Below the pieces are notes generated by a model. It was not told the DNA's origin. It ran no database searches and saw only the letters and a list, made by a program, of their open reading frames with translations. Shown one piece after another: positions 1 to 64,000 of a stretch of 64,000 nucleotides of DNA. The position numbers and the translations under genes are program-made. This DNA comes from Ideonella sp. Its GTDB lineage: Bacteria > Pseudomonadota > Gammaproteobacteria > Burkholderiales > Burkholderiaceae_C. The stretch covers positions 1,054,001 to 1,118,000 of the forward strand of contig JABTUC010000001.1 in the NCBI GenBank assembly GCA_015075545.1. The letters run 5' to 3'. The stretch's first letter is position 1; each line of letters begins with the position of its first letter.

Positions 1-1163
1 TGGCGCGCTCGCGCTGGGCCCTGCTCGGCGGCAATTTCGCGATCGCCTGCGGGGTGATGGCGCCCTCGGGCGTGATGAACGATCTGGTCGATTCGCTGCA
101 GGTCAGCGCCGCGGTCGCCGGGCAACTGATCACGATCGGCGCCATCGTGCTCGCGCTCAGCGCGCCGCTGCTGGCCGCCTGGGTCACCGACAGCGACCGC
201 CGGCGGCTGCTGGTGCTGTGGCTGCTGTGGTACGCGGTGGGGCATCTGCTGGCTGCGCTGTCGCCCGACTTCACGACGCTGGCGATCGTGCGCACGGTCA
301 CGCTGCTCGGCGCGGCGGTGTTCACGCCGCAGGCCGGCGCCGCGATCGCCGTGATGGCGCCGCCGCACGCGCGCGGCCATGCGATCACCTTCGTGTTCCT
401 CGGCTGGGCGGTGGCGTCGGTGCTCGGGCTGCCGCTGCATGCCTACGTGTCCGAGGCGCTCGGCTGGCGCGTGGCGATCGGCGGCGTCGGCGCGTTGTCG
501 GCATTGGCCGCGGTGTGGGTGTGGCGCGTGATGCCCGACGGCGTACGGCCGGCGGCGCTGTCGGGCGCGCAGTGGCGCACGGTGTTCACCGACCCGGTGT
601 TGATGGCGGTGGTGGTGGTGACCGTGCTCACTGGCGCCGCGCAATTCACGCTGTTCTCGTACATGGCGCCGTACTTCCGTGACGAGCTGGGCGCCAGCGC
701 GGCGCAAATCGCCGCGGTGTTCCTGGTGTTCGGCGTCGTCGGGTTGGCCGCCAGCGTGGTGGTCACGCGCGTGATCGACCGCTTCGGCGCGGCGCGCATG
801 GTCGCGCTGCTGATGCTCGGCATGGCCGCCAGCTTCGCGCTGTGGCCGTTCGCGCGCAGCGTGTCGGCGATGGCGCTGGCAGTCGTGCCGTGGGCGGTCG
901 GCTGCTTCGCTGCGCAATCGTCGCAGCACGCGCGGCTGACCTCGCTGGCGCCGCCGCTGGCGCCGGCGTCGATGGCGCTCAATTCGGCGGCGATCTACGT
1001 CGGCCAGGCGATCGGTGCGGCCACCGGCGGCGCGCTGCTCGCGGTGAGCGGCTTCTCGCATCTGGCGTGGGCCGCGCTGGCGTGGATCGTGGTGGCGATC
1101 GCGCTCAGCCAATGGGCGGCGGTGCGGCGGCCCAGCGCCGGCGACGTGCGAGCTGCCGCATGA
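1..1163 (+). CDS. MFS transporter, 5' end outside the window
   Basis: Inner-membrane major facilitator protein of the DHA/sugar-efflux type. The frame is open from base 3 and already encodes hydrophobic sequence (WALLGGNFAIAC) before the first GTG/ATG at 54/57, so the true start lies upstream of the window and about 386 residues are visible. About twelve hydrophobic segments can be counted. The cytoplasmic loop DSDRRRLLVL after TM2 resembles the MFS loop 2-3 signature, and a long loop separates the two six-helix halves near residue 170. The substrate cannot be read from sequence. It precedes, on the same strand, the chromate-transporter pair and a LysE protein, forming a run of four exporter-type genes. 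Confidence 0.85.
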   Translation, partial: ARSRWALLGGNFAIACGVMAPSGVMNDLVDSLQVSAAVAGQLITIGAIVLALSAPLLAAWVTDSDRRRLLVLWLLWYAVGHLLAALSPDFTTLAIVRTVTLLGAAVFTPQAGAAIAVMAPPHARGHAITFVFLGWAVASVLGLPLHAYVSEALGWRVAIGGVGALSALAAVWVWRVMPDGVRPAALSGAQWRTVFTDPVLMAVVVVTVLTGAAQFTLFSYMAPYFRDELGASAAQIAAVFLVFGVVGLAASVVVTRVIDRFGAARMVALLMLGMAASFALWPFARSVSAMALAVVPWAVGCFAAQSSQHARLTSLAPPLAPASMALNSAAIYVGQAIGAATGGALLAVSGFSHLAWAALAWIVVAIALSQWAAVRRPSAGDVRAAA

Positions 1164-1242
1164 GCGAGCCGGGCTGCCCGCACACGCCAGCCGAAGCGCG
1201 CAGCGCCGCGGGGTTGCAGCGCCACTGCACGAGAGCCGGTCG

Positions 1243-1848
1243 ATGACTGCCGAGATCCCCGCGCCGGCCGTGGCGGCGGCATCGAGCGCGCCGCGCTCGA
1301 AGACCGAGCTGTTCGTCGCCTTCACCGCGCTGGCGCTGCAGGGCTTCGGCGGCGTGCTGGCGGTGGCGCAGCGCGAGCTGGTCGAGCGCCGGCGCTGGCT
1401 GAACCACGAGCAGTTCGTCGAGCTGTTGTCGCTGGCGCAGGTGCTGCCCGGGCCCAACGTGATCAACCTGAGCCTGATGTTCGGCGACCGCCACTTCGGC
1501 TGGCGCGGCGCCATCGTCGCGGCGTCGGGCATGCTCGGCGTGCCGCTGCTGATCGTGCTGGCGATGGCGACGCTGTACAGCGAGTTCAGCAGCGTGCCGC
1601 AGGTCGCGGGGGCGTTGCGCGGCATGAGCGCGGTGGCCGCCGGCATGATCCTCGCCACCGCGTTCAGACTCGCCACCACGCTCAAGCGCAACGCGATGGG
1701 CCTGTGGCCGTGCGCATCGATCGTGCTGATCAGCGCGCTGGCGATCGGCTGGCTGCGCTGGCCGCTGGTGTGGGTGGTGCTGGCGCTGGGCGTCGCGGGC
1801 TATGCCTGGGCCTGGCACCAGTTGGCGCGGCAGCGCCGCGGCGCCTGA
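1243..1848 (+). CDS. Chromate transporter, N-terminal-type CHR domain protein
   Basis: A 201-residue membrane protein with one CHR (chromate ion transporter, ChrA) domain. The conserved FGG motif occurs early (LQGFGGVLAVAQ), followed by the domain hallmark LPGPNVINL, and five to six hydrophobic segments follow. Full-length ChrA has two CHR domains in about 400 residues; this is a short-chain version whose partner is the next gene, two bases downstream. Such pairs act together in the inner membrane and export chromate in characterised cases. Whether chromate is the real substrate here is inferred from family only. The ATG at 1243 opens the conserved region after a 25-residue polar tail. Confidence 0.85.
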   Translation: MTAEIPAPAVAAASSAPRSKTELFVAFTALALQGFGGVLAVAQRELVERRRWLNHEQFVELLSLAQVLPGPNVINLSLMFGDRHFGWRGAIVAASGMLGVPLLIVLAMATLYSEFSSVPQVAGALRGMSAVAAGMILATAFRLATTLKRNAMGLWPCASIVLISALAIGWLRWPLVWVVLALGVAGYAWAWHQLARQRRGA

Positions 1849-1850
1849 CG

Positions 1851-2405
1851 ATGAACGCGGCGCTCGGCCTGCACGGCCTGACCTGGGGTGATCTGGCGCA
1901 ACTGGCCGGGCATTTCGCGGTGCTGTCGCTGCTGGCCGTGGGCGGCGCGATCACGCTCGCCTCGGAGATGCAGCGCTACCTGGTGGTCGAACACGGCTGG
2001 ATCGATGCGCTGCAGTTCAACGCCTCGATCGCCATTGCGCAGTCGGCGCCGGGACCCAACATCCTGTTCGTGGCGCTGCTCGGCTGGAGCACCGCGGGGC
2101 CGCTGGGCATGCTGGCGACGATGGCCGGCATCATGGTGCCCTCGAGCATCGTCACCTTCGCCGTCGGGCGCCTGCGCCACTCGCGCAGCGACGTGCTCGC
2201 CGTGCAGGCGTTCAGCGTCGGGCTGGCGCCGTTGACGATCGGCCTGCTGGTGTCCACCGGCTGGGTGCTGGCGCTGCCGCTGATGCAGCAGCCGCTGTCG
2301 ATGCTGCTGGTGGCGGCGACCATCGTCTTCATGTTGAAGACGCGGCTCAGCCCGCTGTGGATGATCGGGCTGGGCGCCGTCGTCGGTGCGCTGGGTTGGG
2401 CCTGA
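1851..2405 (+). CDS. Chromate transporter, C-terminal-type CHR domain protein
   Basis: A 184-residue second half of the split ChrA-like transporter. It repeats the domain layout of its neighbour: a glycine pair in the first helix (LLAVGGAI), the APGPNILF signature near residue 64, then four to five hydrophobic helices. The ATG lies two bases after the stop of the first half, so the two are almost certainly co-translated and made in equal amounts. Its stop overlaps the ATG of the downstream lysE-type gene in TGATG. The fold needs both inverted CHR domains, so I infer a heterodimer. Confidence 0.85.
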   Translation: MNAALGLHGLTWGDLAQLAGHFAVLSLLAVGGAITLASEMQRYLVVEHGWIDALQFNASIAIAQSAPGPNILFVALLGWSTAGPLGMLATMAGIMVPSSIVTFAVGRLRHSRSDVLAVQAFSVGLAPLTIGLLVSTGWVLALPLMQQPLSMLLVAATIVFMLKTRLSPLWMIGLGAVVGALGWA

Positions 2406-3040
2406 TGCTGCCCGGCGTGCACGACCTGCCGCTGTTCGTCGCCGCCGGGCTGTTGCTCAACATCACGCCCGGTGCCGACCTCGCGCTGATCGGCGCGCGC
2501 AGCGCGGCGCACGGTTTTCGCAGCGGCGCGGCGGCGGCGCTGGGCGTCGGCGCTGGCTGCTTCGTGCACGTGGCCGCGGCCGCGCTCGGCCTGTCGGCGC
2601 TGATCGCCGGCTCGGCCACCGCGTTCACGCTGTTGCGCTGGGCGGGTGCGGCGTACCTGGTGTGGCTGGGTCTGGGCCTGCTGCGCGGCGGCGCTGCGGT
2701 GGCGGCGCCCGAGGCGGCAGCGCCTGCGCAGACGCTGCGGCGCTCGTTCGTGCAGGGCTTCCTGACCAATGCGCTCAATCCGAAGGTGGCGCTGTTCTTC
2801 CTCGCCTTCCTGCCGCAGTTCATCGACGGCGGTGCACCGCACAAGGGTTGGGCTTTCGCGGCACTGGGTGCGGTGTTCGCCTTCAACGGCACGATCGTCA
2901 ACGTGGCGTTCGCCGCGCTGGTGGCACGGATGCGTCGCACGCTCGGCGCATCGGGCGCGGCCGGGCGCTGGGTATCGCGCGGCGTGGGCGCGCTGTTCAT
3001 CGCGCTCGGCGTGCGGCTGGCCTGGTTCGACAGCCGCTGA
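2405..3040 (+). CDS. LysE/RhtB family amino-acid exporter
   Basis: A 211-residue inner-membrane protein of the LysE/RhtB translocator family, which exports amino acids and related metabolites. Family features seen are the N-terminal NITPGADLALIGARS segment (PGP-like motif in TM1), a glycine-rich TM2, and the FLTNALNPKVALFFLAFLP motif around residues 120-138. Six hydrophobic helices fit the family topology and length. The start overlaps the preceding chromate-transporter stop by one base, implying translational coupling. The gene ends nine bases before imuB, which converges from the other strand. The substrate is unknown. Confidence 0.88.
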   Translation: MLPGVHDLPLFVAAGLLLNITPGADLALIGARSAAHGFRSGAAAALGVGAGCFVHVAAAALGLSALIAGSATAFTLLRWAGAAYLVWLGLGLLRGGAAVAAPEAAAPAQTLRRSFVQGFLTNALNPKVALFFLAFLPQFIDGGAPHKGWAFAALGAVFAFNGTIVNVAFAALVARMRRTLGASGAAGRWVSRGVGALFIALGVRLAWFDSR

Positions 3041-3049
3041 AGGCGCGGC

Positions 3050-4603
3050 TCAGGCAAAGCGTCCCTGCAGGAACCAGCCGCTGTCGTCGGCCGCCAGCCG
3101 CGCCCGGTAGATCCACACCAGCGCGCCATCGGCGGCGCGGGCGACGAAGTAGTCGCGTGCCGCCAGCGCACCGTCCCACCAGCCCGACTCGATGCGCTCG
3201 GGGCCGGCCAGCAACTGCAGCGGCGCGCCGTCGAGCCACGGCTGCGAGCCTTGTTCCGGCAACGGCTGCGGCTCGGGGCAAAGCCACAGCGGGCGCGTCG
3301 CGGCAGCGGCTGGTGGCGGCACGGCTGCGTCGCCGCGGGCGGCGTGAGCGGCAGTGGCAGACGGCGAAGCGGATGTCTTGTCGCGGGCAGCGCGGGCGCT
3401 GCGCCAGGCCATCGCGCGCTCGGGGCGGTGATCGGCCAGCAGCACGAGGCGCTGCACGCCATCGGTGCCCAGGCGCGCCTGCAGGCGCTCGACCAGGCGC
3501 GTCAGGCCTTCGCGCTCGCTGCTGCAGGTGGCGAACAACTCGGCATTCGGTGGACTCGCCTGCACCAATGCATCGCAGTGCAGGCTCAGCTCCAGCGCAG
3601 GCGCCGCCAGCGGCGTGCGTGCCAGCCGCTCGCCGAGCAGCGCCTGCAGGTGCGCCGCATCGGCCGACGGCTCGGCCAGGCCGATCGCCAGTTCGCTGCG
3701 GCCCGCAGTGCCGCGGCGCGCCTCGTGGTGCATGCGCAGCGTGAACGCAGCCACCCGCGCGTGACGCGCCCGTGCCCACGCCAGCAGGCGCACGATCAGC
3801 ACGCGCGCGCCGCCCATCATCTGCTCGGCGTTGTCGGCGCGCGCGAAAAGCTCGATGCGCTGCTCGAACACGGGCGGCAGCACGATCGGCTCGCGCGGGT
3901 CGGGCGCATCGCCGCGCGCGCGGTCGAGGTCGGCCAGCAGGCCCGGGCCGAAGCGCCGTGCCAGCCCCGCGCGCGGCAGGCGGCGCAGATCGGCCAGCCG
4001 GTGCAGCCCCATGCCCTGCAGCGCCTCCCGATGCTCGCGCCCAGGGCCGAGCAGCCACACGGGAGCGTCGTCGAGCAACCGCCGCAGCGCGTCGAGGTTC
4101 GCGCTGTGCGGACCGTGCACCCGATCGCCGCGCCAGCGGGCGAGCACCGCCGCGCCGAGCGCGGTGGGCGCGCTCGCGAGATGCATCGCGTGGCCGAGCG
4201 GCTCGAGCGCGCCTTGCAGGCGCTCGATCAACCGCTGCAGGCCCCCGAAGCAGCGCAGGCTCGATTGCACCTCGAGCAGCACCATCGGCGCGGCCGCACC
4301 CGATGCGTCGGCGCCGTGCACGCACACCATCGGCGTGAAGGCAAGCGCCGCATGGCCCACCGCCTGCAGCGCCTGCGCGTCGCGCACGGCGTCGGCCTCG
4401 CCGAGCACGAGGTCGGGCGCCAGCGCGAGCGCGGTGGCGCGCCTGGCGCCGGGCTGCACCCCCAGCGCGGCCGCGCGCGCATCGACCTGCGCGATGCGGT
4501 GCGCCTCGATCAGCGCCAGCGGCCGGCTCGCTCGGGCTGCATCGAGCGCGGCGGCGAACGCCTCGAGCGACAACTGCGGCAGGTGCACGGCGATCCACAG
4601 CAT
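3050..4603 (-). CDS. imuB: ImuB, Y-family polymerase-like mutagenesis protein
   Basis: A 517-residue catalytically degenerate Y-family DNA polymerase homologue that, in characterised bacteria, bridges the beta clamp, ImuA and the error-prone DnaE2 (ImuC) during SOS mutagenesis. The N-terminus MLWIAVHLPQLSLEAF is typical. The usual acidic metal-binding pattern is not evident, as expected for ImuB. A helix-hairpin-helix-like stretch (LQGMGLHRLADLRRLPRAG) sits near residue 180. A C-terminal tail rich in W, L and P follows a low-complexity Ala/Pro linker near residues 405-425. It lies 19 bases after imuA in an SOS operon. No dnaE2 follows: the next gene, lysE-type, converges. Confidence 0.9.
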   Translation of the reverse strand: MLWIAVHLPQLSLEAFAAALDAARASRPLALIEAHRIAQVDARAAALGVQPGARRATALALAPDLVLGEADAVRDAQALQAVGHAALAFTPMVCVHGADASGAAAPMVLLEVQSSLRCFGGLQRLIERLQGALEPLGHAMHLASAPTALGAAVLARWRGDRVHGPHSANLDALRRLLDDAPVWLLGPGREHREALQGMGLHRLADLRRLPRAGLARRFGPGLLADLDRARGDAPDPREPIVLPPVFEQRIELFARADNAEQMMGGARVLIVRLLAWARARHARVAAFTLRMHHEARRGTAGRSELAIGLAEPSADAAHLQALLGERLARTPLAAPALELSLHCDALVQASPPNAELFATCSSEREGLTRLVERLQARLGTDGVQRLVLLADHRPERAMAWRSARAARDKTSASPSATAAHAARGDAAVPPPAAAATRPLWLCPEPQPLPEQGSQPWLDGAPLQLLAGPERIESGWWDGALAARDYFVARAADGALVWIYRARLAADDSGWFLQGRFA

Positions 4604-4622
4604 GGCGCGAGTCGTTGCATCG

Positions 4623-5423
4623 TCAGCCGGCGACCGCGGTGGTTGCGATGCACAGGGCAGCCGGCTCGCCGCGCGCGCGGGCGCGCAGCCGCTCGCTCAG
4701 CACCGGCGGCAACGCCAGCAGCAGCGGCCGCGCCAGCGGCGGGCCGCGCCGCTTGAGCAGGCGCATCGACAGCCGGTCGATGCCCGCCCCCTGCAGCAGC
4801 AGCCGCAGCGGCGCCGCGCTCGGCCTGGCGCGCGCATCGACCTCGCGAAACAGGAACGCCGGGCCATCGTGCGACTGCGCCGCCAGTTGCAGGCGGCGCA
4901 ACGCATCGGCTCTCGCGCACTGCGGCAGCCACGCCAGCACCGCGCCGACGTGCCCGCTGCGCAGTGCCTGCTCGAGCGCCCACAGCACGTCGGCACTCGG
5001 CAACCGGCGGCGCAACCCCAGGGTCGCGCGTGCGCCTTCGCGGCCGTGGACGACGAGCAGTTGCTGCGCATCGACGCCGAGCTGCGCCAGCGCCGGCCCG
5101 CACAGCACGGCCGGCGGATCGAACAGCATCACGCTGCGACCGGCCTGCAGCGAAGAGGCCCCCGCGATGCGCGCGAGCGCCGGCACCAGCAGGCGCAGCT
5201 CACCGATGCCGGGGTGCGGCAGCAACAGCTCGGTCAGCACCCGGTGCGGCCAGCCGCTGCCGGGCAATTCGGCATCGAGCGCGGCGAAGCCGCTCGCGGT
5301 GACGCCTGCGGGTGGCGTGCCGAGCTGATGCGCGCGCCACAGCGCAGCCAGCGCGGGCAGCGCCTGGCGCGGCGCCGCTGCCGGCTCAACCCCCTGCTCG
5401 GCCAGAACGGGTGACAGCTCCAC
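4623..5423 (-). CDS. imuA: ImuA, SOS mutagenesis protein (RecA-like)
   Basis: A 266-residue protein related to SulA/RecA and the first gene of the ImuA-ImuB(-DnaE2) translesion mutasome. Recognisable features are WRAHQLGTPPAG near residue 29, the family motif GFAALDAELPGSGWP (45-59) and TELLLPHPGIGELRLL. The chosen start is a GTG at 5423 with no Shine-Dalgarno. A LexA box ends eight bases upstream and a TATACA -10 element (5432-5437) would place +1 at about 5425, so the mRNA may be almost leaderless. An internal start is the alternative. Regulation by LexA is directly suggested by the box. Confidence 0.85.
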   Translation of the reverse strand: MELSPVLAEQGVEPAAAPRQALPALAALWRAHQLGTPPAGVTASGFAALDAELPGSGWPHRVLTELLLPHPGIGELRLLVPALARIAGASSLQAGRSVMLFDPPAVLCGPALAQLGVDAQQLLVVHGREGARATLGLRRRLPSADVLWALEQALRSGHVGAVLAWLPQCARADALRRLQLAAQSHDGPAFLFREVDARARPSAAPLRLLLQGAGIDRLSMRLLKRRGPPLARPLLLALPPVLSERLRARARGEPAALCIATTAVAG

Positions 5424-5430
5424 GACGATA

Positions 5431-5446
5431 CTGTATATTCATACAG
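5431..5446 (-). promoter_or_regulatory. LexA (SOS) box of imuA-imuB
   Basis: The sequence CTGTATATTCATACAG matches the CTGT-N8-ACAG LexA consensus exactly and sits in a wider TACTGTATATTCATACAGC context. It overlaps the likely -10 region and lies eight bases before the GTG of imuA, where LexA would block transcription until DNA damage. Confidence 0.92.
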
Positions 5447-5555
5447 CTTCATCGACAACCTCCGCAGCGAACCCTGCAAGAGACGCTGCGAGCGCGCGGC
5501 CGCAACCCCGCCGCTCAAAGCAACGTGACGCGTCGGAAACGGGCAGGCCTGCCCG

Positions 5556-6488
5556 CTAAGCGAAGGCCCGCTGCAGCGCGCTCGCGCACACCGCGACCGC
5601 CGTGCCCGCCTCGTCGATCACGCGGCCCATCGTGATGAAGCCGTGGATCTGCCGCTCGAAGCACACGTACTGCGTCGGCACGCCCGCCTGCGACAGCTTG
5701 TCGGCGTACTGCCGCCCTTCGTCGCGCAGCGGGTCGTAGCCGGCGGTGATCACCAGCGCCGGCGGCAGCTTCGACGCATCGGGGTGCAACAGCGGCGATG
5801 CGCGCCAGTCGGGCCACTGCGCCCGATCGGGCATGTAGTGGCCGCGGTAATAGGCGATCGAGTCGCTGGTCAGCAGGTAGCCCTGGCCGTTGGCGGTGTG
5901 CGACGGCGCCAGCGCGCGCATGTCGGTGGCGGGGTAGATCAGCACCTGCAGCAGCGGCTGCGGCCCGCCGCCGTCGCGCAGCGCGATCGCGCTCACCGCG
6001 GCGAGGTTGCCGCCGGCGCTGTCGCCGCCGAGCGCGAGACGCGACGCATCGACGCCGAGCGCGCCGGCCTGCGCGTGCACCCAGCGCGTGGCCGCGAGGC
6101 AGTCGTCCACCGCGGCCGGGAAGCGATGCTCCGGCCCGAGCCGGTAATCCACCGCCACCACGGCACAGCCGGCGCGGTGCGCCAGCTCGCGGCACAGGAC
6201 GTCGTGGGTGTCGAGGTCGCCGATCACCCAGCCGCCGCCGTGGTAGTACACCAGCACCGGCGCCGGCGAAGGTGCACTGCTCGGCCGATAGAGGCGCAGC
6301 CCGATCGGGCCGAGCGGGCCGTTGGCGCTCAGCTCGCGCACATCGGCCATCGCAATCGGCGCCGGCTGCGTGAAGCTGCGTCGCTCGCGGTACAGGCGCC
6401 GCGCCTCGGCGGGAACCAGCGTGTGCGTCGGCGGCACGCCGCGTTCGGTCATCAGGTCGATCAGCGCGCGCGCCTGCGGGTCGAGCAT
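5556..6488 (-). CDS. Alpha/beta hydrolase-3 family esterase (HSL-type)
   Basis: A 310-residue cytoplasmic esterase/lipase of the hormone-sensitive lipase family. It has the oxyanion-hole motif HGGGW (YYHGGGWVIGD), the nucleophile elbow GDSAGGN (Ser near 160), the acid within DPLRDE and the catalytic His in QIHGF near the C-terminus, so the full Ser-Asp-His triad is present. ATG 6488 is preferred over upstream starts because AGGAG lies at the right distance. Short-chain acyl esters are the usual substrates; the natural one is unknown. It is alone on its strand between imuA and a membrane protein gene. Confidence 0.88.
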   Translation of the reverse strand: MLDPQARALIDLMTERGVPPTHTLVPAEARRLYRERRSFTQPAPIAMADVRELSANGPLGPIGLRLYRPSSAPSPAPVLVYYHGGGWVIGDLDTHDVLCRELAHRAGCAVVAVDYRLGPEHRFPAAVDDCLAATRWVHAQAGALGVDASRLALGGDSAGGNLAAVSAIALRDGGGPQPLLQVLIYPATDMRALAPSHTANGQGYLLTSDSIAYYRGHYMPDRAQWPDWRASPLLHPDASKLPPALVITAGYDPLRDEGRQYADKLSQAGVPTQYVCFERQIHGFITMGRVIDEAGTAVAVCASALQRAFA

Positions 6489-6630
6489 CGAAGAGCTCCT
6501 GCTGGAGATGCCCCTGCAGTGTAGGTGCGACGCGAGTCGCACCTCGATCCCCGCGTCGTCGACGCGTATGCGCCGGCGCGCGCAGGCGGCGCCCGATCGA
6601 CTTGTCAGCGCCGCGCCGGCGCGCCGCTGA

Positions 6631-7173
6631 TCAGGCGAATTCCTGCCGCACCGCCGGTGTGTTCAGCCGGCCGATCACCCAGGCCAGCAGCACGCAGGTG
6701 GCGACGCTCAGCGTCAGCGCCGCAGCGCGGGCGGCGGTGGCGAAACCGCCGAACACACCGGCCGCTTCGCGCGGCAGCGCGGCGCGGCTCAGCGTGTGGT
6801 CGATCAGGCCTTGCAGCAGCTCTTGCTGCAGCCACAGGCCGGCCAGGTTCGCGGCGATGGCCAGTACCACGACGACGATGAACGCGCGGCGTGCCCACTC
6901 CAGGCGCAGCAGCAGGCCGATGGCCGTCGCCAGCGTGGCCACCGACAGTGCGAACGCCGCACCAGCCACCCACGGCACGTGGGCCGCGAGCAGGCCGCTC
7001 AGGCCTTGCAGGGGCCGCACGTCGAAGCCGAGCGCGAAACCGGGCAACAGCGATGCCGTGGACGCCCCCTGGATCAGGGCGAGCGCGCTGGCGACGGCGC
7101 CGCAGACGATGAACACCCACGCCGTGACGCTGACGAACAGCGACCGTGAACCGACATTGAACGTCTGCGGCAT
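6631..7173 (-). CDS. Four-helix membrane protein of unknown function
   Basis: A 180-residue protein with four clear hydrophobic segments (about residues 13-35, 65-90, 97-118 and 147-170) and short polar loops. It resembles uncharacterised DUF2975-like or DoxX-like membrane proteins only in general form, so no function is assigned. The start is supported by GAGGGAG seven bases before ATG 7173. A longer open frame continues upstream but lacks a ribosome site and overlaps the divergent secreted-protein gene. It sits between the esterase and that divergent gene, with no operon partner. Confidence 0.7.
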   Translation of the reverse strand: MPQTFNVGSRSLFVSVTAWVFIVCGAVASALALIQGASTASLLPGFALGFDVRPLQGLSGLLAAHVPWVAGAAFALSVATLATAIGLLLRLEWARRAFIVVVVLAIAANLAGLWLQQELLQGLIDHTLSRAALPREAAGVFGGFATAARAAALTLSVATCVLLAWVIGRLNTPAVRQEFA

Positions 7174-7434
7174 GGTGTACTCCCTCGTGACGCGCCGGGC
7201 GCGCCGGGGCGAGCAGTGCTTCGCGAGACGGAAACGCGCAGCACCATCGACCCGCGGACATTGTCGAAGTCTGCTGCGACGCCTGTCATTCCCCCAGCCG
7301 GGTGTTTGCCGCGCTGCACTGTGCAACAACGTGCACGCGTGCTCGAGGCACGGGGGGACTCGCATGCCGTCGCGCCGTGCGGGCATGATGCCGTGCTGCA
7401 CGGCCCGCAACGCGGCCGACTCGACGAGAGCCCC

Positions 7435-8919
7435 ATGCCGACCGAACTCACACCAAAGCGCGCCTGCCGCGGCTTCGCAGCTTGCTGCGCCCTGCTGGCC
7501 GCGCTGGGTTGCCCCGGCGCCTTGGCCGCCGATCGAACGACCCGCGAATCGACGATCGAAGCTGGCCTCGGTTACGAACGGGTCCGCCTGCCTGGCAACG
7601 AGAAGATGGGGCTGGCGGCAGGCTGGGTGCTGTTTCCGCTCGGCGGCCAATGGTGGGCCGGGCCCGCGGTGTACGGCGCCGCCGATGGCCGGCGTGGTGG
7701 CCTGTTCGTGGGCGGCGGCGAGCTGCAGCGCCGCGTCGACCTGCCGTGGGGTTGGGATCTGCGCGCGGGGCTCTTCGCCGGTGGTGGCGGCGGCGCGGCG
7801 GCGCCGGTGGGTGGCGGCCTGATGCTGCGCGCGGCGGCGACGCTGAGCCATGACTTCGGGCCGCTGCGCGGCGGCCTGAGCTGGTCGCGCATCAGCTTTC
7901 CGAGCGGCGACATCGGCAGCTCGCAGATCGGCCTCGTGTTGAACTGGGAGCGAGCGTTTCGCAGCTTCGACGCGCAGCTTGCCGGCCAACCGCAGCCGAC
8001 GGGAGGCACTACCGGCCTCGGCATCCAGCGCCTCGCCGGCACGGTGAGCACGTATCGGCTGCGCGGCGCCGACACGCGGCACGTCGGCCTGGTCGGCGCC
8101 CGCGCCGAGTGGCCCACCAGGCCCTCGGGCCTCTACACCGGCATCGAGGCCGCGGCCGCGGCCTCCGGTGGCGCCGCGGGCTACATGGAGATCCTCGGCG
8201 ACGTCGGTTGGCGCTGGACGCCGCTGGCCGCGCTGCCCGTCTCGTTCGAAGCGCGCGGCGCACTCGGCCTCGGCGGCGGCGGTGGCATGCCGACCGGCGG
8301 TGGAGCGCTGGGCAAGATCGCCGTCGGCGCCAGCGTCGAGTTCGGTCGCGGCTGGCGCGCTGGCGTCGAGCTGGGCGAGGTGCGGGGCCTCGGCTCGCCG
8401 CTGCGCGCCCACAGCGGCCAGATCTGGCTGGCGATGGACCTCGAGCCGCCGCCCGCGGCGCCGGGCAGTGGCACGATCAGCCGCAACGAGTGGTCGGCCA
8501 CTCTGCAGCACCACCTGCGCACGCACCGGCGCGATGGGACGGTGGGTTCGCTCGACACGGTGGGCCTCAAGCTCGACCGCTATGTCGGGCCGCATGTCTA
8601 CCTCAGCGGTCAAGCACACAGCGCCTACGCCGGCGGTGCCGGCGCCTATTCCATCGGCCTCATCGGCGCCGGGCTCGCCAGCGCGCCGGCCGCCTACCGC
8701 TTCGGCGTCGAGCTGCTGGTCGGCGCGGCCGGCGGCGGCGGCGTGGCTTCGGGCAACGGCGCGATCGTGCAGTCGATCGCCTGGGCCGGCTGGAGCGTGA
8801 CGCCGCAGTCGCAGTTGCGCTTCGGCGTCGGCGGCGTCAAATCGATCCGCGGCGGCGATTTGAAGAGCCCCGTGCTCGAACTGAGCTGGACGCGCGCGCT
8901 CGGCCTCGGCGGGCGTTGA
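7435..8919 (+). CDS. Secreted glycine-rich, probable outer-membrane protein
   Basis: A 494-residue protein that I do not recognise. Residues 1-32 look like a Sec signal peptide (basic start, leucine/alanine core, GALA-AD cleavage). The mature part is rich in glycine and alternates hydrophobic and polar residues, with many aromatic residues (GLGYERVRL, WDLRAGLFAGG, ELSWTRALGLGGR at the end). That pattern suggests beta-strands of an outer-membrane barrel. Two halves of similar texture can be seen, about 40-260 and 290-494. The start is the last ATG before the signal peptide; the frame extends upstream to 7216 without a better start. No neighbour suggests a role. Confidence 0.6.
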   Translation: MPTELTPKRACRGFAACCALLAALGCPGALAADRTTRESTIEAGLGYERVRLPGNEKMGLAAGWVLFPLGGQWWAGPAVYGAADGRRGGLFVGGGELQRRVDLPWGWDLRAGLFAGGGGGAAAPVGGGLMLRAAATLSHDFGPLRGGLSWSRISFPSGDIGSSQIGLVLNWERAFRSFDAQLAGQPQPTGGTTGLGIQRLAGTVSTYRLRGADTRHVGLVGARAEWPTRPSGLYTGIEAAAAASGGAAGYMEILGDVGWRWTPLAALPVSFEARGALGLGGGGGMPTGGGALGKIAVGASVEFGRGWRAGVELGEVRGLGSPLRAHSGQIWLAMDLEPPPAAPGSGTISRNEWSATLQHHLRTHRRDGTVGSLDTVGLKLDRYVGPHVYLSGQAHSAYAGGAGAYSIGLIGAGLASAPAAYRFGVELLVGAAGGGGVASGNGAIVQSIAWAGWSVTPQSQLRFGVGGVKSIRGGDLKSPVLELSWTRALGLGGR

Positions 8920-8937
8920 AGAATCCTTCTGGCACCG

Positions 8938-8968
8938 ATTGCCTATTCGCGCCTTAGCGAATGGCAAT
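8938..8968. promoter_or_regulatory. Inverted repeat upstream of ahpC
   Basis: The left arm ATTGCC(t)ATTCGC and right arm GCGAATGGCAAT are complementary over twelve pairs with one bulged T and a six-base loop. It lies 19 bases after the upstream stop and about 80 bases before the ahpC ATG. No T-run follows, so it is either a weak terminator/stabilising hairpin for the secreted-protein gene or a protein-binding dyad in the ahpC promoter. It does not show the four-ATAG spacing of an OxyR site. Confidence 0.5.
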
Positions 8969-9049
8969 TGGAGCCGCGGCATGGATGACCCAAAGTGACG
9001 ACTGGCGCTTATCGCCATGTCGTTCCACTCGAATCAGGAGTCATCCCAA

Positions 9050-9598
9050 ATGAAGACCGTTGGTCAGAAACTCGACAACTTCGAAGTCGTCGGCGTCAAG
9101 CCGGGCTTCAACCATCACGAAGAAAACGGCGTCTCGGCGTTCGAAACCCTCACCGAGAAGAGCTTCGCGGGCAAATGGAAGGTCATCTACTTCTGGCCCA
9201 AGGACTTCACCTTCGTCTGCCCCACCGAGATCGTCGGCTTCGACAAGCTGGCGCGCCAGTTCGCCGAGCGCGACGCGGTGCTGCTGGGCGGCTCGACCGA
9301 CAACGAGTTCTCCAAGCTCGGCTGGCGCCGCGAGCACAAGGACCTGAGCAAGCTCGGCCACTGGAGCTTCGCCGACGTCAAGGGCTCGCTGGTCGACTCG
9401 CTCGGCGTGCGCGACGCGCAGGCCGGGGTGGCGCTGCGCGCCACCTTCATCGTCGACCCCGACAACGTGATCCAGCACGTGTCGGTCAACAACCTCAACG
9501 TCGGCCGCAGCCCCGACGAAGTGCTGCGCATTCTCGACGGCCTGCAGACCGACGAGCTGTGCCCGTGCAACCGCACGGTCGGCGGCGCCACGTTGTGA
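9050..9598 (+). CDS. ahpC: Peroxiredoxin (AhpC family)
   Basis: A 182-residue 2-Cys peroxiredoxin that reduces hydrogen peroxide and organic hydroperoxides in the cytoplasm. The peroxidatic cysteine is in the FVCPTE motif near residue 50, preceded by FWPKDFTF. A Cys pair occurs near the C-terminus (ELCPCN). AGGAG nine bases before ATG 9050 fixes the start. The gene is followed after 14 bases by an ahpD-like gene, matching the Actinobacteria/Burkholderiales arrangement in which AhpD rather than AhpF recycles the peroxiredoxin. A dyad (8938-8968) upstream may be regulatory. Confidence 0.93.
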   Translation: MKTVGQKLDNFEVVGVKPGFNHHEENGVSAFETLTEKSFAGKWKVIYFWPKDFTFVCPTEIVGFDKLARQFAERDAVLLGGSTDNEFSKLGWRREHKDLSKLGHWSFADVKGSLVDSLGVRDAQAGVALRATFIVDPDNVIQHVSVNNLNVGRSPDEVLRILDGLQTDELCPCNRTVGGATL

Positions 9599-9612
9599 CG
9601 AAAGGATCGGCG

Positions 9613-10128
9613 ATGGAATTCCTGACCCCGATCCTGCAGCGCCTGCCCGACAGCGCGAAGGACATCCGGCTCAACCTCGACTCGGTGATCGCGCGCTCGA
9701 GCCTGACGCCCGAAGACGCGCTCGGCGTGGCGATCGCGGCGGCATTCGCCGCGCGCAGCCCCGAGCTGGTGCGCGCGCTGCAGTCGACGGCGCCGGCGGC
9801 CGAGGCCCACGCCGCGCTCACCGCCGCGGCGCTGATGGGCATGAACAACGTCTGGTACCCGTTCGTCGAGATGGCCGCCGACGACGACCTGAAGACGATG
9901 CGCCCGGAGCTGCGCATGAACGCCTACGCCACCCACGGCGGCGTGGCGCGCGTCAAGTTCGAGGCCTACGCGCTCGCCGCGTCGATCGTCGGCAAGTGCC
10001 ACTTCTGCATCCGGTCGCACTATGGTCTGTTGAAGAAGGAGGGCTGGACGACGCAGCAGTTGCGCGACATCGGCCGCATTGCCGCGGTGGTCAACGCCAC
10101 CGCGCAGGTGCTGGCGGCGCAAGGCTGA
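9613..10128 (+). CDS. ahpD: AhpD-type alkylhydroperoxidase
   Basis: A 171-residue protein of the AhpD branch of the carboxymuconolactone-decarboxylase superfamily. The active-site motif CHFCIRSHYG (C-x2-C-x3-H) is present near residues 132-141 with the preceding glutamate (KFEAYALAA). Length and helical composition fit AhpD. In the family it reduces the AhpC disulfide, drawing electrons from a lipoyl carrier; the lipoyl partner is not in this window. It lies 14 bases after ahpC with an AAAGGA ribosome site, so it is an operon partner. Confidence 0.9.
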   Translation: MEFLTPILQRLPDSAKDIRLNLDSVIARSSLTPEDALGVAIAAAFAARSPELVRALQSTAPAAEAHAALTAAALMGMNNVWYPFVEMAADDDLKTMRPELRMNAYATHGGVARVKFEAYALAASIVGKCHFCIRSHYGLLKKEGWTTQQLRDIGRIAAVVNATAQVLAAQG

Positions 10129-10250
10129 GCGCCCTCGCGCGGGTCGGCACGGCGACGTGCCGGTCTGCGCCCGTAGCACGCCTGCAGGCCAGCGGTGGGG
10201 CGCCCTCGCGCGGCAGGCGAGCTGGCAGACCGGCGCTGCCCCGAATGAAC

Positions 10251-10835
10251 TTACCGCAAGTCGCCGGCCAGGCTGGCCAGCGTCTCGGGCGAGATCGCCA
10301 CGTGCGCCGGGTAGTTCTTGTGGTCGCAGCCCAGCCGCACCGCGGCGCCGGCGCGCACCGCGGCGCGCGCCGCGCTCGGCAGTTCGAAGCGCACGAAGTG
10401 CACCGACGAGGTTTTCTCGTCGTTCTCGCGCTCGAGGTCCTCGTCGGCGATCGCGTAGACGCGCGCCTGGCCTTCGACCTCGACGAACAGGCGGTCCTCG
10501 ACGCCGATCAGGCGCGCCAGCTCGCGCTTGCGCTCGTGGGGATCGGGGTACTCGATCAGCATCGTCGCCTTCCAGTTGCTGCCGTCGGGCACCAGCGGCG
10601 CGTAGGTCTCCAGCTCGTGCGCGATCGCCGCCTCCTCGAAGATCTTCTCGATGCGCAGCATCTCCTGGATCTGGTAGCGGATGGTCTTTTCGTCCTCGAA
10701 CTGCACCGTGATGTGCTCGCCCAGCGCCACGCTGCGCAGGCGGCGGTGCGGGATGACCTGCGCCTTGATCTGCTTGCGCGCCTTCGAGTAGGCCTCGAGC
10801 GTCATCAGGCTGTCGGCGGTGATCGGGGTACTCAT
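10251..10835 (-). CDS. DUF3501 family protein
   Basis: A 194-residue soluble protein matching DUF3501 as I recall it, a family almost always found next to a rubrerythrin and a CCG-type Fe-S oxidoreductase. Characteristic stretches are YSKARKQIKAQVIPHRRLR near the start and LIEYPDPHERKREL in the middle. There are no catalytic motifs or membrane segments, and only one cysteine. ATG 10835 lies five bases after the stop of the Fe-S oxidoreductase, so the two are coupled. The biochemical role is unknown; context points to oxidative-stress defence. Confidence 0.85.
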   Translation of the reverse strand: MSTPITADSLMTLEAYSKARKQIKAQVIPHRRLRSVALGEHITVQFEDEKTIRYQIQEMLRIEKIFEEAAIAHELETYAPLVPDGSNWKATMLIEYPDPHERKRELARLIGVEDRLFVEVEGQARVYAIADEDLERENDEKTSSVHFVRFELPSAARAAVRAGAAVRLGCDHKNYPAHVAISPETLASLAGDLR

Positions 10836-10840
10836 GCTTG

Positions 10841-12193
10841 TCACTCCAGTCCGTAGGCGTGGCGCAGCAGGCTCAGCGGGTGCTGCAGCGCCCTGGCGGG
10901 CGTGCCGGCCTGCGCCATGCCCTGCGCGATGTGATGGCCGGCGAGCGCGCAGTCGCTGCTGATGAAATCGGGCTCGGTGCCGGCCATCACCTTGAACACC
11001 GGGCGGCCGATCTTCATCGCCACCGGGTGGGTCGGCGTCTTCACGCCGTAGGTGCCGGCGTGGCCCGAGCAGCGCTCCACCGTGTTGAGCTGCACGCTCA
11101 CGCTCTGGCCGATCAGCTTGAACATCTCTTCGGTCTTGCGGCCGACCTTCTGCACGCGGCCGTGGCACGGCACGTGGTAGCTGACCTTGCCGAGGTCGCG
11201 TTTGAAATCGGTGCGCAGCAGGCCGTCCTTGTGGCGCGCCACCAGGTACTCGAACGGGTCCCACATCGCGTCCTGGACGAGCTGCACGTCGGCCTCGTCG
11301 GGGAACATCAGCGGCAGCTCCTGCTTGAACATCAGCGTGCAGCTCGGTATTGCGCTCACGATGGCGTAGCCCTCTCGCGCGTAGCGCGCGAGCACCGGGA
11401 TGTTGGCGTTCTTGTGCCGCTCCACCGCCAGCAAGTCACCGAGCTCGAGCTTCGGCATGCCGCAGCACGACTCCTTGTCGACGATCACGTACGGGATCGC
11501 GTTGTGCTCGAGCACCTTCAGCAGGTCGTGCCCGATGCCCGGCTCGTTGTAGTTGACGTAGCAGGTGGCGAACACCGCCACCTTGCCCGGCGTGCGCTCG
11601 CCGTTGCGCACCTCGGTGGCGGCGCCCTGCTTGCGCGCGCTCCAGCGCAGGCGCTTGGTCGCCAGCTCGGGCATCCAGGCCTCGGGGTGCACGCCGAGCA
11701 GCCCGTCCATCTGCTTGCGCGCGAACTTCGTCTTGTTCAGCGCATTGACGGTCTGCACGACGATCGGGATGCCGGCGAAGCTGCCGTGCACGTCGGTCGA
11801 CGCGAGGAAGCGCTCGCCCGCCTTGACCCGACCCTGGTTGAACTTGATCGCCTTGGCGCGCAGCATCACGTGCGGGAAGTCGACGTTCCACGGGTGCGGC
11901 GGCACGTACGGGCACTTGGTCATGTAGCACAGGTCGCACAGATAGCACTGGTCGACCACGCTCCAGTACGCCGACTTCGCGACGCCGTGCACCTCGCCGT
12001 CTTCGGTGGCATCGACGAGGTCGAACAGGTTCGGGAAGCTCTGGCACAGGCTGACGCAGCGGCGGCAGCCGTGGCAGATGTCGAACACGCGCTCCATCTC
12101 CGCGAAGCACGCGGCCTCGTCGTTGAACTCGGCGCTCTTCCAGTCGAGTGCGTGGCGCGTCGGCGCCTCGAGGTTGCCCTCGCGAAAACTCAT
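10841..12193 (-). CDS. Fe-S oxidoreductase with HdrB/GlpC-type CCG domains
   Basis: A 450-residue iron-sulfur protein. The N-terminal part has two ferredoxin-type clusters: CHGCRRC-x3-C near residue 40 and CYLCDLCYMTKCPYVPP near 83. The C-terminal half has heterodisulfide-reductase/GlpC-like cysteine-rich motifs (SCCGMP near 245 and a degenerate second one around ERCSGHAGTYG). It probably passes electrons between a donor and rubrerythrin or a quinone, which is inferred from family. The start at 12193 is chosen because upstream codons run into the hairpin at 12213-12241. It is the middle gene of the rubrerythrin/Fe-S/DUF3501 operon. Confidence 0.88.
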   Translation of the reverse strand: MSFREGNLEAPTRHALDWKSAEFNDEAACFAEMERVFDICHGCRRCVSLCQSFPNLFDLVDATEDGEVHGVAKSAYWSVVDQCYLCDLCYMTKCPYVPPHPWNVDFPHVMLRAKAIKFNQGRVKAGERFLASTDVHGSFAGIPIVVQTVNALNKTKFARKQMDGLLGVHPEAWMPELATKRLRWSARKQGAATEVRNGERTPGKVAVFATCYVNYNEPGIGHDLLKVLEHNAIPYVIVDKESCCGMPKLELGDLLAVERHKNANIPVLARYAREGYAIVSAIPSCTLMFKQELPLMFPDEADVQLVQDAMWDPFEYLVARHKDGLLRTDFKRDLGKVSYHVPCHGRVQKVGRKTEEMFKLIGQSVSVQLNTVERCSGHAGTYGVKTPTHPVAMKIGRPVFKVMAGTEPDFISSDCALAGHHIAQGMAQAGTPARALQHPLSLLRHAYGLE

Positions 12194-12212
12194 GCCGGCC
12201 TCCCCCATCGAA

Positions 12213-12241
12213 GAACAAGGGGCCGTGCGAGCCCCTTGTTC
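12213..12241 (-). terminator. Strong hairpin between rubrerythrin and Fe-S gene
   Basis: A perfect 11-bp stem (GAACAAGGGGC / GCCCCTTGTTC) with a seven-base loop lies 22 bases after the rubrerythrin stop and 19 bases before the next ATG. In the direction of transcription no U-run follows. It may therefore act as a partial terminator or a 3'-end stabiliser that lets rubrerythrin be made in excess over the two downstream proteins. Confidence 0.7.
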
Positions 12242-12263
12242 ACCCTTCATCGTTCAGTGGGCA

Positions 12264-12686
12264 TCAATCGACCAGTTGGTCCAGCGCCTTCTGGTAGCGG
12301 TTGGCGTGCGAGCGTTCGGCCTTGGCCAGCGTCTCGAACCAGTCGGCGATCTCGTCGAAGCCCTCGCTGCGCGCCGTCTTGGCCATGCCGGGGTACATGT
12401 CGGTGTACTCGTGGGTCTCGCCGGCCACCGCGGCCTTCAGGTTGGCGCGCGTCGGGCCGATCGGCAGGCCGGTGGCGGGGTCGCCCACCGTCTCGAGGAA
12501 CTCGAGGTGCCCGTGCGCATGGCCCGTCTCGCCTTCGGCAGTGGAGCGAAACAGCGCGGCCACGTCGTTCTGCCCTTCGACGTCGGCCTTGTTGGCGAAG
12601 TACAGGTAGCGGCGATTGGCCTGCGACTCGCCCGAGAAGGCGTCCTTCAGGTTCTGCTCGGTCTTCGATCCCTTCAGTGCTGCCAT
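12264..12686 (-). CDS. Rubrerythrin
   Basis: A 140-residue non-haem di-iron protein that reduces peroxide. The ferritin-like ExxH pattern is visible: [12 protein letters not shown] near residue 20, [13 protein letters not shown] near 51-63, [12 protein letters not shown] near 88 and [11 protein letters not shown] near 121. It ends at the di-iron domain; the classic C-terminal rubredoxin CxxC domain is missing, as in the short rubrerythrins of aerobes. GGAG precedes the ATG. It is the promoter-proximal gene of the operon, so electrons may come from the Fe-S oxidoreductase made with it. Confidence 0.92.
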
Positions 12687-12899
12687 GTCACGCTCCTTCG
12701 TGTGGGTGAATCGGGTATCCCCGGCACGCTATCGTGCGCCGGATCCGCGTACCCTAGCAAAGCCCGCCGGTCGCGGCAAATACATTGGCTCAATTCGGCG
12801 GATGCAGAAATCCAATGGCCGGCAGGGCGCCGAGCGGCCGGGCTCGCGCAAGGCAGATCCTGCGCGGCCGCGCGGCCTTTCGTCGACCAAGGAACAGCC

Positions 12900-13382
12900 A
12901 TGAAAGAACAACTTCGCAACCGCCTCCAGCTCACGATCATCGCCGTGCTGCTGATCGTCATCGCGGCGATGGCCTACAAGTTCATCATCGCCGGGTCGGT
13001 CGAGAAGGCTGCCGACGGACGCGTGGCGATCGTGCTCGAGCCGGGCGAGCGCGCCTTCGTGCTCACCGAGATGCGAGCCTTCGTCGCCGGGCTGCAGCAG
13101 ATGACCGCGGCGCTCGCGCGCGACGACATGAAAGCCACCGCCGCAGCCGCGCACCAGATGGGCATGGCCGCAGCCCATTCGGCGCCAGCGGCCATGGTGG
13201 GCAAGCTGCCGCTCGAGTTCAAGACGCTCGGCTTCGCCACGCATCGCGACTTCGATGCCATCGCCCTGGACGCCCAGAGCCTGGGCGACCCCAAGCACAC
13301 GCTGGCGCAGCTCGCCGCCACGCTGCAGAAGTGCGTTGCCTGCCACAACACCTACCAGTTCAAGGTGTCGGCCGGCCAGTAG
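12900..13382 (+). CDS. Membrane-anchored c-type cytochrome (cytochrome c'-like)
   Basis: A 160-residue protein with one N-terminal hydrophobic helix (residues 10-31, uncleaved anchor or signal) and a periplasmic helical domain ending in one haem-c motif, CVACH at 145-149. A single C-terminal CxxCH in a mostly helical domain resembles cytochrome c' / c556. Members bind NO or transfer electrons; its exact role is not shown. AAGGA precedes ATG 12900. It converges on an nnrS-type gene 75 bases away, in keeping with an NO or oxidative-stress theme. Confidence 0.82.
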   Translation: MKEQLRNRLQLTIIAVLLIVIAAMAYKFIIAGSVEKAADGRVAIVLEPGERAFVLTEMRAFVAGLQQMTAALARDDMKATAAAAHQMGMAAAHSAPAAMVGKLPLEFKTLGFATHRDFDAIALDAQSLGDPKHTLAQLAATLQKCVACHNTYQFKVSAGQ

Positions 13383-13457
13383 CTTCGGCGTCGACCCAGG
13401 CGGACGACGAACGGCCTCGATTTGCCGCGGCCATCGATGCGGCGCCGGTCGCCGGGT

Positions 13458-14624
13458 TCAACCCGGCAGGAACTCGCTTTTCGGCCGCCTGGCGTAGGCG
13501 CGCAGCGCGTCGATCAAGACCCACGTCAGCACGACGAAGGCGCCCGACCAGCAGGCGGCCGCCGCAACGAGCAGTTCGACGGCGTGAGCCGGCGCCAGCG
13601 CGGCGGCGACGCGCCCCGCCGTCGCCAGCCCGATCAGCAGCGTCCCCCAGCCGAGCCGGCTGTCGTCGGCGCAACTGCAGCGCGCCCGCGTCAGCATCAT
13701 GGTGGCCATCACGTTGAAGGTCAGCGTGCCGAGCGCGCCGACGGTCACCAGGTGCAGTGCCGCGGTGCGCAGAGGGCTCTGCGCGGCAGCCGCGATCGCC
13801 AGCAGCCCGGCGGCGAGCCACGCATAGCCCACACCCAGGCACCACAGGTCGGGCCGCCCCTGGCACGCCCACAGCCGCCAGCGCAGCAGCCGAACCAGGG
13901 CCAGCGCGCCAGCCACCGCGCAAGCCAACCGCATCACGGGCATGAGCGGCGCCACCGGCGCGGCGACGACGGCCAATGCCATCGCCACGATGATCGCCGC
14001 CTCGATGCGCGGCTGCACCCGCGCGTCGAGCGTCGAGCCCTGGCGGTAGAACTGTCCGGCCGCGGCCGGAGCGATGATGCGACCACCCATGAACAGCATC
14101 AACGCCGCGAGCACGAGGACGATGGCCACGACGATCGCGTGCACCGTCGCCACCCCCGCCACGAACGCCGCGATGTCGAAGGCGACCGCGCCGACGCACA
14201 GCGCGCTGAGGATGGCCGGCAAGGCCTGGTTGCGCAGCTTCTTGGCGGCCCGAAACAGCCGCGGCGCGGCGTGCAGGCCCAGTGCGACGATGAACGCGAT
14301 ATCGAAGGCCGCCGCGATGGCGCCCGCCGACGCGACGAAGACCACGCGCGCCAGCAACCAGACGGCCAGCAACAGGCGCAGTCGCAGGGGCGACAGCGCG
14401 CCGAGCTGATTGCCGGCGACGACGGCGAGCGCATAGCCCAGCAGCATCTCGTGCGCGTGGCCCAGCGGCGTGGCCAGCGACGGCGGCCCGGGGACAAGCC
14501 CGGTGATCGCCAGCACCGACCAGGGCAGCACGACCACTGCGTACAGCGACGCCGCGAGGTAGAAGTAAGTGCCCGACGCGATGCGCGGCAGCGCCCGCGG
14601 CTGTGTGGCCGGCTCGGGATGCAT
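13458..14624 (-). CDS. NnrS family membrane protein
   Basis: A 388-residue polytopic inner-membrane protein with about twelve hydrophobic segments, matching NnrS, a haem- and copper-binding protein linked to nitric-oxide stress. Family-like stretches are LGHAHEMLLGYALAVVAG (with its His pair) near residue 48, FMGGRIIAP near 175 and TVGALGTLTFNVM near 305. Start 14624 (MHPEP) is preferred; a start at 14669 would add 15 residues. The gene lies 66 bases downstream of an AhpD-like gene on the same strand and is probably co-transcribed. No FNR or NsrR site was seen upstream. Confidence 0.85.
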   Translation of the reverse strand: MHPEPATQPRALPRIASGTYFYLAASLYAVVVLPWSVLAITGLVPGPPSLATPLGHAHEMLLGYALAVVAGNQLGALSPLRLRLLLAVWLLARVVFVASAGAIAAAFDIAFIVALGLHAAPRLFRAAKKLRNQALPAILSALCVGAVAFDIAAFVAGVATVHAIVVAIVLVLAALMLFMGGRIIAPAAAGQFYRQGSTLDARVQPRIEAAIIVAMALAVVAAPVAPLMPVMRLACAVAGALALVRLLRWRLWACQGRPDLWCLGVGYAWLAAGLLAIAAAAQSPLRTAALHLVTVGALGTLTFNVMATMMLTRARCSCADDSRLGWGTLLIGLATAGRVAAALAPAHAVELLVAAAACWSGAFVVLTWVLIDALRAYARRPKSEFLPG

Positions 14625-14690
14625 GCGCGAGGCTACACCTCGCGGGCTGTCGAGTGCGGCGGCCCGCACCGGCTGGCACGCAAGACGGCG

Positions 14691-15047
14691 TCAGCCCTTG
14701 TTGTCGCTGGAGCGCGCGGCCACGCGGTTCATGGTGTCGAGCGCGAGCATCGAATGCGCATAGGCCGCGCCGGCCCGCATCTCGGCGGCAACCCAGATGG
14801 CTTCCATCAGCTCCTGCTCGCTGGCGCCGGCCTTCATCGCTTCCTCGGTGTGCCCGCGAATGCAGTACGGGCACTGGGTCGTGTGCGCGACGGCCACCGC
14901 GATGAGCTGCTTGGTCTTCGAAGGCAGTGCGCCGGCGGCGAAGACGCGAGCGCTGAAGGTACGAAAGGCGCCGTAGACCTCGGGGGCGAGCTCTCTGCGC
15001 TTCTGCGCCAGATCGGCTGACACGTCGGGGTAGATCGGGTGGTCCAT
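14691..15047 (-). CDS. Carboxymuconolactone decarboxylase/AhpD-like protein
   Basis: A 118-residue AhpD-like protein of the CMD family. It has the redox motif CPYCIRGHTEEA (C-x2-C-x3-H) near residues 59-70 and the terminal helix AYAHSMLALDTMNR. Such short single-domain members are thiol-disulfide or peroxide-reducing enzymes rather than lactone decarboxylases, as judged from the CxxC. The start at 15047 is the first Met before the conserved region, preceded by AAGGAGCG. It is upstream of nnrS, probably in one operon. Confidence 0.87.
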   Translation of the reverse strand: MDHPIYPDVSADLAQKRRELAPEVYGAFRTFSARVFAAGALPSKTKQLIAVAVAHTTQCPYCIRGHTEEAMKAGASEQELMEAIWVAAEMRAGAAYAHSMLALDTMNRVAARSSDNKG

Positions 15048-15160
15048 GGCGAACGCTCCTTGCCGGCTCGATCTTGCGCCGTTCGGCGGGAGCGGTTCGC
15101 TGTGTGGACTTTGCGCGAGCCGGCGCTGGCCCGGCCGCTCGCTGCCGCCGCGCCGCAGGC

Positions 15161-15454
15161 TCAAGCCGCCCTGCTCGCCGCGAACACCAGACGCAGACCC
15201 TTGCCGCGGCTCAGGTAGTAGTCGCCCTGCGGGCTGATGACGACCGCGCGGTGTGCCGCAGGATCGCTGAAGTATTGCCAGCCATGGCCCGGTTCGCCCT
15301 GGGCCGAGCTGTGCGCCACCTCGCGCATGCCGTGGTCGTTGGCCACTGCGTGTCGTGCACCGCGTTCGCCGGGCGAGTGGTCGCCGGCGAGCACGGGGCT
15401 GCCGACGAGGGCCGCGAGCATTCCGAGTGAAGCAAACAGGGTGGTCGATCGCAT
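15161..15454 (-). CDS. Small secreted protein of unknown function
   Basis: A 97-residue protein with a clear signal peptide (residues 1-23, cleavage after VLA-GD), so it is exported to the periplasm. The mature 74 residues are rich in His, Ser and Gly, with a conserved-looking tail (GDYYLSRGKGLRLVF). AGGAAGGAG sits just upstream of ATG 15454. I do not recognise the family. About 85 bases upstream lies the first of three identical dyad operators (15520-15556), which places this gene in the same regulon as yceI, cytochrome b561 and the two-component system. Confidence 0.7.
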   Translation of the reverse strand: MRSTTLFASLGMLAALVGSPVLAGDHSPGERGARHAVANDHGMREVAHSSAQGEPGHGWQYFSDPAAHRAVVISPQGDYYLSRGKGLRLVFAASRAA

Positions 15455-15519
15455 GATGAACTCCTTCCTGGACGGGTGCAGTCGAAGCTGACTGTGGTGG
15501 CACTGTGCGCCGGATGCAT

Positions 15520-15556
15520 TGAACCGGTGCTGAACGGCGTGTTCACCGATCGTTCA
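15520..15556. promoter_or_regulatory. Dyad operator copy 1 (TGAAC/GTTCA tetrad)
   Basis: Pattern TGAAC-N6-TGAAC-N5-GTTCA-N6-GTTCA with half-sites starting at 15520, 15531, 15541 and 15552, perfectly symmetric about 15538. The 11-base repeat within each arm suits tandem binding of an OmpR/PhoB-type regulator. It is upstream of the small secreted protein gene (start 15454). Two more copies with identical spacing lie at 16243 and 18036. Confidence 0.75.
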
Positions 15557-15574
15557 GGTAGACGCCGCCTCCTC

Positions 15575-16150
15575 CTACTGCTTGAAGGCTTCGATCGTGG
15601 CGGTGATGTGCACGGTCTTGGGCATGCCCTTGTCGACCAGATAGTTCATGCCCCACTGGGTGCGGTCGAGCACGGCTTCGAAGTCCCCGCCACAGGCCTC
15701 GGCCTTCGCGCGCTGATTGGCGTAGCAGGTGAACTGCCGGGCCTTCAGCGTCAGCGGATGCGTCTGCCCCAGCAGGGTGAGCCGGCCGGGCACCTCGACC
15801 AGACGATCGCCGTCGAACACCAGGCGGTCCGAGACGAAGCGCATCGTCGGGTGCCGGGCGGCATCGAACAGGTCGCCCGACAGCAGGTGCTTGTCGAAGC
15901 CCTTGGAGCCGCTGTACACGCTGCCGATCTGGACGGTCATGTCGACGGCGCCGGTGCGCGCCTGCTTGTCGAAGCTCACGCTGCCCGACACCTCGTCGAA
16001 GCGCGCGCGGTTGATCGAGGCGCCGTTGTGGTCGATCGCGAAGGTCGCGTAGGTGTGGTCGTCGTCGATCTTGTAGGTGGCGCTCTGGGCCTGGGCGGCC
16101 ACGTGGCCGAAAGCCGCCAGCGCGATCAGGCAGGCGATGGAGTTGTTCAT
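15575..16150 (-). CDS. yceI: YceI family periplasmic lipid-binding protein
   Basis: A 191-residue periplasmic protein of the YceI lipocalin-like family that binds polyisoprenoid or quinone-type lipids. Residues 1-22 form a signal peptide (AAQAQS cleavage). The mature part starts with the typical YKIDDDHTYATFAIDHNG and includes the FDAARHPTMRFVSDR motif. In E. coli YceI is encoded next to a cytochrome b561, and here it sits three genes from one. Copy 2 of the dyad operator lies 93-129 bases upstream. The separate upstream position of the operator suggests yceI can be transcribed independently of the cytochrome operon. Confidence 0.92.
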   Translation of the reverse strand: MNNSIACLIALAAFGHVAAQAQSATYKIDDDHTYATFAIDHNGASINRARFDEVSGSVSFDKQARTGAVDMTVQIGSVYSGSKGFDKHLLSGDLFDAARHPTMRFVSDRLVFDGDRLVEVPGRLTLLGQTHPLTLKARQFTCYANQRAKAEACGGDFEAVLDRTQWGMNYLVDKGMPKTVHITATIEAFKQ

Positions 16151-16242
16151 CCGTGTCCTCTTCGGTTGATGTCGAATCGCCGCGCCAGGCCCGAGCCATC
16201 CGGGCCTGCGCGGGCAGTGAGCGCACTGTGGGCCGCAGGCGC

Positions 16243-16279
16243 TGAACCATCGTTGAACGGCTCGTTCACCTGCCGTTCA
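16243..16279. promoter_or_regulatory. Dyad operator copy 2 (TGAAC/GTTCA tetrad)
   Basis: Half-sites TGAAC at 16243 and 16254 and GTTCA at 16264 and 16275 have the same 11-10-11 start spacing as copies 1 and 3. It lies upstream of yceI and overlaps the last codons of the degraded ApbE remnant. Confidence 0.75.
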
Positions 16280-16897
16280 TGTCGTGGGCTGCTCTGCGGC
16301 CGCGCCGCGGCGCGCGGCGGCGTTGCCGAAGCGTCCCAGCCCCGCCTCCACCAGCGCATCGCCGCGGCGCAGCAGCCACAGCGCTTCGAGCCCCCTGCGC
16401 TGCGCCATGGCCAGGCCATCGCCCGGCCCGGCCACCAGCAGCGCGGTGGCCCAGGCGTCGGCATGCATGCAGCTCTCGGCCAGCACGCTGACCGATGCCA
16501 CCGCGTTGTTCACCGGCGCGGCGCGGCGAGCGTCCATCGTGTGCGCCAGGCGCGCTTCGCAGCCGGCGTCGATCAGCGCGTCGGCCAGATCGGCGGTGAC
16601 CTTGAGCGTGCGCCCGGCGCCGACGCTGGCCCCGGTCACGCCCGCCAGGCGCTAGGCATCGCCCGCCGACAGCCGGTTCCAGTCGGACAGGTTGCGGTAG
16701 TACTTGGCCTTGCCGCCGGCGACCCACAGCGTGCCGGCGTAGGCGCCCTTGGCATCGGTGAGGTACACGGCGAGGTAGGCACCGTCGCCGCCGTAGTTCT
16801 TGAGCTGGACGGCGAGCGAGACGGGGCGGCTGTGCGAAGCGATGGGAAACGCCAGCGCGCATGCGGCGGCGACACTGCCGAGCAGTGGTCTGGACAT
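16277..16897 (-). pseudogene. DUF2271-ApbE chimera with in-frame stop
   Basis: Starting at ATG 16897 (AGGAG upstream), the frame encodes a signal peptide and the N-terminal part of a DUF2271 periplasmic protein (QLKNYGGDGAYLAVYLTD, WNRLSAGDA). A TAG stops it at 16652-16654. The same frame continues beyond the stop with DUF2271-like sequence (GVTGASVGAGRTLKVTADL, DALIDAG). It then switches to the C-terminal half of an FAD:protein FMN transferase, ApbE (LAHTMDARRAAPVNNAVAS, AESCMHADAWATALL). ApbE's N-terminal flavin-binding half is absent. I infer an internal deletion that fused two genes of a PepSY/DUF2271/ApbE operon, plus a nonsense mutation. Only the first 81 residues would be made. Confidence 0.75.
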
Positions 16898-16916
16898 GGT
16901 GGATCTCCTGTCGGGG

Positions 16917-17309
16917 CTATTCGATCTGCCCGCGCGGGGCGGTGCCCGGGGTGAACACCCGGGCGGCGGCGCCTTGCGACGCGGGCGGCGCGGCACTGCC
17001 GGGACGCTGTTGATGCGCTCGATCGCGCGCGCGCTCGCGGCGCTTGATCTTCACGACCGCGAGCGTCTCGGGATCGAGCTTGGCCTTGAACTCGCGGCCA
17101 TCGGCGTCCCTGCCACGGATCTCGTAGCAGCCGTCGTCGATCTTCAGGCGCTCGACCTGCCACCCTCGCTGGGCCGCCATCTGGCGCGCGGCCTCGCGCG
17201 ATTGCCAGCGCTGCACGGGCACGTCGCAGTCGTCGTCGGCCAGCGCGGGCATTGCGGTCAACGACAGCGCGAACGCGCAGCAGGCAAGGGATGCTCGGGT
17301 CTTGATCAT
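16917..17309 (-). CDS. Secreted PepSY-domain protein
   Basis: A 130-residue periplasmic protein with a signal peptide (1-25, PALA-DD) and one PepSY domain (about 38-93: SREAARQMAAQRGWQVERL ... GREFKAKLDPETLAVVKI). A proline/alanine-rich tail of about 35 residues follows. In related operons, PepSY proteins accompany cytochrome b561 and DUF2271 or flavin-carrying proteins. It lies 19 bases upstream of the DUF2271 chimera and 68 bases downstream of the cytochrome b561 gene, so the three form one leftward operon served by operator copy 3. Confidence 0.85.
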   Translation of the reverse strand: MIKTRASLACCAFALSLTAMPALADDDCDVPVQRWQSREAARQMAAQRGWQVERLKIDDGCYEIRGRDADGREFKAKLDPETLAVVKIKRRERARDRAHQQRPGSAAPPASQGAAARVFTPGTAPRGQIE

Positions 17310-17377
17310 GGAACTGTCCTTTCGATCGTTTGACTGGCGCCAACGGCGCGCAGCGACTGAAGACGGCATCTGCGCCG

Positions 17378-17965
17378 TCAAAGCTCGCGCCTGCCTGGCG
17401 CGGGGAGCGAACGGGCCGGCAGCGCGGCGGTGAAGCGCGCGGGCCACATCCGCCGCAAGGTGTCGTCGCGCATGAAGTGGTGGTGAAACAGCGCGGCGGC
17501 GGCGTGCAGGCCGATCAGCCAGTAACCGAACTCGCCGATGAATTCGTGGATGTCCTCGAGGCTCTTGCCCAGCGCCCTGTCGGGCCCGATCAGCGCGGGT
17601 AGCTGCCAGCCGAAGAACACGACCTCCTTGCCCTGCGCACCGAGCGCGAGCCAGCCCAGCACAGGCATCGTCAGCAGCAGCGCATAGAGCGCGCCGTCCA
17701 TCGCCAGCGCGAAGCGGTGCTGCCAGGCCGGCGGCGCGGGGGTGATGGGCGGTGCCTGCAGCACCAGGCGCAGCGGCAGACGAATCAGCACCAGCCCGAA
17801 CACGCCCAGGCCCAGCATGAAGTGCCACAGCTTCATCAACTCGCGCGCATCGCTCCCCTTGGGATACAGGCCGCGCAGTTCGATCGACGCATAGACGGCG
17901 ATCAACAGCAGCAGGGTCAGCCAGTGCATGCCGATCAGCAGCGGGTGGAAGCGATTCGCGGTCAT
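17378..17965 (-). CDS. Cytochrome b561
   Basis: A 195-residue inner-membrane dihaem cytochrome b561 of the bacterial CybB type. Four hydrophobic helices carry the expected histidines: FHPLLIGMHWLTLLLL (helix 1), LWHFMLGLGVFGLVL (helix 2), and HEFIGEFGYWLIGLHAAAALFHHH (helices 3-4). It moves electrons between the quinone pool and periplasmic acceptors. ATG 17965 is chosen because it directly precedes the first helix. It is the first gene of the leftward operon with PepSY and DUF2271, and shares an intergenic region and operator with the divergent PepSY/two-component operon. Confidence 0.9.
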   Translation of the reverse strand: MTANRFHPLLIGMHWLTLLLLIAVYASIELRGLYPKGSDARELMKLWHFMLGLGVFGLVLIRLPLRLVLQAPPITPAPPAWQHRFALAMDGALYALLLTMPVLGWLALGAQGKEVVFFGWQLPALIGPDRALGKSLEDIHEFIGEFGYWLIGLHAAAALFHHHFMRDDTLRRMWPARFTAALPARSLPAPGRREL

Positions 17966-18035
17966 GGGCAGGGCTCGTATCGTGTCAGCGCTCCGGCCTC
18001 GTGCCGGGCTCGCGGGCATTCTGGAAAGCCGGCCA

Positions 18036-18072
18036 TGAACCGAGGCTGAAGGCTGCGTTCAGGCGCCGTTCA
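18036..18072. promoter_or_regulatory. Dyad operator copy 3 (TGAAC/GTTCA tetrad)
   Basis: Half-sites TGAAC (18036), TGAAG (18047, one mismatch), GTTCA (18057) and GTTCA (18068) show the same 11-10-11 spacing as the other two copies. It sits between the divergent cytochrome b561 gene (starts 17965) and the PepSY/response-regulator operon (starts 18090), so it could control both and give autoregulation. Confidence 0.75.
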
Positions 18073-18089
18073 TCGCTGCACGCGCAAGA

Positions 18090-18458
18090 ATGCCGCCCAT
18101 GACACCGCGCGCACCCATTCGTCGCCGCCTTGCCGCGCTGGGCGTGGGCCTGGCCGCGCTCGCTATCGGCGCCCCGCTGCACGCCGACGAGCGCGACCAC
18201 GAACTGGCGCGCCAGGCGCTCGAGCAAGGCCAGGTGCTGCCGCTGCGCACCGTGCTCGACAAGGTGGAGCGCGAGCAACCGGGTCAGGTGATGAAGATCG
18301 AGTTCGAGCGCGACGACGGGCGCTTCGTGTACAAGATCCGTCTGCTGCAGAAGGACGGGCGCATGGTCAGGCTCAAGGTCGATGCCGTCGATGGCCGCGT
18401 ACTGAGCGTGCAACGCAGAGAACACGAGAGCGGGTCCGATGCGCATCCTCGTCGTTGA
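18090..18458 (+). CDS. PepSY-domain protein upstream of two-component system
   Basis: A 122-residue (or 119 from ATG 18099) exported protein. An N-terminal hydrophobic stretch (LAALGVGLAALAIGAPLHA) is followed by one PepSY domain (LPLRTVLDKVEREQPGQV ... VRLKVDAVDGRVLSVQRRE). Its last 20 bases overlap the response-regulator gene, so expression is coupled. Periplasmic PepSY proteins next to a sensor kinase are often proposed to act as input modulators; that is inference here. No clear Shine-Dalgarno was seen. Operator copy 3 ends 17 bases upstream. Confidence 0.85.
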   Translation: MPPMTPRAPIRRRLAALGVGLAALAIGAPLHADERDHELARQALEQGQVLPLRTVLDKVEREQPGQVMKIEFERDDGRFVYKIRLLQKDGRMVRLKVDAVDGRVLSVQRREHESGSDAHPRR

Positions 18459-19110
18459 GGACGAGCCAGCGCTCGGCGCACAACTGGTGCGGGCCATTGG
18501 CGCCGCGGGCCACACGGTGGACAGCGCCGCCGACGGCGCCACCGCCCACTACCTGGGCGAGGTGGAGGATTTCGACGCCGTGGTGCTCGACCTGGGTTTG
18601 CCCAAACTCGACGGCCTGTCGGTGCTGCGGCGCTGGCGGGCCGCCGGGCGCAACATGCCGGTGCTGATCCTCACCGCGCGTGGCGCCTGGCACGAGAAAG
18701 TCGCTGGCATCGACGCCGGCGCCGACGACTACCTCGCCAAGCCCTTCCACATGGAGGAGTTGCTCGCACGCCTGCGCGCGCTGCTGCGCCGCGGCGGCGA
18801 GCACGCCAGCGCGCGCTGGCAGTGCGGGCCGATCGTGCTCGACACCCGCCACGCGCGCGTGCAGGTCGATGGCCAGCCGCTGCAACTCACCAGCCACGAG
18901 TACAAGCTGCTGGCGCAACTGATGCAGCGCAAGGGCGAGGTGATGTCGCGCACCGAGCTGTCGGAGCACCTGTACGCCCACGACAGCGACCGCGACTCCA
19001 ACACCATCGAGGTCTTCGTCGGCCGCCTGCGGCGCAAGCTGCCGCCGGGCAGCATCGAGACGGTGCGCGGCATGGGCTACCGGCTGGTCGACCTGGACGC
19101 GGGCGCTTGA
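18439..19110 (+). CDS. OmpR/PhoB-family response regulator
   Basis: A 223-residue two-component regulator. The receiver domain shows the acidic pair EDE (residues 7-9), the phosphorylated Asp in VVLDLGLPKLDG near 51, the Thr in LILTARG near 79 and Lys in YLAKPF near 101. The C-terminal winged helix (about 130-220) has the family ending VRGMGYRL. It resembles the QseB/PmrA/TctD group. It is placed between PepSY and histidine-kinase genes, with overlaps on both sides. The three TGAAC/GTTCA dyads around it, with 11-base repeats, are its likely binding sites. Confidence 0.92.
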   Translation: MRILVVEDEPALGAQLVRAIGAAGHTVDSAADGATAHYLGEVEDFDAVVLDLGLPKLDGLSVLRRWRAAGRNMPVLILTARGAWHEKVAGIDAGADDYLAKPFHMEELLARLRALLRRGGEHASARWQCGPIVLDTRHARVQVDGQPLQLTSHEYKLLAQLMQRKGEVMSRTELSEHLYAHDSDRDSNTIEVFVGRLRRKLPPGSIETVRGMGYRLVDLDAGA

Positions 19111-20489
19111 ACGGCGGCTCGCTGCGCCTGCGCCTGCTGGCGGGCACGCTCGCCTGGATGCTGCTGGTCATCGCTGCCGTCGGCTGGGGCCTGCGTGCGC
19201 TGTTCCAGGAGCACGTGACGCAGCAGTTCCAGGCGCAACTGGTGATGCAGCTCGATCACCTGAGTGCCGCCATCGATTGGAAGCCCGGCGGCGGCGTCGC
19301 GATCAGCCCGATGCCCACCGACCCGCGCCTGGACGAACCGCTGTCGGGCCTGTACTGGCAGATCGACCAGCTGGGCGCGGCGCCGGCGGCGGCGGTGGCG
19401 CGCTCGCGCTCGCTGTGGGATCAGGTGCTCGCGCTGCCCGCGCCACCGGCCACCTACCCCGCCAAAGGCCACCGCGTGCTGGCGCTGCACGATACGCAGG
19501 GCCACGCACTGGTGGCCGTGGCGCGCGTGGTGCAGTTGCCCGAGGCCGACGCGCCGCCGCTGCGCCTGGTGGTGGCCGGCGACGAGGCGCTGCTGGCCGA
19601 ACCGCTGCAGCGCTTCACGCGTCTGCTGCTGATTTCGCTGGGCCTGCTGGCGCTGGGCCTGGCGCTGGCCGTGGTGGTGCAACTGCAGCTCGCGATGCGC
19701 CCGCTGGAGCGCCTGCGCAAGCGGCTGGCCGCGGTGCGCAGTGGCGCAGCCACGCAGCTCGAGGGCCGATTCCCGCAGGAGCTGCAGCCGCTGGTGAGCG
19801 AGTTCAACCACGTGCTGCGGGAGAACGCCGACATGGTGCAACGCGCCCGCACCCAGGCAGGCAACCTGGCGCACGCGGTGCACACGCCGCTGTCGATCAT
19901 GGCCAACGCGGCGGCGCAGGAGCAAGGCACGCTGGCGCAACTCGTGCAGGAGCAGGTGACGCGCGCGCGCCGCCAGGTGGATTACCACCTCGCCCGCGCG
20001 CGCGCCGCCGCCGCGGTGCGCGCCACCGGCCTGGCCACCCCGGTGCTGCCGCCGCTGCGCGCGCTGCTGCGCACCATGCAGCGCCTGCATGCGCAACGCC
20101 ATCTCGAGTTCGAGGTCGCCTCCGAGGCGCACGACGCAGCCTTTCGCGGCGAGGAGCAGGACCTGTACGAACTGCTGGGCAACCTGATCGACAACGCGGG
20201 CAAGTGGGCGCGCAGCCGCGTCGTGGTCGACGTGCGGCAGCACGACGGCGAGCTGTGCTTCACCGTCGACGACGACGGCCCCGGCATCGCTGCCGAACAG
20301 CGCGAGCGCATGTTCGAGCGCGGCGTGCAGCTCGACGAGCGGCGCCCCGGCTCGGGCCTCGGACTCGACATCGTGCGCACGCTGGCCCAGGCGTACGGCG
20401 GCAGCGTGCAGGCGCAAGACTCCCCGCTCGGCGGCGCCCGCCTGCGCCTGTGCCTGCCGTCGGCCGGCGCGCAGGGGGCCGGCTCCTGA
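19107..20489 (+). CDS. Sensor histidine kinase
   Basis: A 460-residue membrane kinase starting at a TTG that overlaps the regulator stop (TTGA). TM1 is at about 9-30 and TM2 at about 170-195, enclosing a periplasmic sensor domain of some 140 residues. A HAMP-like linker and the H-box NLAHAVHTPLSIM follow near residue 255, of the PhoQ/QseC LAHSLKTPL style. The ATPase domain has N (GNLIDNAGKWA), G1 (DDDGPGI) and G2 (GSGLGLDIV) boxes. It presumably phosphorylates the coupled regulator in response to a periplasmic signal, perhaps redox or hypochlorite-type stress given the YceI/b561 targets; the signal is not shown. Confidence 0.92.
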   Translation: MNGGSLRLRLLAGTLAWMLLVIAAVGWGLRALFQEHVTQQFQAQLVMQLDHLSAAIDWKPGGGVAISPMPTDPRLDEPLSGLYWQIDQLGAAPAAAVARSRSLWDQVLALPAPPATYPAKGHRVLALHDTQGHALVAVARVVQLPEADAPPLRLVVAGDEALLAEPLQRFTRLLLISLGLLALGLALAVVVQLQLAMRPLERLRKRLAAVRSGAATQLEGRFPQELQPLVSEFNHVLRENADMVQRARTQAGNLAHAVHTPLSIMANAAAQEQGTLAQLVQEQVTRARRQVDYHLARARAAAAVRATGLATPVLPPLRALLRTMQRLHAQRHLEFEVASEAHDAAFRGEEQDLYELLGNLIDNAGKWARSRVVVDVRQHDGELCFTVDDDGPGIAAEQRERMFERGVQLDERRPGSGLGLDIVRTLAQAYGGSVQAQDSPLGGARLRLCLPSAGAQGAGS

Positions 20490-20555
20490 GAGGCGCGCTG
20501 GGGTCTGTTCACGCCACGAGGTGACCGCGCGGACAGGCCCTAACATGCGGCCGCC

Positions 20556-21788
20556 ATGTGGTCGACACTCGAACGCCCTGCGAGCGCGCCGCCCACGCTG
20601 CGCCAATGGCGCGCCGACCTCGGCGGCCGCTACGCTGCCAACGGCTTCATCGGCTGGCTGTTCGCCGCCACCGGGCCGGTGGCGATCATCCTGTCGGTGG
20701 GCACGGGCGGCGGCCTCAGCGAGCCTCAACTGGCGTCGTGGATCTTCGGCGTGTTCTTCGTCAACGGGCTGATCACGATCCTCTTCTGCTGGCTGTACCG
20801 CCAGCCGCTGGCGTTCTTCTGGACCATCCCCGGCACCGTGCTGGTGGGCCCCGCGCTGACGCACCTGAGCTTTGCCGAGGTGGTCGGCGCGTACCTCGCC
20901 ACCGGGCTGCTGGTGCTGCTGCTCGGCGCGTCGGGCTGGGTGCGCCGCGCGATGCAGGCGGTGCCGATGCCGATCGTGATGGGCATGGTGGCCGGCGTCT
21001 TCCTGCGCTTCGGGCTCGACCTGGTGCGCGCGCTGCACCAGGACCCGGCGATCGCCGGCGCGATGGCGGTGGCCTGGCTGCTGCTCAGCCTGTGGCCCGC
21101 AGCGGCGCGCCGCATGCCGCCGCTGATCGGCGCGCTGCTCGCCGGCGCGGTGGCGATCGCGCTGCTCGGGCGCTTCGACAGCGCGACGCTCGGCGCGATC
21201 GAGTTCGCGCGGCCGCTGTGGCAGGCCCCGGCGTGGTCATGGGCGGCGATGGTCGAACTGGTGATTCCGCTGGCCATCACCGTGCTCGTGGTGCAGAACG
21301 GCCAGGGCATCGCGGTGCTGCACGCGGCGGGGCACGAGCCGCCGATCAACGCCATCACCGTGGCGTGCGGAATCGGCGCGCTGGCCAGCGCCGCGGTCGG
21401 CGCGGTCAGCACCTGCCTGACCGGGCCGACCAACGCGATCATCAGTTCGTCGGGCGAGAAGTCGCGGCACTACAGCGGCGGCATCGTCACCGGGCTGCTC
21501 GCGCTCGGCTTCGGCCTGCTGGCGCCGGCTTGCACGCGGCTGATGCTGCACGCGCCCAAGGCGTTCGTGATGGCGCTGGCCGGGCTGGCGATGCTGCGCG
21601 TGCTGCAGTCGGCGTTCGTAATCTCGTTCAAGGAGCGCTTCTCGCTGGGCGCGCTGGTGGCCTTCGTGGTGACGGTGGCCGACCTCGGGCTGTGGAACAT
21701 CGGTGCGGCCTTCTGGGGGCTGGTGGCCGGCTTCGGCGTCTCGTGGCTGCTCGAGCGCGCCGACTTCAGGCCGGCGGCGGCACGCTGA
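20556..21788 (+). CDS. benE: BenE benzoate/H+ symporter
   Basis: A 410-residue inner-membrane protein of the BenE family, which imports benzoate with protons. Eleven to twelve hydrophobic segments are present, and family-like stretches include WTIPGTVLVGPALTHLSF near residue 90, VQNGQGIAVLHAAGHEPP near 247 and STCLTGPTNAIISSSGEKS near 286. Length matches the family. It stands alone on its strand, 66 bases after the histidine kinase and converging on an alpha/beta hydrolase. About 7 kb away is the benzoyl-CoA reductase operon, so it is a plausible uptake step for that pathway. Confidence 0.92.
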   Translation: MWSTLERPASAPPTLRQWRADLGGRYAANGFIGWLFAATGPVAIILSVGTGGGLSEPQLASWIFGVFFVNGLITILFCWLYRQPLAFFWTIPGTVLVGPALTHLSFAEVVGAYLATGLLVLLLGASGWVRRAMQAVPMPIVMGMVAGVFLRFGLDLVRALHQDPAIAGAMAVAWLLLSLWPAAARRMPPLIGALLAGAVAIALLGRFDSATLGAIEFARPLWQAPAWSWAAMVELVIPLAITVLVVQNGQGIAVLHAAGHEPPINAITVACGIGALASAAVGAVSTCLTGPTNAIISSSGEKSRHYSGGIVTGLLALGFGLLAPACTRLMLHAPKAFVMALAGLAMLRVLQSAFVISFKERFSLGALVAFVVTVADLGLWNIGAAFWGLVAGFGVSWLLERADFRPAAAR

Positions 21789-21857
21789 GCGGCGCCGGTT
21801 CGGAAGCGGCGCTACGGCAGCGGCGGCCGGCGCCGCCGAGCGCTGCGCCCGCGCCGT

Positions 21858-22709
21858 TCAGCGCAGGCCCAGCAACCGCAGCGCCAGCTCGTGCAGCCGG
21901 CACGCGGGATCGGCAAGGTCGTGCAGCACGGTGAAGTGGTCGCGCCCGACCACCGTCTCGCACACCGGCACGCTGGTGGGGCCCCACTGGTCGCGGATCA
22001 ACTGGTTCTGGCGCAGGAACTCGTCGCTCTCGTCGAGGCCGGCCACCGCGTACAGCGTGCCGCGCGGCCGCGGGAAGAACGCCGGGCTCAAGCGCTTCAC
22101 CGACTGCGGCGTCAACTGCAGATCGGCCTGCAGGAACGGCGTGAGCCGGATCGGCTCGAGGTCGTAGAGGCCGGAGATCGACAGCGCGCCTTGCAACAGG
22201 CGCAGCGGCAGATCGTCGCCCACCTCCTTCCAGCGGCACGACAGCAGCATCGCCGCCAGATGGCCGCCGGCGGAGTGGCCGGCGATCGCGATGCGGTTGG
22301 GATCTCCCGAATGCACGCCCGGGTTGCGCCACACCCAGGCCAGCGCGCGCGTCATCTGCAGCGCGATGGTCTCGATCGTCACCGAAGGGCACAGCGCGTA
22401 GTTGGGCACGACCACCGTCGCGCCCGCCTCGACGAACGCCGGCGCGATGAACGACTGATCCGCCTTGTCGAGTGTGCGCCAGTAGCCGCCGTGGATGAAC
22501 ACCAGCACCGGCGCGCCGGCGTGCGCGGCCGGGAAGACGTCGAGCGCCTCGCCCGGCTGGTCGCCGTAGCGGATGTCGAGCTTGCCCTGCAGGCGCTCGC
22601 GCGCCAGTTTGGAAGACTCGGCCCAGCGCGCAAGGATCTGCGCGGTCTGCGGAACCCGCGCGCGATTGTTGTACTGCGCATCGAGCCATGCGGGGTCGTC
22701 GAGCGGCAT
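21858..22709 (-). CDS. Alpha/beta hydrolase, kynurenine-formamidase-like
   Basis: A 283-residue soluble hydrolase. The motif HGGYW (VFIHGGYWRTLDK, residues 73-77) is the signature of the arylformamidase branch. The nucleophile elbow GHSAGGHLAAML (Ser near 146), an acid near DESDE and the His in GRDHFTVLHDL complete the triad. Arylformamidase converts N-formylkynurenine to kynurenine, on the way to anthranilate. That link to 2-aminobenzoate is interesting given the CoA-monooxygenase at 33131, but other esterase activities are possible. GGAGGAACC precedes ATG 22709. It converges on benE. Confidence 0.8.
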   Translation of the reverse strand: MPLDDPAWLDAQYNNRARVPQTAQILARWAESSKLARERLQGKLDIRYGDQPGEALDVFPAAHAGAPVLVFIHGGYWRTLDKADQSFIAPAFVEAGATVVVPNYALCPSVTIETIALQMTRALAWVWRNPGVHSGDPNRIAIAGHSAGGHLAAMLLSCRWKEVGDDLPLRLLQGALSISGLYDLEPIRLTPFLQADLQLTPQSVKRLSPAFFPRPRGTLYAVAGLDESDEFLRQNQLIRDQWGPTSVPVCETVVGRDHFTVLHDLADPACRLHELALRLLGLR

Positions 22710-22820
22710 TGGTTCCTCCAAGCCCTGGGCCGGGCGCTGCCAGCGAGGAGCACAGGTTAACCGACCGACGCGCGGCGGCGTGTTTGCAGATTCGAAGCTG
22801 ATAGAATCCGCGCCTCTTTC

Positions 22821-22896
<76 letters not shown>

Positions 22897-22907
22897 CGAA
22901 AAGAGCT

Positions 22908-22938
22908 GCCAGGCCCCTTGCCTGGCTTTCTTTCTTCT
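22908..22938 (+). terminator. Rho-independent terminator of tRNA-Ala
   Basis: A perfect seven-pair stem (GCCAGGC / GCCTGGC) with a five-base loop is followed by TTTCTTTCTT, eleven bases after the tRNA 3' end. Confidence 0.85.
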
Positions 22939-22971
22939 GTCCGACCCCGTTTTCCAGTCGCCGCGCCCAGG

Positions 22972-24556
22972 TCAGAAGCCCACCACTTGGCCGTCTCGCC
23001 GGCCATCGGATCCGCCGACATGGTGGTCGCGCGCAGCAAGAACGGCTTGCGCCGCGCCGAAGTCGAAATGGCCTGTCGGATGGAGCTCGATCCGATGGCC
23101 TCGAGCCAGCAGGCCTTCGGCCACGCTGGCAGGCATGTGCGACTCCAGCTTGACGATGCCATCGAGCGGCGAAACCATGAAGCGCGGCGCGTCGATCATC
23201 GCCTGCGGGTTCTGCTCGAAGTCGGCCATCCGGCACATGAACTGCACGTGCCCCTGCGCCTGCATGAAGCCTCCCATGACGCCGAAGGCCATGTGTGGCG
23301 CCCCAGTTGCGTCGGTGACGAAACCGGGAATGATCGTGTGCAGCGGTCTCTTGCCCGGCCCCACCTCGTTGGGATGCCCGGATTGCAGGCTGAAGTTCCA
23401 GCCGCGGGTGTGCATCGAGATGCCGGTTCCAGGCACGACCACACCGGAGCCGAATGCATAGTAGTTCGACTGGATCAGCGACACCATGCATCCCTGCGCG
23501 TCGGCCGCCGCGAGGTATACCGTGCCGCCACCGCGCGGCGCGCCGGCGCGAGGCACCGATGCCTTGTGCGGATCGATCAGCCGCGCTCTCTTGTCCAGGT
23601 AGGCGGCGTCCAGCAGTTCCGCCGCAGTGACGCACATCGAGCGAGGGTCGGCAATGTGTGCATGCAGATCGGCGAAAGCCAGCTTCATCGCCTCGATCTG
23701 GAGGTGCACGGTCTGCGCGCTGTCGAGGCCCTCGGCACGCAGATCGAAGCGTCGCAGCATGCCCAGAGCCATCTGCGCGGCGATGCCCTGCCCGTTGGGC
23801 GGAATCTCATGCAGGTTGAGTTCACGGTAGCGCAACGACAGTGGCCCGACCCAGCGCGCCTGCTGCTGCGCCAGGTCGGCATCGTCATCGCGCCGCCGGC
23901 GCGCCGCGAGCAGTCGACGATCGCCTGCCAAGCGCGCCGCGATAGAACGATTCGCCGCCACTGGCGGCGATCTCCGCCAGCGTGCGCGCCTGATCGGGAA
24001 AGCGCCACTTCTCGCCGGCTGCTGGGGCCCGGCCACCGGGCAGGAAAGCCTGCCCGAAGCCGGGCACGTCGTTGACCAAGTCCGACAGCATCGGCCAGGC
24101 CGAGGCGACCACCGGCGAGACGGCAAAGCCCTCTTCCGCGTAGCGGATGGCGGGCGCGAACAGGCGCTCGAAGGGCAGCGCACCGAAGCGATCCGATAGC
24201 GACTTCCAGCCCGAGACTTGGCCGGGTACGGTGACCGAGTCCCATCCGGTGCGCGGCATTTCGGCGCGGCCTGCGAAACGTTCCGGCGTCCAGGCCGCAG
24301 GCGCCGACCCGGTTGCGTCCAGACCATGCAAGGTGCTCTGGTGCCAAACCAACGCATACAGGTCGCCACCGATGCCGTTCATGATCGGTTCGACCACGGT
24401 CAGCGCGATCGCAGCGGCCAGCGCCGCATCGACGGCGTTGCCCCCCAAGTACAGCATCGAAAGGCCAGCCTGCGCAGCCAGCGGCTGCGAGCAGGCGACC
24501 ATGTTGCTTGCAAGCAGCGGCATCCGCCGGGTGGGATAAGGCAGGTCCAGGTTCAT
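22972..24556 (-). pseudogene. ggt: Gamma-glutamyltransferase family protein, two frameshifts
   Basis: From ATG 24556 the first frame gives a good gamma-glutamyltransferase N-terminus (SMLYLGGNAVDAALAAA, NGIGGDLYALVW, ESFYRG). It is lost near 23935, where one base seems missing after GGCGCGCTTGG. Residues AIVDCSRRAGGAMTM then read in the second frame, and a second single-base loss near 23885 moves reading to the third frame (ADLAQQQARWVGPLSLRY). That frame continues with the catalytic Thr region GGGTVYLAAAD and runs to 22972. Restoring two bases would give about 528 residues, the usual length. It is either a recent pseudogene or carries consensus errors. No signal peptide is evident, unlike periplasmic Ggt, so a cytoplasmic amidohydrolase-like role is possible. 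Confidence 0.8.
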
Positions 24557-24704
24557 CGTCAAAGGCTACCAGCCACATCGGCACCGAAACGCGGACTCGG
24601 GTTTACCGCTACGCAAGTCTGCGGATTTCCGATCCCGGGACATCTCTTCCCCTCGTACAGTGAATTCGTTGAAGTCACTGCCCGTCCCCCTTCGGAGGCT
24701 TTGA

Positions 24705-25667
24705 ATGTTTCGCATCACTCGAGCACTTGCCGCCCTTTGTCTGACCCTCGCAGCAAGCGCGGCGTCGGCCCAGGCGGGCGATTCACCGGTACGCATCGTG
24801 GTCGGGTTCCCGCCCGGGGGTTCGGCCGACACCATCGCGCGCGTTGTCGCCGACAAGCTCAAGGACGAGTTCAAGCGCCCAGTCATCGTTGAGAGCCGGC
24901 CGGGAGCCGGTGGGCGCATCCTCGCTGCCGCGCTGAAGAACATGCCCAACGATGGCTCGGTGATGATGATCGGCCCCGAAGCCCTGGTCACGACGAACCC
25001 GTTCGTGTTCAAGAAGCTGAGCTACGAGGTGTCGGAGCTGGTGCCCGTTTCGCTGGTCGCAGATTTCCCGTTCGCGTTGGCCACTGGCGCAGAGCTCGGG
25101 CCGAAGAACTTCGCCGAGTTCGCAAAGATCGTGCGCGAGAACCCGAAGCGCGCCGACTTCGGCTCGCCCGCTGCGGGCAGCCCGCTGCATTTTGTCGGGC
25201 TGATGGTCGGCCGCGGCCTCGGCGTGGATATGCTGCACGTACCGTTTCAGGGCGGCGCCATGCTGGTGACGGCCCTGATCGGGGGGCAGCCGACGGTGGG
25301 GGTCAACACATTGACCGACATGATCGAGATGCACCGCAGTGGCAAGTTGCGCATCCTTGCCGTGACCGGCACGCAACGTGCACCGCTGTTGCCCGACGTG
25401 CCGACCTTCGATGAACTCGGCTTCAAGCAAGTCATCCGACGCGGCTTCTTCGGTATGTACGCGCCAGTCGGCACACCATCCGGCGTGATAGCCAAGTGGA
25501 ATGCGGCGTTGCGCAATGTGCTGCAGATGCCCGAAGTGCGAGACCGCCTTGCACCACTGGGCATGGCCGCGCGGTCCAGCACGCCAGAAGAGCTGACGAA
25601 GATGGCACGCGAAGACGCCGTGATCTGGGAGCCGGTGATCAAAGCGTCCGGCTTCAGCGTCGATTGA
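24705..25667 (+). CDS. Bug-family tripartite tricarboxylate receptor
   Basis: A 320-residue periplasmic solute-binding protein of the Bug (TctC) family. It has a signal peptide (1-22, ASAQAG) and the typical VRIVVGFPPGGSADTIAR opening, VIVESRPGAGGRI, and later FGSPAAGSPLHFVG and ALIGGQPTVGVNTL motifs. GGAGG seven bases upstream fixes ATG 24705. Burkholderiales carry many orphan Bug receptors, and no TctAB membrane genes are here. Its ligand is probably a carboxylate or small amide; next to a gamma-glutamyltransferase, a glutamyl compound is a guess only. Local GC and codon choice look slightly less extreme than those of its neighbours. Confidence 0.92.
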   Translation: MFRITRALAALCLTLAASAASAQAGDSPVRIVVGFPPGGSADTIARVVADKLKDEFKRPVIVESRPGAGGRILAAALKNMPNDGSVMMIGPEALVTTNPFVFKKLSYEVSELVPVSLVADFPFALATGAELGPKNFAEFAKIVRENPKRADFGSPAAGSPLHFVGLMVGRGLGVDMLHVPFQGGAMLVTALIGGQPTVGVNTLTDMIEMHRSGKLRILAVTGTQRAPLLPDVPTFDELGFKQVIRRGFFGMYAPVGTPSGVIAKWNAALRNVLQMPEVRDRLAPLGMAARSSTPEELTKMAREDAVIWEPVIKASGFSVD

Positions 25668-25702
25668 CGCTGACTGCGCTCGCACGGGGCACCGCTCGAC
25701 CA

Positions 25703-26554
25703 ATGCCTGACTCGATGAGCCAAACCATGCCATCGAACGTCGCCACGCCGCAGGATTTCCAGCGCGTCGCAGGCGAACTCGAGCGCAGCCTGAAGCTGCG
25801 CTCGCTGCCGTTCGCGATGAGGCTGTGCGAGACGGTCGAGCAGATGCAGGCGGTACCGCGCATCCGCCGTCCGCAGGCGATCCACACGCTGGACCAACTG
25901 GTCGCGCAGGCGGCACGCCTCGGGTGGACGGTGGGGGTCACCGCAGAGGATCTGGTGGGCGACCAGTGCCGCGCGGTGGTCGGGCTCGGCGGGCAGGATG
26001 CACCCTGGTACGAAGCGAAGGCGATGGTCGGCGTCTGGTACGCCACGCCGCACGACGCGGCTCAGCACCAGGCCGCGATGCACGTCGTGCCGGCAGGCAA
26101 GTACCGCGCGCTCGTCGTCGGCCCGCTGTCGAAATGGGGCCGCGCCGACGGCGCGGCATCGAGCGCACTCGACGAGCCGGACATCGCGCTGTTCTATGCC
26201 ACGCCCGGGGCGATGATGTACTTCATCAACGGCCTGCAATGGCTGGGCTACAAGCGCTTCGACTGGTCGGTGGTGGGCGAGTCGGCGTGCGCCGATTCGT
26301 GGGGGCGCGCGCTGAAGACGCGCGAGCCGAGCCTGTCGATTCCGTGCTTCGCCGAGCGCCGCTACGGCGGCGTCGAGGACGACGAGATGCTGATGGCGCT
26401 GCCGGTGGCGTTCATCGCCAAGGCGCTCACCGGCATGCAGGCGCTGGCGAAGAACGGCCTGCGCTACCCGTTTGCCCAGTACGGCATTCAGCAGGACGTG
26501 CGCGCGGGCATGGCCGTGAGCTACTCGAACGCCGCAGGCAAACCGGCCCTCTGA
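25703..26554 (+). CDS. DUF169 family protein
   Basis: A 283-residue soluble protein resembling the DUF169/COG2043 family, whose function is not established. Seen are FAMRLCETVEQMQAVPRIRR near residue 35, CRAVVGLGG near 90 and a C-terminal domain with CFAERRYGGVEDDEMLMALP. Three to four cysteines are spread along it (one in DQCRAVVG, one in SIPCFAERR), which in this family may bind metal or Fe-S; that is inference. ATG 25703 is 35 bases after the Bug receptor, probably in the same transcript; ATG 25715 is an alternative start. Confidence 0.75.
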   Translation: MPDSMSQTMPSNVATPQDFQRVAGELERSLKLRSLPFAMRLCETVEQMQAVPRIRRPQAIHTLDQLVAQAARLGWTVGVTAEDLVGDQCRAVVGLGGQDAPWYEAKAMVGVWYATPHDAAQHQAAMHVVPAGKYRALVVGPLSKWGRADGAASSALDEPDIALFYATPGAMMYFINGLQWLGYKRFDWSVVGESACADSWGRALKTREPSLSIPCFAERRYGGVEDDEMLMALPVAFIAKALTGMQALAKNGLRYPFAQYGIQQDVRAGMAVSYSNAAGKPAL

Positions 26555-26572
26555 CGGGCGCGCCAGGCGACG

Positions 26573-26899
26573 CTAGCGCCAGTCGTCGTCGAGGTGCGGC
26601 GGCGAGGCACCCTCGGCCGGCGCACCGGTTTCCGGGTCGATCCACTTGCCGATGCCGATCTCGTCTTCGGCTTCGTCGAGCGTCTCGCCCGGCTCCGGCG
26701 CCAGTTCGTCGAGACGGTCGCGATCCATGCGCGCGTGCTCGAACGACGCGAACGGGCCGAACTCGCGTTGTCCGTCGCGCGTGCTCCAGTAGTAGCCGTC
26801 GGGCCGCTGGTGAATGGGACCGAGATCGCCGTCGAGGCTCTCCGGGATCACCCTGGCGGCGCCGCGGGGTTTTTGCGGCTTGGTGGTTCGTTGGCTCAT
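26573..26899 (-). CDS. Small acidic hypothetical protein
   Basis: A 108-residue soluble, acidic protein with no recognised domain. The N-terminus is basic (MSQRTTKPQKPRG), the middle has HQRPDGYYWSTRDGQREFGPF, which looks like a small beta-rich module, and the C-terminal third is rich in Asp/Glu and ends HLDDDWR. The longer frame upstream to 27124 is rejected because it is arginine-rich and lacks a ribosome site. It converges on the DUF169 gene. The 239 bases between it and the next gene hold nothing I can name. Confidence 0.55.
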   Translation of the reverse strand: MSQRTTKPQKPRGAARVIPESLDGDLGPIHQRPDGYYWSTRDGQREFGPFASFEHARMDRDRLDELAPEPGETLDEAEDEIGIGKWIDPETGAPAEGASPPHLDDDWR

Positions 26900-27138
26900 G
26901 GATTTCCACAGCGAGGGCTGGTTGCAGCCCCCTAATCCGAGGTAGCAGGGTAATACCGATGGCCGGCACGGTGAAGCACCCACGGCCCGTGGCGGTTTCG
27001 CCGCACCACTGGATGCCCGTACACACCAACCTCGGCGCCCCTTCGATTGCCACGGGGATCCATCGGGAAAGGCGCTCGCCGCACAATGCCCGAAGGCGTC
27101 GAAGGATCGGTGCCTGCTCCCCACGCAAGAGACCGTTC

Positions 27139-27918
27139 ATGCCCCGCTTTGCCCCGGCCACCGTCACCGCGCTGCGCCTCGCGGCACGCCGCGATTGGGC
27201 CGCGCGGCTGCCGTTTCCGATCGAACTGGGGCCTTACCGCCTGAGCATCGAACTGCGTCCCAGCGAGACCATGCTCGACCGCAGGCGCCTGTCGTGCGTG
27301 AACCTCGAGTCGCATCGCATCGAACTGCGGCAGGATCTGAGCGGCCTGCGCCTGCTCTACGCGCTGCTCGACAGCCTGATCCGCCTGTGTCACGCCAGCC
27401 GCGGCTGCCAGCAGGGTTGCGTCGAGGAGGCCTACACGCACAGCTTCGCCACCGGACTGGTGGAGTTCGCACAGCGCAACCCGCGCGCGTGGCTGTGGTT
27501 CAACCTGCTGCTCAGCGAGCACCTGCCGGGCAATCTGCGCTACGACCGCGTGGTGCGCCGTTGCCTGGCGCGCGCCCCGTCGGTGCCCAAGCGCATCCTG
27601 GTCGGTGGCCACCCGGTGACGGTGCGCCTGATCTCGAAATCGGAAACCGGCAATGCGTTCGGCTGGTACGACCAGGGTCGGCGCGAAGTGCAGCTCTACC
27701 AAGGGCTCGACGGCCGCAACCTGCCGGTGGTGGCGGTGCACGAGATCACCCACGCGGTGCACCACGTGTTCGGTCTCCAGGATCGCGACCGGCACCGCAA
27801 CTTCATCCGCGCCCAGCGGCAAGGCTGGCTCGGCATCATGCAGCGCAACCCGAGCGCCTGGCGCTGGTTGGCCTGGACGATGAGCGAGCCCGATTCGGGG
27901 CAGCTCTCGCTGCTGTAG
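27139..27918 (+). CDS. Putative HExxH zinc metallopeptidase-like protein
   Basis: A 259-residue soluble protein of unknown family with one zincin-type motif, HEITHAVHH (His/Glu/His near residues 201-205), in a hydrophobic helix context (LPVVAVHEITHAVHHVFG). A cysteine pair region (CHASRGCQQGC, near residue 91) lies upstream and could bind another metal. There is no signal peptide, so it is cytoplasmic. The third zinc ligand cannot be named; ETGNAFGWYD and the C-terminal RHRNFIRAQRQ are candidates for structural conservation. It is followed by the convergent hemerythrin gene. Confidence 0.6.
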   Translation: MPRFAPATVTALRLAARRDWAARLPFPIELGPYRLSIELRPSETMLDRRRLSCVNLESHRIELRQDLSGLRLLYALLDSLIRLCHASRGCQQGCVEEAYTHSFATGLVEFAQRNPRAWLWFNLLLSEHLPGNLRYDRVVRRCLARAPSVPKRILVGGHPVTVRLISKSETGNAFGWYDQGRREVQLYQGLDGRNLPVVAVHEITHAVHHVFGLQDRDRHRNFIRAQRQGWLGIMQRNPSAWRWLAWTMSEPDSGQLSLL

Positions 27919-27971
27919 TCAGCCGCGCGCGGCCGACGCGCGGCGTGGCGCCGCCGGCGGCTCGAGCCGGC

Positions 27972-28415
27972 TCAGATCGCCATCGCCCTCACCTGCGCCA
28001 GCAGCGCCGACGCCTGGTCGCCCACGGCCTGGTCGAGCATCGGGTACATCATCTGCTCTTCCTTCTGGTTGTGCGGCAGCAGGATCTCGAACAGCGCCTG
28101 CGATGCGCGCCGGTAGCCGGCGCCGTCGTGCGCGGAGATGGCGGCCTGCATCTGCTCGAGGATCGGCTGCATCTGCGTGTGTTCCATGCGCATCTGCGCG
28201 CTCGGGCCGGCCTGCACCATGCCGGTTCGCTCCTCGAAGGCCGGAAACAGCACGCCTTCTTCCATCTCGATGTGGCGGCGCAGACGGCGCAGGAACTCGC
28301 CGCCCTCGCGCTCGAGGTCAGGCCACGCCGAGGTCTCGGCGGCCGCGGCGGCGCGCTCGGCGTAGCCGTCGATCAGCACGTGGTCGTGCTGCATGGTGTC
28401 GGTGATCGATGTCAT
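27972..28415 (-). CDS. Hemerythrin HHE domain protein
   Basis: A 147-residue four-helix protein with the hemerythrin cation-binding pattern: MQHDHVLIDGY (His near 10 and 12), RRLRRHIEMEEGVLFPAFEE (His-x3-Glu), MRMEHTQMQPIL and LLPHNQKEEQMMYPML (His-x4-Glu). Such proteins hold a non-haem di-iron site and bind or sense O2 or NO. GAGGAGG nine bases upstream supports ATG 28415. It begins 13 bases after the stop of the benzoyl-CoA reductase activator gene on the same strand, so it is the last gene of that oxygen-sensitive operon. Protection or O2 sensing is the natural inference. Confidence 0.87.
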   Translation of the reverse strand: MTSITDTMQHDHVLIDGYAERAAAAAETSAWPDLEREGGEFLRRLRRHIEMEEGVLFPAFEERTGMVQAGPSAQMRMEHTQMQPILEQMQAAISAHDGAGYRRASQALFEILLPHNQKEEQMMYPMLDQAVGDQASALLAQVRAMAI

Positions 28416-28428
28416 CAACTGGTCCTCC

Positions 28429-29424
28429 TCAGGCCGACGCCTGCTCGGTGCGCGACGCCTTGGTCGACTTGGGCATCATCATTACGCTGCCGCCCGTGGA
28501 GCATGAACCCGTATCGCAAGGCTCGAAACGCTTGCGCGTGGCGGCCATCGCCGACCAGCGGCGCACCGTGGTCGGGCCACCTTGCGTCAGCCCCTGCTGC
28601 GCCGCGGTAGGCGGGATCGGCTTGCCCTCGGCGAGCAGCTTCTCGACCCGCCGCAGCCCCAGGTAGGCCGCGCCGTAGGCGCCGTTGAGCTGGCCCAGGC
28701 CGTTGGGCGCGACGTGGAAGCGCTCGCCCAGCGCCTGCTCGAGCGCCTTGACCATCGCCTCGTTGCGCGTCATGCCACCGGTGAGCATGTAGCCGGGTTC
28801 CAGCCCGACGCGGCGCATCAACTGGATCGCGCGGCCGCCCAGCGAGATCATCGCGCCCATCATGATGTCTTCGGCGGGGATGCCGTTGGACAGGTGGCTG
28901 ATGACCTCGGACTCGGCGAACACCGCGCACACGCTGCTGATCGCCTTGGGCGCAGTCGAGCGCAATGCGTAGGGGCCGATGTCCTCGGTGGTCAGGCCCA
29001 GGTAGCGCGCGGTCTTCTCGAGGAAGGCGCCGGTGCCGGCGGCGCACTTGTCGTTGAGGCGAAACGCCTTGACCCGGCCTTCACCGTCGACCTTGATCGC
29101 CTTGATGTCCTGGCCGCCGATGTCGAGGATCGTGCGGGTGTCGGGGAACAGATGCACCGCGGCCTGGGCGTGCGCGGTCAGCTCGGTGATCTGCGCATGA
29201 CGGAACGGCACGGTGTAGCGGCCGTAGCCGGTGGCACCGACGTAGACCACGTCCTCGCGCTTCAGCTTGGCGTTGGCGAGCAGGTCCTCGAACACCGCTT
29301 CGGAGGCCTGCGCGAGCTTGAAGCCGGTGCGCCGCACCGCGGTGCCGGCCACCTTGCGCTCGCCGTCCAGCGCGATGGCCTTGGTGTAGGTCGATCCGAT
29401 GTCGAGTCCGACAACGTAAGTCAT
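28429..29424 (-). CDS. bzdQ: Benzoyl-CoA reductase ATPase subunit (BzdQ-like)
   Basis: A 331-residue ASKHA-fold ATPase of the 2-hydroxyacyl-CoA dehydratase activator family. With its sister subunit it hydrolyses ATP to drive single electrons into the reductase core. Seen are phosphate-1 loop VGLDIGSTYTKAIAL (residues 5-19), phosphate-2 LDIGGQDIKAIK near 90, the cluster-cysteine motif [16 protein letters not shown] near 125, and SVCAVFAESEV near 160. The two cysteines would bridge one [4Fe-4S] between subunits. The C-terminal 60 residues are basic and look strain-specific. It lies 12 bases after bzdP. The Bzd (Azoarcus) rather than Bcr (Thauera) type is chosen because neither ATPase subunit is about 440 residues long. 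Confidence 0.88.
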   Translation of the reverse strand: MTYVVGLDIGSTYTKAIALDGERKVAGTAVRRTGFKLAQASEAVFEDLLANAKLKREDVVYVGATGYGRYTVPFRHAQITELTAHAQAAVHLFPDTRTILDIGGQDIKAIKVDGEGRVKAFRLNDKCAAGTGAFLEKTARYLGLTTEDIGPYALRSTAPKAISSVCAVFAESEVISHLSNGIPAEDIMMGAMISLGGRAIQLMRRVGLEPGYMLTGGMTRNEAMVKALEQALGERFHVAPNGLGQLNGAYGAAYLGLRRVEKLLAEGKPIPPTAAQQGLTQGGPTTVRRWSAMAATRKRFEPCDTGSCSTGGSVMMMPKSTKASRTEQASA

Positions 29425-29436
29425 GTTCTTGTCTCC

Positions 29437-30240
29437 TCAGGCGGTGGCTTCGGCCGCAGCGGCGAAGGCGTGGTCGCGGGCGAACAGCGCCGCGCCGAGC
29501 GCGCCGCAGAAGTGCGCGTCGGGGCTGACGTTGATCTTCATGCCGACGGCCTTCTCGATCAGGCTGACGATCGCGACATTGCGGCTGACGCCGCCGGTGA
29601 ACGTGACCTCCGAGTGCACGCCCACGCGCCGCGCCAGCGCCACGCAACGGCTGGTGATGGCCTGGTGCACGCCCATCAGCACGTCCTCGGGCAGGATGCC
29701 CTTGGAGAGGTGGCTGATGATCTCGGACTCGGCGAACACGGTGCAGGTGGTGGTGATGCGCACCGGGTTGCGCGCCTGCAGCGCCAGCGGCCCGAGTTCG
29801 GACAGCGGCATTTCCAGCGCATACGAGGCAGCGCCCAGGAAGCGCCCGGTGCCGGCGGCGCACTTGTCGTTCATCGTGAAGTCGGCCACCTGCCCGTCGG
29901 GCTTGACGGCGATCGCCTTGGTGTCCTGGCCGCCGATGTCGATCACCGTGCGGGTGCCGGGGAACAGCTTCACCGCGCCGCGCGCGTGGCAGCTGATCTC
30001 GGTGGTCTGCTCGTGACCGAAGGTGACGTTGTAGCGGCCGTAGCCGGTGCTGCCGATGCGCACCACCTGATCCTCGGCGAGCCCGGCGTCCTTCAGCGCG
30101 GCGCGGAACGCGTCCTGCGCGATGGTGACCATGCTGGTTTCCATGTCGAGCAGCGCGCGCCCCACGACCTCGCCGTCTTCGTCGAGGATCAGCGCCTTGG
30201 TCTGCGTCGATCCGACATCCACGCCTGCGACGTACCTCAT
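29437..30240 (-). CDS. bzdP: Benzoyl-CoA reductase ATPase subunit (BzdP-like)
   Basis: A 267-residue partner ATPase of the class I benzoyl-CoA reductase. It carries [16 protein letters not shown] (residues 4-19), [12 protein letters not shown] near 93, [14 protein letters not shown] near 120, [14 protein letters not shown] near 155 and [16 protein letters not shown] near 215. All ATP- and cluster-binding residues expected for the family are present. ATG 30240 overlaps the bzdO stop by four bases (ATGA), so synthesis is coupled. Short length compared with Thauera BcrA supports the Azoarcus-type NOPQ order. Confidence 0.9.
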
Positions 30241-31592
30241 GCCTTGCTCCCCTTGGTGGCGGTGGTGGCGGGCGGACGTGTGCCGGGCGCCGCACCGCCG
30301 CGCTGCTGCAGCGATTCGAAGAACGCGTCGACCCGGTTCTTGATCTGCGCGTCGGACCAGTAGCGCGGGTCGATCAGGTCCGATTCGACGTACAGGCTCG
30401 GGATGTTGAAGCGGTGGTTGAGGTAGTTGCGCGTGTCGGCCATGCCCGAGGAGACGAAGCGGCAGCTCTTGATGCCGTGGAACACGACGCCGTCGACGTC
30501 GTAGTCCTTGATCTGCTGCGCGAGGCGCTCGTGCGAGAAGAACTGGTTCGACAGCCCGCGCTGCGCCGCCAGCGCCGAGATCTCGGCCAGGCTCTCGAGC
30601 GGACGCGAGGTGTCGTAGACCAGTTCGCCGGCATCCATGCCGCCGGCGGCGAAGGTGAGGTAGTCGGAGTAGGCAAACACGCCGCCCCAGGTCTCGAACA
30701 GCTCGACCAGCCGGCGCATCGACACGTAGCACGGCGTGCCCGAGAACAGCAGCCGGAACTTCTCTTCGGGCACCCGCCCTTCGCCGCGCGCGACCTTGGC
30801 GCGCAACTGCTCCTCGAGGCGGCGCATGAACTCGACGCCCTCTTCGGTGCCGCGGTAGACGTTCATGATGCCGATGTAGGTGAGCCCGTCGAGCATCGCG
30901 TTGTACGGCGCCGGGCACACGCGGTTGAGCGCCATCACGTTATTCCAGTGATAGACCATGCGGTTGACACGGCCCTGCACCTCGGCCAGGCGATCGGGGT
31001 CGAAGCGCTTGCCGGTGATCTTCTCGCAGCGTTCGATCAAGTCGCGGAACTGCGCCTCGACCCATTGCGCGTCGGCCATGTGCTGGGCGTCGCCGCGGCG
31101 CACCTGCCAGTTGGCGGCGCGCTGGCCCGGCAGGTCGAGGGTGAAGGTCGGCGTCTTGAGCATGCGCTCCCAGATCTCGCCCCACTTGATGAACGTGCTG
31201 CACATGTTCGAGGTGATGGCGATGTCGGCGTGCGGAATCGTCCCCGCCGGGTGCTTCTGCTGGCGCAGGATCAGGCCGACGTCGGCCTTGACGTACGAGC
31301 AGACGTCGGGCGAGTAGCCGTAGTCCTCGGACTCGCGCAGGTACTGCTCCGAGACCTTCTTGACGCCGGTCTGCAGCGAGTTGATCTCGGGGAAGACGAG
31401 CTGGAAGTCGAAGCTGCGCAGGATCTCGATCGCGTTGCCCATCACGAAGACGTTGGCGACCTTCTGGTCGCGCGCCTTGGCCTGCTCCAGGTTGGCGTAC
31501 CACTCCTTGAACAGGCGCTGGCCCTCCTGGATCGGGTTGAACTCGTCCGCTGCGGCGGGTGCGGCGGCTCGGTCGACGGTGGCGGTGGTCAT
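30237..31592 (-). CDS. bzdO: Benzoyl-CoA reductase subunit O (BcrB-like)
   Basis: A 451-residue catalytic-core subunit of class I (ATP-dependent) benzoyl-CoA reductase, which performs Birch-like reduction of benzoyl-CoA to cyclohexadienoyl-CoA without oxygen. It belongs to the 2-hydroxyacyl-CoA dehydratase D family. Cysteines that may bind a [4Fe-4S] cluster occur in [11 protein letters not shown] near 98, [12 protein letters not shown] near 130 and [11 protein letters not shown] near 287. [13 protein letters not shown] near 66 is typical of the B-type subunit. ATG 31592 has GGAG upstream and lies 13 bases after the bzdN stop. Confidence 0.9.
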
Positions 31593-31605
31593 GTTCGGGC
31601 TCCGG

Positions 31606-32781
31606 TCAGGCGGTGGCGAAGAGCAGCGATTCGGCGAAGGTCTCGAGCTGCATCGCCATCTGCTCGAACGAGGTCATCTTTTCCTCGAACTCGAGCACCA
31701 GGTACTGCACACCGACCTCGTCGAGGTGCTTGGACCAGGCCACCTGCTCGTCGAGCCCCGGCTCGCAGAACTTGGCCGCGGTGACGATCGCTGCCTCGGC
31801 CTTGCTGCCGGCGATCATGTCCATCAGGTAGCCTTCCTTGGTCTTGCGCTCGTCGTGCTGCACCGGGCTGGCCGCCGAGCGCTGCACGAAGCTCTCGGCC
31901 AGCGCCCAGATCGGGTCGCCCTGCCCCGGCACGTCGTCGGTGAGCCAGCGCAGGCCGATCAGCAGGTCGTCGTCGACCACGTAGCAGTTGTCGTCGATCG
32001 CCTCGAGCATCTCCAGCGGCGGCTGCTCGCAGAAGCCGCCGACGAACACCACGCGCGGCTTGTCCTGCGCAGCCCGCTTGCGCGCGCGGATGCCCGCGAT
32101 CGCCGCCTCGAGCAGTTCGTTGTGCGCCTGGCACGGAATGCGCGTGCGCGCGCGCACCAGCAGGTACGACTCGGTGCAGCTCAGCTTCCACGGCTCGTCG
32201 CGCCGGATCGCATACAGCTCGCGCAGCAAGGCGCGGTTGCGGTTGTAGGCCTGGATGCTGGCGCGCAACTTCTCGTCGGTGGCCTCCTGGCCTGACTTGC
32301 GCTCGAGCTCGCCGCGCAGGCGCTGGTACTCGGCGGCGACGTAGCGCACCGCGCCCGGCGTGTTGGGGTTCTGCGGCAGGTACAGGATCTGTGCCAGCTG
32401 CTCCGGGAAGTTGCGCGCCCAGATGCCCGCCAGGTGCTTGGCGGCGTCGCAGATCGGGTGGGTGATGAAGCCCTTCAGCGACTGCAGCGAGCCGTTGAGC
32501 CCCATCTCCGAGGTGGAGCGGCAGATCGAGCAGATGAACGAGCCCATGTGGGCGTCGGCGTGCTTGAGTTCGAGCTTGTTGCCGCCGCCCAGGATGCCCA
32601 CCGGCAGCAGGCCCGCGGCATGCGCAATCTCCTCCGGGAAGTAGACCGGGAAGTGCCCGAGCGTGCCGGTGAAGCCGTCGGGCAGCGCGTCGTCGGCGGG
32701 AACGGGCGCCTGCCTGAGGTTGTTGCAGTACTCGAGGATCTCCTCGAGTTCGGCCTCGCGGCCCGGTGCGCCGGTCTCCAT
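31606..32781 (-). CDS. bzdN: Benzoyl-CoA reductase subunit N (BcrC-like)
   Basis: A 391-residue second core subunit of class I benzoyl-CoA reductase, same superfamily as BzdO. The N-terminal half shows GYFPVYF-like FPVYFPEEIAHAAGLLPVG and the cluster motif GSFICSICRSTSEM near residue 85. Later features are CDAAKHLAG near 115, SCTESYLLVRAR near 202 and VVFVGGFCEQPPLEMLE near 245. ATG 32781 has GGAGGCGAC directly upstream, better than the extended start at 32811. It is the first gene of the bzdNOPQ-hemerythrin operon, 50 bases downstream of a predicted +1 under FNR-type control. Confidence 0.9.
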   Translation of the reverse strand: METGAPGREAELEEILEYCNNLRQAPVPADDALPDGFTGTLGHFPVYFPEEIAHAAGLLPVGILGGGNKLELKHADAHMGSFICSICRSTSEMGLNGSLQSLKGFITHPICDAAKHLAGIWARNFPEQLAQILYLPQNPNTPGAVRYVAAEYQRLRGELERKSGQEATDEKLRASIQAYNRNRALLRELYAIRRDEPWKLSCTESYLLVRARTRIPCQAHNELLEAAIAGIRARKRAAQDKPRVVFVGGFCEQPPLEMLEAIDDNCYVVDDDLLIGLRWLTDDVPGQGDPIWALAESFVQRSAASPVQHDERKTKEGYLMDMIAGSKAEAAIVTAAKFCEPGLDEQVAWSKHLDEVGVQYLVLEFEEKMTSFEQMAMQLETFAESLLFATA

Positions 32782-32813
32782 GTCGCCTCCTGTGGTCGGG
32801 GAATCGCCCAATA

Positions 32814-32831
32814 TCGGTACTGCGGTACCGA
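32814..32831. promoter_or_regulatory. Inverted repeat at the predicted bzdN start site
   Basis: TCGGTAC-TGCG-GTACCGA is a perfect seven-base inverted repeat covering about +1 to +18 of the predicted bzdN transcript. In this position a bound repressor would block initiation. It could be the operator for a benzoate- or benzoyl-CoA-responsive regulator; no BzdR/BoxR-type gene is in the window. Confidence 0.55.
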
Positions 32832-32837
32832 AATACC

Positions 32838-32878
32838 AATTTAGCCGGGCCGGCCACCGAAACCATGATCTAGATCAC
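32838..32878 (-). promoter_or_regulatory. FNR-type promoter of bzdNOPQ
   Basis: TGATCTAGATCA (32866-32877) is a perfect palindrome with the FNR/CRP-family core TGAT-N4-ATCA. Reading leftward, a -10-like TAAATT lies at 32843-32838, predicting +1 at 32831. The FNR dyad is then centred near -40.5, the class II activator position. This fits activation of an oxygen-sensitive enzyme under anoxia. The remainder of the 349-base intergenic region (32782-33130) holds only the two regulatory sites listed separately. Confidence 0.7.
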
Positions 32879-33060
32879 ACATTCACCTTAAATGCATCTT
32901 CCTGGCAGGCCAGCGCAGCAGCAGGCTTGGCCCGGCTGCCCCGCACCGCGCGCGCCGGAGCGCTGCCGAACTCAGGGCCCCGGCCAGACGAGCGTCCGCA
33001 AACCGGGCCGCCCAGCCCGGCCCGCGGCCAGTCCGGGCCACACCTCGCCGCCTCGATCGA

Positions 33061-33091
33061 TTTACAACTAGATCTTTCATAGTTAAACTAT
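33061..33091 (+). promoter_or_regulatory. Promoter with MarR-like palindrome for 33131 gene
   Basis: TTTACA (33061-33066) and TAAACT (33084-33089) are 17 bases apart and resemble a sigma-70 promoter. The palindrome ATAGTT-A-AACTAT (33079-33091) covers the -10. A MarR-family gene lies in the downstream operon (35673), so ligand-released repression by it is the simplest reading. Confidence 0.6.
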
Positions 33092-33130
33092 CTAAGGCGC
33101 CGCTCCCCCGCGCGGCCCGGGAGCACCGGC

Positions 33131-35638
33131 TTGAAGATCGTCTGCATCGGCGGCGGCCCCGCCGGCCTGTACTTCGCGCTGCTGATGAAGCAGCTCTCGC
33201 CGCATCACGACATCACCGTGGTCGAACGCAACCGGCCGTACGACACCTTCGGCTGGGGCGTGGTCTTCTCCGATGCCACGATGGACAACATGCGTGCCTG
33301 GGACGCCCCGACGGCCGATGCCATCCAGCAGGCGTTCAACCACTGGGACGACATCGAGCTGCACTTCAAAGGCCGCGTCATCCGCTCGGGCGGGCATGGA
33401 TTCGTCGGCATCGGGCGCAAGAAGCTGCTCAACATCCTGCAAGCGCGCTGCGAGGCGCTGGGCGTGAAGCTGGTATTCGAGACCGACGTCGAGTCCGACC
33501 TCGAGTTCCCCGACGCCGATCTCGTGACCGCAAGCGACGGCATCAATTCGAGGATCCGTGCCCGCTACGCCGAGGTGTTCGCGCCCGATATCGTCACCCG
33601 GCCCAACCGCTACATCTGGCTGGGCACGAACAAGCTCTACGACGCGTTCACCTTCCTATTCGAGAAGACCGAGCACGGCTGGTTTCAGGCCCACATCTAC
33701 AAGTTCGACGACACCACCTCGACCTTCATCGTCGAGTGCCCCGAGCACGTCTGGAAGGCACACGGCCTCGACCATGCCGACCAGGACCAGTCGATCGCCT
33801 TCTGCGAGCGCCTGTTCGCCGCCAACCTGCGCGGCGAGAAGCTGATGACCAACGCACGCCACCTGCGCGGCTCGGCATGGCTGAACTTCCAGCGCGTCAA
33901 GTGCGGCCAGTGGTCGCACTTCAACGGCCGTTCGCACGTGGTGCTGATGGGCGACGCCGTGCACACCGCGCACTTCGCGATCGGCTCGGGCACCAAGCTG
34001 GCGCTGGAGGATGCGATCGAGCTGACCTCGCAGTTCAAGCAGCACGGCGACACGGCCGGGCAGATTCCCGATGTGCTGCAGCGCTACCAGGCGGCGCGCG
34101 CGATCGACGTGGTGCGGCTGCAGAACGCGGCGTGGAACGCGATGGAGTGGTTCGAGGTCTGCGGCGAGCGCTATTGCGACCAGCTCGAGCCCGAGCAGTT
34201 CATGTACTCGATGCTGACGCGCAGCCAGCGCATCAGCCACGAGAACCTGCGCCTGCGCGACAAGGTCTGGCTCGAGGGTTTCGAGCGCTGGTTCGCAAAG
34301 CAGGCGGCGCGCCCCGCCGCCGGGCCGCCCCAAGGCGGGGCAGCCCCCTCGGGGAGCAGCGAGGATCGCGGCACCGCCGCGACCGCAGCGTGGGGGCCAA
34401 GCCCCGCCGCCGGGCCGCCCCAAGGCGGGGCAGCCCCCTCGGGGGGCAGCGAGGATCGCGGCACCGCCGCGACCGCAGCGTGGGGGCCAAGATCCGCCGC
34501 CGTGCCGCCGATGTTCACGCCGTTCACGGTGCGCTCGGTCACGCTGAAGAACCGCGTCGTGGTGTCGCCGATGGCGCAGTACTCGTGCGTCGACGGCATG
34601 CCCGACGAGTTCCACCTCGTGCACCTGGGCTCGCGCGCGCTCGGCGGTGCGGGCATGGTGGTGGCCGAGATGACCTGCCCGTCGCCCGACGCGCGCATCA
34701 CCCTGGGCTGCCCGGGGCTGTGGAACGACGCGCAGGCGCGCGCCTGGCGGCGCATCGTCGAGTTCGTGCATCGCGAATCGGACGCCCGCATCGCGATCCA
34801 GCTCGGCCACTCGGGCGCCAAGGGCTCGACCAACGAGCCGTGGGTCGGCGCCGGCGCCGATCAACCGATGGCCGCCGGCAACTGGCCGGTGATCGCGGCG
34901 TCGGCGGTGCCCTACCTGGACGAAGGCGGCCCGGTGCCCAAGGCGATGGACCGCGCCGACATGGACCGTGTGACGGCCGACTTCGTGCGCGCCGCCCGCT
35001 ACGCCGCCGACGCGGGCTTCGACTGGCTCGAGCTGCACTGCGCGCACGGCTATCTGCTGTCGGGCTTCATCTCGCCGCTGACCAACCGCCGCAGCGACGC
35101 CTACGGCGGCCCGCTGGCCAACCGGCTGCGCTACCCGCTCGAGGTCTTCGCCGCGGTGCGCACCGTGTGGCCGCAGCACTTGCCGATGTCGGTGCGCATT
35201 TCGGCGCACGACTGGGTCGAGGGCGGCATCACGCCGGCCGATGCAGTGGAAATCGCGCGCGCGTTCAAGGCCGCCGGGGCCGATCTGATCGACTGCTCGT
35301 CGGGCCAGGTCAGCGCGCACCAGAAGCCGACCTACGGCCGCATGTACCAGACGCCGTTCGCCGACCGCATCCGCAACGAGGCGGGCATCGCGACGATCGC
35401 GGTCGGCGCGATCTCCGAGGCCGACCACGTCAACAGCATCATCGCCGCCGGCCGAGCCGACCTGTGCGCCGTGGCGCGCCCGCACCTGGCCAACCCGTCG
35501 TGGACGCTGACCGAGGCCGCCAAGATCGGTTTCACCGCGATCGAATGGCCGCGCCAGTACCGCAGCGCCAAGCAGCAGATGGAGAACAACTTTCTGCGCG
35601 AGCGCGCTGCCGCGATGGCGCCGGGAGCCGCGCGGTGA
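33131..35638 (+). CDS. Aromatic acyl-CoA monooxygenase/OYE fusion (salicylyl- or 2-aminobenzoyl-CoA type)
   Basis: An 835-residue fused flavoenzyme. Residues 1-393 are an FAD-dependent hydroxylase (dinucleotide motif [17 protein letters not shown] at 5-21; [14 protein letters not shown] near 274-287). Residues 458-835 are an old-yellow-enzyme domain ([38 protein letters not shown]). This layout matches 2-aminobenzoyl-CoA monooxygenase/reductase and the bifunctional salicylyl-CoA 5-hydroxylases; which substrate is used cannot be decided. The start is a TTG with GGGAG seven bases upstream. The linker (394-457) consists of two 30-residue repeats encoded by a 90-bp tandem DNA repeat. It runs divergently from benzoyl-CoA reductase and leads an operon with MarR and RidA. 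Confidence 0.87.
34311..34490. repeat. In-frame 90-bp tandem repeat, two copies
   Basis: Copy 1 is 34311-34400 and copy 2 is 34401-34490. They differ at one base (A at 34355, G at 34445), and a degenerate third start (about 18 bases) follows. Each unit contains the GCCCCC-TC-GGGGGGC hairpin core. It resembles, from memory, the GC-rich palindromic repeats scattered between genes in Burkholderiales. Here it is inside a gene, keeps the frame because 90 is divisible by 3, and forms the interdomain linker. Confidence 0.9.
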
Positions 35639-35672
35639 GCGCCTTGTGGGCGGGCTGGGGCGCGGGGCTCGC

Positions 35673-36203
35673 ATGAGCCGCACGATGCGCCGCTTCGCGC
35701 AGACGCACTTGCTCGACGACCGCGCGATCGGCCTCGAGGCGCGCGCCGAGAGCGACGACCATCTGTCGCTGAAGCTGTGGCTGCGCCTGCTGGCGTGCAG
35801 CACGCAGGTCGAGACGGAGGTGCGGCAGCGCCTGCGCGAGCGCTTCGGCATGTCGCTGGCGCGCTTCGACTATCTGGCGCAGTTGCACCGCCACCCCGAG
35901 GGCCTGCGCATGAGCACGCTGTCGCGCTACCTGATGGTCACCGGCGGCAACGTCACCGCGCTGACCGACGAGCTCGAGCGCGAGGGCCTGGTGCAGCGCG
36001 ACAGCGACCCGCAAGACCGTCGATCGTGGCGCCTGCGCATGACCGCGGCCGGCCGCAAGGCGTTCGAGCGCATCGCGCGCGAGCACGAACAGTGGGTGAT
36101 CGAGCTGTTCGCCGGAGTCGACGCCACGCACAAGCAGGCGTTGTACGAGGGCCTCGGCCACCTGCGCGTGCAGATGGCCGCCAGCCAGGAGAGAGCAGCA
36201 TGA
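35673..36203 (+). CDS. MarR family transcriptional regulator
   Basis: A 176-residue winged-helix regulator. The recognition region reads MSTLSRYLMVTGGNVTALTDELEREGLVQR-like (residues about 79-108) and the wing DSDPQDRRSWRLRMTAAGRK at about 110-129, typical of MarR. The dimerising helices lie at both ends. It lies between the CoA-monooxygenase fusion and ridA and overlaps ridA by four bases (ATGA). It likely binds an aromatic acid or CoA ester and represses its own operon at the palindrome over the 33084 -10 element. Several MarR proteins control aromatic-CoA genes, but the ligand here is inference. Confidence 0.9.
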   Translation: MSRTMRRFAQTHLLDDRAIGLEARAESDDHLSLKLWLRLLACSTQVETEVRQRLRERFGMSLARFDYLAQLHRHPEGLRMSTLSRYLMVTGGNVTALTDELEREGLVQRDSDPQDRRSWRLRMTAAGRKAFERIAREHEQWVIELFAGVDATHKQALYEGLGHLRVQMAASQERAA

Positions 36204-36637
36204 GCGAAGGTGCCGCCGTCGACCACGATCGGCCGACGAACGAATCGCAGGTGATCCTTCCGGCCGGCTGGCCGCGACCCAAGGGCTATGCCAACGGGGT
36301 GGCCGCACGCGGCCGCATGGTGTTCATCGCCGGCATGATCGGCTGGGACGCCCACGGCGTGTTCCACAGCGACGACTTCGCGGCGCAGGCGCGCCAGGCG
36401 CTCGAGAACGTGGTCGCCGTGCTGCGAGAGGCCGGCGCCAGCCCGCAGCACCTCGTACGGCTGACCTGGTACGTGACCGACAAGCGCGAATACCTGGCTG
36501 CGGCGCGCGACATCGGCCGCGCCTACCGCGAACTGATCGGCGCCTACAACGCCGCGATGACCGCGGTGGAGGTCAAGGCGCTGCTCGAAGACCGCGCCAA
36601 GGTCGAGATCGAAGCCACCGCGGTCGTGCCCGACTGA
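36200..36637 (+). CDS. RidA/YjgF family protein
   Basis: A 145-residue RidA-superfamily protein. RidA enzymes hydrolyse enamines/imines to ketones with release of ammonia. Visible features are GYANGVAARGRMVFIAGMIGWD (residues 29-50), RQALENVVAVLREAGASPQHLVRLTWYVTD and the terminal KVEIEATAVVPD. The classical catalytic Arg of RidA proper (in a CVEVA/R105 context) is not obvious, so it may belong to an Rid subfamily. Its ATG overlaps the MarR stop. A deaminating enzyme beside a putative 2-aminobenzoyl-CoA monooxygenase would suit removal of the amino group after ring reduction. Confidence 0.88.
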   Translation: MSEGAAVDHDRPTNESQVILPAGWPRPKGYANGVAARGRMVFIAGMIGWDAHGVFHSDDFAAQARQALENVVAVLREAGASPQHLVRLTWYVTDKREYLAAARDIGRAYRELIGAYNAAMTAVEVKALLEDRAKVEIEATAVVPD

Positions 36638-36830
36638 ACCGATCCGCCGCGCGTGCGGCGGCATACGCGCCATCGCCCACGCACGGACGGCGCGCGGGCG
36701 TCGATTCCGTTGGTGGCGGCCGCAGTTCATCCGCCCTGGAGCGCGGTTCGTCGCAAGGCACTCGCAGCGCAGGCATCGCCTGCCTACAGTGCGGCGCATG
36801 CCATCCGGACGCCGACCGAAAGGACCCGCC

Positions 36831-37016
36831 ATGATCGAGCGCATCGCCAGCCGTGCCGTCGCCCTCGGTCTGTCGGGCCTGATCACTGCCGGCACCCTCG
36901 CGGCGCTGGCGAGCACCGCCGACGTTCACCACGCGAAGGCGTGCTTGGCGCAAATGCAAAGCACCGATACCGCGCAGCACGCGGTCGTCAGTACGCAACG
37001 TCGTCACGACAGTTGA
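36831..37016 (+). CDS. Small protein with hydrophobic N-terminus
   Basis: A 61-residue protein with AAAGGA seven bases before the ATG. Residues 5-28 form a hydrophobic stretch (VALGLSGLITAGTLAALAST), either an anchor or a signal peptide. The remaining 33 residues are polar, with one Cys. Its stop touches a 14-bp terminator stem, so it appears to be a self-contained monocistronic gene. No known family is recognised. Confidence 0.6.
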   Translation: MIERIASRAVALGLSGLITAGTLAALASTADVHHAKACLAQMQSTDTAQHAVVSTQRRHDS

Positions 37017-37049
37017 ATCCGACTCCTGCGCCGGCAGGAGTCGGATTTC
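37016..37049 (+). terminator. Strong terminator after small protein gene
   Basis: A perfect 14-pair stem (AATCCGACTCCTGC / GCAGGAGTCGGATT) with loop GCCG begins at the last base of the stop codon and is followed by only a short T tract. It lies between convergent genes and may work in both directions. Confidence 0.85.
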
Positions 37050-37063
37050 CAGCCCGACGCGCG

Positions 37064-37525
37064 TCAGCCGCCGGCGGCCTCCACCGCACGGTCGAACGGT
37101 TGTCCGATCTTGAACGTGCCGCTGACGCGCAACACCGGCGCATCGTCCACGCGCGCCACCCCCTGTGCGAACACGAGCGTGCGCGTCTCGCGCAGCACCT
37201 CGGCCTCGCCTTGCACCCAGGCGCCCAGCGGCGCCGGCGCCAGGTAGTCGAGTTGCAGGCCGACGGTGATCATGAACCGCATTCCCAACTCGCTCTGGCG
37301 GTGGATGCACACCGGCAGCAGCATGTCGCCGAAGGTGGCGAGCATGCCGCCGTGGCAGATGTTCAGCGGGTTGGTGTGGCGCTGCTGGACGCGAAACCCC
37401 ACCTGAGTGCGGCCGTCGACCACGCGCACGTACAACGGGCCGTTGCCGGCCATGAAGTCGCCGCCGATCGGCAGCCGCGCAAAACCCTGCGGCGGATCGT
37501 CGGGCGCTGGCGAAGCGCCACCCAT
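37064..37525 (-). CDS. Hotdog-fold (PaaI-type) thioesterase
   Basis: A 153-residue acyl-CoA thioesterase of the PaaI/4HBT family. The core motif NPLNICHGGMLATFGDMLL (residues 52-70) includes the HGG-x4-D pattern with the catalytic Asp, and ITVGLQLDYLAPAPLG follows. Such enzymes hydrolyse aromatic or medium-chain acyl-CoA and often rescue CoA in aromatic degradation. Its ATG overlaps the stop of the upstream transglutaminase-like gene by one base, so the two are coupled. The substrate is unknown. Confidence 0.88.
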   Translation of the reverse strand: MGGASPAPDDPPQGFARLPIGGDFMAGNGPLYVRVVDGRTQVGFRVQQRHTNPLNICHGGMLATFGDMLLPVCIHRQSELGMRFMITVGLQLDYLAPAPLGAWVQGEAEVLRETRTLVFAQGVARVDDAPVLRVSGTFKIGQPFDRAVEAAGG

Positions 37526-38202
37526 CAGCGGTTCTCGCGCTCGGCCTCGGCCGTGAAGTCGGCATCCATCAGGTCGCGACCTTCCTGAATCCACGCAGGG
37601 TAGAGCGTCGTGATGTCGGCCGCGATGCGCTCGAGCGGCATGTCGTCGAACACGCCACGGTAGCTGACGTACTCCATGTGCAGGTTGCCGTCGCGGTCGA
37701 ACGGGTGATAGATCGAATCGTCGCGGCCGTTGAACGCCAGCGGCAGCAGCCCGAAGCGCTCGACCAGCCCGCGATTGAACGCCGGCGTCGCCTTGCGCCA
37801 GGCGCCGTCGAGCCAGATGTCGACGTAGCCGTGCCAGATGAATAGATCGGTCTGCATCGTGCGGCGCAGGCGCTCGGTGCTCAGATGGTTGCGCACGTCG
37901 GCATAGCCGAGCCGAGCCGGGATACCGACCGCACGGCACGCGGCGGCCAGCAATGCCGCTTTCGGCACGCACCAGCCGCGACCGCGCGCGAGCACGCTGC
38001 TGGCACGCATGCCTTCGACCGACAGGTCGATGCGGTACGGGTCGTAGCGGAAGTCGTCGCGCACGGCGTCGTGCAACGCCACCGCGCGCTCGCGGTCGTC
38101 GCGGCCGTTGGCGTGTTCGCGCGCAAACGCCACCACGCTCGGATGCGCGCTGTCGATCAGCGCGGTGCTGGCCAGCGATGCAGCGGTCGGGGAATCGGAC
38201 AT
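37525..38202 (-). CDS. Transglutaminase-like cysteine peptidase family protein
   Basis: A 225-residue protein of the transglutaminase-like superfamily. The catalytic cysteine is in the ARGRGWCVPKAALLAAACRA stretch (near residue 78), the His in WHGYVDIWLDGAW (near 126) and an Asp further on, giving the usual Cys-His-Asp triad. It has no signal peptide and is cytoplasmic. Family members may be peptidases, deamidases or amide hydrolases. GGAGGTACCG precedes ATG 38202. It is translationally coupled to a thioesterase, an unusual partner. Confidence 0.82.
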   Translation of the reverse strand: MSDSPTAASLASTALIDSAHPSVVAFAREHANGRDDRERAVALHDAVRDDFRYDPYRIDLSVEGMRASSVLARGRGWCVPKAALLAAACRAVGIPARLGYADVRNHLSTERLRRTMQTDLFIWHGYVDIWLDGAWRKATPAFNRGLVERFGLLPLAFNGRDDSIYHPFDRDGNLHMEYVSYRGVFDDMPLERIAADITTLYPAWIQEGRDLMDADFTAEAERENR

Positions 38203-38330
38203 CGGTACCTCCACTTCCAGTGCCCCAGGCCACGGCACCGCCCGCCGCCGCCAAGGGTCTGATCGGTCCGGCAAGCCGGATCCGCACGAGAGTGTGAGGC
38301 TACACCGTGTCGGACGCTGTCAACTCGGCG

Positions 38331-39998
38331 TCACGAAAGCCGGCCCCGGCGCCATGGCGCCACGAAGCACGCCAGCGCCAGCAGGCAGCCCAGCCAGCCC
38401 AGCGCGATCTCCAGCGACGCCACGATGCGAGTCGCCAAAGGCCACCAGCCAGCAGCCTCGTTCGACACGACCCACCAGCGCCGCTGTTGCAGATCGACGA
38501 ACGGCAGGGCATGCTCGAGCGAAAAGGCCAACGGGTTGTAGGCCGACGTCATGGCGGGTGACGCGCGTGCTGCGTCGGCGCCCAGCGGCAGCAGCGCGGC
38601 GCGGTCGGCGGCCACGCCGAAGAAGCCCGCGCAGGCCAGCCACAGCGCCACCATGGCCCACAACACCCGCCAGGGGCGATGGCCGTAACCCGCGGCGAAG
38701 CCGAAGGCGCGATGCGCCAGCCGTGGCAACCAGCGCCAGCGCGGGCTCAGATGTGCGCCGATGCGGCCGGCGCGGCGCAATTGGTCTTCGCTGGCCACCG
38801 CCACGTCGCGCGCCTGTCCGGCCAGCCCCATGCGCTGGAACGCGGCGATCGACTGCTGCCACGGCTGCGGCCGGAAGTCGCGCCCGACATGCGCCGGCGA
38901 TTGGCGTTCGAGCCACTCGATGCGAAAGCCCGACGACTGCGGTGCCGCCGCCGCAAGCTGGCGGTACGCGAAGCCGTCGAGCACCAGCGCGTCGCCCCAG
39001 GTGGCGTCGTCGTCGTGCAGCGCACCGACACGCGTGTCGGCCAGCGTCGCCTTCGACAGCGGCTGCCGCAGCCGCGCCAGCACCAGCGTGCCGCCGATGC
39101 GCGCGCGGTCGAGCGCGAAGGCCACCGCGCCGCGCCAGCCCATGTCGCCGAAGGCATCGAACGCCGCCTGCGAGCAATCGAGATCGCCTTCGATCTGCGC
39201 GCGCTTCAAGCGCACGCCGCCGGCGGCAGAGAAGCCGCGGTCGAGCGCCACGCTGCCGGCCACGCGGGCGAGGTCGAGGTTGAGCGCATCGCTGCGCTGG
39301 CCGTCGCCGTTGACGTGGCCGCTCAGCCGCGCCGCGCTCGCGCGCACGTCGCCGACGACGCGCACGCCCACCAGACGCACATCGCCGTCGGACTCGAAGC
39401 CATCGGTCAGCAGCGCGTCGCCGGCCACGCGGGCACCGTCGGCCACCAGCCGCCGTGGCACCTGCATGTCGGCGCGATCGCCGCCGCTCAGGCGCGCACG
39501 GCCGAGGTTGAGATCGCCGCCCACGGTGGCACGCGCCAGCCGTACGTCGAGCCGCACGGTACAGCCGGCGTTGAGCGCGAGGTCGCCGGCCACCGTGCAG
39601 TCCTCGGCGCGCAACGCGGGCAGCAGACAGCCCGGAAAGCTCAGGCTGCCGCCGATGCGCGCACCGTCGAAGCGTGGTGCGGCATCGAACACGCAGCGGA
39701 AGAACCACAGGCCCTCGGGGACCGACGCATCGCGCAGGTCGACCGCGCCTTCGATCCAGGCACCGACGATCTGCAGCCGGCGTACCACTCCGCCATGGCG
39801 CGCGAGATGGGCCACCAGCGCGCCGCGAACGCTCACCGACGGCAGCGGCGTCAGCGGCCGGCGCAGGCCGATGCGGGCGATCTCGTCTTCCGCGAACGCC
39901 GACAGCAACATCTGCTCGGCCGGCCTGAGCGGCAGGAAGGCCGACAAGTCGAGGCGGTCGCCCGCTGGAGCCGGGAGGTCGGTAGACGGTGTGGACAT
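38331..39998 (-). CDS. Membrane protein with beta-helix-like repeats
   Basis: A 555-residue protein that I cannot name. Residues about 80-350 consist of short imperfect repeats of the form VxGDVxLxxAxVxGxLxL (for example GARIGGSLSFPGCLL, RATVGGDLNLGRARLSG, GARVAGDALLTDGF, RVVGDVRASAARLSGHV). Their roughly 20-residue rhythm is reminiscent of pentapeptide-repeat or bactofilin right-handed beta-helices. The C-terminal 120 residues have three hydrophobic helices (WRVLWAMVALWLACAGFFG; RIVASLEIALGWLGCLLAL). The repeat part is probably cytoplasmic because no signal peptide precedes it. It stands alone. A scaffold or sensor role is conceivable but not shown. Confidence 0.6.
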   Translation of the reverse strand: MSTPSTDLPAPAGDRLDLSAFLPLRPAEQMLLSAFAEDEIARIGLRRPLTPLPSVSVRGALVAHLARHGGVVRRLQIVGAWIEGAVDLRDASVPEGLWFFRCVFDAAPRFDGARIGGSLSFPGCLLPALRAEDCTVAGDLALNAGCTVRLDVRLARATVGGDLNLGRARLSGGDRADMQVPRRLVADGARVAGDALLTDGFESDGDVRLVGVRVVGDVRASAARLSGHVNGDGQRSDALNLDLARVAGSVALDRGFSAAGGVRLKRAQIEGDLDCSQAAFDAFGDMGWRGAVAFALDRARIGGTLVLARLRQPLSKATLADTRVGALHDDDATWGDALVLDGFAYRQLAAAAPQSSGFRIEWLERQSPAHVGRDFRPQPWQQSIAAFQRMGLAGQARDVAVASEDQLRRAGRIGAHLSPRWRWLPRLAHRAFGFAAGYGHRPWRVLWAMVALWLACAGFFGVAADRAALLPLGADAARASPAMTSAYNPLAFSLEHALPFVDLQQRRWWVVSNEAAGWWPLATRIVASLEIALGWLGCLLALACFVAPWRRGRLS

Positions 39999-40528
39999 GC
40001 GCGCGACACGCGCGTGGAGGTGCCGTCAGGGTGACCGCAGCGGCACTGCGCGACCATCCCCGGAGCACGTGACCGATGTCGCAAACCCGGGCGGCGAGGC
40101 CGCTCGCCCCCGTGTTCGCGGGACGCCGATCGGTTACGCCGCGGCGCGGTTACACCTGGCCACCACGCGTCGTCCGCGCGCACGGCCATGCACGACCTGG
40201 CATCGCGCCGGCATCGTCGCCAAACCCGCGGCCCGATGGACCGGATTCAGGCATGCGCCCGTGTGTCCACCGAACTGCGCGGCAGCCACCGCCAACGGCG
40301 CCCCGGCACCGCCTGACGAGCCGACGCCTGGCCGGCCGACGGGCGACTCGCCGGCCTGGCTGTTCGGGCGACGCTTCTAGGGTGATGCCCCGACCAGAGG
40401 GCAGAATTTTTCGCGATATAGTGCGCGCCTTCGCGACGGAAGCCGTCGCGCGCGGCCCACGAGGCGGCGAACTCCCCGACCACACAGCGACTGCGTCACC
40501 CGCCGCGCAGCCGACTGGAGGGCTGCGA
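39999..40528. other. 530-base intergenic region upstream of tonB
   Basis: No convincing gene is found: the open frames are arginine/proline-rich and lack ribosome sites, and the tonB frame extended upstream to 40076 reads as non-protein-like sequence. The only signal is a short AT-rich patch (GAATTTTTCGCGATATAGTG) with a TATAGT -10 element at 40417-40422, which would give a leader of about 100 bases before tonB. No -35 match and no Fur box are seen. Confidence 0.5.
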
Positions 40529-41218
40529 TTGAATTACGCCGAGCAACAACGCAATCCGACCAAGCACATGGTCGGGATCGGCGTCGTCGTGTTGTTGCAC
40601 ATCCTGCTCGGCTGGGCATTGATCAACGGCCTGGCGCGCCGCGTGGTCGAGGTGGTGCGCGGACCCATCGAGACCAAGATCATCGAGGAGGTCAAGCCGC
40701 CACCACCGCCTCCGCCCGAGAACCTGCCGCCCCCGCCGAAGTTGCCGCCCCCGCCGCCGGCGTACATGCCGCCGCCGGAGATCAAGATCGAAACGCCGCC
40801 ACCTCCGGCGCCGACGATCACCGTGCAGACGACGCCACCGCCGCCCGCACCGCCGGTGACCATTGCCCCGCCACCGGCACCCGAAGCGCCGCCTGCCCCG
40901 CCCGCACCGCCTGCTCCTCCGGTGCGCGTGGCGCCGCACGTCAACTTCAACACCGATTGCGTCAGGCCGGCCTATCCGCCGGCGGCGGCGCGCGCCGAGG
41001 CCACTGGCGTCGTGCGCGTGAAGGTCACGGTCGGCACCGACGGCCGCGTGACGTCCACCGAGATCGTCAAGAGTTCGGGGCCCACGCGCGAGCACAAGCT
41101 GCTCGACCGCGCCACCGAAGCGGCGATCCGAGACACCTGCAAGTTCAAGCCCGGAACCGTGGACGGCAAGCCGCAGACGCTGACCACGTTCGTCGACTAC
41201 GCCTGGAAGCTCGAGTGA
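40529..41218 (+). CDS. tonB: TonB energy transducer
   Basis: A 229-residue TonB protein starting at a TTG preceded by GGAGGG. It has one N-terminal membrane anchor (MVGIGVVVLLHILLGWALIN, residues about 14-33) with the family His, a long periplasmic proline-rich spacer (about 55-140, mostly PPPP/PAP units), and a C-terminal TonB domain (PAYPPAAARAEATGVVRVKV; DTCKFKPG). It couples the proton motive force to outer-membrane receptors. It leads an operon with exbB, two exbD genes and a TPR gene. No TonB-dependent receptor is in the window, so it probably serves receptors encoded elsewhere. Confidence 0.93.
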   Translation: MNYAEQQRNPTKHMVGIGVVVLLHILLGWALINGLARRVVEVVRGPIETKIIEEVKPPPPPPPENLPPPPKLPPPPPAYMPPPEIKIETPPPPAPTITVQTTPPPPAPPVTIAPPPAPEAPPAPPAPPAPPVRVAPHVNFNTDCVRPAYPPAAARAEATGVVRVKVTVGTDGRVTSTEIVKSSGPTREHKLLDRATEAAIRDTCKFKPGTVDGKPQTLTTFVDYAWKLE

Positions 41219-41280
41219 CCCCGATCGGCCACAACCGCGTGTCCGAGCGGACACTCATGCGCAACATCTTGGAGGAACCC

Positions 41281-42132
41281 ATGTTATCGAAGAACAAGGT
41301 GCGCGCGTCGCTGGCAGCTCTCGCGCTGCTGGCGGCGACCCTGCTGCCGCATGAGGCCGCCTGGGCGCAGGCGGCGTCGGCACCCGAAGCGGCTGCGCCC
41401 GCAGCGGCAGCCGCGCCGCCCGCGCCACCGGCTCCGCCCCTGCCGATCGTCGAGCCGCAGGTGACCAAGGAGACGATCGAGAACCCCTATGGCCTCGAAG
41501 CGATGTGGAAGCAGGGCGACTGGGTGTCGCGCGGCACGCTCATCATCCTGATCATCATGAGCATGGGCAGTTGGTACATCATCTTCACCAAGGTGTTCGA
41601 GCAGCGCAAGTTGTTCAAGAGCGCGCAGGCCGTCGGGCAGAGCTTCTGGCAGTCCGGCTCGGTGAAGAAGGGCGTCGAGGGTCTCGACGAAGGCAGCGCC
41701 TTCCGCTTCATGGCCGAAGAAGGCATCAAGGCCGACGAGCACCACGAGGGTAGTCTGGTCGAGACGATCGACCGCCACACCTGGATCGGCATGAGCGTGC
41801 AGCGCGCGGTCGAGAACATCCAGAGCCGCTTGCAGGACGGCCTGGCGTTCCTGGCGACCGTGGGCTCGACCGCACCGTTCGTCGGCCTGTTCGGCACCGT
41901 CTGGGGCATCTACCACGCGCTGACGGCGATCGGCATCGCCGGCCAGGCGTCGATCGACAAGGTGGCCGGCCCGGTGGGCGAGGCGCTGATCATGACCGCC
42001 TTCGGCCTGGCGGTCGCGGTGCCGGCGGTGATGGGCTACAACTGGCTGATCCGCCGCAACAAGCTGGTGATGGAGCGCGTGCGCGCGTTCGCCGGCGACC
42101 TGCACAACGTGCTGCTGGTCGGCAAGCGCTGA
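41281..42132 (+). CDS. exbB: ExbB/MotA/TolQ proton-channel protein
   Basis: A 283-residue inner-membrane protein that, with ExbD, forms the proton-driven motor for TonB. An N-terminal signal-like segment and an Ala/Pro-rich periplasmic extension (about residues 30-60) precede the channel domain. TM1 is LIILIIMSMGSWYIIFTKVF near 80, with the conserved GLFGTVWGIYHAL near 205 and TAFGLAVAVPAVMGYNWL near 240. Extended ExbB proteins with a cleaved leader are common in Burkholderiales and Xanthomonads. GGAGGAACCC fixes ATG 41281; an upstream ATG at 41257 is an alternative. Confidence 0.92.
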   Translation: MLSKNKVRASLAALALLAATLLPHEAAWAQAASAPEAAAPAAAAAPPAPPAPPLPIVEPQVTKETIENPYGLEAMWKQGDWVSRGTLIILIIMSMGSWYIIFTKVFEQRKLFKSAQAVGQSFWQSGSVKKGVEGLDEGSAFRFMAEEGIKADEHHEGSLVETIDRHTWIGMSVQRAVENIQSRLQDGLAFLATVGSTAPFVGLFGTVWGIYHALTAIGIAGQASIDKVAGPVGEALIMTAFGLAVAVPAVMGYNWLIRRNKLVMERVRAFAGDLHNVLLVGKR

Positions 42133-42166
42133 TCACCATCCTTGCCCCGCAGCCCAGGAGTCGACC

Positions 42167-42595
42167 ATGGCGATAGCCGTTGGAGCCCCCGACGACGACG
42201 ACGATGCGATGAACTCGACCATCAACACCACGCCGCTGGTCGACGTGATGCTGGTGCTGCTGATCATCTTCCTGATCACGATTCCCGTCGTCACGCAGTC
42301 GATCCAGTTGACGCTGCCCAAAGAGCGCAACGTGCCGACGCAGACCAAGCCCGAGAATGTGCTGCTGGCGGTCAGCAAGGACGGCGACATCTACTGGAAC
42401 ACGCGGCGCATGCCCGACATCGAAACGCTGGTGAGCGAACTGAAGAAGGAGGCGGTCAAGGAGCCGCAACCCGAGGTGCACATCCGCGGCGACCAGGACG
42501 CGCGCTACGAGAGCATCGGTCGCGTGGTGGTGGCCTGCCAGCGCGCCGGCATCGCCAAGGTGGGGTTCATCACCGAACCGCCACCCAACCAGTAG
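42167..42595 (+). CDS. exbD: ExbD/TolR protein 1
   Basis: A 142-residue biopolymer transport protein. One TM helix carries the essential aspartate in NTTPLVDVMLVLLIIFLI (residues about 20-38), followed by a periplasmic domain (DGDIYWNTRRMPDIETL; ISIGR-like ESIGRVVVACQRAG). An acidic run of five Asp residues lies just before the helix. It forms the motor with ExbB. It is placed 34 bases after exbB and 18 bases before a second, non-identical exbD. Confidence 0.92.
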   Translation: MAIAVGAPDDDDDAMNSTINTTPLVDVMLVLLIIFLITIPVVTQSIQLTLPKERNVPTQTKPENVLLAVSKDGDIYWNTRRMPDIETLVSELKKEAVKEPQPEVHIRGDQDARYESIGRVVVACQRAGIAKVGFITEPPPNQ

Positions 42596-42613
42596 GCTCT
42601 GCCGGAGACCGAC

Positions 42614-43033
42614 ATGGCACTGCAGGTAGGCGCGCAGGACACCGACGAGGTGATGATCGACATCAACACCACGCCGTTGATCGACGTGATGCTGGTGCTG
42701 CTCGTGATGCTGATCATCACGATCCCGATCCAGACGCACGCGGTCAAGCTCAACATGCCGATCGCCCCGAGCGCGCAGCCACCCAAGCCGCCGGAGATCG
42801 TTCGCATCGACATCGACTTCGATGGCACCATCGGCTGGAACGGCACCGTGGTCACCAAGGACGAACTGCTGACGCGGCTGGCTGCCGCCGCCAGCCAGCC
42901 CGATCAGCCCGAGGTTCACCTGCGGCCGAACAAGCTCGTGTCGTACAAGGTGGTGGCGATGGTGATGGCCAACGCGCAGCGGCTGGGCGTCACCAAGATC
43001 GGGCTCGTCGGCAACGAGCAGTTCATCAACTGA
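42614..43033 (+). CDS. exbD: ExbD/TolR protein 2
   Basis: A 139-residue second ExbD. The helix motif NTTPLIDVMLVLLVMLIITI contains the proton-carrying Asp, and the periplasmic domain includes FDGTIGWNGTVVTKDEL and KIGLVGNEQF at the end. It is related to, but clearly diverged from, the preceding ExbD, so the two may form a hetero-dimer inside the ExbB ring. Double-exbD loci are known in Xanthomonas and Burkholderiales. GGAGACCGAC precedes the ATG. Confidence 0.92.
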   Translation: MALQVGAQDTDEVMIDINTTPLIDVMLVLLVMLIITIPIQTHAVKLNMPIAPSAQPPKPPEIVRIDIDFDGTIGWNGTVVTKDELLTRLAAAASQPDQPEVHLRPNKLVSYKVVAMVMANAQRLGVTKIGLVGNEQFIN

Positions 43034-43079
43034 TGGCCCGCTCCCGATGAACCATGGGCGCCGCACCACAGGGCCAATG

Positions 43080-44294
43080 ATGAAGCACCTGCGCTTCTGG
43101 ATCGTGGCGTGCGTGTCTTGCGCGTGCATCGTTGCGGCGCACGCGCAGGCCGTTCGCCCCGAGGTCGGCAAGCCGTTGCAGCATGCGGCCGAGCTGCTGA
43201 AGGCCGGCAAGGCACGAGAGGCGCTGGCCAGGGCGCGCGAGGCCGACGCGGTGGCCGGCAAGACGCCCGGCGAGCAACTGATGATCGACCGCATGAAGGC
43301 CGCGGCGGCCCAACGCGCGGGCGACACCGGCGCCGCGATCCAGGCGCTGGAAGCGATGTTCGCCTCGGGCAAGCTCGGCAGCAGCGAGCAGGCGCAGACC
43401 GCCGAGATGCTGGCGTTCGCCTTCTCGCAGCAGAAGGACTGGGCCCGCACCAACCAGTGGATCCAGCGTGCCCAGGCCGCGGGCAACACCAGTGCCCAGC
43501 TCAAGCAACTGCAGGCCTACGTGCAGAGCCAGAGCGGCGACTACGCGGCGATCGCCAAGGAAGCGCAGGCCGCGGTGGCCGGCGCCGAAGCCGCAGGTCG
43601 CAAGCCCGACGAAGGCGAGCTGCTGCGCCTGGCCGACGCGCAGCAGCGCACCGGCCAGACGCAGGCGCGTGCCGTCACGCTCGACAAGCTGCTCGCCTAT
43701 TACCCGAAGAAGGAGTACTGGGCGATCGTGCTCGGCCAGTTGCCGCGCAAGAGCGGTTTCTCCGACCGCCTCTCGCTCGACCTGTTGCGCCTGCGGCTGG
43801 CCACCGGCACCCTGACCAGGACCGACGACTTCATGGAGATGGCGCAGCTCGCGCTGCAGGCCGGCTACCCGGCCGAAGGCAAGGCGGTGATCGACAAGGG
43901 CTTTGCCGCCGGTGCGTTGGGCAGCGGCGCCGAGGGCGAGCGCCACAAGCGCCTGCGCGAACTGGCACTCAAGCAGGAAGCCGAAGGCAAGGCCGCGATC
44001 GCCAGGCAGGAGCAGCAGGCGCTGGCCGACAAGAGCGGCGACGAACTGGTCCACGTGGGCTACGTCTACGTCACGATGGGCCAGGCCGACAAGGGCGTCG
44101 CGCTGATCGAGCAAGGCATCGCCAAGGGCGGCCTCAAGCGCCCCGAAGACGCCAAACTCCACCTCGGCATGGCACTGCTGCAGTCAGGCAAGAACAAGGC
44201 CAAGGCGTTGCAGGTGCTGCGCAGCGTGCGCGGCAACGACGGCGCCGCCGACCTCGGCCGCCTGTGGGCGATGGTCGCCAACCAGTCGTCCTGA
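43080..44294 (+). CDS. Periplasmic tetratricopeptide-repeat protein of the TonB locus
   Basis: A 404-residue exported protein. Residues 1-23 are a signal peptide (FWIVACVSCACIVAAHAQA); the rest is helical with TPR-like pairs (AAELLKAGKAREALARAREA; DELVHVGYVYVTMGQADKG; KLHLGMALLQSGKNKAKAL). It is encoded 46 bases after exbD2 and is probably co-transcribed. TPR proteins at this position occur in other TonB loci and may bind the ExbB-ExbD-TonB complex or a receptor; the function is not established. ATG 43077 is equally possible, and 43047 would add an unlikely polar lead. Confidence 0.8.
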   Translation: MKHLRFWIVACVSCACIVAAHAQAVRPEVGKPLQHAAELLKAGKAREALARAREADAVAGKTPGEQLMIDRMKAAAAQRAGDTGAAIQALEAMFASGKLGSSEQAQTAEMLAFAFSQQKDWARTNQWIQRAQAAGNTSAQLKQLQAYVQSQSGDYAAIAKEAQAAVAGAEAAGRKPDEGELLRLADAQQRTGQTQARAVTLDKLLAYYPKKEYWAIVLGQLPRKSGFSDRLSLDLLRLRLATGTLTRTDDFMEMAQLALQAGYPAEGKAVIDKGFAAGALGSGAEGERHKRLRELALKQEAEGKAAIARQEQQALADKSGDELVHVGYVYVTMGQADKGVALIEQGIAKGGLKRPEDAKLHLGMALLQSGKNKAKALQVLRSVRGNDGAADLGRLWAMVANQSS

Positions 44295-44313
44295 GCGCGC
44301 ACAAGGTCCGCCG

Positions 44314-45258
44314 GTGCTGCCCGGGTTCGTCGACTCGCAGGGTGACGGCCTCTACACGATCGACACCGGCTTCGTGCGCCCGCGCTTCGATGCGGCGTAC
44401 CTGATCGTCGACGACGGCCGTGCGGCGTTCGTCGATACCGGCACCAACCACGGCGTGCCGCGGCTGCTGCAGGCGCTGGCCGCGCTGGGCCTGGCATGCG
44501 ACGCCGTCGACTGGGTGATCCCGACCCACGTGCACCTCGACCACGCCGGCGGCGCCGGGCTGCTGATGCAAGCATTGCCGCGCGCACGCATGGCCGTGCA
44601 TCCGCGCGGCCAGCGCCACATGGTCGACCCCGGCGCGCTGGTCGCCGGTGCCATCGCCGTCTACGGCGAGCAGGAAGTGGCGCGCTCGTACGGCATGCCG
44701 GTGGCCGTCGAGCCCGAACGCACCGTGGTCACCGCCGACGGCATGACGCTGGCGCTGGGGCAGCGCACGCTCGAGTTCATCGACACGCCGGGCCACGCGC
44801 GCCACCACCACTGCATCTGGGACGAGCGCACGCGCACCTGGTTCACCGGCGACACCTTCGGGCTCGGCTATCCGGAGCTGGTCAACGAGCGTGGCCGCTG
44901 GGTCACGCCGACCTGCGCGCCGGTGCAGTTCGATCCCGAGCCGCTGAAGGCCTCGGTGGCACGGCTGCTGGCACGCGGGCCGGCGGCGCTGTGCGTCACG
45001 CATTTCGGCCGCGTGCCCAACGCACCCTACCTCGCCGCGCTGGTGGCTTCGCAGATCGACGAACTGGCCGCTATCGGGCAGCGCCTGCGTCACGCCGAAG
45101 ATCGACACCAGCAGTTGTGCGATGCGCTGCGGGCGATGTACGCACACCGCCTGGCCGAGCACGGCTTCGCCGACCTCGACGCGAAGCTGGCGCTGCTGGC
45201 CGACGACGTGCAAATCAACGCGCAGGGCCTCGAAGCGTGGCTCGACCGCACGGCGTAA
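44314..45258 (+). CDS. Metallo-beta-lactamase-fold hydrolase
   Basis: A 314-residue MBL-fold protein. The metal motif THVHLDHAG (H-x-H-x-D-H, near residues 71-79) is complete, with further ligands in GHARHHHCIWD and FTGDTFGLG near 165-180 and the terminal His in CVTHFGRVPN near 230. Such enzymes act as glyoxalase II-like thioesterases, lactonases or oxygenases; a specific substrate is not evident. GTG 44314 is taken as the start, 19 bases after the TPR gene, and the SDR gene follows after 10 bases. Confidence 0.85.
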   Translation: MLPGFVDSQGDGLYTIDTGFVRPRFDAAYLIVDDGRAAFVDTGTNHGVPRLLQALAALGLACDAVDWVIPTHVHLDHAGGAGLLMQALPRARMAVHPRGQRHMVDPGALVAGAIAVYGEQEVARSYGMPVAVEPERTVVTADGMTLALGQRTLEFIDTPGHARHHHCIWDERTRTWFTGDTFGLGYPELVNERGRWVTPTCAPVQFDPEPLKASVARLLARGPAALCVTHFGRVPNAPYLAALVASQIDELAAIGQRLRHAEDRHQQLCDALRAMYAHRLAEHGFADLDAKLALLADDVQINAQGLEAWLDRTA

Positions 45259-45268
45259 CATCGGCGCG

Positions 45269-46063
45269 ATGGGCAGGCCTTCGTTCGCATTGCACGACCG
45301 CGTCGCCGTCGTCACCGGCGCCGCGCAAGGGATCGGCGCGGCGTGCGCGCGCCGTCTGGCCGCCGACGGCGCGGCAGTGGCGCTGTGGGATGTCGACCTC
45401 GCCAAGGCGCAGGCGCTCGCCGACGAGCTGCGCAGCGCCGGTGCGAAGGCGTTCGTGCAGCGCTGCGACGTCTCGCGCAAGGCGCAGATCGAGGCCGCGC
45501 TCGCGGCCACGCAGGCTGCGCTGGGCAGCGTCAACGCGCTGGTCAACAACGCCGGCATCTTCAAGGCGGCCGATTTCCTCGACATCACCGAGGCCGACTG
45601 GGATGCGGTGATCGCGGTCAACCTCAAGGGATCGTTCCTGGTCGCGCAGGCGGTGGCGCGCGCGATGGCTACTGCGGGCCGCGGCGGCTCGATCGTCAAC
45701 ATGAGCTCGGTCAACGGCACGATGGCGATCCCGTCGATCGCCAGCTACAACGCCAGCAAGGGCGGCGTCGACCAGCTCACGCGCGTGATGGCGCTGGCGC
45801 TGGCCGACCATGGCATCCGCGTCAACGCGGTCGGGCCCGGCACCATCGCCACCGAGCTGGCGCGCGCCGCGGTGCTCGGCAGCGACGAGGCCAAGGCGCG
45901 CATCCTGTCGCGCACGCCGCTGCGCCGGCTGGGCGAGCCCGACGAGGTGGCCGACGCGGTGGCGTTCCTGCTCAGCGACGCCGCGAGCTACATCACCGGT
46001 GAGATCGTGTACATCGACGGCGGCCGGCGCGCACTGAACTACACGGTGCCGCCCAGGGTCTGA
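45269..46063 (+). CDS. Short-chain dehydrogenase/reductase
   Basis: A 264-residue classical SDR oxidoreductase. The cofactor motif is VTGAAQGIGAA (residues 16-26, TGxxxGIG), with NNAG near 93 and catalytic Ser (IVNMSSVNG) and YNASK near 160. D at the end of beta-2 (LWDVD) predicts NAD(H) rather than NADP(H). The C-terminus GEIVYIDGG is typical. It is translationally close to the MBL hydrolase gene upstream and 18 bases before a GFA-family gene, suggesting one small catabolic or detoxification unit. Confidence 0.9.
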   Translation: MGRPSFALHDRVAVVTGAAQGIGAACARRLAADGAAVALWDVDLAKAQALADELRSAGAKAFVQRCDVSRKAQIEAALAATQAALGSVNALVNNAGIFKAADFLDITEADWDAVIAVNLKGSFLVAQAVARAMATAGRGGSIVNMSSVNGTMAIPSIASYNASKGGVDQLTRVMALALADHGIRVNAVGPGTIATELARAAVLGSDEAKARILSRTPLRRLGEPDEVADAVAFLLSDAASYITGEIVYIDGGRRALNYTVPPRV

Positions 46064-46081
46064 CCGGCGCGCGCTGCTGCG

Positions 46082-46570
46082 ATGTCCGACGCCGCCGACC
46101 CCGCGCTGCCGCCGCTGAACGGGGGTTGCCTGTGCGGCCGCGTGCGCTACGAAGCCAGGCACGACAGCCGCGAAGGCTACTACTGCCACTGCCGCATGTG
46201 CCAGCTCGCCACGGGCAACACGCGGGCCGCGTTCTTCAACCTGCCGAAGGCCGATGTGCGCTGGCACGGCTTGCCCACCTACTACGCGTCGTCGAAGATC
46301 GCACGCCGCGGCTTCTGCGCGCACTGCGGCACGCCGCTGTCGTTCGACTACCTCGACAGCGCGCGCATGGACCTCACGGTAGGCAGCCTCGACGATCCGT
46401 CGGCGCTGCGGCCGACCACGCACTTCTCGGTGGAAACGCGCATCACCGGCTGGCACGCCGACGACGGCCTGCCCGGCCAGCGCCTCGACGCCAATGAAGG
46501 CATCGTCAAGCGCTGGCGCGCCGCCTATGGCGACGCGACGCCTGGCCTCGACACCGCGCGCGGCGGCTGA
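46082..46570 (+). CDS. GFA (CENP-V/Mss4-like) family protein
   Basis: A 162-residue zinc-binding protein of the glutathione-dependent formaldehyde-activating family. The metal ligands are seen as GGCLCGRVRY (residues 14-23), YCHCRMCQLATG near 34-45 and FCAHCGTPLSF near 78-88. Most GFA relatives lack proven formaldehyde activity, so only the family is claimed. It is the last gene of the MBL-SDR-GFA run, followed by two hairpins before the convergent MFS gene. Confidence 0.88.
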   Translation: MSDAADPALPPLNGGCLCGRVRYEARHDSREGYYCHCRMCQLATGNTRAAFFNLPKADVRWHGLPTYYASSKIARRGFCAHCGTPLSFDYLDSARMDLTVGSLDDPSALRPTTHFSVETRITGWHADDGLPGQRLDANEGIVKRWRAAYGDATPGLDTARGG

Positions 46571-46599
46571 GGCGAGATACCTTCTGAGCACCCCCAGGA

Positions 46600-46660
46600 A
46601 ATGACTTCGTCATTCCCGCCCCCAGGGGTCAAGCAAAGTGGCAGAGCCACATTTGCTTGA
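46600..46660 (+). terminator. Two adjacent hairpins between convergent genes
   Basis: AATGAC-TTC-GTCATT (46600-46614) is followed by a larger interrupted stem, TCAAGCAAA-G-TGGC / GCCA-CA-TTTGCTTGA (46629-46660). They lie between the ends of the GFA gene and the MFS gene. The second ends five bases before the MFS stop and may terminate transcription from both sides. Confidence 0.65.
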
Positions 46661-46664
46661 GCGC

Positions 46665-47906
46665 TCAGGCCGGCTGCGTCGCGACCGGCTGTCGCTTCTC
46701 GTCGATCGGCAGGTGCGCCAGCGCGGCGCCGACAGCGAGCACGATGTCGGCCCACCACATCCAGTCGTAGCTGCCGGTCCACTCGAAGGTCTTGCCGCCC
46801 AGGTAGGCACCGAGAAAACCGCCGATCTGGTGCCACAGCATCACGACGCCGAACAGCATCGCCATCTGCGACGGGCCGAAGAAGCGCGCCACCAGCCCGG
46901 CGGTGGGCGGCACCGTCGCCAGGTAGGTGAAGCCGATCATCGCGGCGAAGATCAGCATCGTGGTCGTCGTCTTGGGCGCGAACACGAACACCAGCACCGT
47001 CAGCGCGCGCACCGAGTAGAGCAGCGCCAGCAGCGACTTCATGCGCCAGCGGCCACCCTGGAAGCCGATCGCCCAGCCGATCGCCAGGCTGCCCAGGATG
47101 TTGAACAGGCCGATCACGCCGAGCGACCACGCCCCCACCTCGGGCGGCAGCTGGCAGCTCGCCACCACCCCGGGCAGGTGCGTGGCGATGAACGCCACAT
47201 GGAACCCGCAGACGAAAAAGCCCGCGCACAGCCAGCGGTAGCTCGGCAGCGCGAAGGCCCGCGCCAGCGTCGCGGCCACGCTGGCGTGCACCGTGGTGCC
47301 GACCGTCGCGGGACCGCCGCGCGTGCGCAGCACCCAAGCCGCGGGCAACGCCAGCAGCGTGAAGGCGGCGAGGCTCTGCAGCGCCGCCGCCCAGCCGGCC
47401 GCCGCGGTGATGCCCTGGGCGACCGGCGCGAACACGAACTGGCCGAACGATCCGCCGGCGTTGACCACGCCCACCGCGACACCGCGGTGCCGCGCCGACA
47501 CCAGCCGCGTGGTGGCCGCCATCAACACGGCCGGGCCGGCTATGCCGGCGCCACCTGCGGCGAGCACGCCGATGGCGAAGGTCAGCCCGAGCGTACTGCT
47601 CATGAACGGCGTCAACGCGGTGCCCAGCGCCACCAGCAGCACGCCGGCGATCAACACGCGACCGGCGCCGACGCGATCGGCCACCATGCCCGCCACGGGC
47701 TGGGTCAGGCCCCACCACAACTGGCCGAAAGCGAAGGCCAGACTGACCGCGGCCAGTCCAAGGCCGGTGTGGGTGTTGAGCGTGCCGACGAACAGGCCCA
47801 TCGACTGGCGCACACCCATCGTCAGCGCGAACGTGCCGCCCGCGGCCAGCAGCACCCAAACGAGTGCGGGCAAGGCCGGCGCGCCGGCGCGGCGAGAATC
47901 AATCAT
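46665..47906 (-). CDS. MFS transporter
   Basis: A 413-residue twelve-helix inner-membrane transporter of the monocarboxylate/oxalate-formate antiporter-like or CynX-like MFS group. The first helix ([20 protein letters not shown]) and the loop [16 protein letters not shown] after TM2 are typical. The N- and C-terminal halves are separated by a loop near residue 205. It overlaps the preceding MarR-family gene by eight bases, so the regulator almost certainly controls it. The substrate is unknown; an aromatic acid or drug is plausible for a MarR-MFS pair. Confidence 0.88.
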
Positions 47907-48360
47907 CACGCGTTCCCTCTGCGGTTGCGAGTTCGGCCAGGCAGGCGTCGAGCAGCTCGTGAAGGCGCACGACGCGGGCCTCGCCGAGCCGCTCGTTCAG
48001 CGCCAGCTGGGCCTGTTTCCATGCGCGCTGCGCCTCGGCGCGCTTGGCGCGGCCGTCGGCCGTGGCGCTGATCGAGCGGCTGCGCGCGTCGACGCCGGGG
48101 CCGACCTCGACCCAGCCCTGGGCCACCAGCGGCTGCAGGTTTCGGGTCAGCGTCGAGGCCTCGAGCTTCATCCGCCGCGCCAGCTCGACCGGCTGGATCG
48201 GGCCCAGCAAGACCACGTGCGACAGCAGCGAGTACTGCGTGTTCTTCAGGCCGGTCTTCGCGACGTAGGCATCGTAGTGGCGCGTCACCGCGCGCGACAG
48301 CTGGCGCAGCTTGAGGTTGGTGCAGCCGCGCGGCTGTGCGGTGGTGGCGCTGGCGTTCAC
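47899..48360 (-). CDS. MarR family transcriptional regulator
   Basis: A 153-residue winged-helix repressor. The helix-turn-helix region is [27 protein letters not shown] (reads as [18 protein letters not shown]) and the wing holds [16 protein letters not shown]. The GTG start at 48360 coincides with the predicted transcription start (a -10 TACAAT at 48372-48367 and -35 TTGTAT at 48394-48389, 16 bases apart), so the message may be leaderless. Two palindromes cover these promoter elements, indicating autorepression and control of the MFS gene and perhaps of the divergent thioesterase-gloA pair. Confidence 0.9.
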
Positions 48361-48366
48361 GCGACG

Positions 48367-48394
48367 ATTGTAGCTACAATCTTTGTAGATACAA
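48367..48394. promoter_or_regulatory. Double MarR operator over a divergent promoter
   Basis: ATTGTAGCTACAAT (48367-48380) is a perfect 14-base palindrome. TTGTAGATACAA (48383-48394) is a near-identical second site whose centre is 15 bases away. On the minus strand the first covers the -10 (TACAAT) and the second the -35 (TTGTAT) of the MarR gene. Confidence 0.8.
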
Positions 48395-48430
48395 GTATTG
48401 AATCACCCGCTGCCACGAAAGGACGCCTCG

Positions 48431-48991
48431 ATGATCACTGCCGCCGTCGCCACCGACACCCTGTCGTCCGCCCAACAGACGCTGCAACGCTGGCAGGCCC
48501 GCGAGGCCGAACTCGCCGCCCGGGCCACGCCGGTCGGGGTGGCACGGCCCGAGCAGATCGCCGGCAAGACGGGCCTGCAGCTGCTCGAGGCGATGCTGGC
48601 CGGGCGGCTGCCGCGCGCGCCGATCAGTACCGCCCTGGACTTTTGGCTGGTCGAGGCCGGCCCCGGCCACGCGCAGTTCCAGGGCCGCCCCGCATTCGGC
48701 CACTACAACCCGCTGGGCAGCGTGCACGGCGGCTGGATGGCCACGCTGCTCGACTCGTGCGTCGGCTGCGCGGTGCACACCGTGCTGCCGCCGGGCAAGA
48801 CCTACACGACGCTCGAGCTGAAGGTCAACTTCGTCAAGGCACTGAGCGACCGCGTGCCGCTGGTGCGAGCGATCGGCGAGGTCATCCACGTCGGCAGCCG
48901 GGTGGCCACCGCCGACGGGCGGCTGGTGGGCGCCGATGGCACACTGTATGCGCACGCGACCACCACCTGCCTGATCTTCGACCCGCGATGA
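48431..48991 (+). CDS. Hotdog-fold (PaaI-type) thioesterase
   Basis: A 186-residue acyl-CoA thioesterase. The active-site stretch [22 protein letters not shown] (given as [18 protein letters not shown], near residues 97-114) has the N/HGG/D pattern of the PaaI family, followed by [15 protein letters not shown]. The N-terminal 45 residues are helical and extra to the core. AAAGGA precedes ATG 48431. It is divergent from the MarR-MFS pair, with operators in between, and its stop overlaps the gloA start (ATGA). Confidence 0.88.
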
Positions 48992-49386
48992 GAATCCTCC
49001 ACACCATGCTGCGGGTCGGCGACCTGCAGCGCTCGATCGACTTCTACACCCAGGTGCTCGGAATGAAGCTGCTGCACACCACGCGGCGCCCGGAGCAGAA
49101 GTACGACCTCGCGTTCGTCGGCTACGGCGGCAACCCCGAGCACGCCGAGATCGAACTCACCTACAACTACGGCGTCGACAAGTACGACCTCGGTAGCGCG
49201 TTCGGCCATGTCGCGATCGGCGTGCCCGACGTCGCCGCCACCTGCGAGGCGGTGCGCAGCCGGGCACAGCAGCTCGGTGGCGCGATCACGCGCGAGGCGG
49301 GCCCGGTGAAGGGCGGCACCACGGTGATCGCCTTCATCACCGACCCCGACGGCTACAAGATCGAGCTGATCCAGCGCGCTGCATAG
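48988..49386 (+). CDS. gloA: Lactoylglutathione lyase (glyoxalase I)
   Basis: A 132-residue vicinal-oxygen-chelate enzyme that isomerises the methylglyoxal-glutathione hemithioacetal to S-lactoylglutathione. The N-terminus [20 protein letters not shown] with the metal His, [22 protein letters not shown] (second His) and the terminal [15 protein letters not shown] (Glu ligand) give all four Ni/Zn ligands (H, E, H, E). Length matches the Ni-type bacterial GloA. It is translationally coupled to the upstream thioesterase. Confidence 0.95.
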
Positions 49387-49438
49387 CCACGGGTCGCAGG
49401 CGGCGGCGCTGGTCCCGGAAGGGTTGGCGCCGCCCGCG

Positions 49439-50077
49439 CTACTGTGCGCCGTGCTCGCGCAGCGCCGTCGCCTCGCGCGCCAGCCGCGTGATAAGCGACC
49501 AGTCGCCACGCTCCACCGCATCGGCCGGCGTGAGCCACGAGCCGCCGACCATGCGCACGTTGGGCAGCGCCAGGAACGATGCCGCGTTGGCGGCCGTGAT
49601 GCCGCCGGTGGGGCAGAACAGCACGTCGGCAAACGGCCCATGCAGCGCATTCAGCATCGCCACGCCACCGGCCGGCACCGCGGGGAAGAACTTCAGGAAC
49701 GACAGGCCATCGGCGCTGGCGGCCATCACCTCGCTGGCGGTCGACACGCCCGGCAGCAGCGGCAGACCTGCGCCGCGGCAGGCCGCGGCGACCTCGCGCG
49801 AGTAGCCCGGGCTGACGCCGAACGCGCAACCGGCAGCGCGTGCCGCCCTGGCATCGGCCACGCTGCGCAGCGTGCCGGCGCCAACGACCGCCTGCGGCAA
49901 TGCCCGGGCAATCGCCTCGATGCCACGCAATGCGCCCGGCGTGCGCAGCGTGACCTCGAGCACCTTCACGCCACCGGCGAGCAACGCCTCGGCCAGCGGC
50001 ACCGCGCGCTCTGGCCGCTGCAGCACGATGACCGGAATCACCGGGCCATGGTCGCCGAGAGTCTCGATGTCGAGCAT
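49439..50077 (-). CDS. eda: KDPG/KHG aldolase
   Basis: A 212-residue class I aldolase that splits 2-keto-3-deoxy-6-phosphogluconate into pyruvate and glyceraldehyde-3-phosphate (Entner-Doudoroff pathway). The motifs VIPVIVLQR, LEVTLRTPGAL (catalytic Glu near 44), VGAGTL, PGVSTASEV, the Schiff-base Lys in SFLKFFPA near 131, and FCPTGGIT are all present. ATG 50077 is chosen because upstream sequence is not conserved-looking. The companion edd is not in the window. It is monocistronic. Confidence 0.93.
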   Translation of the reverse strand: MLDIETLGDHGPVIPVIVLQRPERAVPLAEALLAGGVKVLEVTLRTPGALRGIEAIARALPQAVVGAGTLRSVADARAARAAGCAFGVSPGYSREVAAACRGAGLPLLPGVSTASEVMAASADGLSFLKFFPAVPAGGVAMLNALHGPFADVLFCPTGGITAANAASFLALPNVRMVGGSWLTPADAVERGDWSLITRLAREATALREHGAQ

Positions 50078-50256
50078 GCGTCGCAGTTTGTCAGAGTCGG
50101 TTGCCCGGCGCCGATCGACGCCGCATCGCTGCGTCACCGGCACCACGGAACGATGCGCGGTCGCCGCACTCGTACGTGAAAAGATTCTGGTCAGGCCCCG
50201 CAACGCGGTCAACGATCGCCGGCGCCGGACGTTGCTCTGGCATTCTTGCTGCTGCG

Positions 50257-50853
50257 ATGGACATGCGCACCCATCCGCGCGACCCCGACCAGATGCTGCT
50301 GCACGCCACCGCACAGTGGGGCGGGCGCGACGACCTCTGGGTGTTCGGCTACGCGTCGCTGATCGCGCGCCCCGAGTTCGAAGCGGCCGAGCACCGCCTC
50401 GGTCAGGTGCGCGGCTGGCACCGTGCGCTGCGCATGCGCTCGCGCGTCAACCGCGGCACGCCCGAAATGCCCGGTCTGGTGTTCGCGTTGCTGCCCGGCG
50501 GCTCGTGCCACGGCGTGGCCTACCGCGTGCCGCGCAAGCGCGCGGCGGCCGAACTCGAGCGCCTTTGGAAACGCGAGATGCCCTCGGCGGTATACGACCC
50601 GCGCTTCCTGCCGTGCCGCACCGCGAACGGCGAGGTGCGCGCGCTGGCGTTCACGCTGTCTCGGCGCAGCCCGAGCTTCGTGCAGACGATGCACGACAAC
50701 GAGCTGGTGCACGTGCTGCGCCACGCCCGGGGACGCTTCGGCACCACGCTCGACTACCTGCTCGAGACCGCCGACGCACTGCGCCGCCGAGGCCTGCGCG
50801 ACCGCGAGATCGAGCGCCTGGTCGACCTCGCGCGCTCGCACGCGCTGGTGTAG
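50257..50853 (+). CDS. chaC: ChaC-type gamma-glutamylcyclotransferase
   Basis: A 198-residue glutathione-specific gamma-glutamylcyclotransferase that cleaves glutathione to 5-oxoproline and Cys-Gly. The opening WVFGYASLIARPEF (residues 28-41, the YGSL-type substrate loop, here YASL) and RLGQVRGWHRAL are typical. A likely catalytic Glu occurs in the central ELERLWKREMPSAVYDPRF stretch. The Gly-to-Ala change in the YGSL loop is a minor departure. ATG 50257 is preferred over extended starts. Confidence 0.87.
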   Translation: MDMRTHPRDPDQMLLHATAQWGGRDDLWVFGYASLIARPEFEAAEHRLGQVRGWHRALRMRSRVNRGTPEMPGLVFALLPGGSCHGVAYRVPRKRAAAELERLWKREMPSAVYDPRFLPCRTANGEVRALAFTLSRRSPSFVQTMHDNELVHVLRHARGRFGTTLDYLLETADALRRRGLRDREIERLVDLARSHALV

Positions 50854-50983
50854 GGCCAGACCCTAGGCAAGCGGGCGTCGCCGCGGCGCCAAGGCCGCTG
50901 GCCTCATTGGTCCTGCGCACAACGGCGCCGGCCCTGCCGCGTGGGCGGCCGCATGGTCGGGCCACGGGTATGCTTCGGCCCCG

Positions 50984-52234
50984 ATGTCCTCCCCCACCGA
51001 CGCGGCGCCGAACGCGACTTCTTCCAGCGCGGTGATCGCCACGCCGTCGCCGGTGACGATGGCCATCGCGCTGGCGTTGCTGCTCGCCACCCAGGTGCTG
51101 GCAACCGACGTGTACCTGCCGGCGCTGCCGATGCTGGCGCGCGACCTGTCGGCGGCAATGCCGGCCGCACAGGCGACGATGTCGGCTTTCGTGCTGACGT
51201 TCGGCCTCGCACAACTCCTGTGGGGCCCGGTGGCCGACCGCTTCGGACGCCGCCCGGTGCTTTGCGCTGGGGTCGCGCTGTTCGCGCTGGCGTCGCTCGG
51301 CGCCGCGCTGGCGAGCGACGTGAGCGCAGTGATCGGCTGGCGCGCCGTGCAGGGCATTGGCGTCGCGGCCTCGGTGGTGTGCGCCCGCGCGATGCTGCGC
51401 GACGTGTTCGAGCCGCAACGCGGCGCGCACGTGATGTCGCACGCGCTCGGCGGTCTCGGGTTGATCGCGGTCGCCGCGCCGGTGGCCGGCGGCGCCATCG
51501 CCGCAGTGGCCGGCTGGCGCTCGACGATGGCCCTGCTGGCGGGGCTCGGTGCCGGCCTGCTGGCGTTCGTCGTCTGGATCGTGCCGGAGACGGCGCGCAC
51601 ACGCAACCCGCAGGCCACGCAGCTGCGGGCGCTGCTCGGGCAACTGCGCCGCACGATGGCGCATCCGGCGTTCCGGGCGTGGACGGCCCTGGTGTGCGCC
51701 AGCTACGGCGGTCTGATGGTGTTCCTGACCGGATCGAGCTTCCTGCTGATCGAGCAACTGGGCCTGAGCATGTGGGAGTGCGGCCTGGCGGTGGGCAGCA
51801 ACTCGCTGGTCTACGTGGCGGGCACCTTCGCCTGCCGCCGCTTGCTGGCGCGCTACGGTCTGGTGGGCACGGTGCAGCGCGGGGCGATGTTCAGCGCCGC
51901 AGCCGGGGTGGTGCTGGCCTGGGCCGCGACGCAACCCACCACGTCGGTGTGGGCGGTGGTGCTGCCGCAATGGATCTTCGCCCTCGGCCACAGCGTGCAT
52001 CAGGCCTGCGGGCAGGCCGGCGCGGTGGGGCCGTTTCCACGCGCGGCAGGCGTGGCCTCGGCGCTGGCCGGCTTTCTGCTCGCGCTCACCGCGACCGCGG
52101 TCACGCTGTGGCTCGGCGTGGCGCTGAGCGCGAACCGGCCGCAGATCTACTTCGCCACACTGGCAACGATGGCAGGCCTGACCGCGCTGATCGCCTGGAC
52201 GCTGGTGCGGCGGCACGGCGCGCAGCCGACCTGA
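50984..52234 (+). CDS. Bcr/CflA family multidrug efflux MFS transporter
   Basis: A 416-residue twelve-helix drug/H+ antiporter. The Bcr/CflA signature is clear: TDVYLPALPMLARDL in TM1 (residues about 41-55), GPVADRFGRRPVL after TM2 and RAVQGIGVAASVVCARAMLRD in TM4. It exports compounds such as bicyclomycin or chloramphenicol in known cases. The stop precedes the miaA ATG directly with no gap, so the two are probably in one transcript. Confidence 0.92.
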   Translation: MSSPTDAAPNATSSSAVIATPSPVTMAIALALLLATQVLATDVYLPALPMLARDLSAAMPAAQATMSAFVLTFGLAQLLWGPVADRFGRRPVLCAGVALFALASLGAALASDVSAVIGWRAVQGIGVAASVVCARAMLRDVFEPQRGAHVMSHALGGLGLIAVAAPVAGGAIAAVAGWRSTMALLAGLGAGLLAFVVWIVPETARTRNPQATQLRALLGQLRRTMAHPAFRAWTALVCASYGGLMVFLTGSSFLLIEQLGLSMWECGLAVGSNSLVYVAGTFACRRLLARYGLVGTVQRGAMFSAAAGVVLAWAATQPTTSVWAVVLPQWIFALGHSVHQACGQAGAVGPFPRAAGVASALAGFLLALTATAVTLWLGVALSANRPQIYFATLATMAGLTALIAWTLVRRHGAQPT

Positions 52235-53167
52235 ATGAGCGCGCCGCGTGCGCTGGTGCTGGCCGGCCCCACCGCCAGCGGCAAGAGCGCGCTGGCACTG
52301 GCCATCGCGCAGGCGCTGCCGGTGGAGATCGTCAGCATGGATTCGGCGCAGGTGTACCGCGGGCTGGACATCGGCACCGCCAAGCCCAGTGCGGGCGAAC
52401 GCGCGCGCGTGCCGCATCACCTGATCGACATCGTCGAGCCGACCGAGTCGTATTCGGCGGCGCGCTTCGCCGTCGACGCGGCGCGCCTGATCGGCGAGAT
52501 CAACGCGCGCGGTCGCGCCGCGCTGCTGGTGGGCGGCACGATGCTGTACGCCAAGGCGCTGCGCGAAGGCCTCGATGTGCTCCCCGAGAGCAACGCTGCG
52601 GTGCGCGCCGCGATCGACGCGCGCGCCGCGATCGAAGGCTGGCCGGCGCTGCACGCCGAGCTGGCGCGAGTCGACCCCGCAACGGCGCAGCGGCTGAATC
52701 CGCACGACGCGCAGCGCATCCAACGGGCACTGGAAGTGTGGCAGCTCAGCGGACGCACGATGTCGCAGTCGCAGGGCCGGCGCACGCTTTCGGGCCTCGC
52801 GTTGCCGCTGATCGCACTCGAGCCGCGCGAGCGGAGCTGGCTGCATGCGCGCATCGCCGAGCGCTTCGACCACATGCTGCGCGCCGGCCTGGTCGACGAG
52901 GTGCGCGCACTGCGCGCGCGTGGCGACTTGCATGCGGCGTTGCCGTCGATGCGCTGCGTCGGCTACCGGCAAGTGTGGCGCGCGCTCGACGACGGCAGCC
53001 TGCAGGGCCTGCGCGAGCGCGGCATCGCGGCGACGCGCCAACTGGCCAAGCGACAGTTGACCTGGCTGCGCGCGATGCCGCGCGAGACCGTGCCTTGCGA
53101 CGATGCCGCACTCGTCGATCGGGTGCTCGGCCTGGTCGCGCAACGGCTCGCGGCCGCCGGTCGCTGA
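52235..53167 (+). CDS. miaA: tRNA dimethylallyltransferase
   Basis: A 310-residue enzyme that adds the dimethylallyl group to A37 of tRNAs reading UNN codons. Seen are the P-loop [14 protein letters not shown] (residues 9-22), [19 protein letters not shown] (36-54), HHLID near 65, [25 protein letters not shown] near 100 and the C-terminal [11 protein letters not shown] and [11 protein letters not shown]. Length matches the family. It begins immediately after the Bcr/CflA gene and is followed by a DUF3014 gene after 76 bases. Confidence 0.96.
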
Positions 53168-53243
53168 TCGCAGCTTCGATGCCGTGCCAAAACGCGGTAT
53201 GGTGCGGAGCCCGTCCACGGACATGCCTGGCCAAGGGGCTTCC

Positions 53244-54092
53244 ATGAATCGCAAGTCGATCATCGCCATCGCCGTGCTGCTGCTCACCGCACTCGGGCTC
53301 GGCGCGCTCTACTGGTACCAGCATCGCAGCACTCCCGCGGCGGAAGCGCCCGTTGCCGAGGCCCCGGCCGAGCCGGCGGCGCCGCCGAGCGCAGCGAGTG
53401 CCGCGGGCCCACCGCCGATCCGCCATCCGATCGACACCTCGCTCGCCGAAGCGCCATCCGCGCCGACGCCCAGCGATCCGCAGTCGATGTGGCGCCAAGG
53501 GCTGGAGGCTCTGCTCGGCCACTCGGCGGTGGTGCGCTTCATCCAGAGCAGCGACTTCACCCAGCGCGTGGCGGCCACGGTCGACAACCTGGGGCGGCCG
53601 TTCGCACCGCCTCGTCTGTGGCCGGTGACGCCGACGCCCGGGCGTTTCTCGGTCAGCGGCGACGGCGAGTTGCGCCCCATCGCTGCCGAGAACGCGGGCC
53701 GCTACACGCCGCTGGTGTCGATGCTGACGGCGATCGACAGCAAGCGCGCCGTAGCGCTGTACGTGCGCATGTACCCGCAACTGCAGAAGGCCTACGAGGA
53801 GCTGGGCTACCCGGGGCGCTACTTCAACGATCGTGTGGTCGAGGTGATCGATCTGCTGCTGGCCACACCCGAGCCGCCGGCGCCGGGGCCGCTGATGCAA
53901 CTCACCGAGGTCAAGGGTAGTGTGCCGTCGAAGCAGCCGTGGCTGCGCTACGAGTATGCCGACCCGGCGCTGGAGGCCTTGTCATCCGGGCAGCGCATCC
54001 TGCTGCGGGTGGGCGCGGCACACCGGCAAGCGCTGAAGGCCAAGCTGACCGAGGTGCGCAAGCTGGTCACGCGCGCGCCGGTGTCGCGCTGA
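53244..54092 (+). CDS. DUF3014 membrane-anchored protein
   Basis: A 282-residue protein with a single N-terminal membrane helix (IIAIAVLLLTALGLGALYWY, residues 6-25), a Pro/Ala-rich periplasmic linker (about 30-75) and a globular domain. That domain has LLGHSAVVRFIQSSDFTQRVAATVDNLGR (as VVRFIQSSDFTQRVAATVDN) and YVRMYPQLQKAYEELGYPGR, which I associate with DUF3014. Its function is unknown; it is presumably periplasmic and anchored in the inner membrane. AAGGGG lies before ATG 53244. Confidence 0.85.
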   Translation: MNRKSIIAIAVLLLTALGLGALYWYQHRSTPAAEAPVAEAPAEPAAPPSAASAAGPPPIRHPIDTSLAEAPSAPTPSDPQSMWRQGLEALLGHSAVVRFIQSSDFTQRVAATVDNLGRPFAPPRLWPVTPTPGRFSVSGDGELRPIAAENAGRYTPLVSMLTAIDSKRAVALYVRMYPQLQKAYEELGYPGRYFNDRVVEVIDLLLATPEPPAPGPLMQLTEVKGSVPSKQPWLRYEYADPALEALSSGQRILLRVGAAHRQALKAKLTEVRKLVTRAPVSR

Positions 54093-54191
54093 CGCCTTTT
54101 CCGGGAGGTGCGGGCGGTGCGCTCGCCGGGCGAGGCCACTCGCCCGGCGAGCGTCTGCGAGGCCGCGTTGCGCCTCGGGCATGATCGGCCG

Positions 54192-54857
54192 ATGCTCGAA
54201 GTGCGCGCGCTCGCCAAGTCGTACGGCGAGGTACCGGTGTTCCGCCAGGTCTCACTGCAGTTGGCCGCCGGCGAGTTCGTGGTGCTGATCGGCGAGTCGG
54301 GCGTCGGCAAGTCGACGCTGCTCAACTGCATCGCCGGGCTCGAGAGCGTCGACGCCGGCGAGGTCGTCTTCGACGGCCGCTCGATCGGCGCGCTCGACGC
54401 CGATGCGCGCGCGCGCTGGCGTCGCGCGCACCTCGGCTTCGTGTTCCAGGCGTTCCACGTGTTGCCGCACCTGAGCGTGGCCGACAACGTGGCGCTGCCG
54501 CTGCTGCTGCTCGACCGCCCCGACCCGCGGCGCGTCGCCTCGATGCTCGATCGCGTCGGCCTGCTCGCGCTGGCGCAGCGCTGGCCGGCCCAGCTCTCGG
54601 GCGGCCAGTTGCAACGCGTGGCGCTGGCGCGCGCGCTGGTGCATCGGCCCGCGCTGGTGCTGGCCGACGAGCCCACAGGCAACCTCGACCCCGCGCAGGC
54701 GTTGCGCACGCTCGAGCTGCTGGCCGGCACGGTGCACGAAGAAGGCGCGGCGTGTCTGCTGGTGACGCATTCGCCGGCCGCCGCGCGCCTGGCCGATCGC
54801 GTGCTCGAACTGCGCAGCGACGGCGTGGTCGACGCTGCGGGCTGCCGCAGCACATAG
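54192..54857 (+). CDS. ABC transporter ATP-binding protein (LolD/MacB-type)
   Basis: A 221-residue ABC ATPase. Walker A GESGVGKST (residues 36-44), Q-loop VFQAFHVLPHLSVADNV, signature LSGGQLQRVALARAL near 136, Walker B LVLADEPTGNLDP and the H-loop in LLVTHSPAAA are intact. The DEPTGNLDP form groups it with LolD/MacB/FtsE-type ATPases that pair with FtsX-fold permeases, as is the next gene. ATG 54192 is used; an upstream start at 54108 would add an unconserved lead. Confidence 0.92.
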   Translation: MLEVRALAKSYGEVPVFRQVSLQLAAGEFVVLIGESGVGKSTLLNCIAGLESVDAGEVVFDGRSIGALDADARARWRRAHLGFVFQAFHVLPHLSVADNVALPLLLLDRPDPRRVASMLDRVGLLALAQRWPAQLSGGQLQRVALARALVHRPALVLADEPTGNLDPAQALRTLELLAGTVHEEGAACLLVTHSPAAARLADRVLELRSDGVVDAAGCRST

Positions 54858-54923
54858 GCCACCGGTGCGCATGACCGCATCGCCACGCTCGCACCGAAGC
54901 GCCCCGCCGGCGCAGGCTGCGTC

Positions 54924-57454
54924 ATGAACGGCGCATCGTCGATCGTCGCGCGCCATGCGTGGCGCTGGCTGCGCGCACTGTCGTGGCCCGAGTGGCGGCT
55001 GCATCCGTGGCGCCACGCGGCGGTGGCGCTGGCCCTGGCGGTGGGCGTGGCGCTCGCGTACTCGGTGCACCTGATCAACGCCTCGGCCTTGTCGGAATTC
55101 TCCGGCGCAGTACGCGCCGCCAACGGCGACCCCGACCTGACGATCGCCGCGCGCACGCGCGAGGGCTTCGACGACGTGTTGATCGAGTCGCTGCAGACCG
55201 ACGCCGCGGTGCGCGTGGCCAGCCCGGTGGTGGAACTCGACGTCGCCGCGCGCGATGCGGCCGGTGGCGACGCACGCTCGCTGCGCGTGCTCGGCATCGA
55301 TGCCTTGCAGGTGGCGGCGGTCGCGCCGTCGCTGCTGCCGCACCTCGCCACCGGCGAGAGCCGGCTCGCGCTGCTCGACCCCGATGCGGCGTTCGCCAAC
55401 CCCGCCGCGCTGCGGCGGCTGCATGCGCGCAGCGGCGACACCGTCGAGCTGCACGGGCCCGCCGGCTGGCAGCGCTTTCGCATCGCCGGCACGCTGGCGC
55501 TCGGCGGCAGCGCGCTGCTGGTGGTCGACATCGCGGCGGCGCAGGCGCGGCTCGGCATGGCGGGCCGGCTGTCGCGCATCGACCTGCGCTTGATGCCGGG
55601 CGTCGAGCCCGAACGCTGGCTCGCCGCGCGGCAGTGGCCGGCCGCGGTGCGGACCGCCACCGCGCACGAGGGCGAGCAGCGGGTCTCGAACCTGTCGCGC
55701 GCCTATCGCGTGAACCTCGGCGTGCTCGCTCTGGTGGCGCTGTTCGTCGGCGGCTTCCTCGCCTACTCGGTGCTCGCGCTGTCGGTGGCACAACGCACGC
55801 CGACTCTGGCGCTGCTCGGCGTGCTGGGCCTCACCGCGCGCGAGCGGCGCTGGTGGATGCTCGGCGAGGCGCTGTGCGTCGGCGCCGCGGGTTCGGTGCT
55901 CGGCCTGTGCGGCGGTGGCGCGCTGGCATGGCTGGCGCTGCGCGTGCTGGGTGGCGACCTCGGCGGCGGCTACTTCGCGGGCGCGGCACCGCGCTTGCAG
56001 TTCGACGCCTGGAGCGCGCTGCTGTACGGCGGGCTCGGCGTCGCGGCGGCGCTCGCCGGCGCCTGGTGGCCGGCGCGCGCCGCCGAGCGCCTGGCGCCGG
56101 CGCAGGCGCTGAAGGGCCTGTCGAGCCTCGCGCCCGGCGCGCGCGTGCTGCCGGCGCTCGCTGCTGGCCGCCGCGACCGGCTCGCGCTGCTGCCGCCGTG
56201 GCATGGCCTGCCCTGGCCGCGTATGCGTCGGTGGCCGCGCTGCTGGCCGGCGGCGTGGCGCTGGTGCCCGGCGCCGTGCAGTTGCTGCTCATCGGCCGCG
56301 CCGGCGCGGCGAGCAGCGCGTTGCTGCTGCTGGCCCGCCAGCGCGCGCGCCACCAGCGTCACACCGTCAGCGCGGCTGTGGCCGGCGTGGTGGCGAGCGT
56401 GGCGTTGTCGGTCGCGCTGCTGGTGATGGTGGGCAGCTTCCGCGACGCGGTGTCGGCCTGGCTCGACGGCGTGCTGCCCGCCGAGCTGTATCTGCGCACG
56501 GTAGGTGGCCCGTCCGCTGCCGACAACAACACGCTGCCGGCGACCTTCGCTGCGCAGGCGGCGGCGATTCCCGGCGTCGCGCGCGTGCGCGCGTCGCGCG
56601 TGCACACGCTGTCGCTCGACCCCGGGCGACCGGCGCTGACGTTGATCGTGCGGCCGGTCGACGACGGCGCCAACGCGCTGCCGTGGCTCGGCAGCGTGCA
56701 CTGGCGCGGCGACGATGCAGTGTTCGTCAGCGAGCCGGCGGCGGCGCTGTATGGCTGGAAGGTCGGCGATCGCATCGAGCTGCCGCTGCCGGCGCGCACG
56801 CGGCCGTTGCGCGTGGCCGGCATCTGGCGCGACTACGCGCGCCAGTTCGGCGCGCTGGTGATCCAGCCCTCGGTGTGGCGGCAAGGCGGCGGCGACGACC
56901 GACTCAACGAGGTGGCGCTGTGGCTGGCACCGGGCGCCGACCTCGGCACGGTGAGCGAACAACTGCGCCGCCTCGCAGGCGACGTGCCGGTTGAAACCGC
57001 CACCGCCGGCGAACTGCGCGCGCTCTCGCTGCGCATCTTCGACCGCAGCTTCGCGGTCACGCGCTACCTGCAGGTGGTGGCGATCGCGGTGGGCCTGGTC
57101 GGCGTCGCGGCGAGCCTGTCGGCGCAGGTGCTGGCGCGGCGCAAGGAGTTCGGCCTGCTGGTGCACCTGGGGCTGACCCGTGCGCAGGTCTTGGCCATCG
57201 TCGGCGGCGAGGCTGCCGCCTGGCTGGCCGCCGGCGTGGTGCTCGGCATCGCGATCGGCCTGGCGGTTGCCGTGGTGCTGGTGCACGTGGTCAATCCGCA
57301 GAGCTTCCACTGGACGATGCCGCTGCAGATCCCGTGGCTGCGCGTGGCGGCGCTCGGCGTCGTGGTGCTGCTGCTCGGCGTGGCCACCGCCGCGCTGACG
57401 GCGCGCCATGCGGCCTCGCACGCCGCGGTGCGCTCGGTGAAGGAGGATTGGTGA
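54924..57454 (+). pseudogene. FtsX-type ABC permease with one frameshift
   Basis: A large permease with two FtsX repeats, about 843 residues if intact. Frame 1 runs from ATG 54924 through the first periplasmic domain and helices (GVLALVALFVGGFLAYSVL; LGLCGGGALAWLALRVL) to LALLPPWHGLP near 56211. There one base appears to be missing in CTGCCCTGG. The continuation (LAAYASVAALLAGGVALVPG ...) is in another frame, which is open to 57454 and carries the second periplasmic domain and final helices. Without correction the product stops at 56426 after about 72 unrelated residues. The partner ATPase and downstream AttH-like protein are intact, so a consensus error is quite possible. It would act in lipoprotein or lipid extraction by family. 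Confidence 0.82.
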
Positions 57455-58545
57455 TGCGCCGCCGCGCGCTGCTGCTCGGCGCCCTGCCCGCGCTGTCGCG
57501 CGGACAGTCGGCCGACGACGACGCGATCGTCGCTGGCCGCGCGCTGCGCTGGCCGCGCGACCATGGCGCACACCCGGGCGCGCGCAACGAGTGGTGGTAT
57601 GCCACCGGTTGGCTCGGCGACGAGGCGGCGCCGATCGGCTTCCAGATCACGTTCTTTCGTCACCGCACCGGCCTGGCACAGACGCTGCCGGGGCGCTTCG
57701 CGCCGCGCCAGTTGCTGTTCGCGCACGCCGCGCTGAGCGACATCGCCGCGGGCAGCCACCTGCAGGCACAGTGCACGCAGCGCTGGTCGGGCGACGAAGG
57801 CGACGCCGCGTTGCATGCGCTGCGCAGCGACACCGACGTGCGCATCGGCCGCTGGTGGCTGCGGCGCGAAGCCGCCGCCGAGGCCGGCCGCTACCGCGCC
57901 GAAGTGGGCGGCGCCGATGCGCCGTTCGCCCTCAGGATCGAACTCGACGCGACACAACCGCTGCTGCTGCAAGGCCAGGCCGGCTACTCGCGCAAGGGCC
58001 CGCTGCCGCAGCAGGCGAGCCTGTACTACAGCCTGCCGCAGTTGCGCGTGCACGCGCGCGTCGAGCGCCACGCGCACACGCGCGAGCTGGCCGGCCGCGG
58101 CTGGCTCGACCACGAGTGGAGCGACGAGACCCTGCCGCCCGGCGCGGTGGGCTGGGACTGGTGCGGCATCGACCTCGACGACGGCGGCGCGCTGATGGCG
58201 TTCAGGCTGCGCCGCCCCGACGGCAGCGCGGTGTGGAGCGGGGGCACGCACCGCAGCGCCGACGGCCGCGTGCGCACCTTCGCCGACGGCGAGCTGCGCT
58301 TCACCCCGCAGCGCATCTGGACCAGCCCGGCGACGCAGGCACGCTACCCGGTGCAGTGGCAGCTCGACACGCCGCTGGGCAGCTTCGGCCTGCGCGCGCT
58401 GATGGACGCGCAGGAGCTCGACGGCGGCGCGAGCAACGGCGCGGTGTATTGGGAGGGCCTGTCCGATCTCGTCGACGCCGGTGGGCGGCGCGTCGGCCGC
58501 GGCTACCTCGAGATGACGGGCTACGCGAAGCCGCTGGTCATGTAG
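57454..58545 (+). CDS. AttH/CrtC-like (carotenoid 1,2-hydratase family) lipocalin-like protein
   Basis: A 363-residue protein with a possible short lipoprotein-less signal (RRRALLLGALPALSRG). It resembles the AttH/CrtC double-lipocalin family: WPRDHGAHPGARNEWWYATG (here DHGAHPGARNEWWYATGW, residues about 35-52), QITFFRHRTGL, FAHAALSD near 90, LDHEWSDETLPP near 222 and WDWCGIDLDDGGALMAFRLR. Despite the family name, members beside FtsX-type ABC transporters are not carotenoid enzymes and probably bind or process a lipid substrate. The ATG overlaps the permease stop by one base. Confidence 0.85.
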   Translation: MRRRALLLGALPALSRGQSADDDAIVAGRALRWPRDHGAHPGARNEWWYATGWLGDEAAPIGFQITFFRHRTGLAQTLPGRFAPRQLLFAHAALSDIAAGSHLQAQCTQRWSGDEGDAALHALRSDTDVRIGRWWLRREAAAEAGRYRAEVGGADAPFALRIELDATQPLLLQGQAGYSRKGPLPQQASLYYSLPQLRVHARVERHAHTRELAGRGWLDHEWSDETLPPGAVGWDWCGIDLDDGGALMAFRLRRPDGSAVWSGGTHRSADGRVRTFADGELRFTPQRIWTSPATQARYPVQWQLDTPLGSFGLRALMDAQELDGGASNGAVYWEGLSDLVDAGGRRVGRGYLEMTGYAKPLVM

Positions 58546-58623
58546 GGCCCGTCCACTCGACGGAGGTGCATGCAGCCTCCCAGCGAAGGCTGGGCAGCGA
58601 CACGCCGCCGTGCGAACCCGGCC

Positions 58624-59472
58624 TCATCGGAACTCCAACGTCGCCGACACGATGGTGCCGCGCCACACCGAGCGCCATTGGCCGTCGATGATCCAGCCCA
58701 CCTCGCCCTCGCCGGGCACCCACACGCCCTGGCGCCTCGAATAGTTGCGGAACAGGCCCTCCCACGCCACCTGCCTGTAGCCGCCGCCGAACGAACCCCA
58801 GCGCGCCGGGGTGTAGATGCCGCTGACCTCGTTGTCCGCGTTGAAGCGGAACTCGAGCGAGACCGTCGTCGACCCGCTCGTGAGCGTGGCGACGGCGCGC
58901 TGGTCGTCGACGGGCGCCCACGACAGATGCTGCGACGGCAGCAGCGCCGAGGGGCACCACACCGCCTCCGCCAGGAACCGGTGCAGCGCGCCCGAGTTCA
59001 TCTCGAGGTTGCCGCCGGCGGAGGCGACGGGCAGCGCCGACAGCAGCGCCACCTGGCCCGCACCGCGCCCGCCGATCAACGAGTCGCGCACCTGCACGTG
59101 CAGCAGCGGCGCGATCGACGCCCGCGCGGTCCAGACGAACTCGGTGGCCTCGGGGCCGATCACCTGCGAGGCCGTGAACGGCATCCAGGCATAGCGCAGC
59201 GGGTCGGTGCGCAGCGTGCCCGTCTGCTCGTAGCGGGCCAGTCGCAGGCCACGGCGATCGGCAGGCAGCGCATGTTCCAGGTAGCGCCGCACGGGTGCGG
59301 GCAGCTGCTCGAGTGATTGGCCGGCGCGCGCGGACGCAGGCTCCTGCCGCGCACGGGCCGCGAGGCCATCGACCACCGCGGCACCGATCCGCGCCTGAAC
59401 GAGCTGCGCCAACCACAGCGCCACGGCCAGGCCGACGACGATGGCCGACGCAAGCTTGGCCCAGGTCGGCAT
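58624..59472 (-). CDS. DUF6544-like protein
   Basis: A 282-residue protein with one N-terminal hydrophobic helix (SAIVVGLAVALWLAQLVQA, residues 9-27) and a soluble domain, probably outside the cytoplasm. It contains LPAPVRRYLEHALP near 57, which I link to the uncharacterised DUF6544 (previously DUF6920) family, together with WCPSALLPSQHLSW near 172 and VSGIYTPARWGSFGGGYRQV near 216. The fold appears rich in beta-strands. No role is known. It converges on the AttH-like gene. Confidence 0.75.
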   Translation of the reverse strand: MPTWAKLASAIVVGLAVALWLAQLVQARIGAAVVDGLAARARQEPASARAGQSLEQLPAPVRRYLEHALPADRRGLRLARYEQTGTLRTDPLRYAWMPFTASQVIGPEATEFVWTARASIAPLLHVQVRDSLIGGRGAGQVALLSALPVASAGGNLEMNSGALHRFLAEAVWCPSALLPSQHLSWAPVDDQRAVATLTSGSTTVSLEFRFNADNEVSGIYTPARWGSFGGGYRQVAWEGLFRNYSRRQGVWVPGEGEVGWIIDGQWRSVWRGTIVSATLEFR

Positions 59473-59498
59473 GAGCTTGCTTCGGCCTCGGCGTCGCC

Positions 59499-59921
59499 CT
59501 AGCCTGCGTCGCGATGGCTCTCGGACATGAGCCGCACCGTCGGGCACACCCTGCGCATCTGCAGCGCCAGCTCCGCCTGCTTGCGCTCGGCGACCTCGGC
59601 CTTGATCGTGGCCATGTCGAGGGCGCAGATGCTCTTGATCAAGGCGCCCATCTGGGCCGGATCGTGCCTGCCTTCCTGCCGGTAGAGAACGATCTGTTCC
59701 CGAAAGATCACCAGTGCGGCGTCGTCGACGACGCCGAACATCGCCGCCAGCGGCACCTCGGCCTGCACATCGACATGGCCCCATTGCACGCGGTCTGCGC
59801 CTTGCACTCGTTGCGCCCGATCGACGAAGTCGTCGAGGCGCTTCGAAAACTCGACGACCAGGCAGTCCGATCGAGCAACTGCCGGGTGGAAACTGCCTTG
59901 TGCGAGCGGAACGACTCTCAT
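59499..59921 (-). CDS. Thioredoxin-fold-like protein without CxxC
   Basis: A 140-residue protein whose middle follows a thioredoxin layout: CLVVEFSKRLDDFVDRAQ (beta-1/alpha-1), VQWGHVDVQAEVPLAAMFGV (like the xVDVDxxxxLAxxFGV segment), and AALVIFREQIVLYRQEG (like the cis-Pro/beta-hairpin region). The CxxC redox site and the cis-proline are absent, so it cannot be a thiol oxidoreductase in the usual way. The C-terminal 30 residues are helical with one Cys. It is 59 bases downstream of a small amphi-Trp-type gene on the same strand. Confidence 0.6.
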   Translation of the reverse strand: MRVVPLAQGSFHPAVARSDCLVVEFSKRLDDFVDRAQRVQGADRVQWGHVDVQAEVPLAAMFGVVDDAALVIFREQIVLYRQEGRHDPAQMGALIKSICALDMATIKAEVAERKQAELALQMRRVCPTVRLMSESHRDAG

Positions 59922-59980
59922 GGTGTGGGCTCCCATACGCAACCGGCCAGGCTGCGATCTGCCGCACGGGCCTCGATCAT

Positions 59981-60205
59981 TCATGCACGTTGCCAACGGA
60001 CCTGGAACTCGACCTCGTCGGTGTTGCCTTCGCGTTCGTGTTCGACGCTGAATTCGGCATCGGCCGGAACGTACAGGCGCTCGCCGGCGATCTGGATCTC
60101 GAATGCCCGGCCAGCCTCCAGCGCGTCGGCCAGTCGCCGCAGCTTCGCGACGAACTCGCGGGCGGAGTAGACCTTCTCGATGTCACGGGTGCGTCTTGCA
60201 GGCAT
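59981..60205 (-). CDS. Amphi-Trp domain protein
   Basis: A 74-residue protein that matches the small amphi-Trp domain family as I recall it: AREFVAKLRRLADALEAGRAF (as EFVAKLRRLADALEAGRAF, residues 17-35), EIQIAGERLYVPADAEFSVE and an ending EVEFQVRWQRA with the conserved Trp. The family is found widely in archaea and bacteria, has no assigned function, and is proposed to form a small beta-rich amphipathic unit. It probably forms an operon with the downstream thioredoxin-fold-like gene. Confidence 0.8.
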   Translation of the reverse strand: MPARRTRDIEKVYSAREFVAKLRRLADALEAGRAFEIQIAGERLYVPADAEFSVEHEREGNTDEVEFQVRWQRA

Positions 60206-60268
60206 CGGGTATCACTCCAAAGAAGCCCGGGCCTTGCCCCGGAGCGCGCAAGTGTCGCCGGAATCCCG

Positions 60269-61108
60269 CTACTTCGAGGTTTCCCGATGCGCTTCGCCGC
60301 TGCGGCGCGGCCGGATCGGCGCCGCGCGCACGCAGTTGCGGCCGGCCTTCTTGGCCGCGTAGAGCGCGAGGTCGGCGTCGTGCACCAGCGCGTCGAGCGT
60401 GCGGTCGTCGCCGCCGTACGAGGCGACCCCGACGCTGACCGTGATGCCCACCTTCTCGCCGTGCCAGTCGAGCCGCCCGCCGGCGACGCGCTCGCGGATG
60501 CGCTCGGCCACGTCGAGCGCGCCCAGCGGGTCGGTGTGCGGCAGCAGGATCACCAGCTCCTCGCCGCCGAAGCGCGCCATCAGGTCGGTGGTGCGCAGCG
60601 TGGCGCGCACCGCGCGCGCCACCGCCACCAGCAGCTTGTCGCCGCACAGGTGGCCATGCAGGTCGTTGATGGCCTTGAAGTTGTCGGCGTCGATCAGCAG
60701 CAGCGCGGCGTCCTCGCCGTAGCGCTTGCAGCGCTGCCACTCGCGCTCGGCAATCTCGAAGAAGTAGCGCCGGTTGTGCACGCCGGTGAGCGCATCCTGC
60801 GTCGCCAGCACGGCCAGCCGGGCGCGCGCGCGCTCGAGCTGGAACAGCAGCCGCAGCACGACGGCGCCGATGCCGGGCACCAGGATCAACGCCGACAGCG
60901 CGCCGATCTGCGCCGCCGCCGCCGGCGAGCCCTTGCCCAGCGCCATCACCAGCAGCGGCGCCAGCATCGCGAAGATCGGCACCAGCACCACCGTCACCAG
61001 CATCAGCGCCGGCATGTAGCCGAGCTGCACCAGCGTGCGGCTGGCGCGGGTGATCCAGTCCGACTGTGACGGCAATTCGTGCGACACGGTGGAAGTCATT
61101 ATCCCCAT
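60269..61108 (-). CDS. Membrane diguanylate cyclase (GGDEF)
   Basis: A 279-residue protein with two N-terminal membrane helices (LMLVTVVLVPIFAMLAPLLV and IGALSALILVPGIGAVVLRL) and a C-terminal GGDEF domain. The active-site motif is GGEEL (RFGGEELVILLP near 187) and the inhibitory I-site RTTD lies five residues before it. Both metal and GTP features (DADNFKAINDLHGH) are present, so it should make cyclic di-GMP and be product-inhibited. The sensor part is only the short membrane region. ATG 61108 is used; MTSTV at 61099 is an alternative. Confidence 0.92.
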   Translation of the reverse strand: MGIMTSTVSHELPSQSDWITRASRTLVQLGYMPALMLVTVVLVPIFAMLAPLLVMALGKGSPAAAAQIGALSALILVPGIGAVVLRLLFQLERARARLAVLATQDALTGVHNRRYFFEIAEREWQRCKRYGEDAALLLIDADNFKAINDLHGHLCGDKLLVAVARAVRATLRTTDLMARFGGEELVILLPHTDPLGALDVAERIRERVAGGRLDWHGEKVGITVSVGVASYGGDDRTLDALVHDADLALYAAKKAGRNCVRAAPIRPRRSGEAHRETSK

Positions 61109-61347
61109 CCATCACCAACGCGCCATCGCGGCAGCCACCGCGTTCACAGTGCGCGACGGCACACGCCCGACGCGCCCCCCTCATTCGAAGGCCCCACGCT
61201 TTCCCCACCTCGGCGCCAGGTCGCACCGGGCTTTGCGCTGATCACACCCGGCCGCAGGGCCGCGCCGCGAGCCCTTGACACGGATATCGGTTTGTCGCTA
61301 GGCGGTGGCCGTCTGGGGCCAACACCGCACGCCCTTAGACTGCGGCG

Positions 61348-63192
61348 ATGGCTGTCGATTCCTCCCCTGCCTTGCGCGCTCCGCGCGCCGCCACCCGCGC
61401 CGCGGCCGCCAAGGGCTCGGCGCGCTCGCTGTCGGGGCTGCTGCCGTTCCTGCGGCCGTACCGCGGCCGCATCGTGCTGGCGCTGCTCTTCCTGCTCGGC
61501 GCCGCGGCCAGCACGCTGGTGCTGCCGGTGGCGCTGAGGTCGCTGATCGACCAGGGGCTGGTCGCCGCCGACCCCGGCCAGCGGGTGATGGCGCTGCGCG
61601 AGCACTTCGGCGCGCTGTTCGTCGTCGGCGCCGCGCTCGGGGTGTTCTCGGCGGCGCGCTTCTACATGGTCACCTGGATCGGCGAGCGCGTCACTGCCGA
61701 CCTGCGCAACGCGGTGTACGGCCACGTGCTGCGCCAGAGCCCCGAGTTCTTCGAGACCACGCAGACCGGCGAGGTGCTGTCGCGGCTGACCACCGACACC
61801 ACGCTGGTGCAGACGGTGGTCGGCTCGAGCCTCAGCATGGGGCTGCGCAACTCGGTGATGGGCGTCGGCGCGCTGGCGATGCTGATCGTCACCAACCCCT
61901 ACGTGATGACGCAGGTGCTCGGCATCCTGGTGCTGGTGGTGCTGCCGTCGCTGTATTTCGGCCGCCGCGTGCGGCGGCTGAGCCGCGCCAGCCAGGACCG
62001 CGTGGCCGACGCCAGCGCCATCGCCGCCGAGGTGCTCAACGCGATACCCGTGGTGCAGGGCTTCGCGCAGGAGCCGCAGGAAACGCAGCGCTTCGCGCGC
62101 TCGACCGAGGAGGCGTTCGACACTGCGCGCCGGCGCACGGCGGTGCGCTCGGTGCTGGTGGCCTTCATCATCAGCGCCACCTTCGGCGCGCTGCTTTGGG
62201 GGCTGTACCAGGGCACGCAGGCGGTGCTCGGCGGGCGCATCACCGCCGGTCACCTCGGTCAGACGGTGGTCTACGTGATCATCCTGGTGTCCAGCGTCGC
62301 GGTGCTGTCCGAGGTCTACGGCGATCTGCTGCGTGCCGCCGGCGCCACCGAACGGCTGATGGAACTGCTGGCGGCGCGCTCGCCGGTGGCCGACCCGGCG
62401 ATGCCGCGCGCGCTGCCGGCGGCGCGCGGCGGCTCGGCGCTGGCCTTCGAGCAGGTGGGGTTCAGCTACCCGTCGCGGCCGCAGCACGCCACGCTGCGCG
62501 ACGTGTCGCTGCAGGTGCAGCCCGGCGAGACGGTGGCCGTGGTGGGCCCGAGCGGCGCCGGCAAGAGCACCCTGTTCCACCTGCTGCTGCGCTTCTACGA
62601 CGCCGGCAGCGGTGTCGTGCGGCTCGACGGCGTGCCGGTGCGCGAGCTGAAGCTCGCCGACCTGCGCGGCCGCATCGGCCTCGTGCCGCAGGACAGCACC
62701 GTTTTCTCGACCACCGCGATGGAGAACATCCGCTACGGCCGCCCAGACGCCAGCGACGCCGAGGTGATGGCCGCCGCACGCGCGGCGTTCGCGCACGATT
62801 TCATCGCCGCGCTGCCCGAGGGCTACGCGAGCCACCTCGGCGAGCGCGGCGTGCGGCTGTCGGGCGGCCAGCGGCAGCGCATCGCGATCGCGCGCGCGAT
62901 GCTGAAGAACCCGCCGCTGCTGCTGCTCGACGAGGCCACCAGCGCGCTCGACGCCGAGAGCGAGCGCATGGTGCAAGCCGCGCTCGAGGCGGCGATGAAG
63001 CACCGCACGACGCTGGTGATCGCGCACCGGCTGGCCACCGTGCAGCGCGCCGACCGCATCGTGGTGCTCGACGGTGGCCGCATCGTCGAGACCGGCCGCC
63101 ACGCCGAGCTGGTGGCGCGCGGCGGGCTCTATGCGCGACTGGCGGCGATGCAGTTCGACCTCGAGCCGGCCGGCGAAGCGGTGCGCTCCTAG
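61348..63192 (+). CDS. ABC exporter (fused permease-ATPase, MsbA-like)
   Basis: A 614-residue half-transporter. The six-helix type 1 exporter domain (residues about 45-330) is followed by an ATPase domain with Walker A VGPSGAGKSTLF near 396, the signature LSGGQRQRIAIARAML near 507, Walker B LLLLDEATSALDAESE near 527 and the H-loop IAHRLATV near 558. It acts as a dimer; lipids, peptides or drugs are possible substrates. A consensus -35 TTGACA lies at 61275-61280, but a matching -10 is weak. The gene is divergent from the diguanylate cyclase and lies 12 bases before thyA. Confidence 0.92.
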   Translation: MAVDSSPALRAPRAATRAAAAKGSARSLSGLLPFLRPYRGRIVLALLFLLGAAASTLVLPVALRSLIDQGLVAADPGQRVMALREHFGALFVVGAALGVFSAARFYMVTWIGERVTADLRNAVYGHVLRQSPEFFETTQTGEVLSRLTTDTTLVQTVVGSSLSMGLRNSVMGVGALAMLIVTNPYVMTQVLGILVLVVLPSLYFGRRVRRLSRASQDRVADASAIAAEVLNAIPVVQGFAQEPQETQRFARSTEEAFDTARRRTAVRSVLVAFIISATFGALLWGLYQGTQAVLGGRITAGHLGQTVVYVIILVSSVAVLSEVYGDLLRAAGATERLMELLAARSPVADPAMPRALPAARGGSALAFEQVGFSYPSRPQHATLRDVSLQVQPGETVAVVGPSGAGKSTLFHLLLRFYDAGSGVVRLDGVPVRELKLADLRGRIGLVPQDSTVFSTTAMENIRYGRPDASDAEVMAAARAAFAHDFIAALPEGYASHLGERGVRLSGGQRQRIAIARAMLKNPPLLLLDEATSALDAESERMVQAALEAAMKHRTTLVIAHRLATVQRADRIVVLDGGRIVETGRHAELVARGGLYARLAAMQFDLEPAGEAVRS

Positions 63193-63204
63193 AATTCGCC
63201 CGCC

Positions 63205-64000
63205 ATGACCTCGCCGCGCCCGATCCGCTCGCAGTACGAGGACTTCATGCGCCACGTGTTCGAGCACGGCGCGCTCAAGGCCGACCGCACCGGCACCGGC
63301 ACGCGCAGCTTGTTCGGCCACCAGATGCGGTTCGACCTGCGCGAGGGCTTCCCGCTGGTCACCACGAAGAAGGTGCACTTCAAGAGCATCGCGCTCGAGC
63401 TGCTGTGGTTTCTGCGCGGCGAGTCCAATGCCAACTGGCTGCGCGAGCGCGGCGTCACCATCTGGGACGAGTGGGCCAAACCCGATGGCGAACTGGGGCC
63501 GGTGTACGGGGTGCAGTGGCGAAGCTGGCCCACGCCCGACGGCGGCCACGTCGACCAGATCGCGCAGGTGGTGCGGCAACTGAAGACCGACCCCGACTCG
63601 CGGCGCATCATCGTCAGCGCGTGGAACGTGGCCGATCTGCCGAAGATGGCGCTCGCCCCGTGCCACGCGTTCTTCCAGTTCTACGTGGCGCCGGCCGAGC
63701 AGCCGGGAGCCCAGCGGCGCCTGAGCTGCCAGCTCTATCAGCGCAGCGCCGACATCTTCCTCGGCGTGCCGTTCAACATCGCCAGCTACGCGCTGCTGAC
63801 ACACCTGCTGGCGCAGCAATGCGACCTCGACGTCGGCGACTTCGTCTGGACCGGCGGCGACTGCCACATCTACAGCAACCACGTCGAGCAGGTCGCGACG
63901 CAGCTCGCACGCCAGCCGTTCGCCTACCCGGTGCTGCGGCTGAAGCGCTGCCCGCCGTCGATCTTCGACTACGCGTACGAGGACTTCGAGCTGCTCGAGT
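63205..64000 (+). CDS. thyA: Thymidylate synthase, 3' end outside the window
   Basis: The open frame begins at ATG 63205 and runs off the end of the window after 265 codons, close to full length for this family. It converts dUMP to dTMP using methylenetetrahydrofolate. Seen are [19 protein letters not shown] (residues about 27-45), [14 protein letters not shown], the [20 protein letters not shown] segment, the catalytic cysteine in [11 protein letters not shown], and [20 protein letters not shown] for folate and nucleotide binding. It starts 12 bases after the ABC exporter stop, and dfrA often follows in related genomes. Confidence 0.96.

Follow-up and report, generated by a model that had tools for sequence, protein, structure and literature searches.

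A mirrored tandem repeat as the putative operator of a PepSY–response regulator–SK1 kinase system in Ideonella sp.

In a stretch of 64,000 nucleotides of Ideonella sp. DNA (contig JABTUC010000001.1; hereafter, the window), a 37-base dyad recurs beside the genes of a two-component system. Which protein recognizes this dyad, and why are its two direct repeats set in mirror image? A first-pass annotation, made from the sequence alone, had proposed that the adjacent response regulator binds all copies, autoregulates and controls a local redox regulon. We examined this proposal in the window, in the genome of origin and in related genomes.

Three copies of the dyad beside a two-component system

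The dyad, TGAAC-N6-TGAAC-N5-GTTCA-N6-GTTCA, is composed of two tandems in mirror image and is called the tetrad below. When up to three mismatches were allowed, the window contained exactly three matches (Table 1), and 100 dinucleotide shuffles of the window contained none. The pattern scan confirmed the positions given by the first-pass annotation, the half-site start spacing of 11-10-11 in all three copies and the single imperfect half-site among twelve (TGAAG at 18047). Each copy is indeed upstream of a gene, at 26 to 92 bases from the ATG codons, and all three are within 2.6 kb, beside the regulator gene. A fourth tetrad was not found in the genome of origin at up to three mismatches (3,691,677 bases in 13 contigs, 85% complete), where the reversed pattern used as a control gave no matches. 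Thus, with three copies only, the pattern is not common genome-wide, and we rejected a hairpin, terminator or dispersed repeat on this ground. The half-operator GTTCA-N6-GTTCA was present at eight places in the same genome, five of them inside tetrads (reversed control, two). The other three, inspected by eye, had no -10-like hexamer at offset 12-13, and the one in the window (7147) is within an open frame. A genome-wide regulon of isolated half-operators was rejected, because these three exact strays look like chance.

Table 1 Features of the locus in the window. Offset is the number of bases past the gene-facing half-site; RR, response regulator.
Feature	Position	Strand	Remark
Small secreted protein	15161..15454	-	97 aa; presumed target; without Pfam or NCBIfam match
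-10-like hexamer, small-protein promoter	15502..15507	-	CACAGT (3/6); offset 12
Tetrad 1	15520..15556		half-sites from 15520, 15531, 15541, 15552; 0 mismatches; 65 bases to ATG of small secreted protein gene (-)
YceI-family secreted protein (PF04264)	15575..16150	-	profile match; presumed target
-10-like hexamer, yceI promoter	16225..16230	-	CACAGT (3/6); offset 12
Tetrad 2	16243..16279		0 mismatches; 92 bases upstream of yceI ATG
Remnant frame	16277..16639	-	C-terminal part of DUF2271 (TGAS motif), then directly C-terminal part of ApbE (profile positions 206-266)
N-terminal part of DUF2271	16652..16897	-	domain reported as flavinylated; ended by in-frame TAG
PepSY_2 protein	16920..17312	-	profile match
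Cytochrome b561 (PF01292)	17378..17965	-	profile match
-10-like hexamer, cytochrome b561 promoter	18018..18023	-	CAGAAT (4/6); offset 12
Tetrad 3	18036..18072		1 mismatch; common to cytochrome b561 (-; 70 bases to ATG 17965) and PepSY-RR-kinase operon (+; 26 bases to ATG 18099)
-10-like hexamer, PepSY-RR-kinase promoter	18086..18091	+	AAGAAT (4/6); offset 13
PepSY protein	18099..18458	+	equated here with 'Orf1' of SK1 systems
OmpR-family RR	18439..19110	+	receiver Asp51 and winged helix; presumed binder of all three tetrads
Sensor kinase, SK1 type	19107..20489	+	TTG start overlaps RR stop

The regulator matched PF00072 and PF00486 (Trans_reg_C winged helix) above the cut-offs, which places it in the OmpR/PhoB family. 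It scored below the NCBIfam equivalog cut-offs of PmrA (211.6 bits against 330), PhoP (197.6 against 336), TctD (192.3 against 337) and QseB (189.1 against 345). The kinase contains SGLYWQ (codons from 19344) and RSRSLWD (codons from 19401). The motifs SGVYWQ and RSRSLWD, with variants, are described for the periplasmic domain of SK1, the kinase of operons for SHP (sphaeroides haem protein), in the available text of Meyer, Kyndt and Cusanovich 2010 (PMC2909971), and by these motifs the kinase is of the SK1 type. According to the same text, linkage to SHP does not define SK1 (15 of 74 SK1 examples), and a divergent promoter was suspected by its authors in two Rhodospirillum species. SK1 systems in that account and the system in the window share a small periplasmic accessory gene and a response regulator, often with a divergent redox operon; by this analogy, Orf1 of SK1 systems is probably a PepSY protein. 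The first-pass annotation had not recognized the operator from any described system. The two-component system is of a described type, given its SK1 motifs; for the operator, we found no account in the literature, including the available text of PMC2909971. Unlike SHP operons, the divergent operon in the window starts with cytochrome b561, and DUF1924 (SHP-like) was absent from the nine locus proteins scanned. In relatives, 29 of the 104 divergent-side ORFs that were scanned contained DUF1924 (106 ORFs had been chosen by their third-codon-position GC, from which L076 and L158 were excluded). One of these proteins matches PDB 1dw0, which we take to be SHP.

Phasing of the tetrads with -10-like hexamers

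In the window, -10-like hexamers are located 12-13 bases beyond the gene-facing ends of the tetrads (Table 1). Therefore, each gene-side tandem probably occupies the place of the -35 element, as in a class II promoter. The cytochrome b561 start at 17965 fits this promoter, an upstream ATG (18019) falling inside the hexamer. Because ATG 18099 is only 7 bases past its hexamer, the PepSY mRNA is probably leaderless. The hexamers at the two one-way sites of the window are weak. At tetrad 3, the regulator's own site, two back-to-back promoters match the mirror, so that the site is bidirectional. Thus, the mirrored direct repeats, which the first-pass annotation had considered unusual, have a counterpart in promoter layout at the regulator's site, and they also persist at apparently one-way promoters.

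To see the phasing across the family, hexamers were counted. On the regulator side, 30 of 42 sites had a hexamer with at least 4/6 matches to TATAAT at offset 12 (any other offset, at most 7), and on the divergent side, 26 of 42 had one (any other offset, at most 1); these sites, like those of the one-way counts, were picked by tetrad match and are biased to that extent, whereas the counts for orthologue promoters and small-protein orthologues given below are free of that bias. The small-protein sites had a proximal hexamer at offset 12 in 9 of 9 cases (own included) and a distal one in none of 9, and the YceI sites in 2 of 2 and none of 2, respectively. To judge from these sequences, the sites of the small-protein and yceI genes seem to drive one direction only; the mirror half is nevertheless kept.

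Conservation of the tetrad with the regulator

Upstream regions were collected for 46 full-length regulator matches of at least 63% identity from 44 genomes (a partial match in G055 was left out). Under a rule of 8/10 bases on each half, 39 of 46 orthologue promoters passed within 1 kb upstream, and none of 9200 mononucleotide-shuffled regions did. In 44 promoters, the proximal tandem and the -10 provided an anchor. The mirror tandem was present at exactly -21, with at least 8/10 bases, in 38 of these 44; among 18 other offsets tried, only -32, an 11-base echo, attained this level (5/44). Seven of the 46 failed the 8/10 rule: two lack a proximal tandem in the stretch examined (L061, and L078, which stops at a contig end), three keep the proximal tandem with a degraded distal one (L055, L059, L070) and two have a distal tandem of only 7/10 (L062, L067). 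Therefore, the mirror half can be dispensed with at some promoters. Where the outer half-sites are TAAAC/GTTTA (L082, L091-L094), the regulators read DVLIGRIRRK, and most others read EVF..RLR.K. We dropped this covariation of the recognition helix as proof of binding, because L029 and L113 have DVLMARIRRK with TGAAC and the link is loose.

The tetrad also tracks the regulator in related genomes, a check that the first-pass annotation had proposed. Among 200 family genomes (own included), a tetrad with up to two mismatches anywhere in the genome was found in 40 of 45 with the regulator (at least 63% identity; the partial match in G055 is counted here) against 9 of 155 without it. The remaining classes are 5 with the regulator only and 146 with neither (Fisher p about 9e-28, a value that overstates independence because the genomes are related). 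In four genomes (G107, G117, G167, G038), no tetrad at up to two mismatches was found within 1 kb upstream of the regulator. Matches to the small secreted protein were found in 13 of the 200 genomes, own included (13 of 15 protein-search matches were used; second matches in G004 and G196 were left out). The whole mirror is kept upstream of 10 of these 13 orthologues, own included, and all 10 genomes have the regulator. Two of the other three are in genomes without a regulator of at least 63% identity; in G193, the regulator is present and the orthologue has no tetrad. Taken with the rarity of the tetrad and its presence upstream of orthologues, this tracking supports, at the level of sequence, the proposed binding of all three copies, autoregulation and local redox regulon.

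Is the mirror one unit, or simply two abutting class II boxes that act independently? In the latter case, there would be no tetramer and no cooperation, and the one-way copies would be relics of divergent promoters or duplicates of the regulator promoter. The phased hexamers on both sides of regulator-linked sites suit this idea, as do L055, L059 and L070, where the proximal tandem persists next to a degraded distal one. However, the inter-tandem gap has one fixed value in the 38 of 44 anchored promoters, small-protein sites of several genera retain the distal tandem although distal hexamers are absent there, and at the L251 small-protein site the distal tandem (10/10) is better kept than the proximal one (7/10). 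We regard independent boxes as rather improbable.

The scan gave at least 118 stretches with matches, and all 118 were used in later analyses. Of 178 distinct sites, 167 were classed, the remainder being without an acceptable ORF in the flanks. Fifty-six of the 167 (up to two mismatches) have no regulator within 1.3 kb downstream; some of these mark regulon genes, and some are unexplained or are other palindromes. The genes linked to tetrads in relatives, including a second set in which 83 of 84 ORFs were scanned (a duplicate frame of L192 was left out), are largely redox genes, in line with the redox regulon first proposed. A near-identical tetrad is found near regulators of 41-45% identity beside EptA-like genes, with an offset-12 hexamer in 0 of 10; judging by these sequences, such a paralogue might share or contest sites.

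Outside the family, exact copies also precede regulators in Acidobacteria, beside other kinases. In a wide scan with up to one mismatch, matches were found in 3 of 274 genomes of the class and 17 of 299 of the phylum (own genome in both). Therefore, the strict pattern is rare outside the family. Several of the phylum matches, grouped as family f203, represent another conserved sequence. Long, nearly perfect palindromes of a different kind account for some exact matches in Lachnospiraceae and similar groups. Because the tetrad recurs beside related regulators in distant groups, it very probably serves as the control site for the two-component system in the window. We tentatively suggest, as an idea with somewhat less than even prospects, that one branch of the OmpR family (in Proteobacteria, Acidobacteria and others, with any kinase) uses the mirror tandem as an ancient operator grammar of its own, in which an obligatory mirror tetramer on one DNA face would activate either or both sides.

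Dyads can form hairpins, and the Lachnospiraceae-type matches include long palindromes; the tetrad might then be an RNA hairpin or terminator, or be bound by another factor such as a repressor or nucleoid protein. This is very improbable: the N6 spacers in the window are not mirror-complementary, and the dyad has three copies only, tracks one regulator and keeps a fixed phase to -10-like hexamers.

Related operators and a proposed mechanism

The PhoP and PmrA boxes of enterobacteria are 11-base tandem direct repeats ahead of the -10, and they are not known to be mirrored. The nearest operator precedents in the available text of the papers are those of BqsR and AgrR. BqsR of Pseudomonas aeruginosa recognizes TTAAG-N6-TTAAG, and extra upstream pentamers add to its output (PMC4682146); its system is PepSY-associated. 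The tetrad shares with this site the 11-base pentamer period and the last pentamer over the -35: GTTCA-N6-GTTCA is followed by hexamers at offset 12-13, from which the -35 position is deduced. In contrast, the BqsR pentamer is TTAAG, its extra repeats have 6-base spacing and the available text of PMC4682146 does not mention a mirror image, whereas the tetrad is TGAAC/GTTCA and mirrored. AgrR of Cupriavidus metallidurans is described, in the available text, as a type II activator at most promoters tested and as autoregulated (PMC7380067). At its operator, an inverted repeat is flanked on one or both sides by direct repeats in phase with it, all on the same face of the helix, and the tetrad has the same topology. 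The half-site and spacing differ: AgrR uses ATTACA with a 4-base core spacer, and its outer repeats are imperfect and not at all operators. The AgrR report lends some support to a model in which a symmetric dimer, like that of AgrR or CopR, binds TGAAC-N5-GTTCA, the inner inverted pair, as the core, and the outer pentamers are accessory. We consider such a core unlikely, since the part that survives in the decayed operators is the direct-repeat tandem adjoining the -10 and the fifth base of the inner distal half-site is G, not C, in 66% of family promoters.

DbfQRS of Vibrio cholerae belongs to a PepSY-RR-kinase module found across phyla, and positive autoregulation was suggested for it (PMC12714742). 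It differs from the system in the window in its outputs (biofilm and metabolism) and input (membrane integrity), and the available text gives no binding site. These precedents bear on whether the regulator represses at tetrads. The site is near the presumed transcription start, which would also suit repression. However, the proximal pentamer coincides with the presumed -35 position, BqsR activates from the same 11-base tandem over the -35 (PMC4682146, as far as its available text goes) and positive autoregulation is suggested for dbfQRS. Thus, repression seems quite improbable.

We consider it highly probable, from the sequence evidence above, that the dyad is the operator of the adjacent PepSY-RR-SK1 system, in which mirrored tandem dimers would activate the system's own operon and extracytosolic redox genes in class II fashion. 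Each half, with two pentamers 11 bases apart, would bind one head-to-tail OmpR-family dimer, and two dimers would be placed in mirror image on one DNA face, perhaps as a tetramer. In response to a putative signal, the phosphorylated regulator on the gene-side tandem, at the place of the -35 and 12-13 bases ahead of the -10, would act as a class II activator and recruit RNA polymerase. At 18036, activation would proceed both ways, to cytochrome b561 and to the regulator's own operon, the latter implying positive autoregulation. At 15520 and 16243, it would proceed one way, to the small secreted protein and yceI genes, and the distal tandem may hold a cooperative second dimer. The regulon would serve extracytosolic electron transfer.

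A precise operator is thus proposed for a kinase type recognized in 2010 beside the oxygen-binding SHP cytochromes (PMC2909971, available text), and an SK1 system is tied to extracytosolic electron transfer that is linked to flavin, haem and PepSY. With the tetrad, much of the regulon may be readable from genomes across phyla. The unusual symmetric layout may serve as a model for cooperation of OmpR-family tandem dimers and for activation of divergent promoters. If the idea of an old operator grammar is true, the regulator and its target operons would be fired from one symmetric complex.

Tetrad copies and surrounding genes

The first-pass annotation had placed a mirror dyad of 37 bases, TGAAC-N6-TGAAC-N5-GTTCA-N6-GTTCA (the tetrad; each half is a tandem of two pentamers), at three positions, and the pattern search recovered all three. 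No tetrad occurred in 100 shuffled windows, and the reversed pattern had no match in the genome at up to 3 mismatches. At this threshold, the window's tetrads are the sole copies in the genome (3.69 Mb, 85% complete), which excludes a pattern common genome-wide. The bare half GTTCA-N6-GTTCA has eight genome places, five within tetrads (reversed control, two). At the other three, no -10-like hexamer was seen by eye at offset 12-13; the one in the window sits inside an open frame.

Tetrads and genes of the locus
Feature	Position	Strand	Remark
Tetrad 1	15520		0 mismatches
Tetrad 2	16243		0 mismatches
Tetrad 3	18036		1 mismatch
Small secreted protein	15161-15454	-	without family match
YceI	15575-16150	-	
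ApbE and DUF2271 pieces	16277-16897	-	
PepSY_2	16920-17312	-	
Cytochrome b561	17378-17965	-	
PepSY	18099-18458	+	
Response regulator (RR)	18439-19110	+	
Kinase	19107-20489	+	

The RR is of the OmpR family; its nearest models are PmrA, PhoP, RppA, TctD and QseB, all with cut-offs far above its scores. The best model for the kinase is PhoQ, with a score below the cut-off. The phosphoacceptor box of the kinase, LAHAVHTPL, is unusual by comparison with the common SHELRTPL. SGLYWQ and RSRSLWD are both present in the kinase. In the accessible part of the paper of Meyer and colleagues (PMC2909971), motifs of this type mark SK1 kinases, which accompany a small periplasmic Orf1 and often lie within gene clusters of sphaeroides haem protein (SHP). 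For two species of Rhodospirillum the authors suspected that a promoter is divergent; the same part gives no operator for the SK1 system.

An in-frame TAG breaks the window DUF2271, whose C-terminal part joins that of ApbE directly. Because about 3 kb separate the DUF2271 and ApbE parts in three related loci (L098, L099 and L100), the window pieces either are a remnant reduced in size or were joined in assembly.

Co-occurrence of tetrad and regulator

We compared 200 family genomes, including the window's own, with a tetrad threshold of at most 2 mismatches and an RR search at E up to 1e-55. The tetrad was found in 49 genomes, and the reversed pattern in none of the 200. An RR match was found in 66 genomes; in 45 of them (one partial) its identity to the window RR was at least 63%. 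When a tetrad anywhere in the genome was counted, 40 genomes had both this RR and the tetrad, 5 the RR only, 9 the tetrad only and 146 neither (Fisher p ~9e-28, which overstates independence because the genomes are related). Thus, the tetrad tracks orthologues of the regulator, as the first-pass annotation had proposed to check. Among the RR-only genomes (G058, G151, G170, G179 and G186), four carry a 3-mismatch tetrad that precedes PepSY and the RR gene (L052, L062, L063 and L067), and in G151 the gene-side half, the proximal tandem, alone remains (L070). Of the tetrad-only genomes, G020, G148, G177, G190 and G192 have a nearby RR of 41-44% identity, G079 one of 44%, and G014 a PepSY_2 gene at the tetrad; no related gene was found at the loci of G064 and G150.

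The upstream kilobases of 46 RR orthologues from a protein search were anchored on the proximal tandem and its -10, which succeeded for 44. In 38 of the 44, the mirror (distal) tandem matched at least 8/10 bases at a distance of exactly 21 bases upstream of the proximal tandem. Among 18 other offsets, this level was reached only by an 11-base echo at -32 (5/44). Under a second rule (each half at least 8/10), the whole mirror is present in 39 of the 46 promoters, and thus upstream of most orthologues; mononucleotide-shuffled regions passed in 0 of 9200 cases. The failures lack the proximal tandem (L061 and L078, the latter stopping at a contig end), have a degraded distal tandem (L055, L059 and L070) or have a distal tandem of 7/10 (L062 and L067).

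Promoter phase and apparently one-way sites

A -10-like hexamer was defined as at least 4/6 TATAAT bases, with the offset counted after the last half-site. Of 42 family sites, 30 have it at offset 12 on the RR side, where no other offset exceeds 7 (at 14), and 26 have it at offset 12 on the divergent side, where no other offset exceeds 1. Thirty further sites (at least 63% identity) gave 13 and 11 at offset 12, respectively. In a group of 55-63% identity (23 sites; by title, Acidobacteria are 12 of 14 named members), offsets 11, 12 and 13 on the RR side had 5, 6 and 9 hexamers, and the other side had 10 at offset 12. In the window, offset 12 is occupied on three gene-facing sides (CACAGT twice and CAGAAT once) and offset 13 on the fourth (AAGAAT); no hexamer lies at offsets 11-13 on the far side of 15520 or of 16243. 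The first in-frame ATG overlaps the hexamer in both PepSY (18086-18091) and b561 (18018-18023), so translation probably begins at 18099 and 17965, respectively. The PepSY mRNA of the window is probably leaderless, and many relatives likewise have an ATG shortly after the -10. At window 18086-18099 and in L034, L040, L126, L169 and L201, the ATG or RR start is about 6-9 bases past a -10-like hexamer, pointing to leaderless PepSY or RR mRNAs in several groups.

Under a looser rule (at least 3/6 with A2 and T6; window copies included), proximal and distal hexamers were present in 6/6 and 4/6 b561 sites, 9/10 and 5/10 PepSY_2 sites, 2/2 and 0/2 YceI sites, and 9/9 and 0/9 small-protein sites. Since these sites had been selected via the tetrad, the small protein was used as the query in a search of the family genomes. 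It matched in 13 of 200, and 10 of the 13 upstream regions contain the whole mirror (distal at least 8/10, proximal at least 7/10). All 10 genomes carry an RR that reaches 63% identity. Among the remaining genomes, G193 also has such an RR, G091 has only an RR of 49%, and G015 has none at the cut-off. Small-protein sites thus keep the distal tandem without distal hexamers and, as far as can be read from sequence, the mirror half is retained where a divergent promoter is not visible. The tetrad may fade once the regulator is lost, as two cases suggest.

Predicted regulon, spread and proposed mechanism

Scanning of 104 divergent-side ORFs at RR-linked sites gave, with overlapping families, DUF1924 (29), PepSY_2 (18), methyltransferase (11), EptA (10, EptA_B_N), cytochrome b561 (9), PepSY (9), ABC (5), ferric-reductase-like (5) and cytochrome c (5). 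One DUF1924 protein matches PDB 1dw0-1dw3, which we take to be SHP. The 83 ORFs scanned at sites without an RR include PepSY_2 (14), alpha/beta hydrolase (6), DUF1924 (6), HSP20 (5), PepSY (4), ECF sigma (3) and YceI (1); the HSP20-family members make a wider regulon possible. PepSY-like/DUF2271/DUF4198/ApbE clusters are described, in the accessible text of PMC8238504, as extracytosolic electron-transfer systems.

The exact tetrad occurs in at least 118 stretches of species genomes, and, among the matches listed, 64 of 108 classed distinct sites are followed by an RR match no more than 1.3 kb away. The RR-linked loci listed include Alpha-, Beta- and Gammaproteobacteria, Acidobacteria, Vicinamibacteria, one Gemmatimonadota and one Eisenbacteria genome. 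At loci of at least 63%, SGxYWQ-like motifs were present in 23/26 and 21/24, and RSRSLWD-like motifs in 24/26 and 24/24. In the 55-63% group, the RR mostly starts 23-45 bases past the tetrad with no intervening PepSY gene, and the kinases have SK1 motifs in 0/19 loci. Because exact tetrads accompany these RRs, the operator seems to follow the regulator branch rather than the sensor. In a third group, RRs of 41-45% adjoin EptA-like genes at exact or near-exact tetrads, with a hexamer at offset 12 in 0/10; this group is labelled PmrA-like solely on the EptA neighbourhood (EptA is a lipid A transferase; L084, L085, L087-L089, L101, L102, L147 and L218). Paralogues of 50-54% (L082, L091-L094) have outer half-sites TAAAC/GTTTA and inner TGAAG with GTTCA or ATTCA, the mirror being unchanged.

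Several other loci were observed. The PepSY_2 tetrads of L007, L014 and L022 (G004, G196 and G014, three genera) are identical, spacers included, by either recent transfer or extra constraint. L228-L234 (several genomes of family f203, from a scan of the phylum) have the pattern at 1 mismatch with other conserved sequence and inner half-sites such as TGAAC-N6-CGAAC / GGAAC. In L103, L123 and L173 (contigs titled Rhizobiales, Rhizobium and Agrobacterium), an exact tetrad without a close RR adjoins an alpha/beta-hydrolase-like gene and possibly belongs to another system. The exact tetrads of L108, L109, L156, L170 and L172 (Anaerocolumna, Lachnospiraceae, Blautia and a magnetococcal MAG) form long, near-perfect palindromes at loci that have no related RR, and they probably represent elements of a different type.

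The written motif, in six forms, had no match in 5.39 million open papers, nor had the combination of PepSY, response regulator, cytochrome b561 and YceI; the 10 matches listed by a looser motif-word search seem unrelated by title and abstract start. Within this scope of mainly open papers, the operator is provisionally undescribed.

In the experimentally based BqsR model (PMC4682146), a tandem lies over the -35 with supplementary upstream pentamers, and the AgrR model, in the accessible part of PMC7380067, has an inverted and direct repeat arrangement. In partial texts on related systems, the input reported for BqsS is iron and that for DbfS is membrane integrity (PMC12714742). We propose that the SK1 kinase would phosphorylate the RR and that the PepSY protein may gate this kinase, by analogy with DbfQ in the same partial text (PMC12714742). 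The phosphorylated RR would bind as two tandem dimers in mirror-image arrangement. The gene-proximal dimer would occupy the -35 and activate, and the distal dimer would either cooperate with it or serve the opposite promoter.
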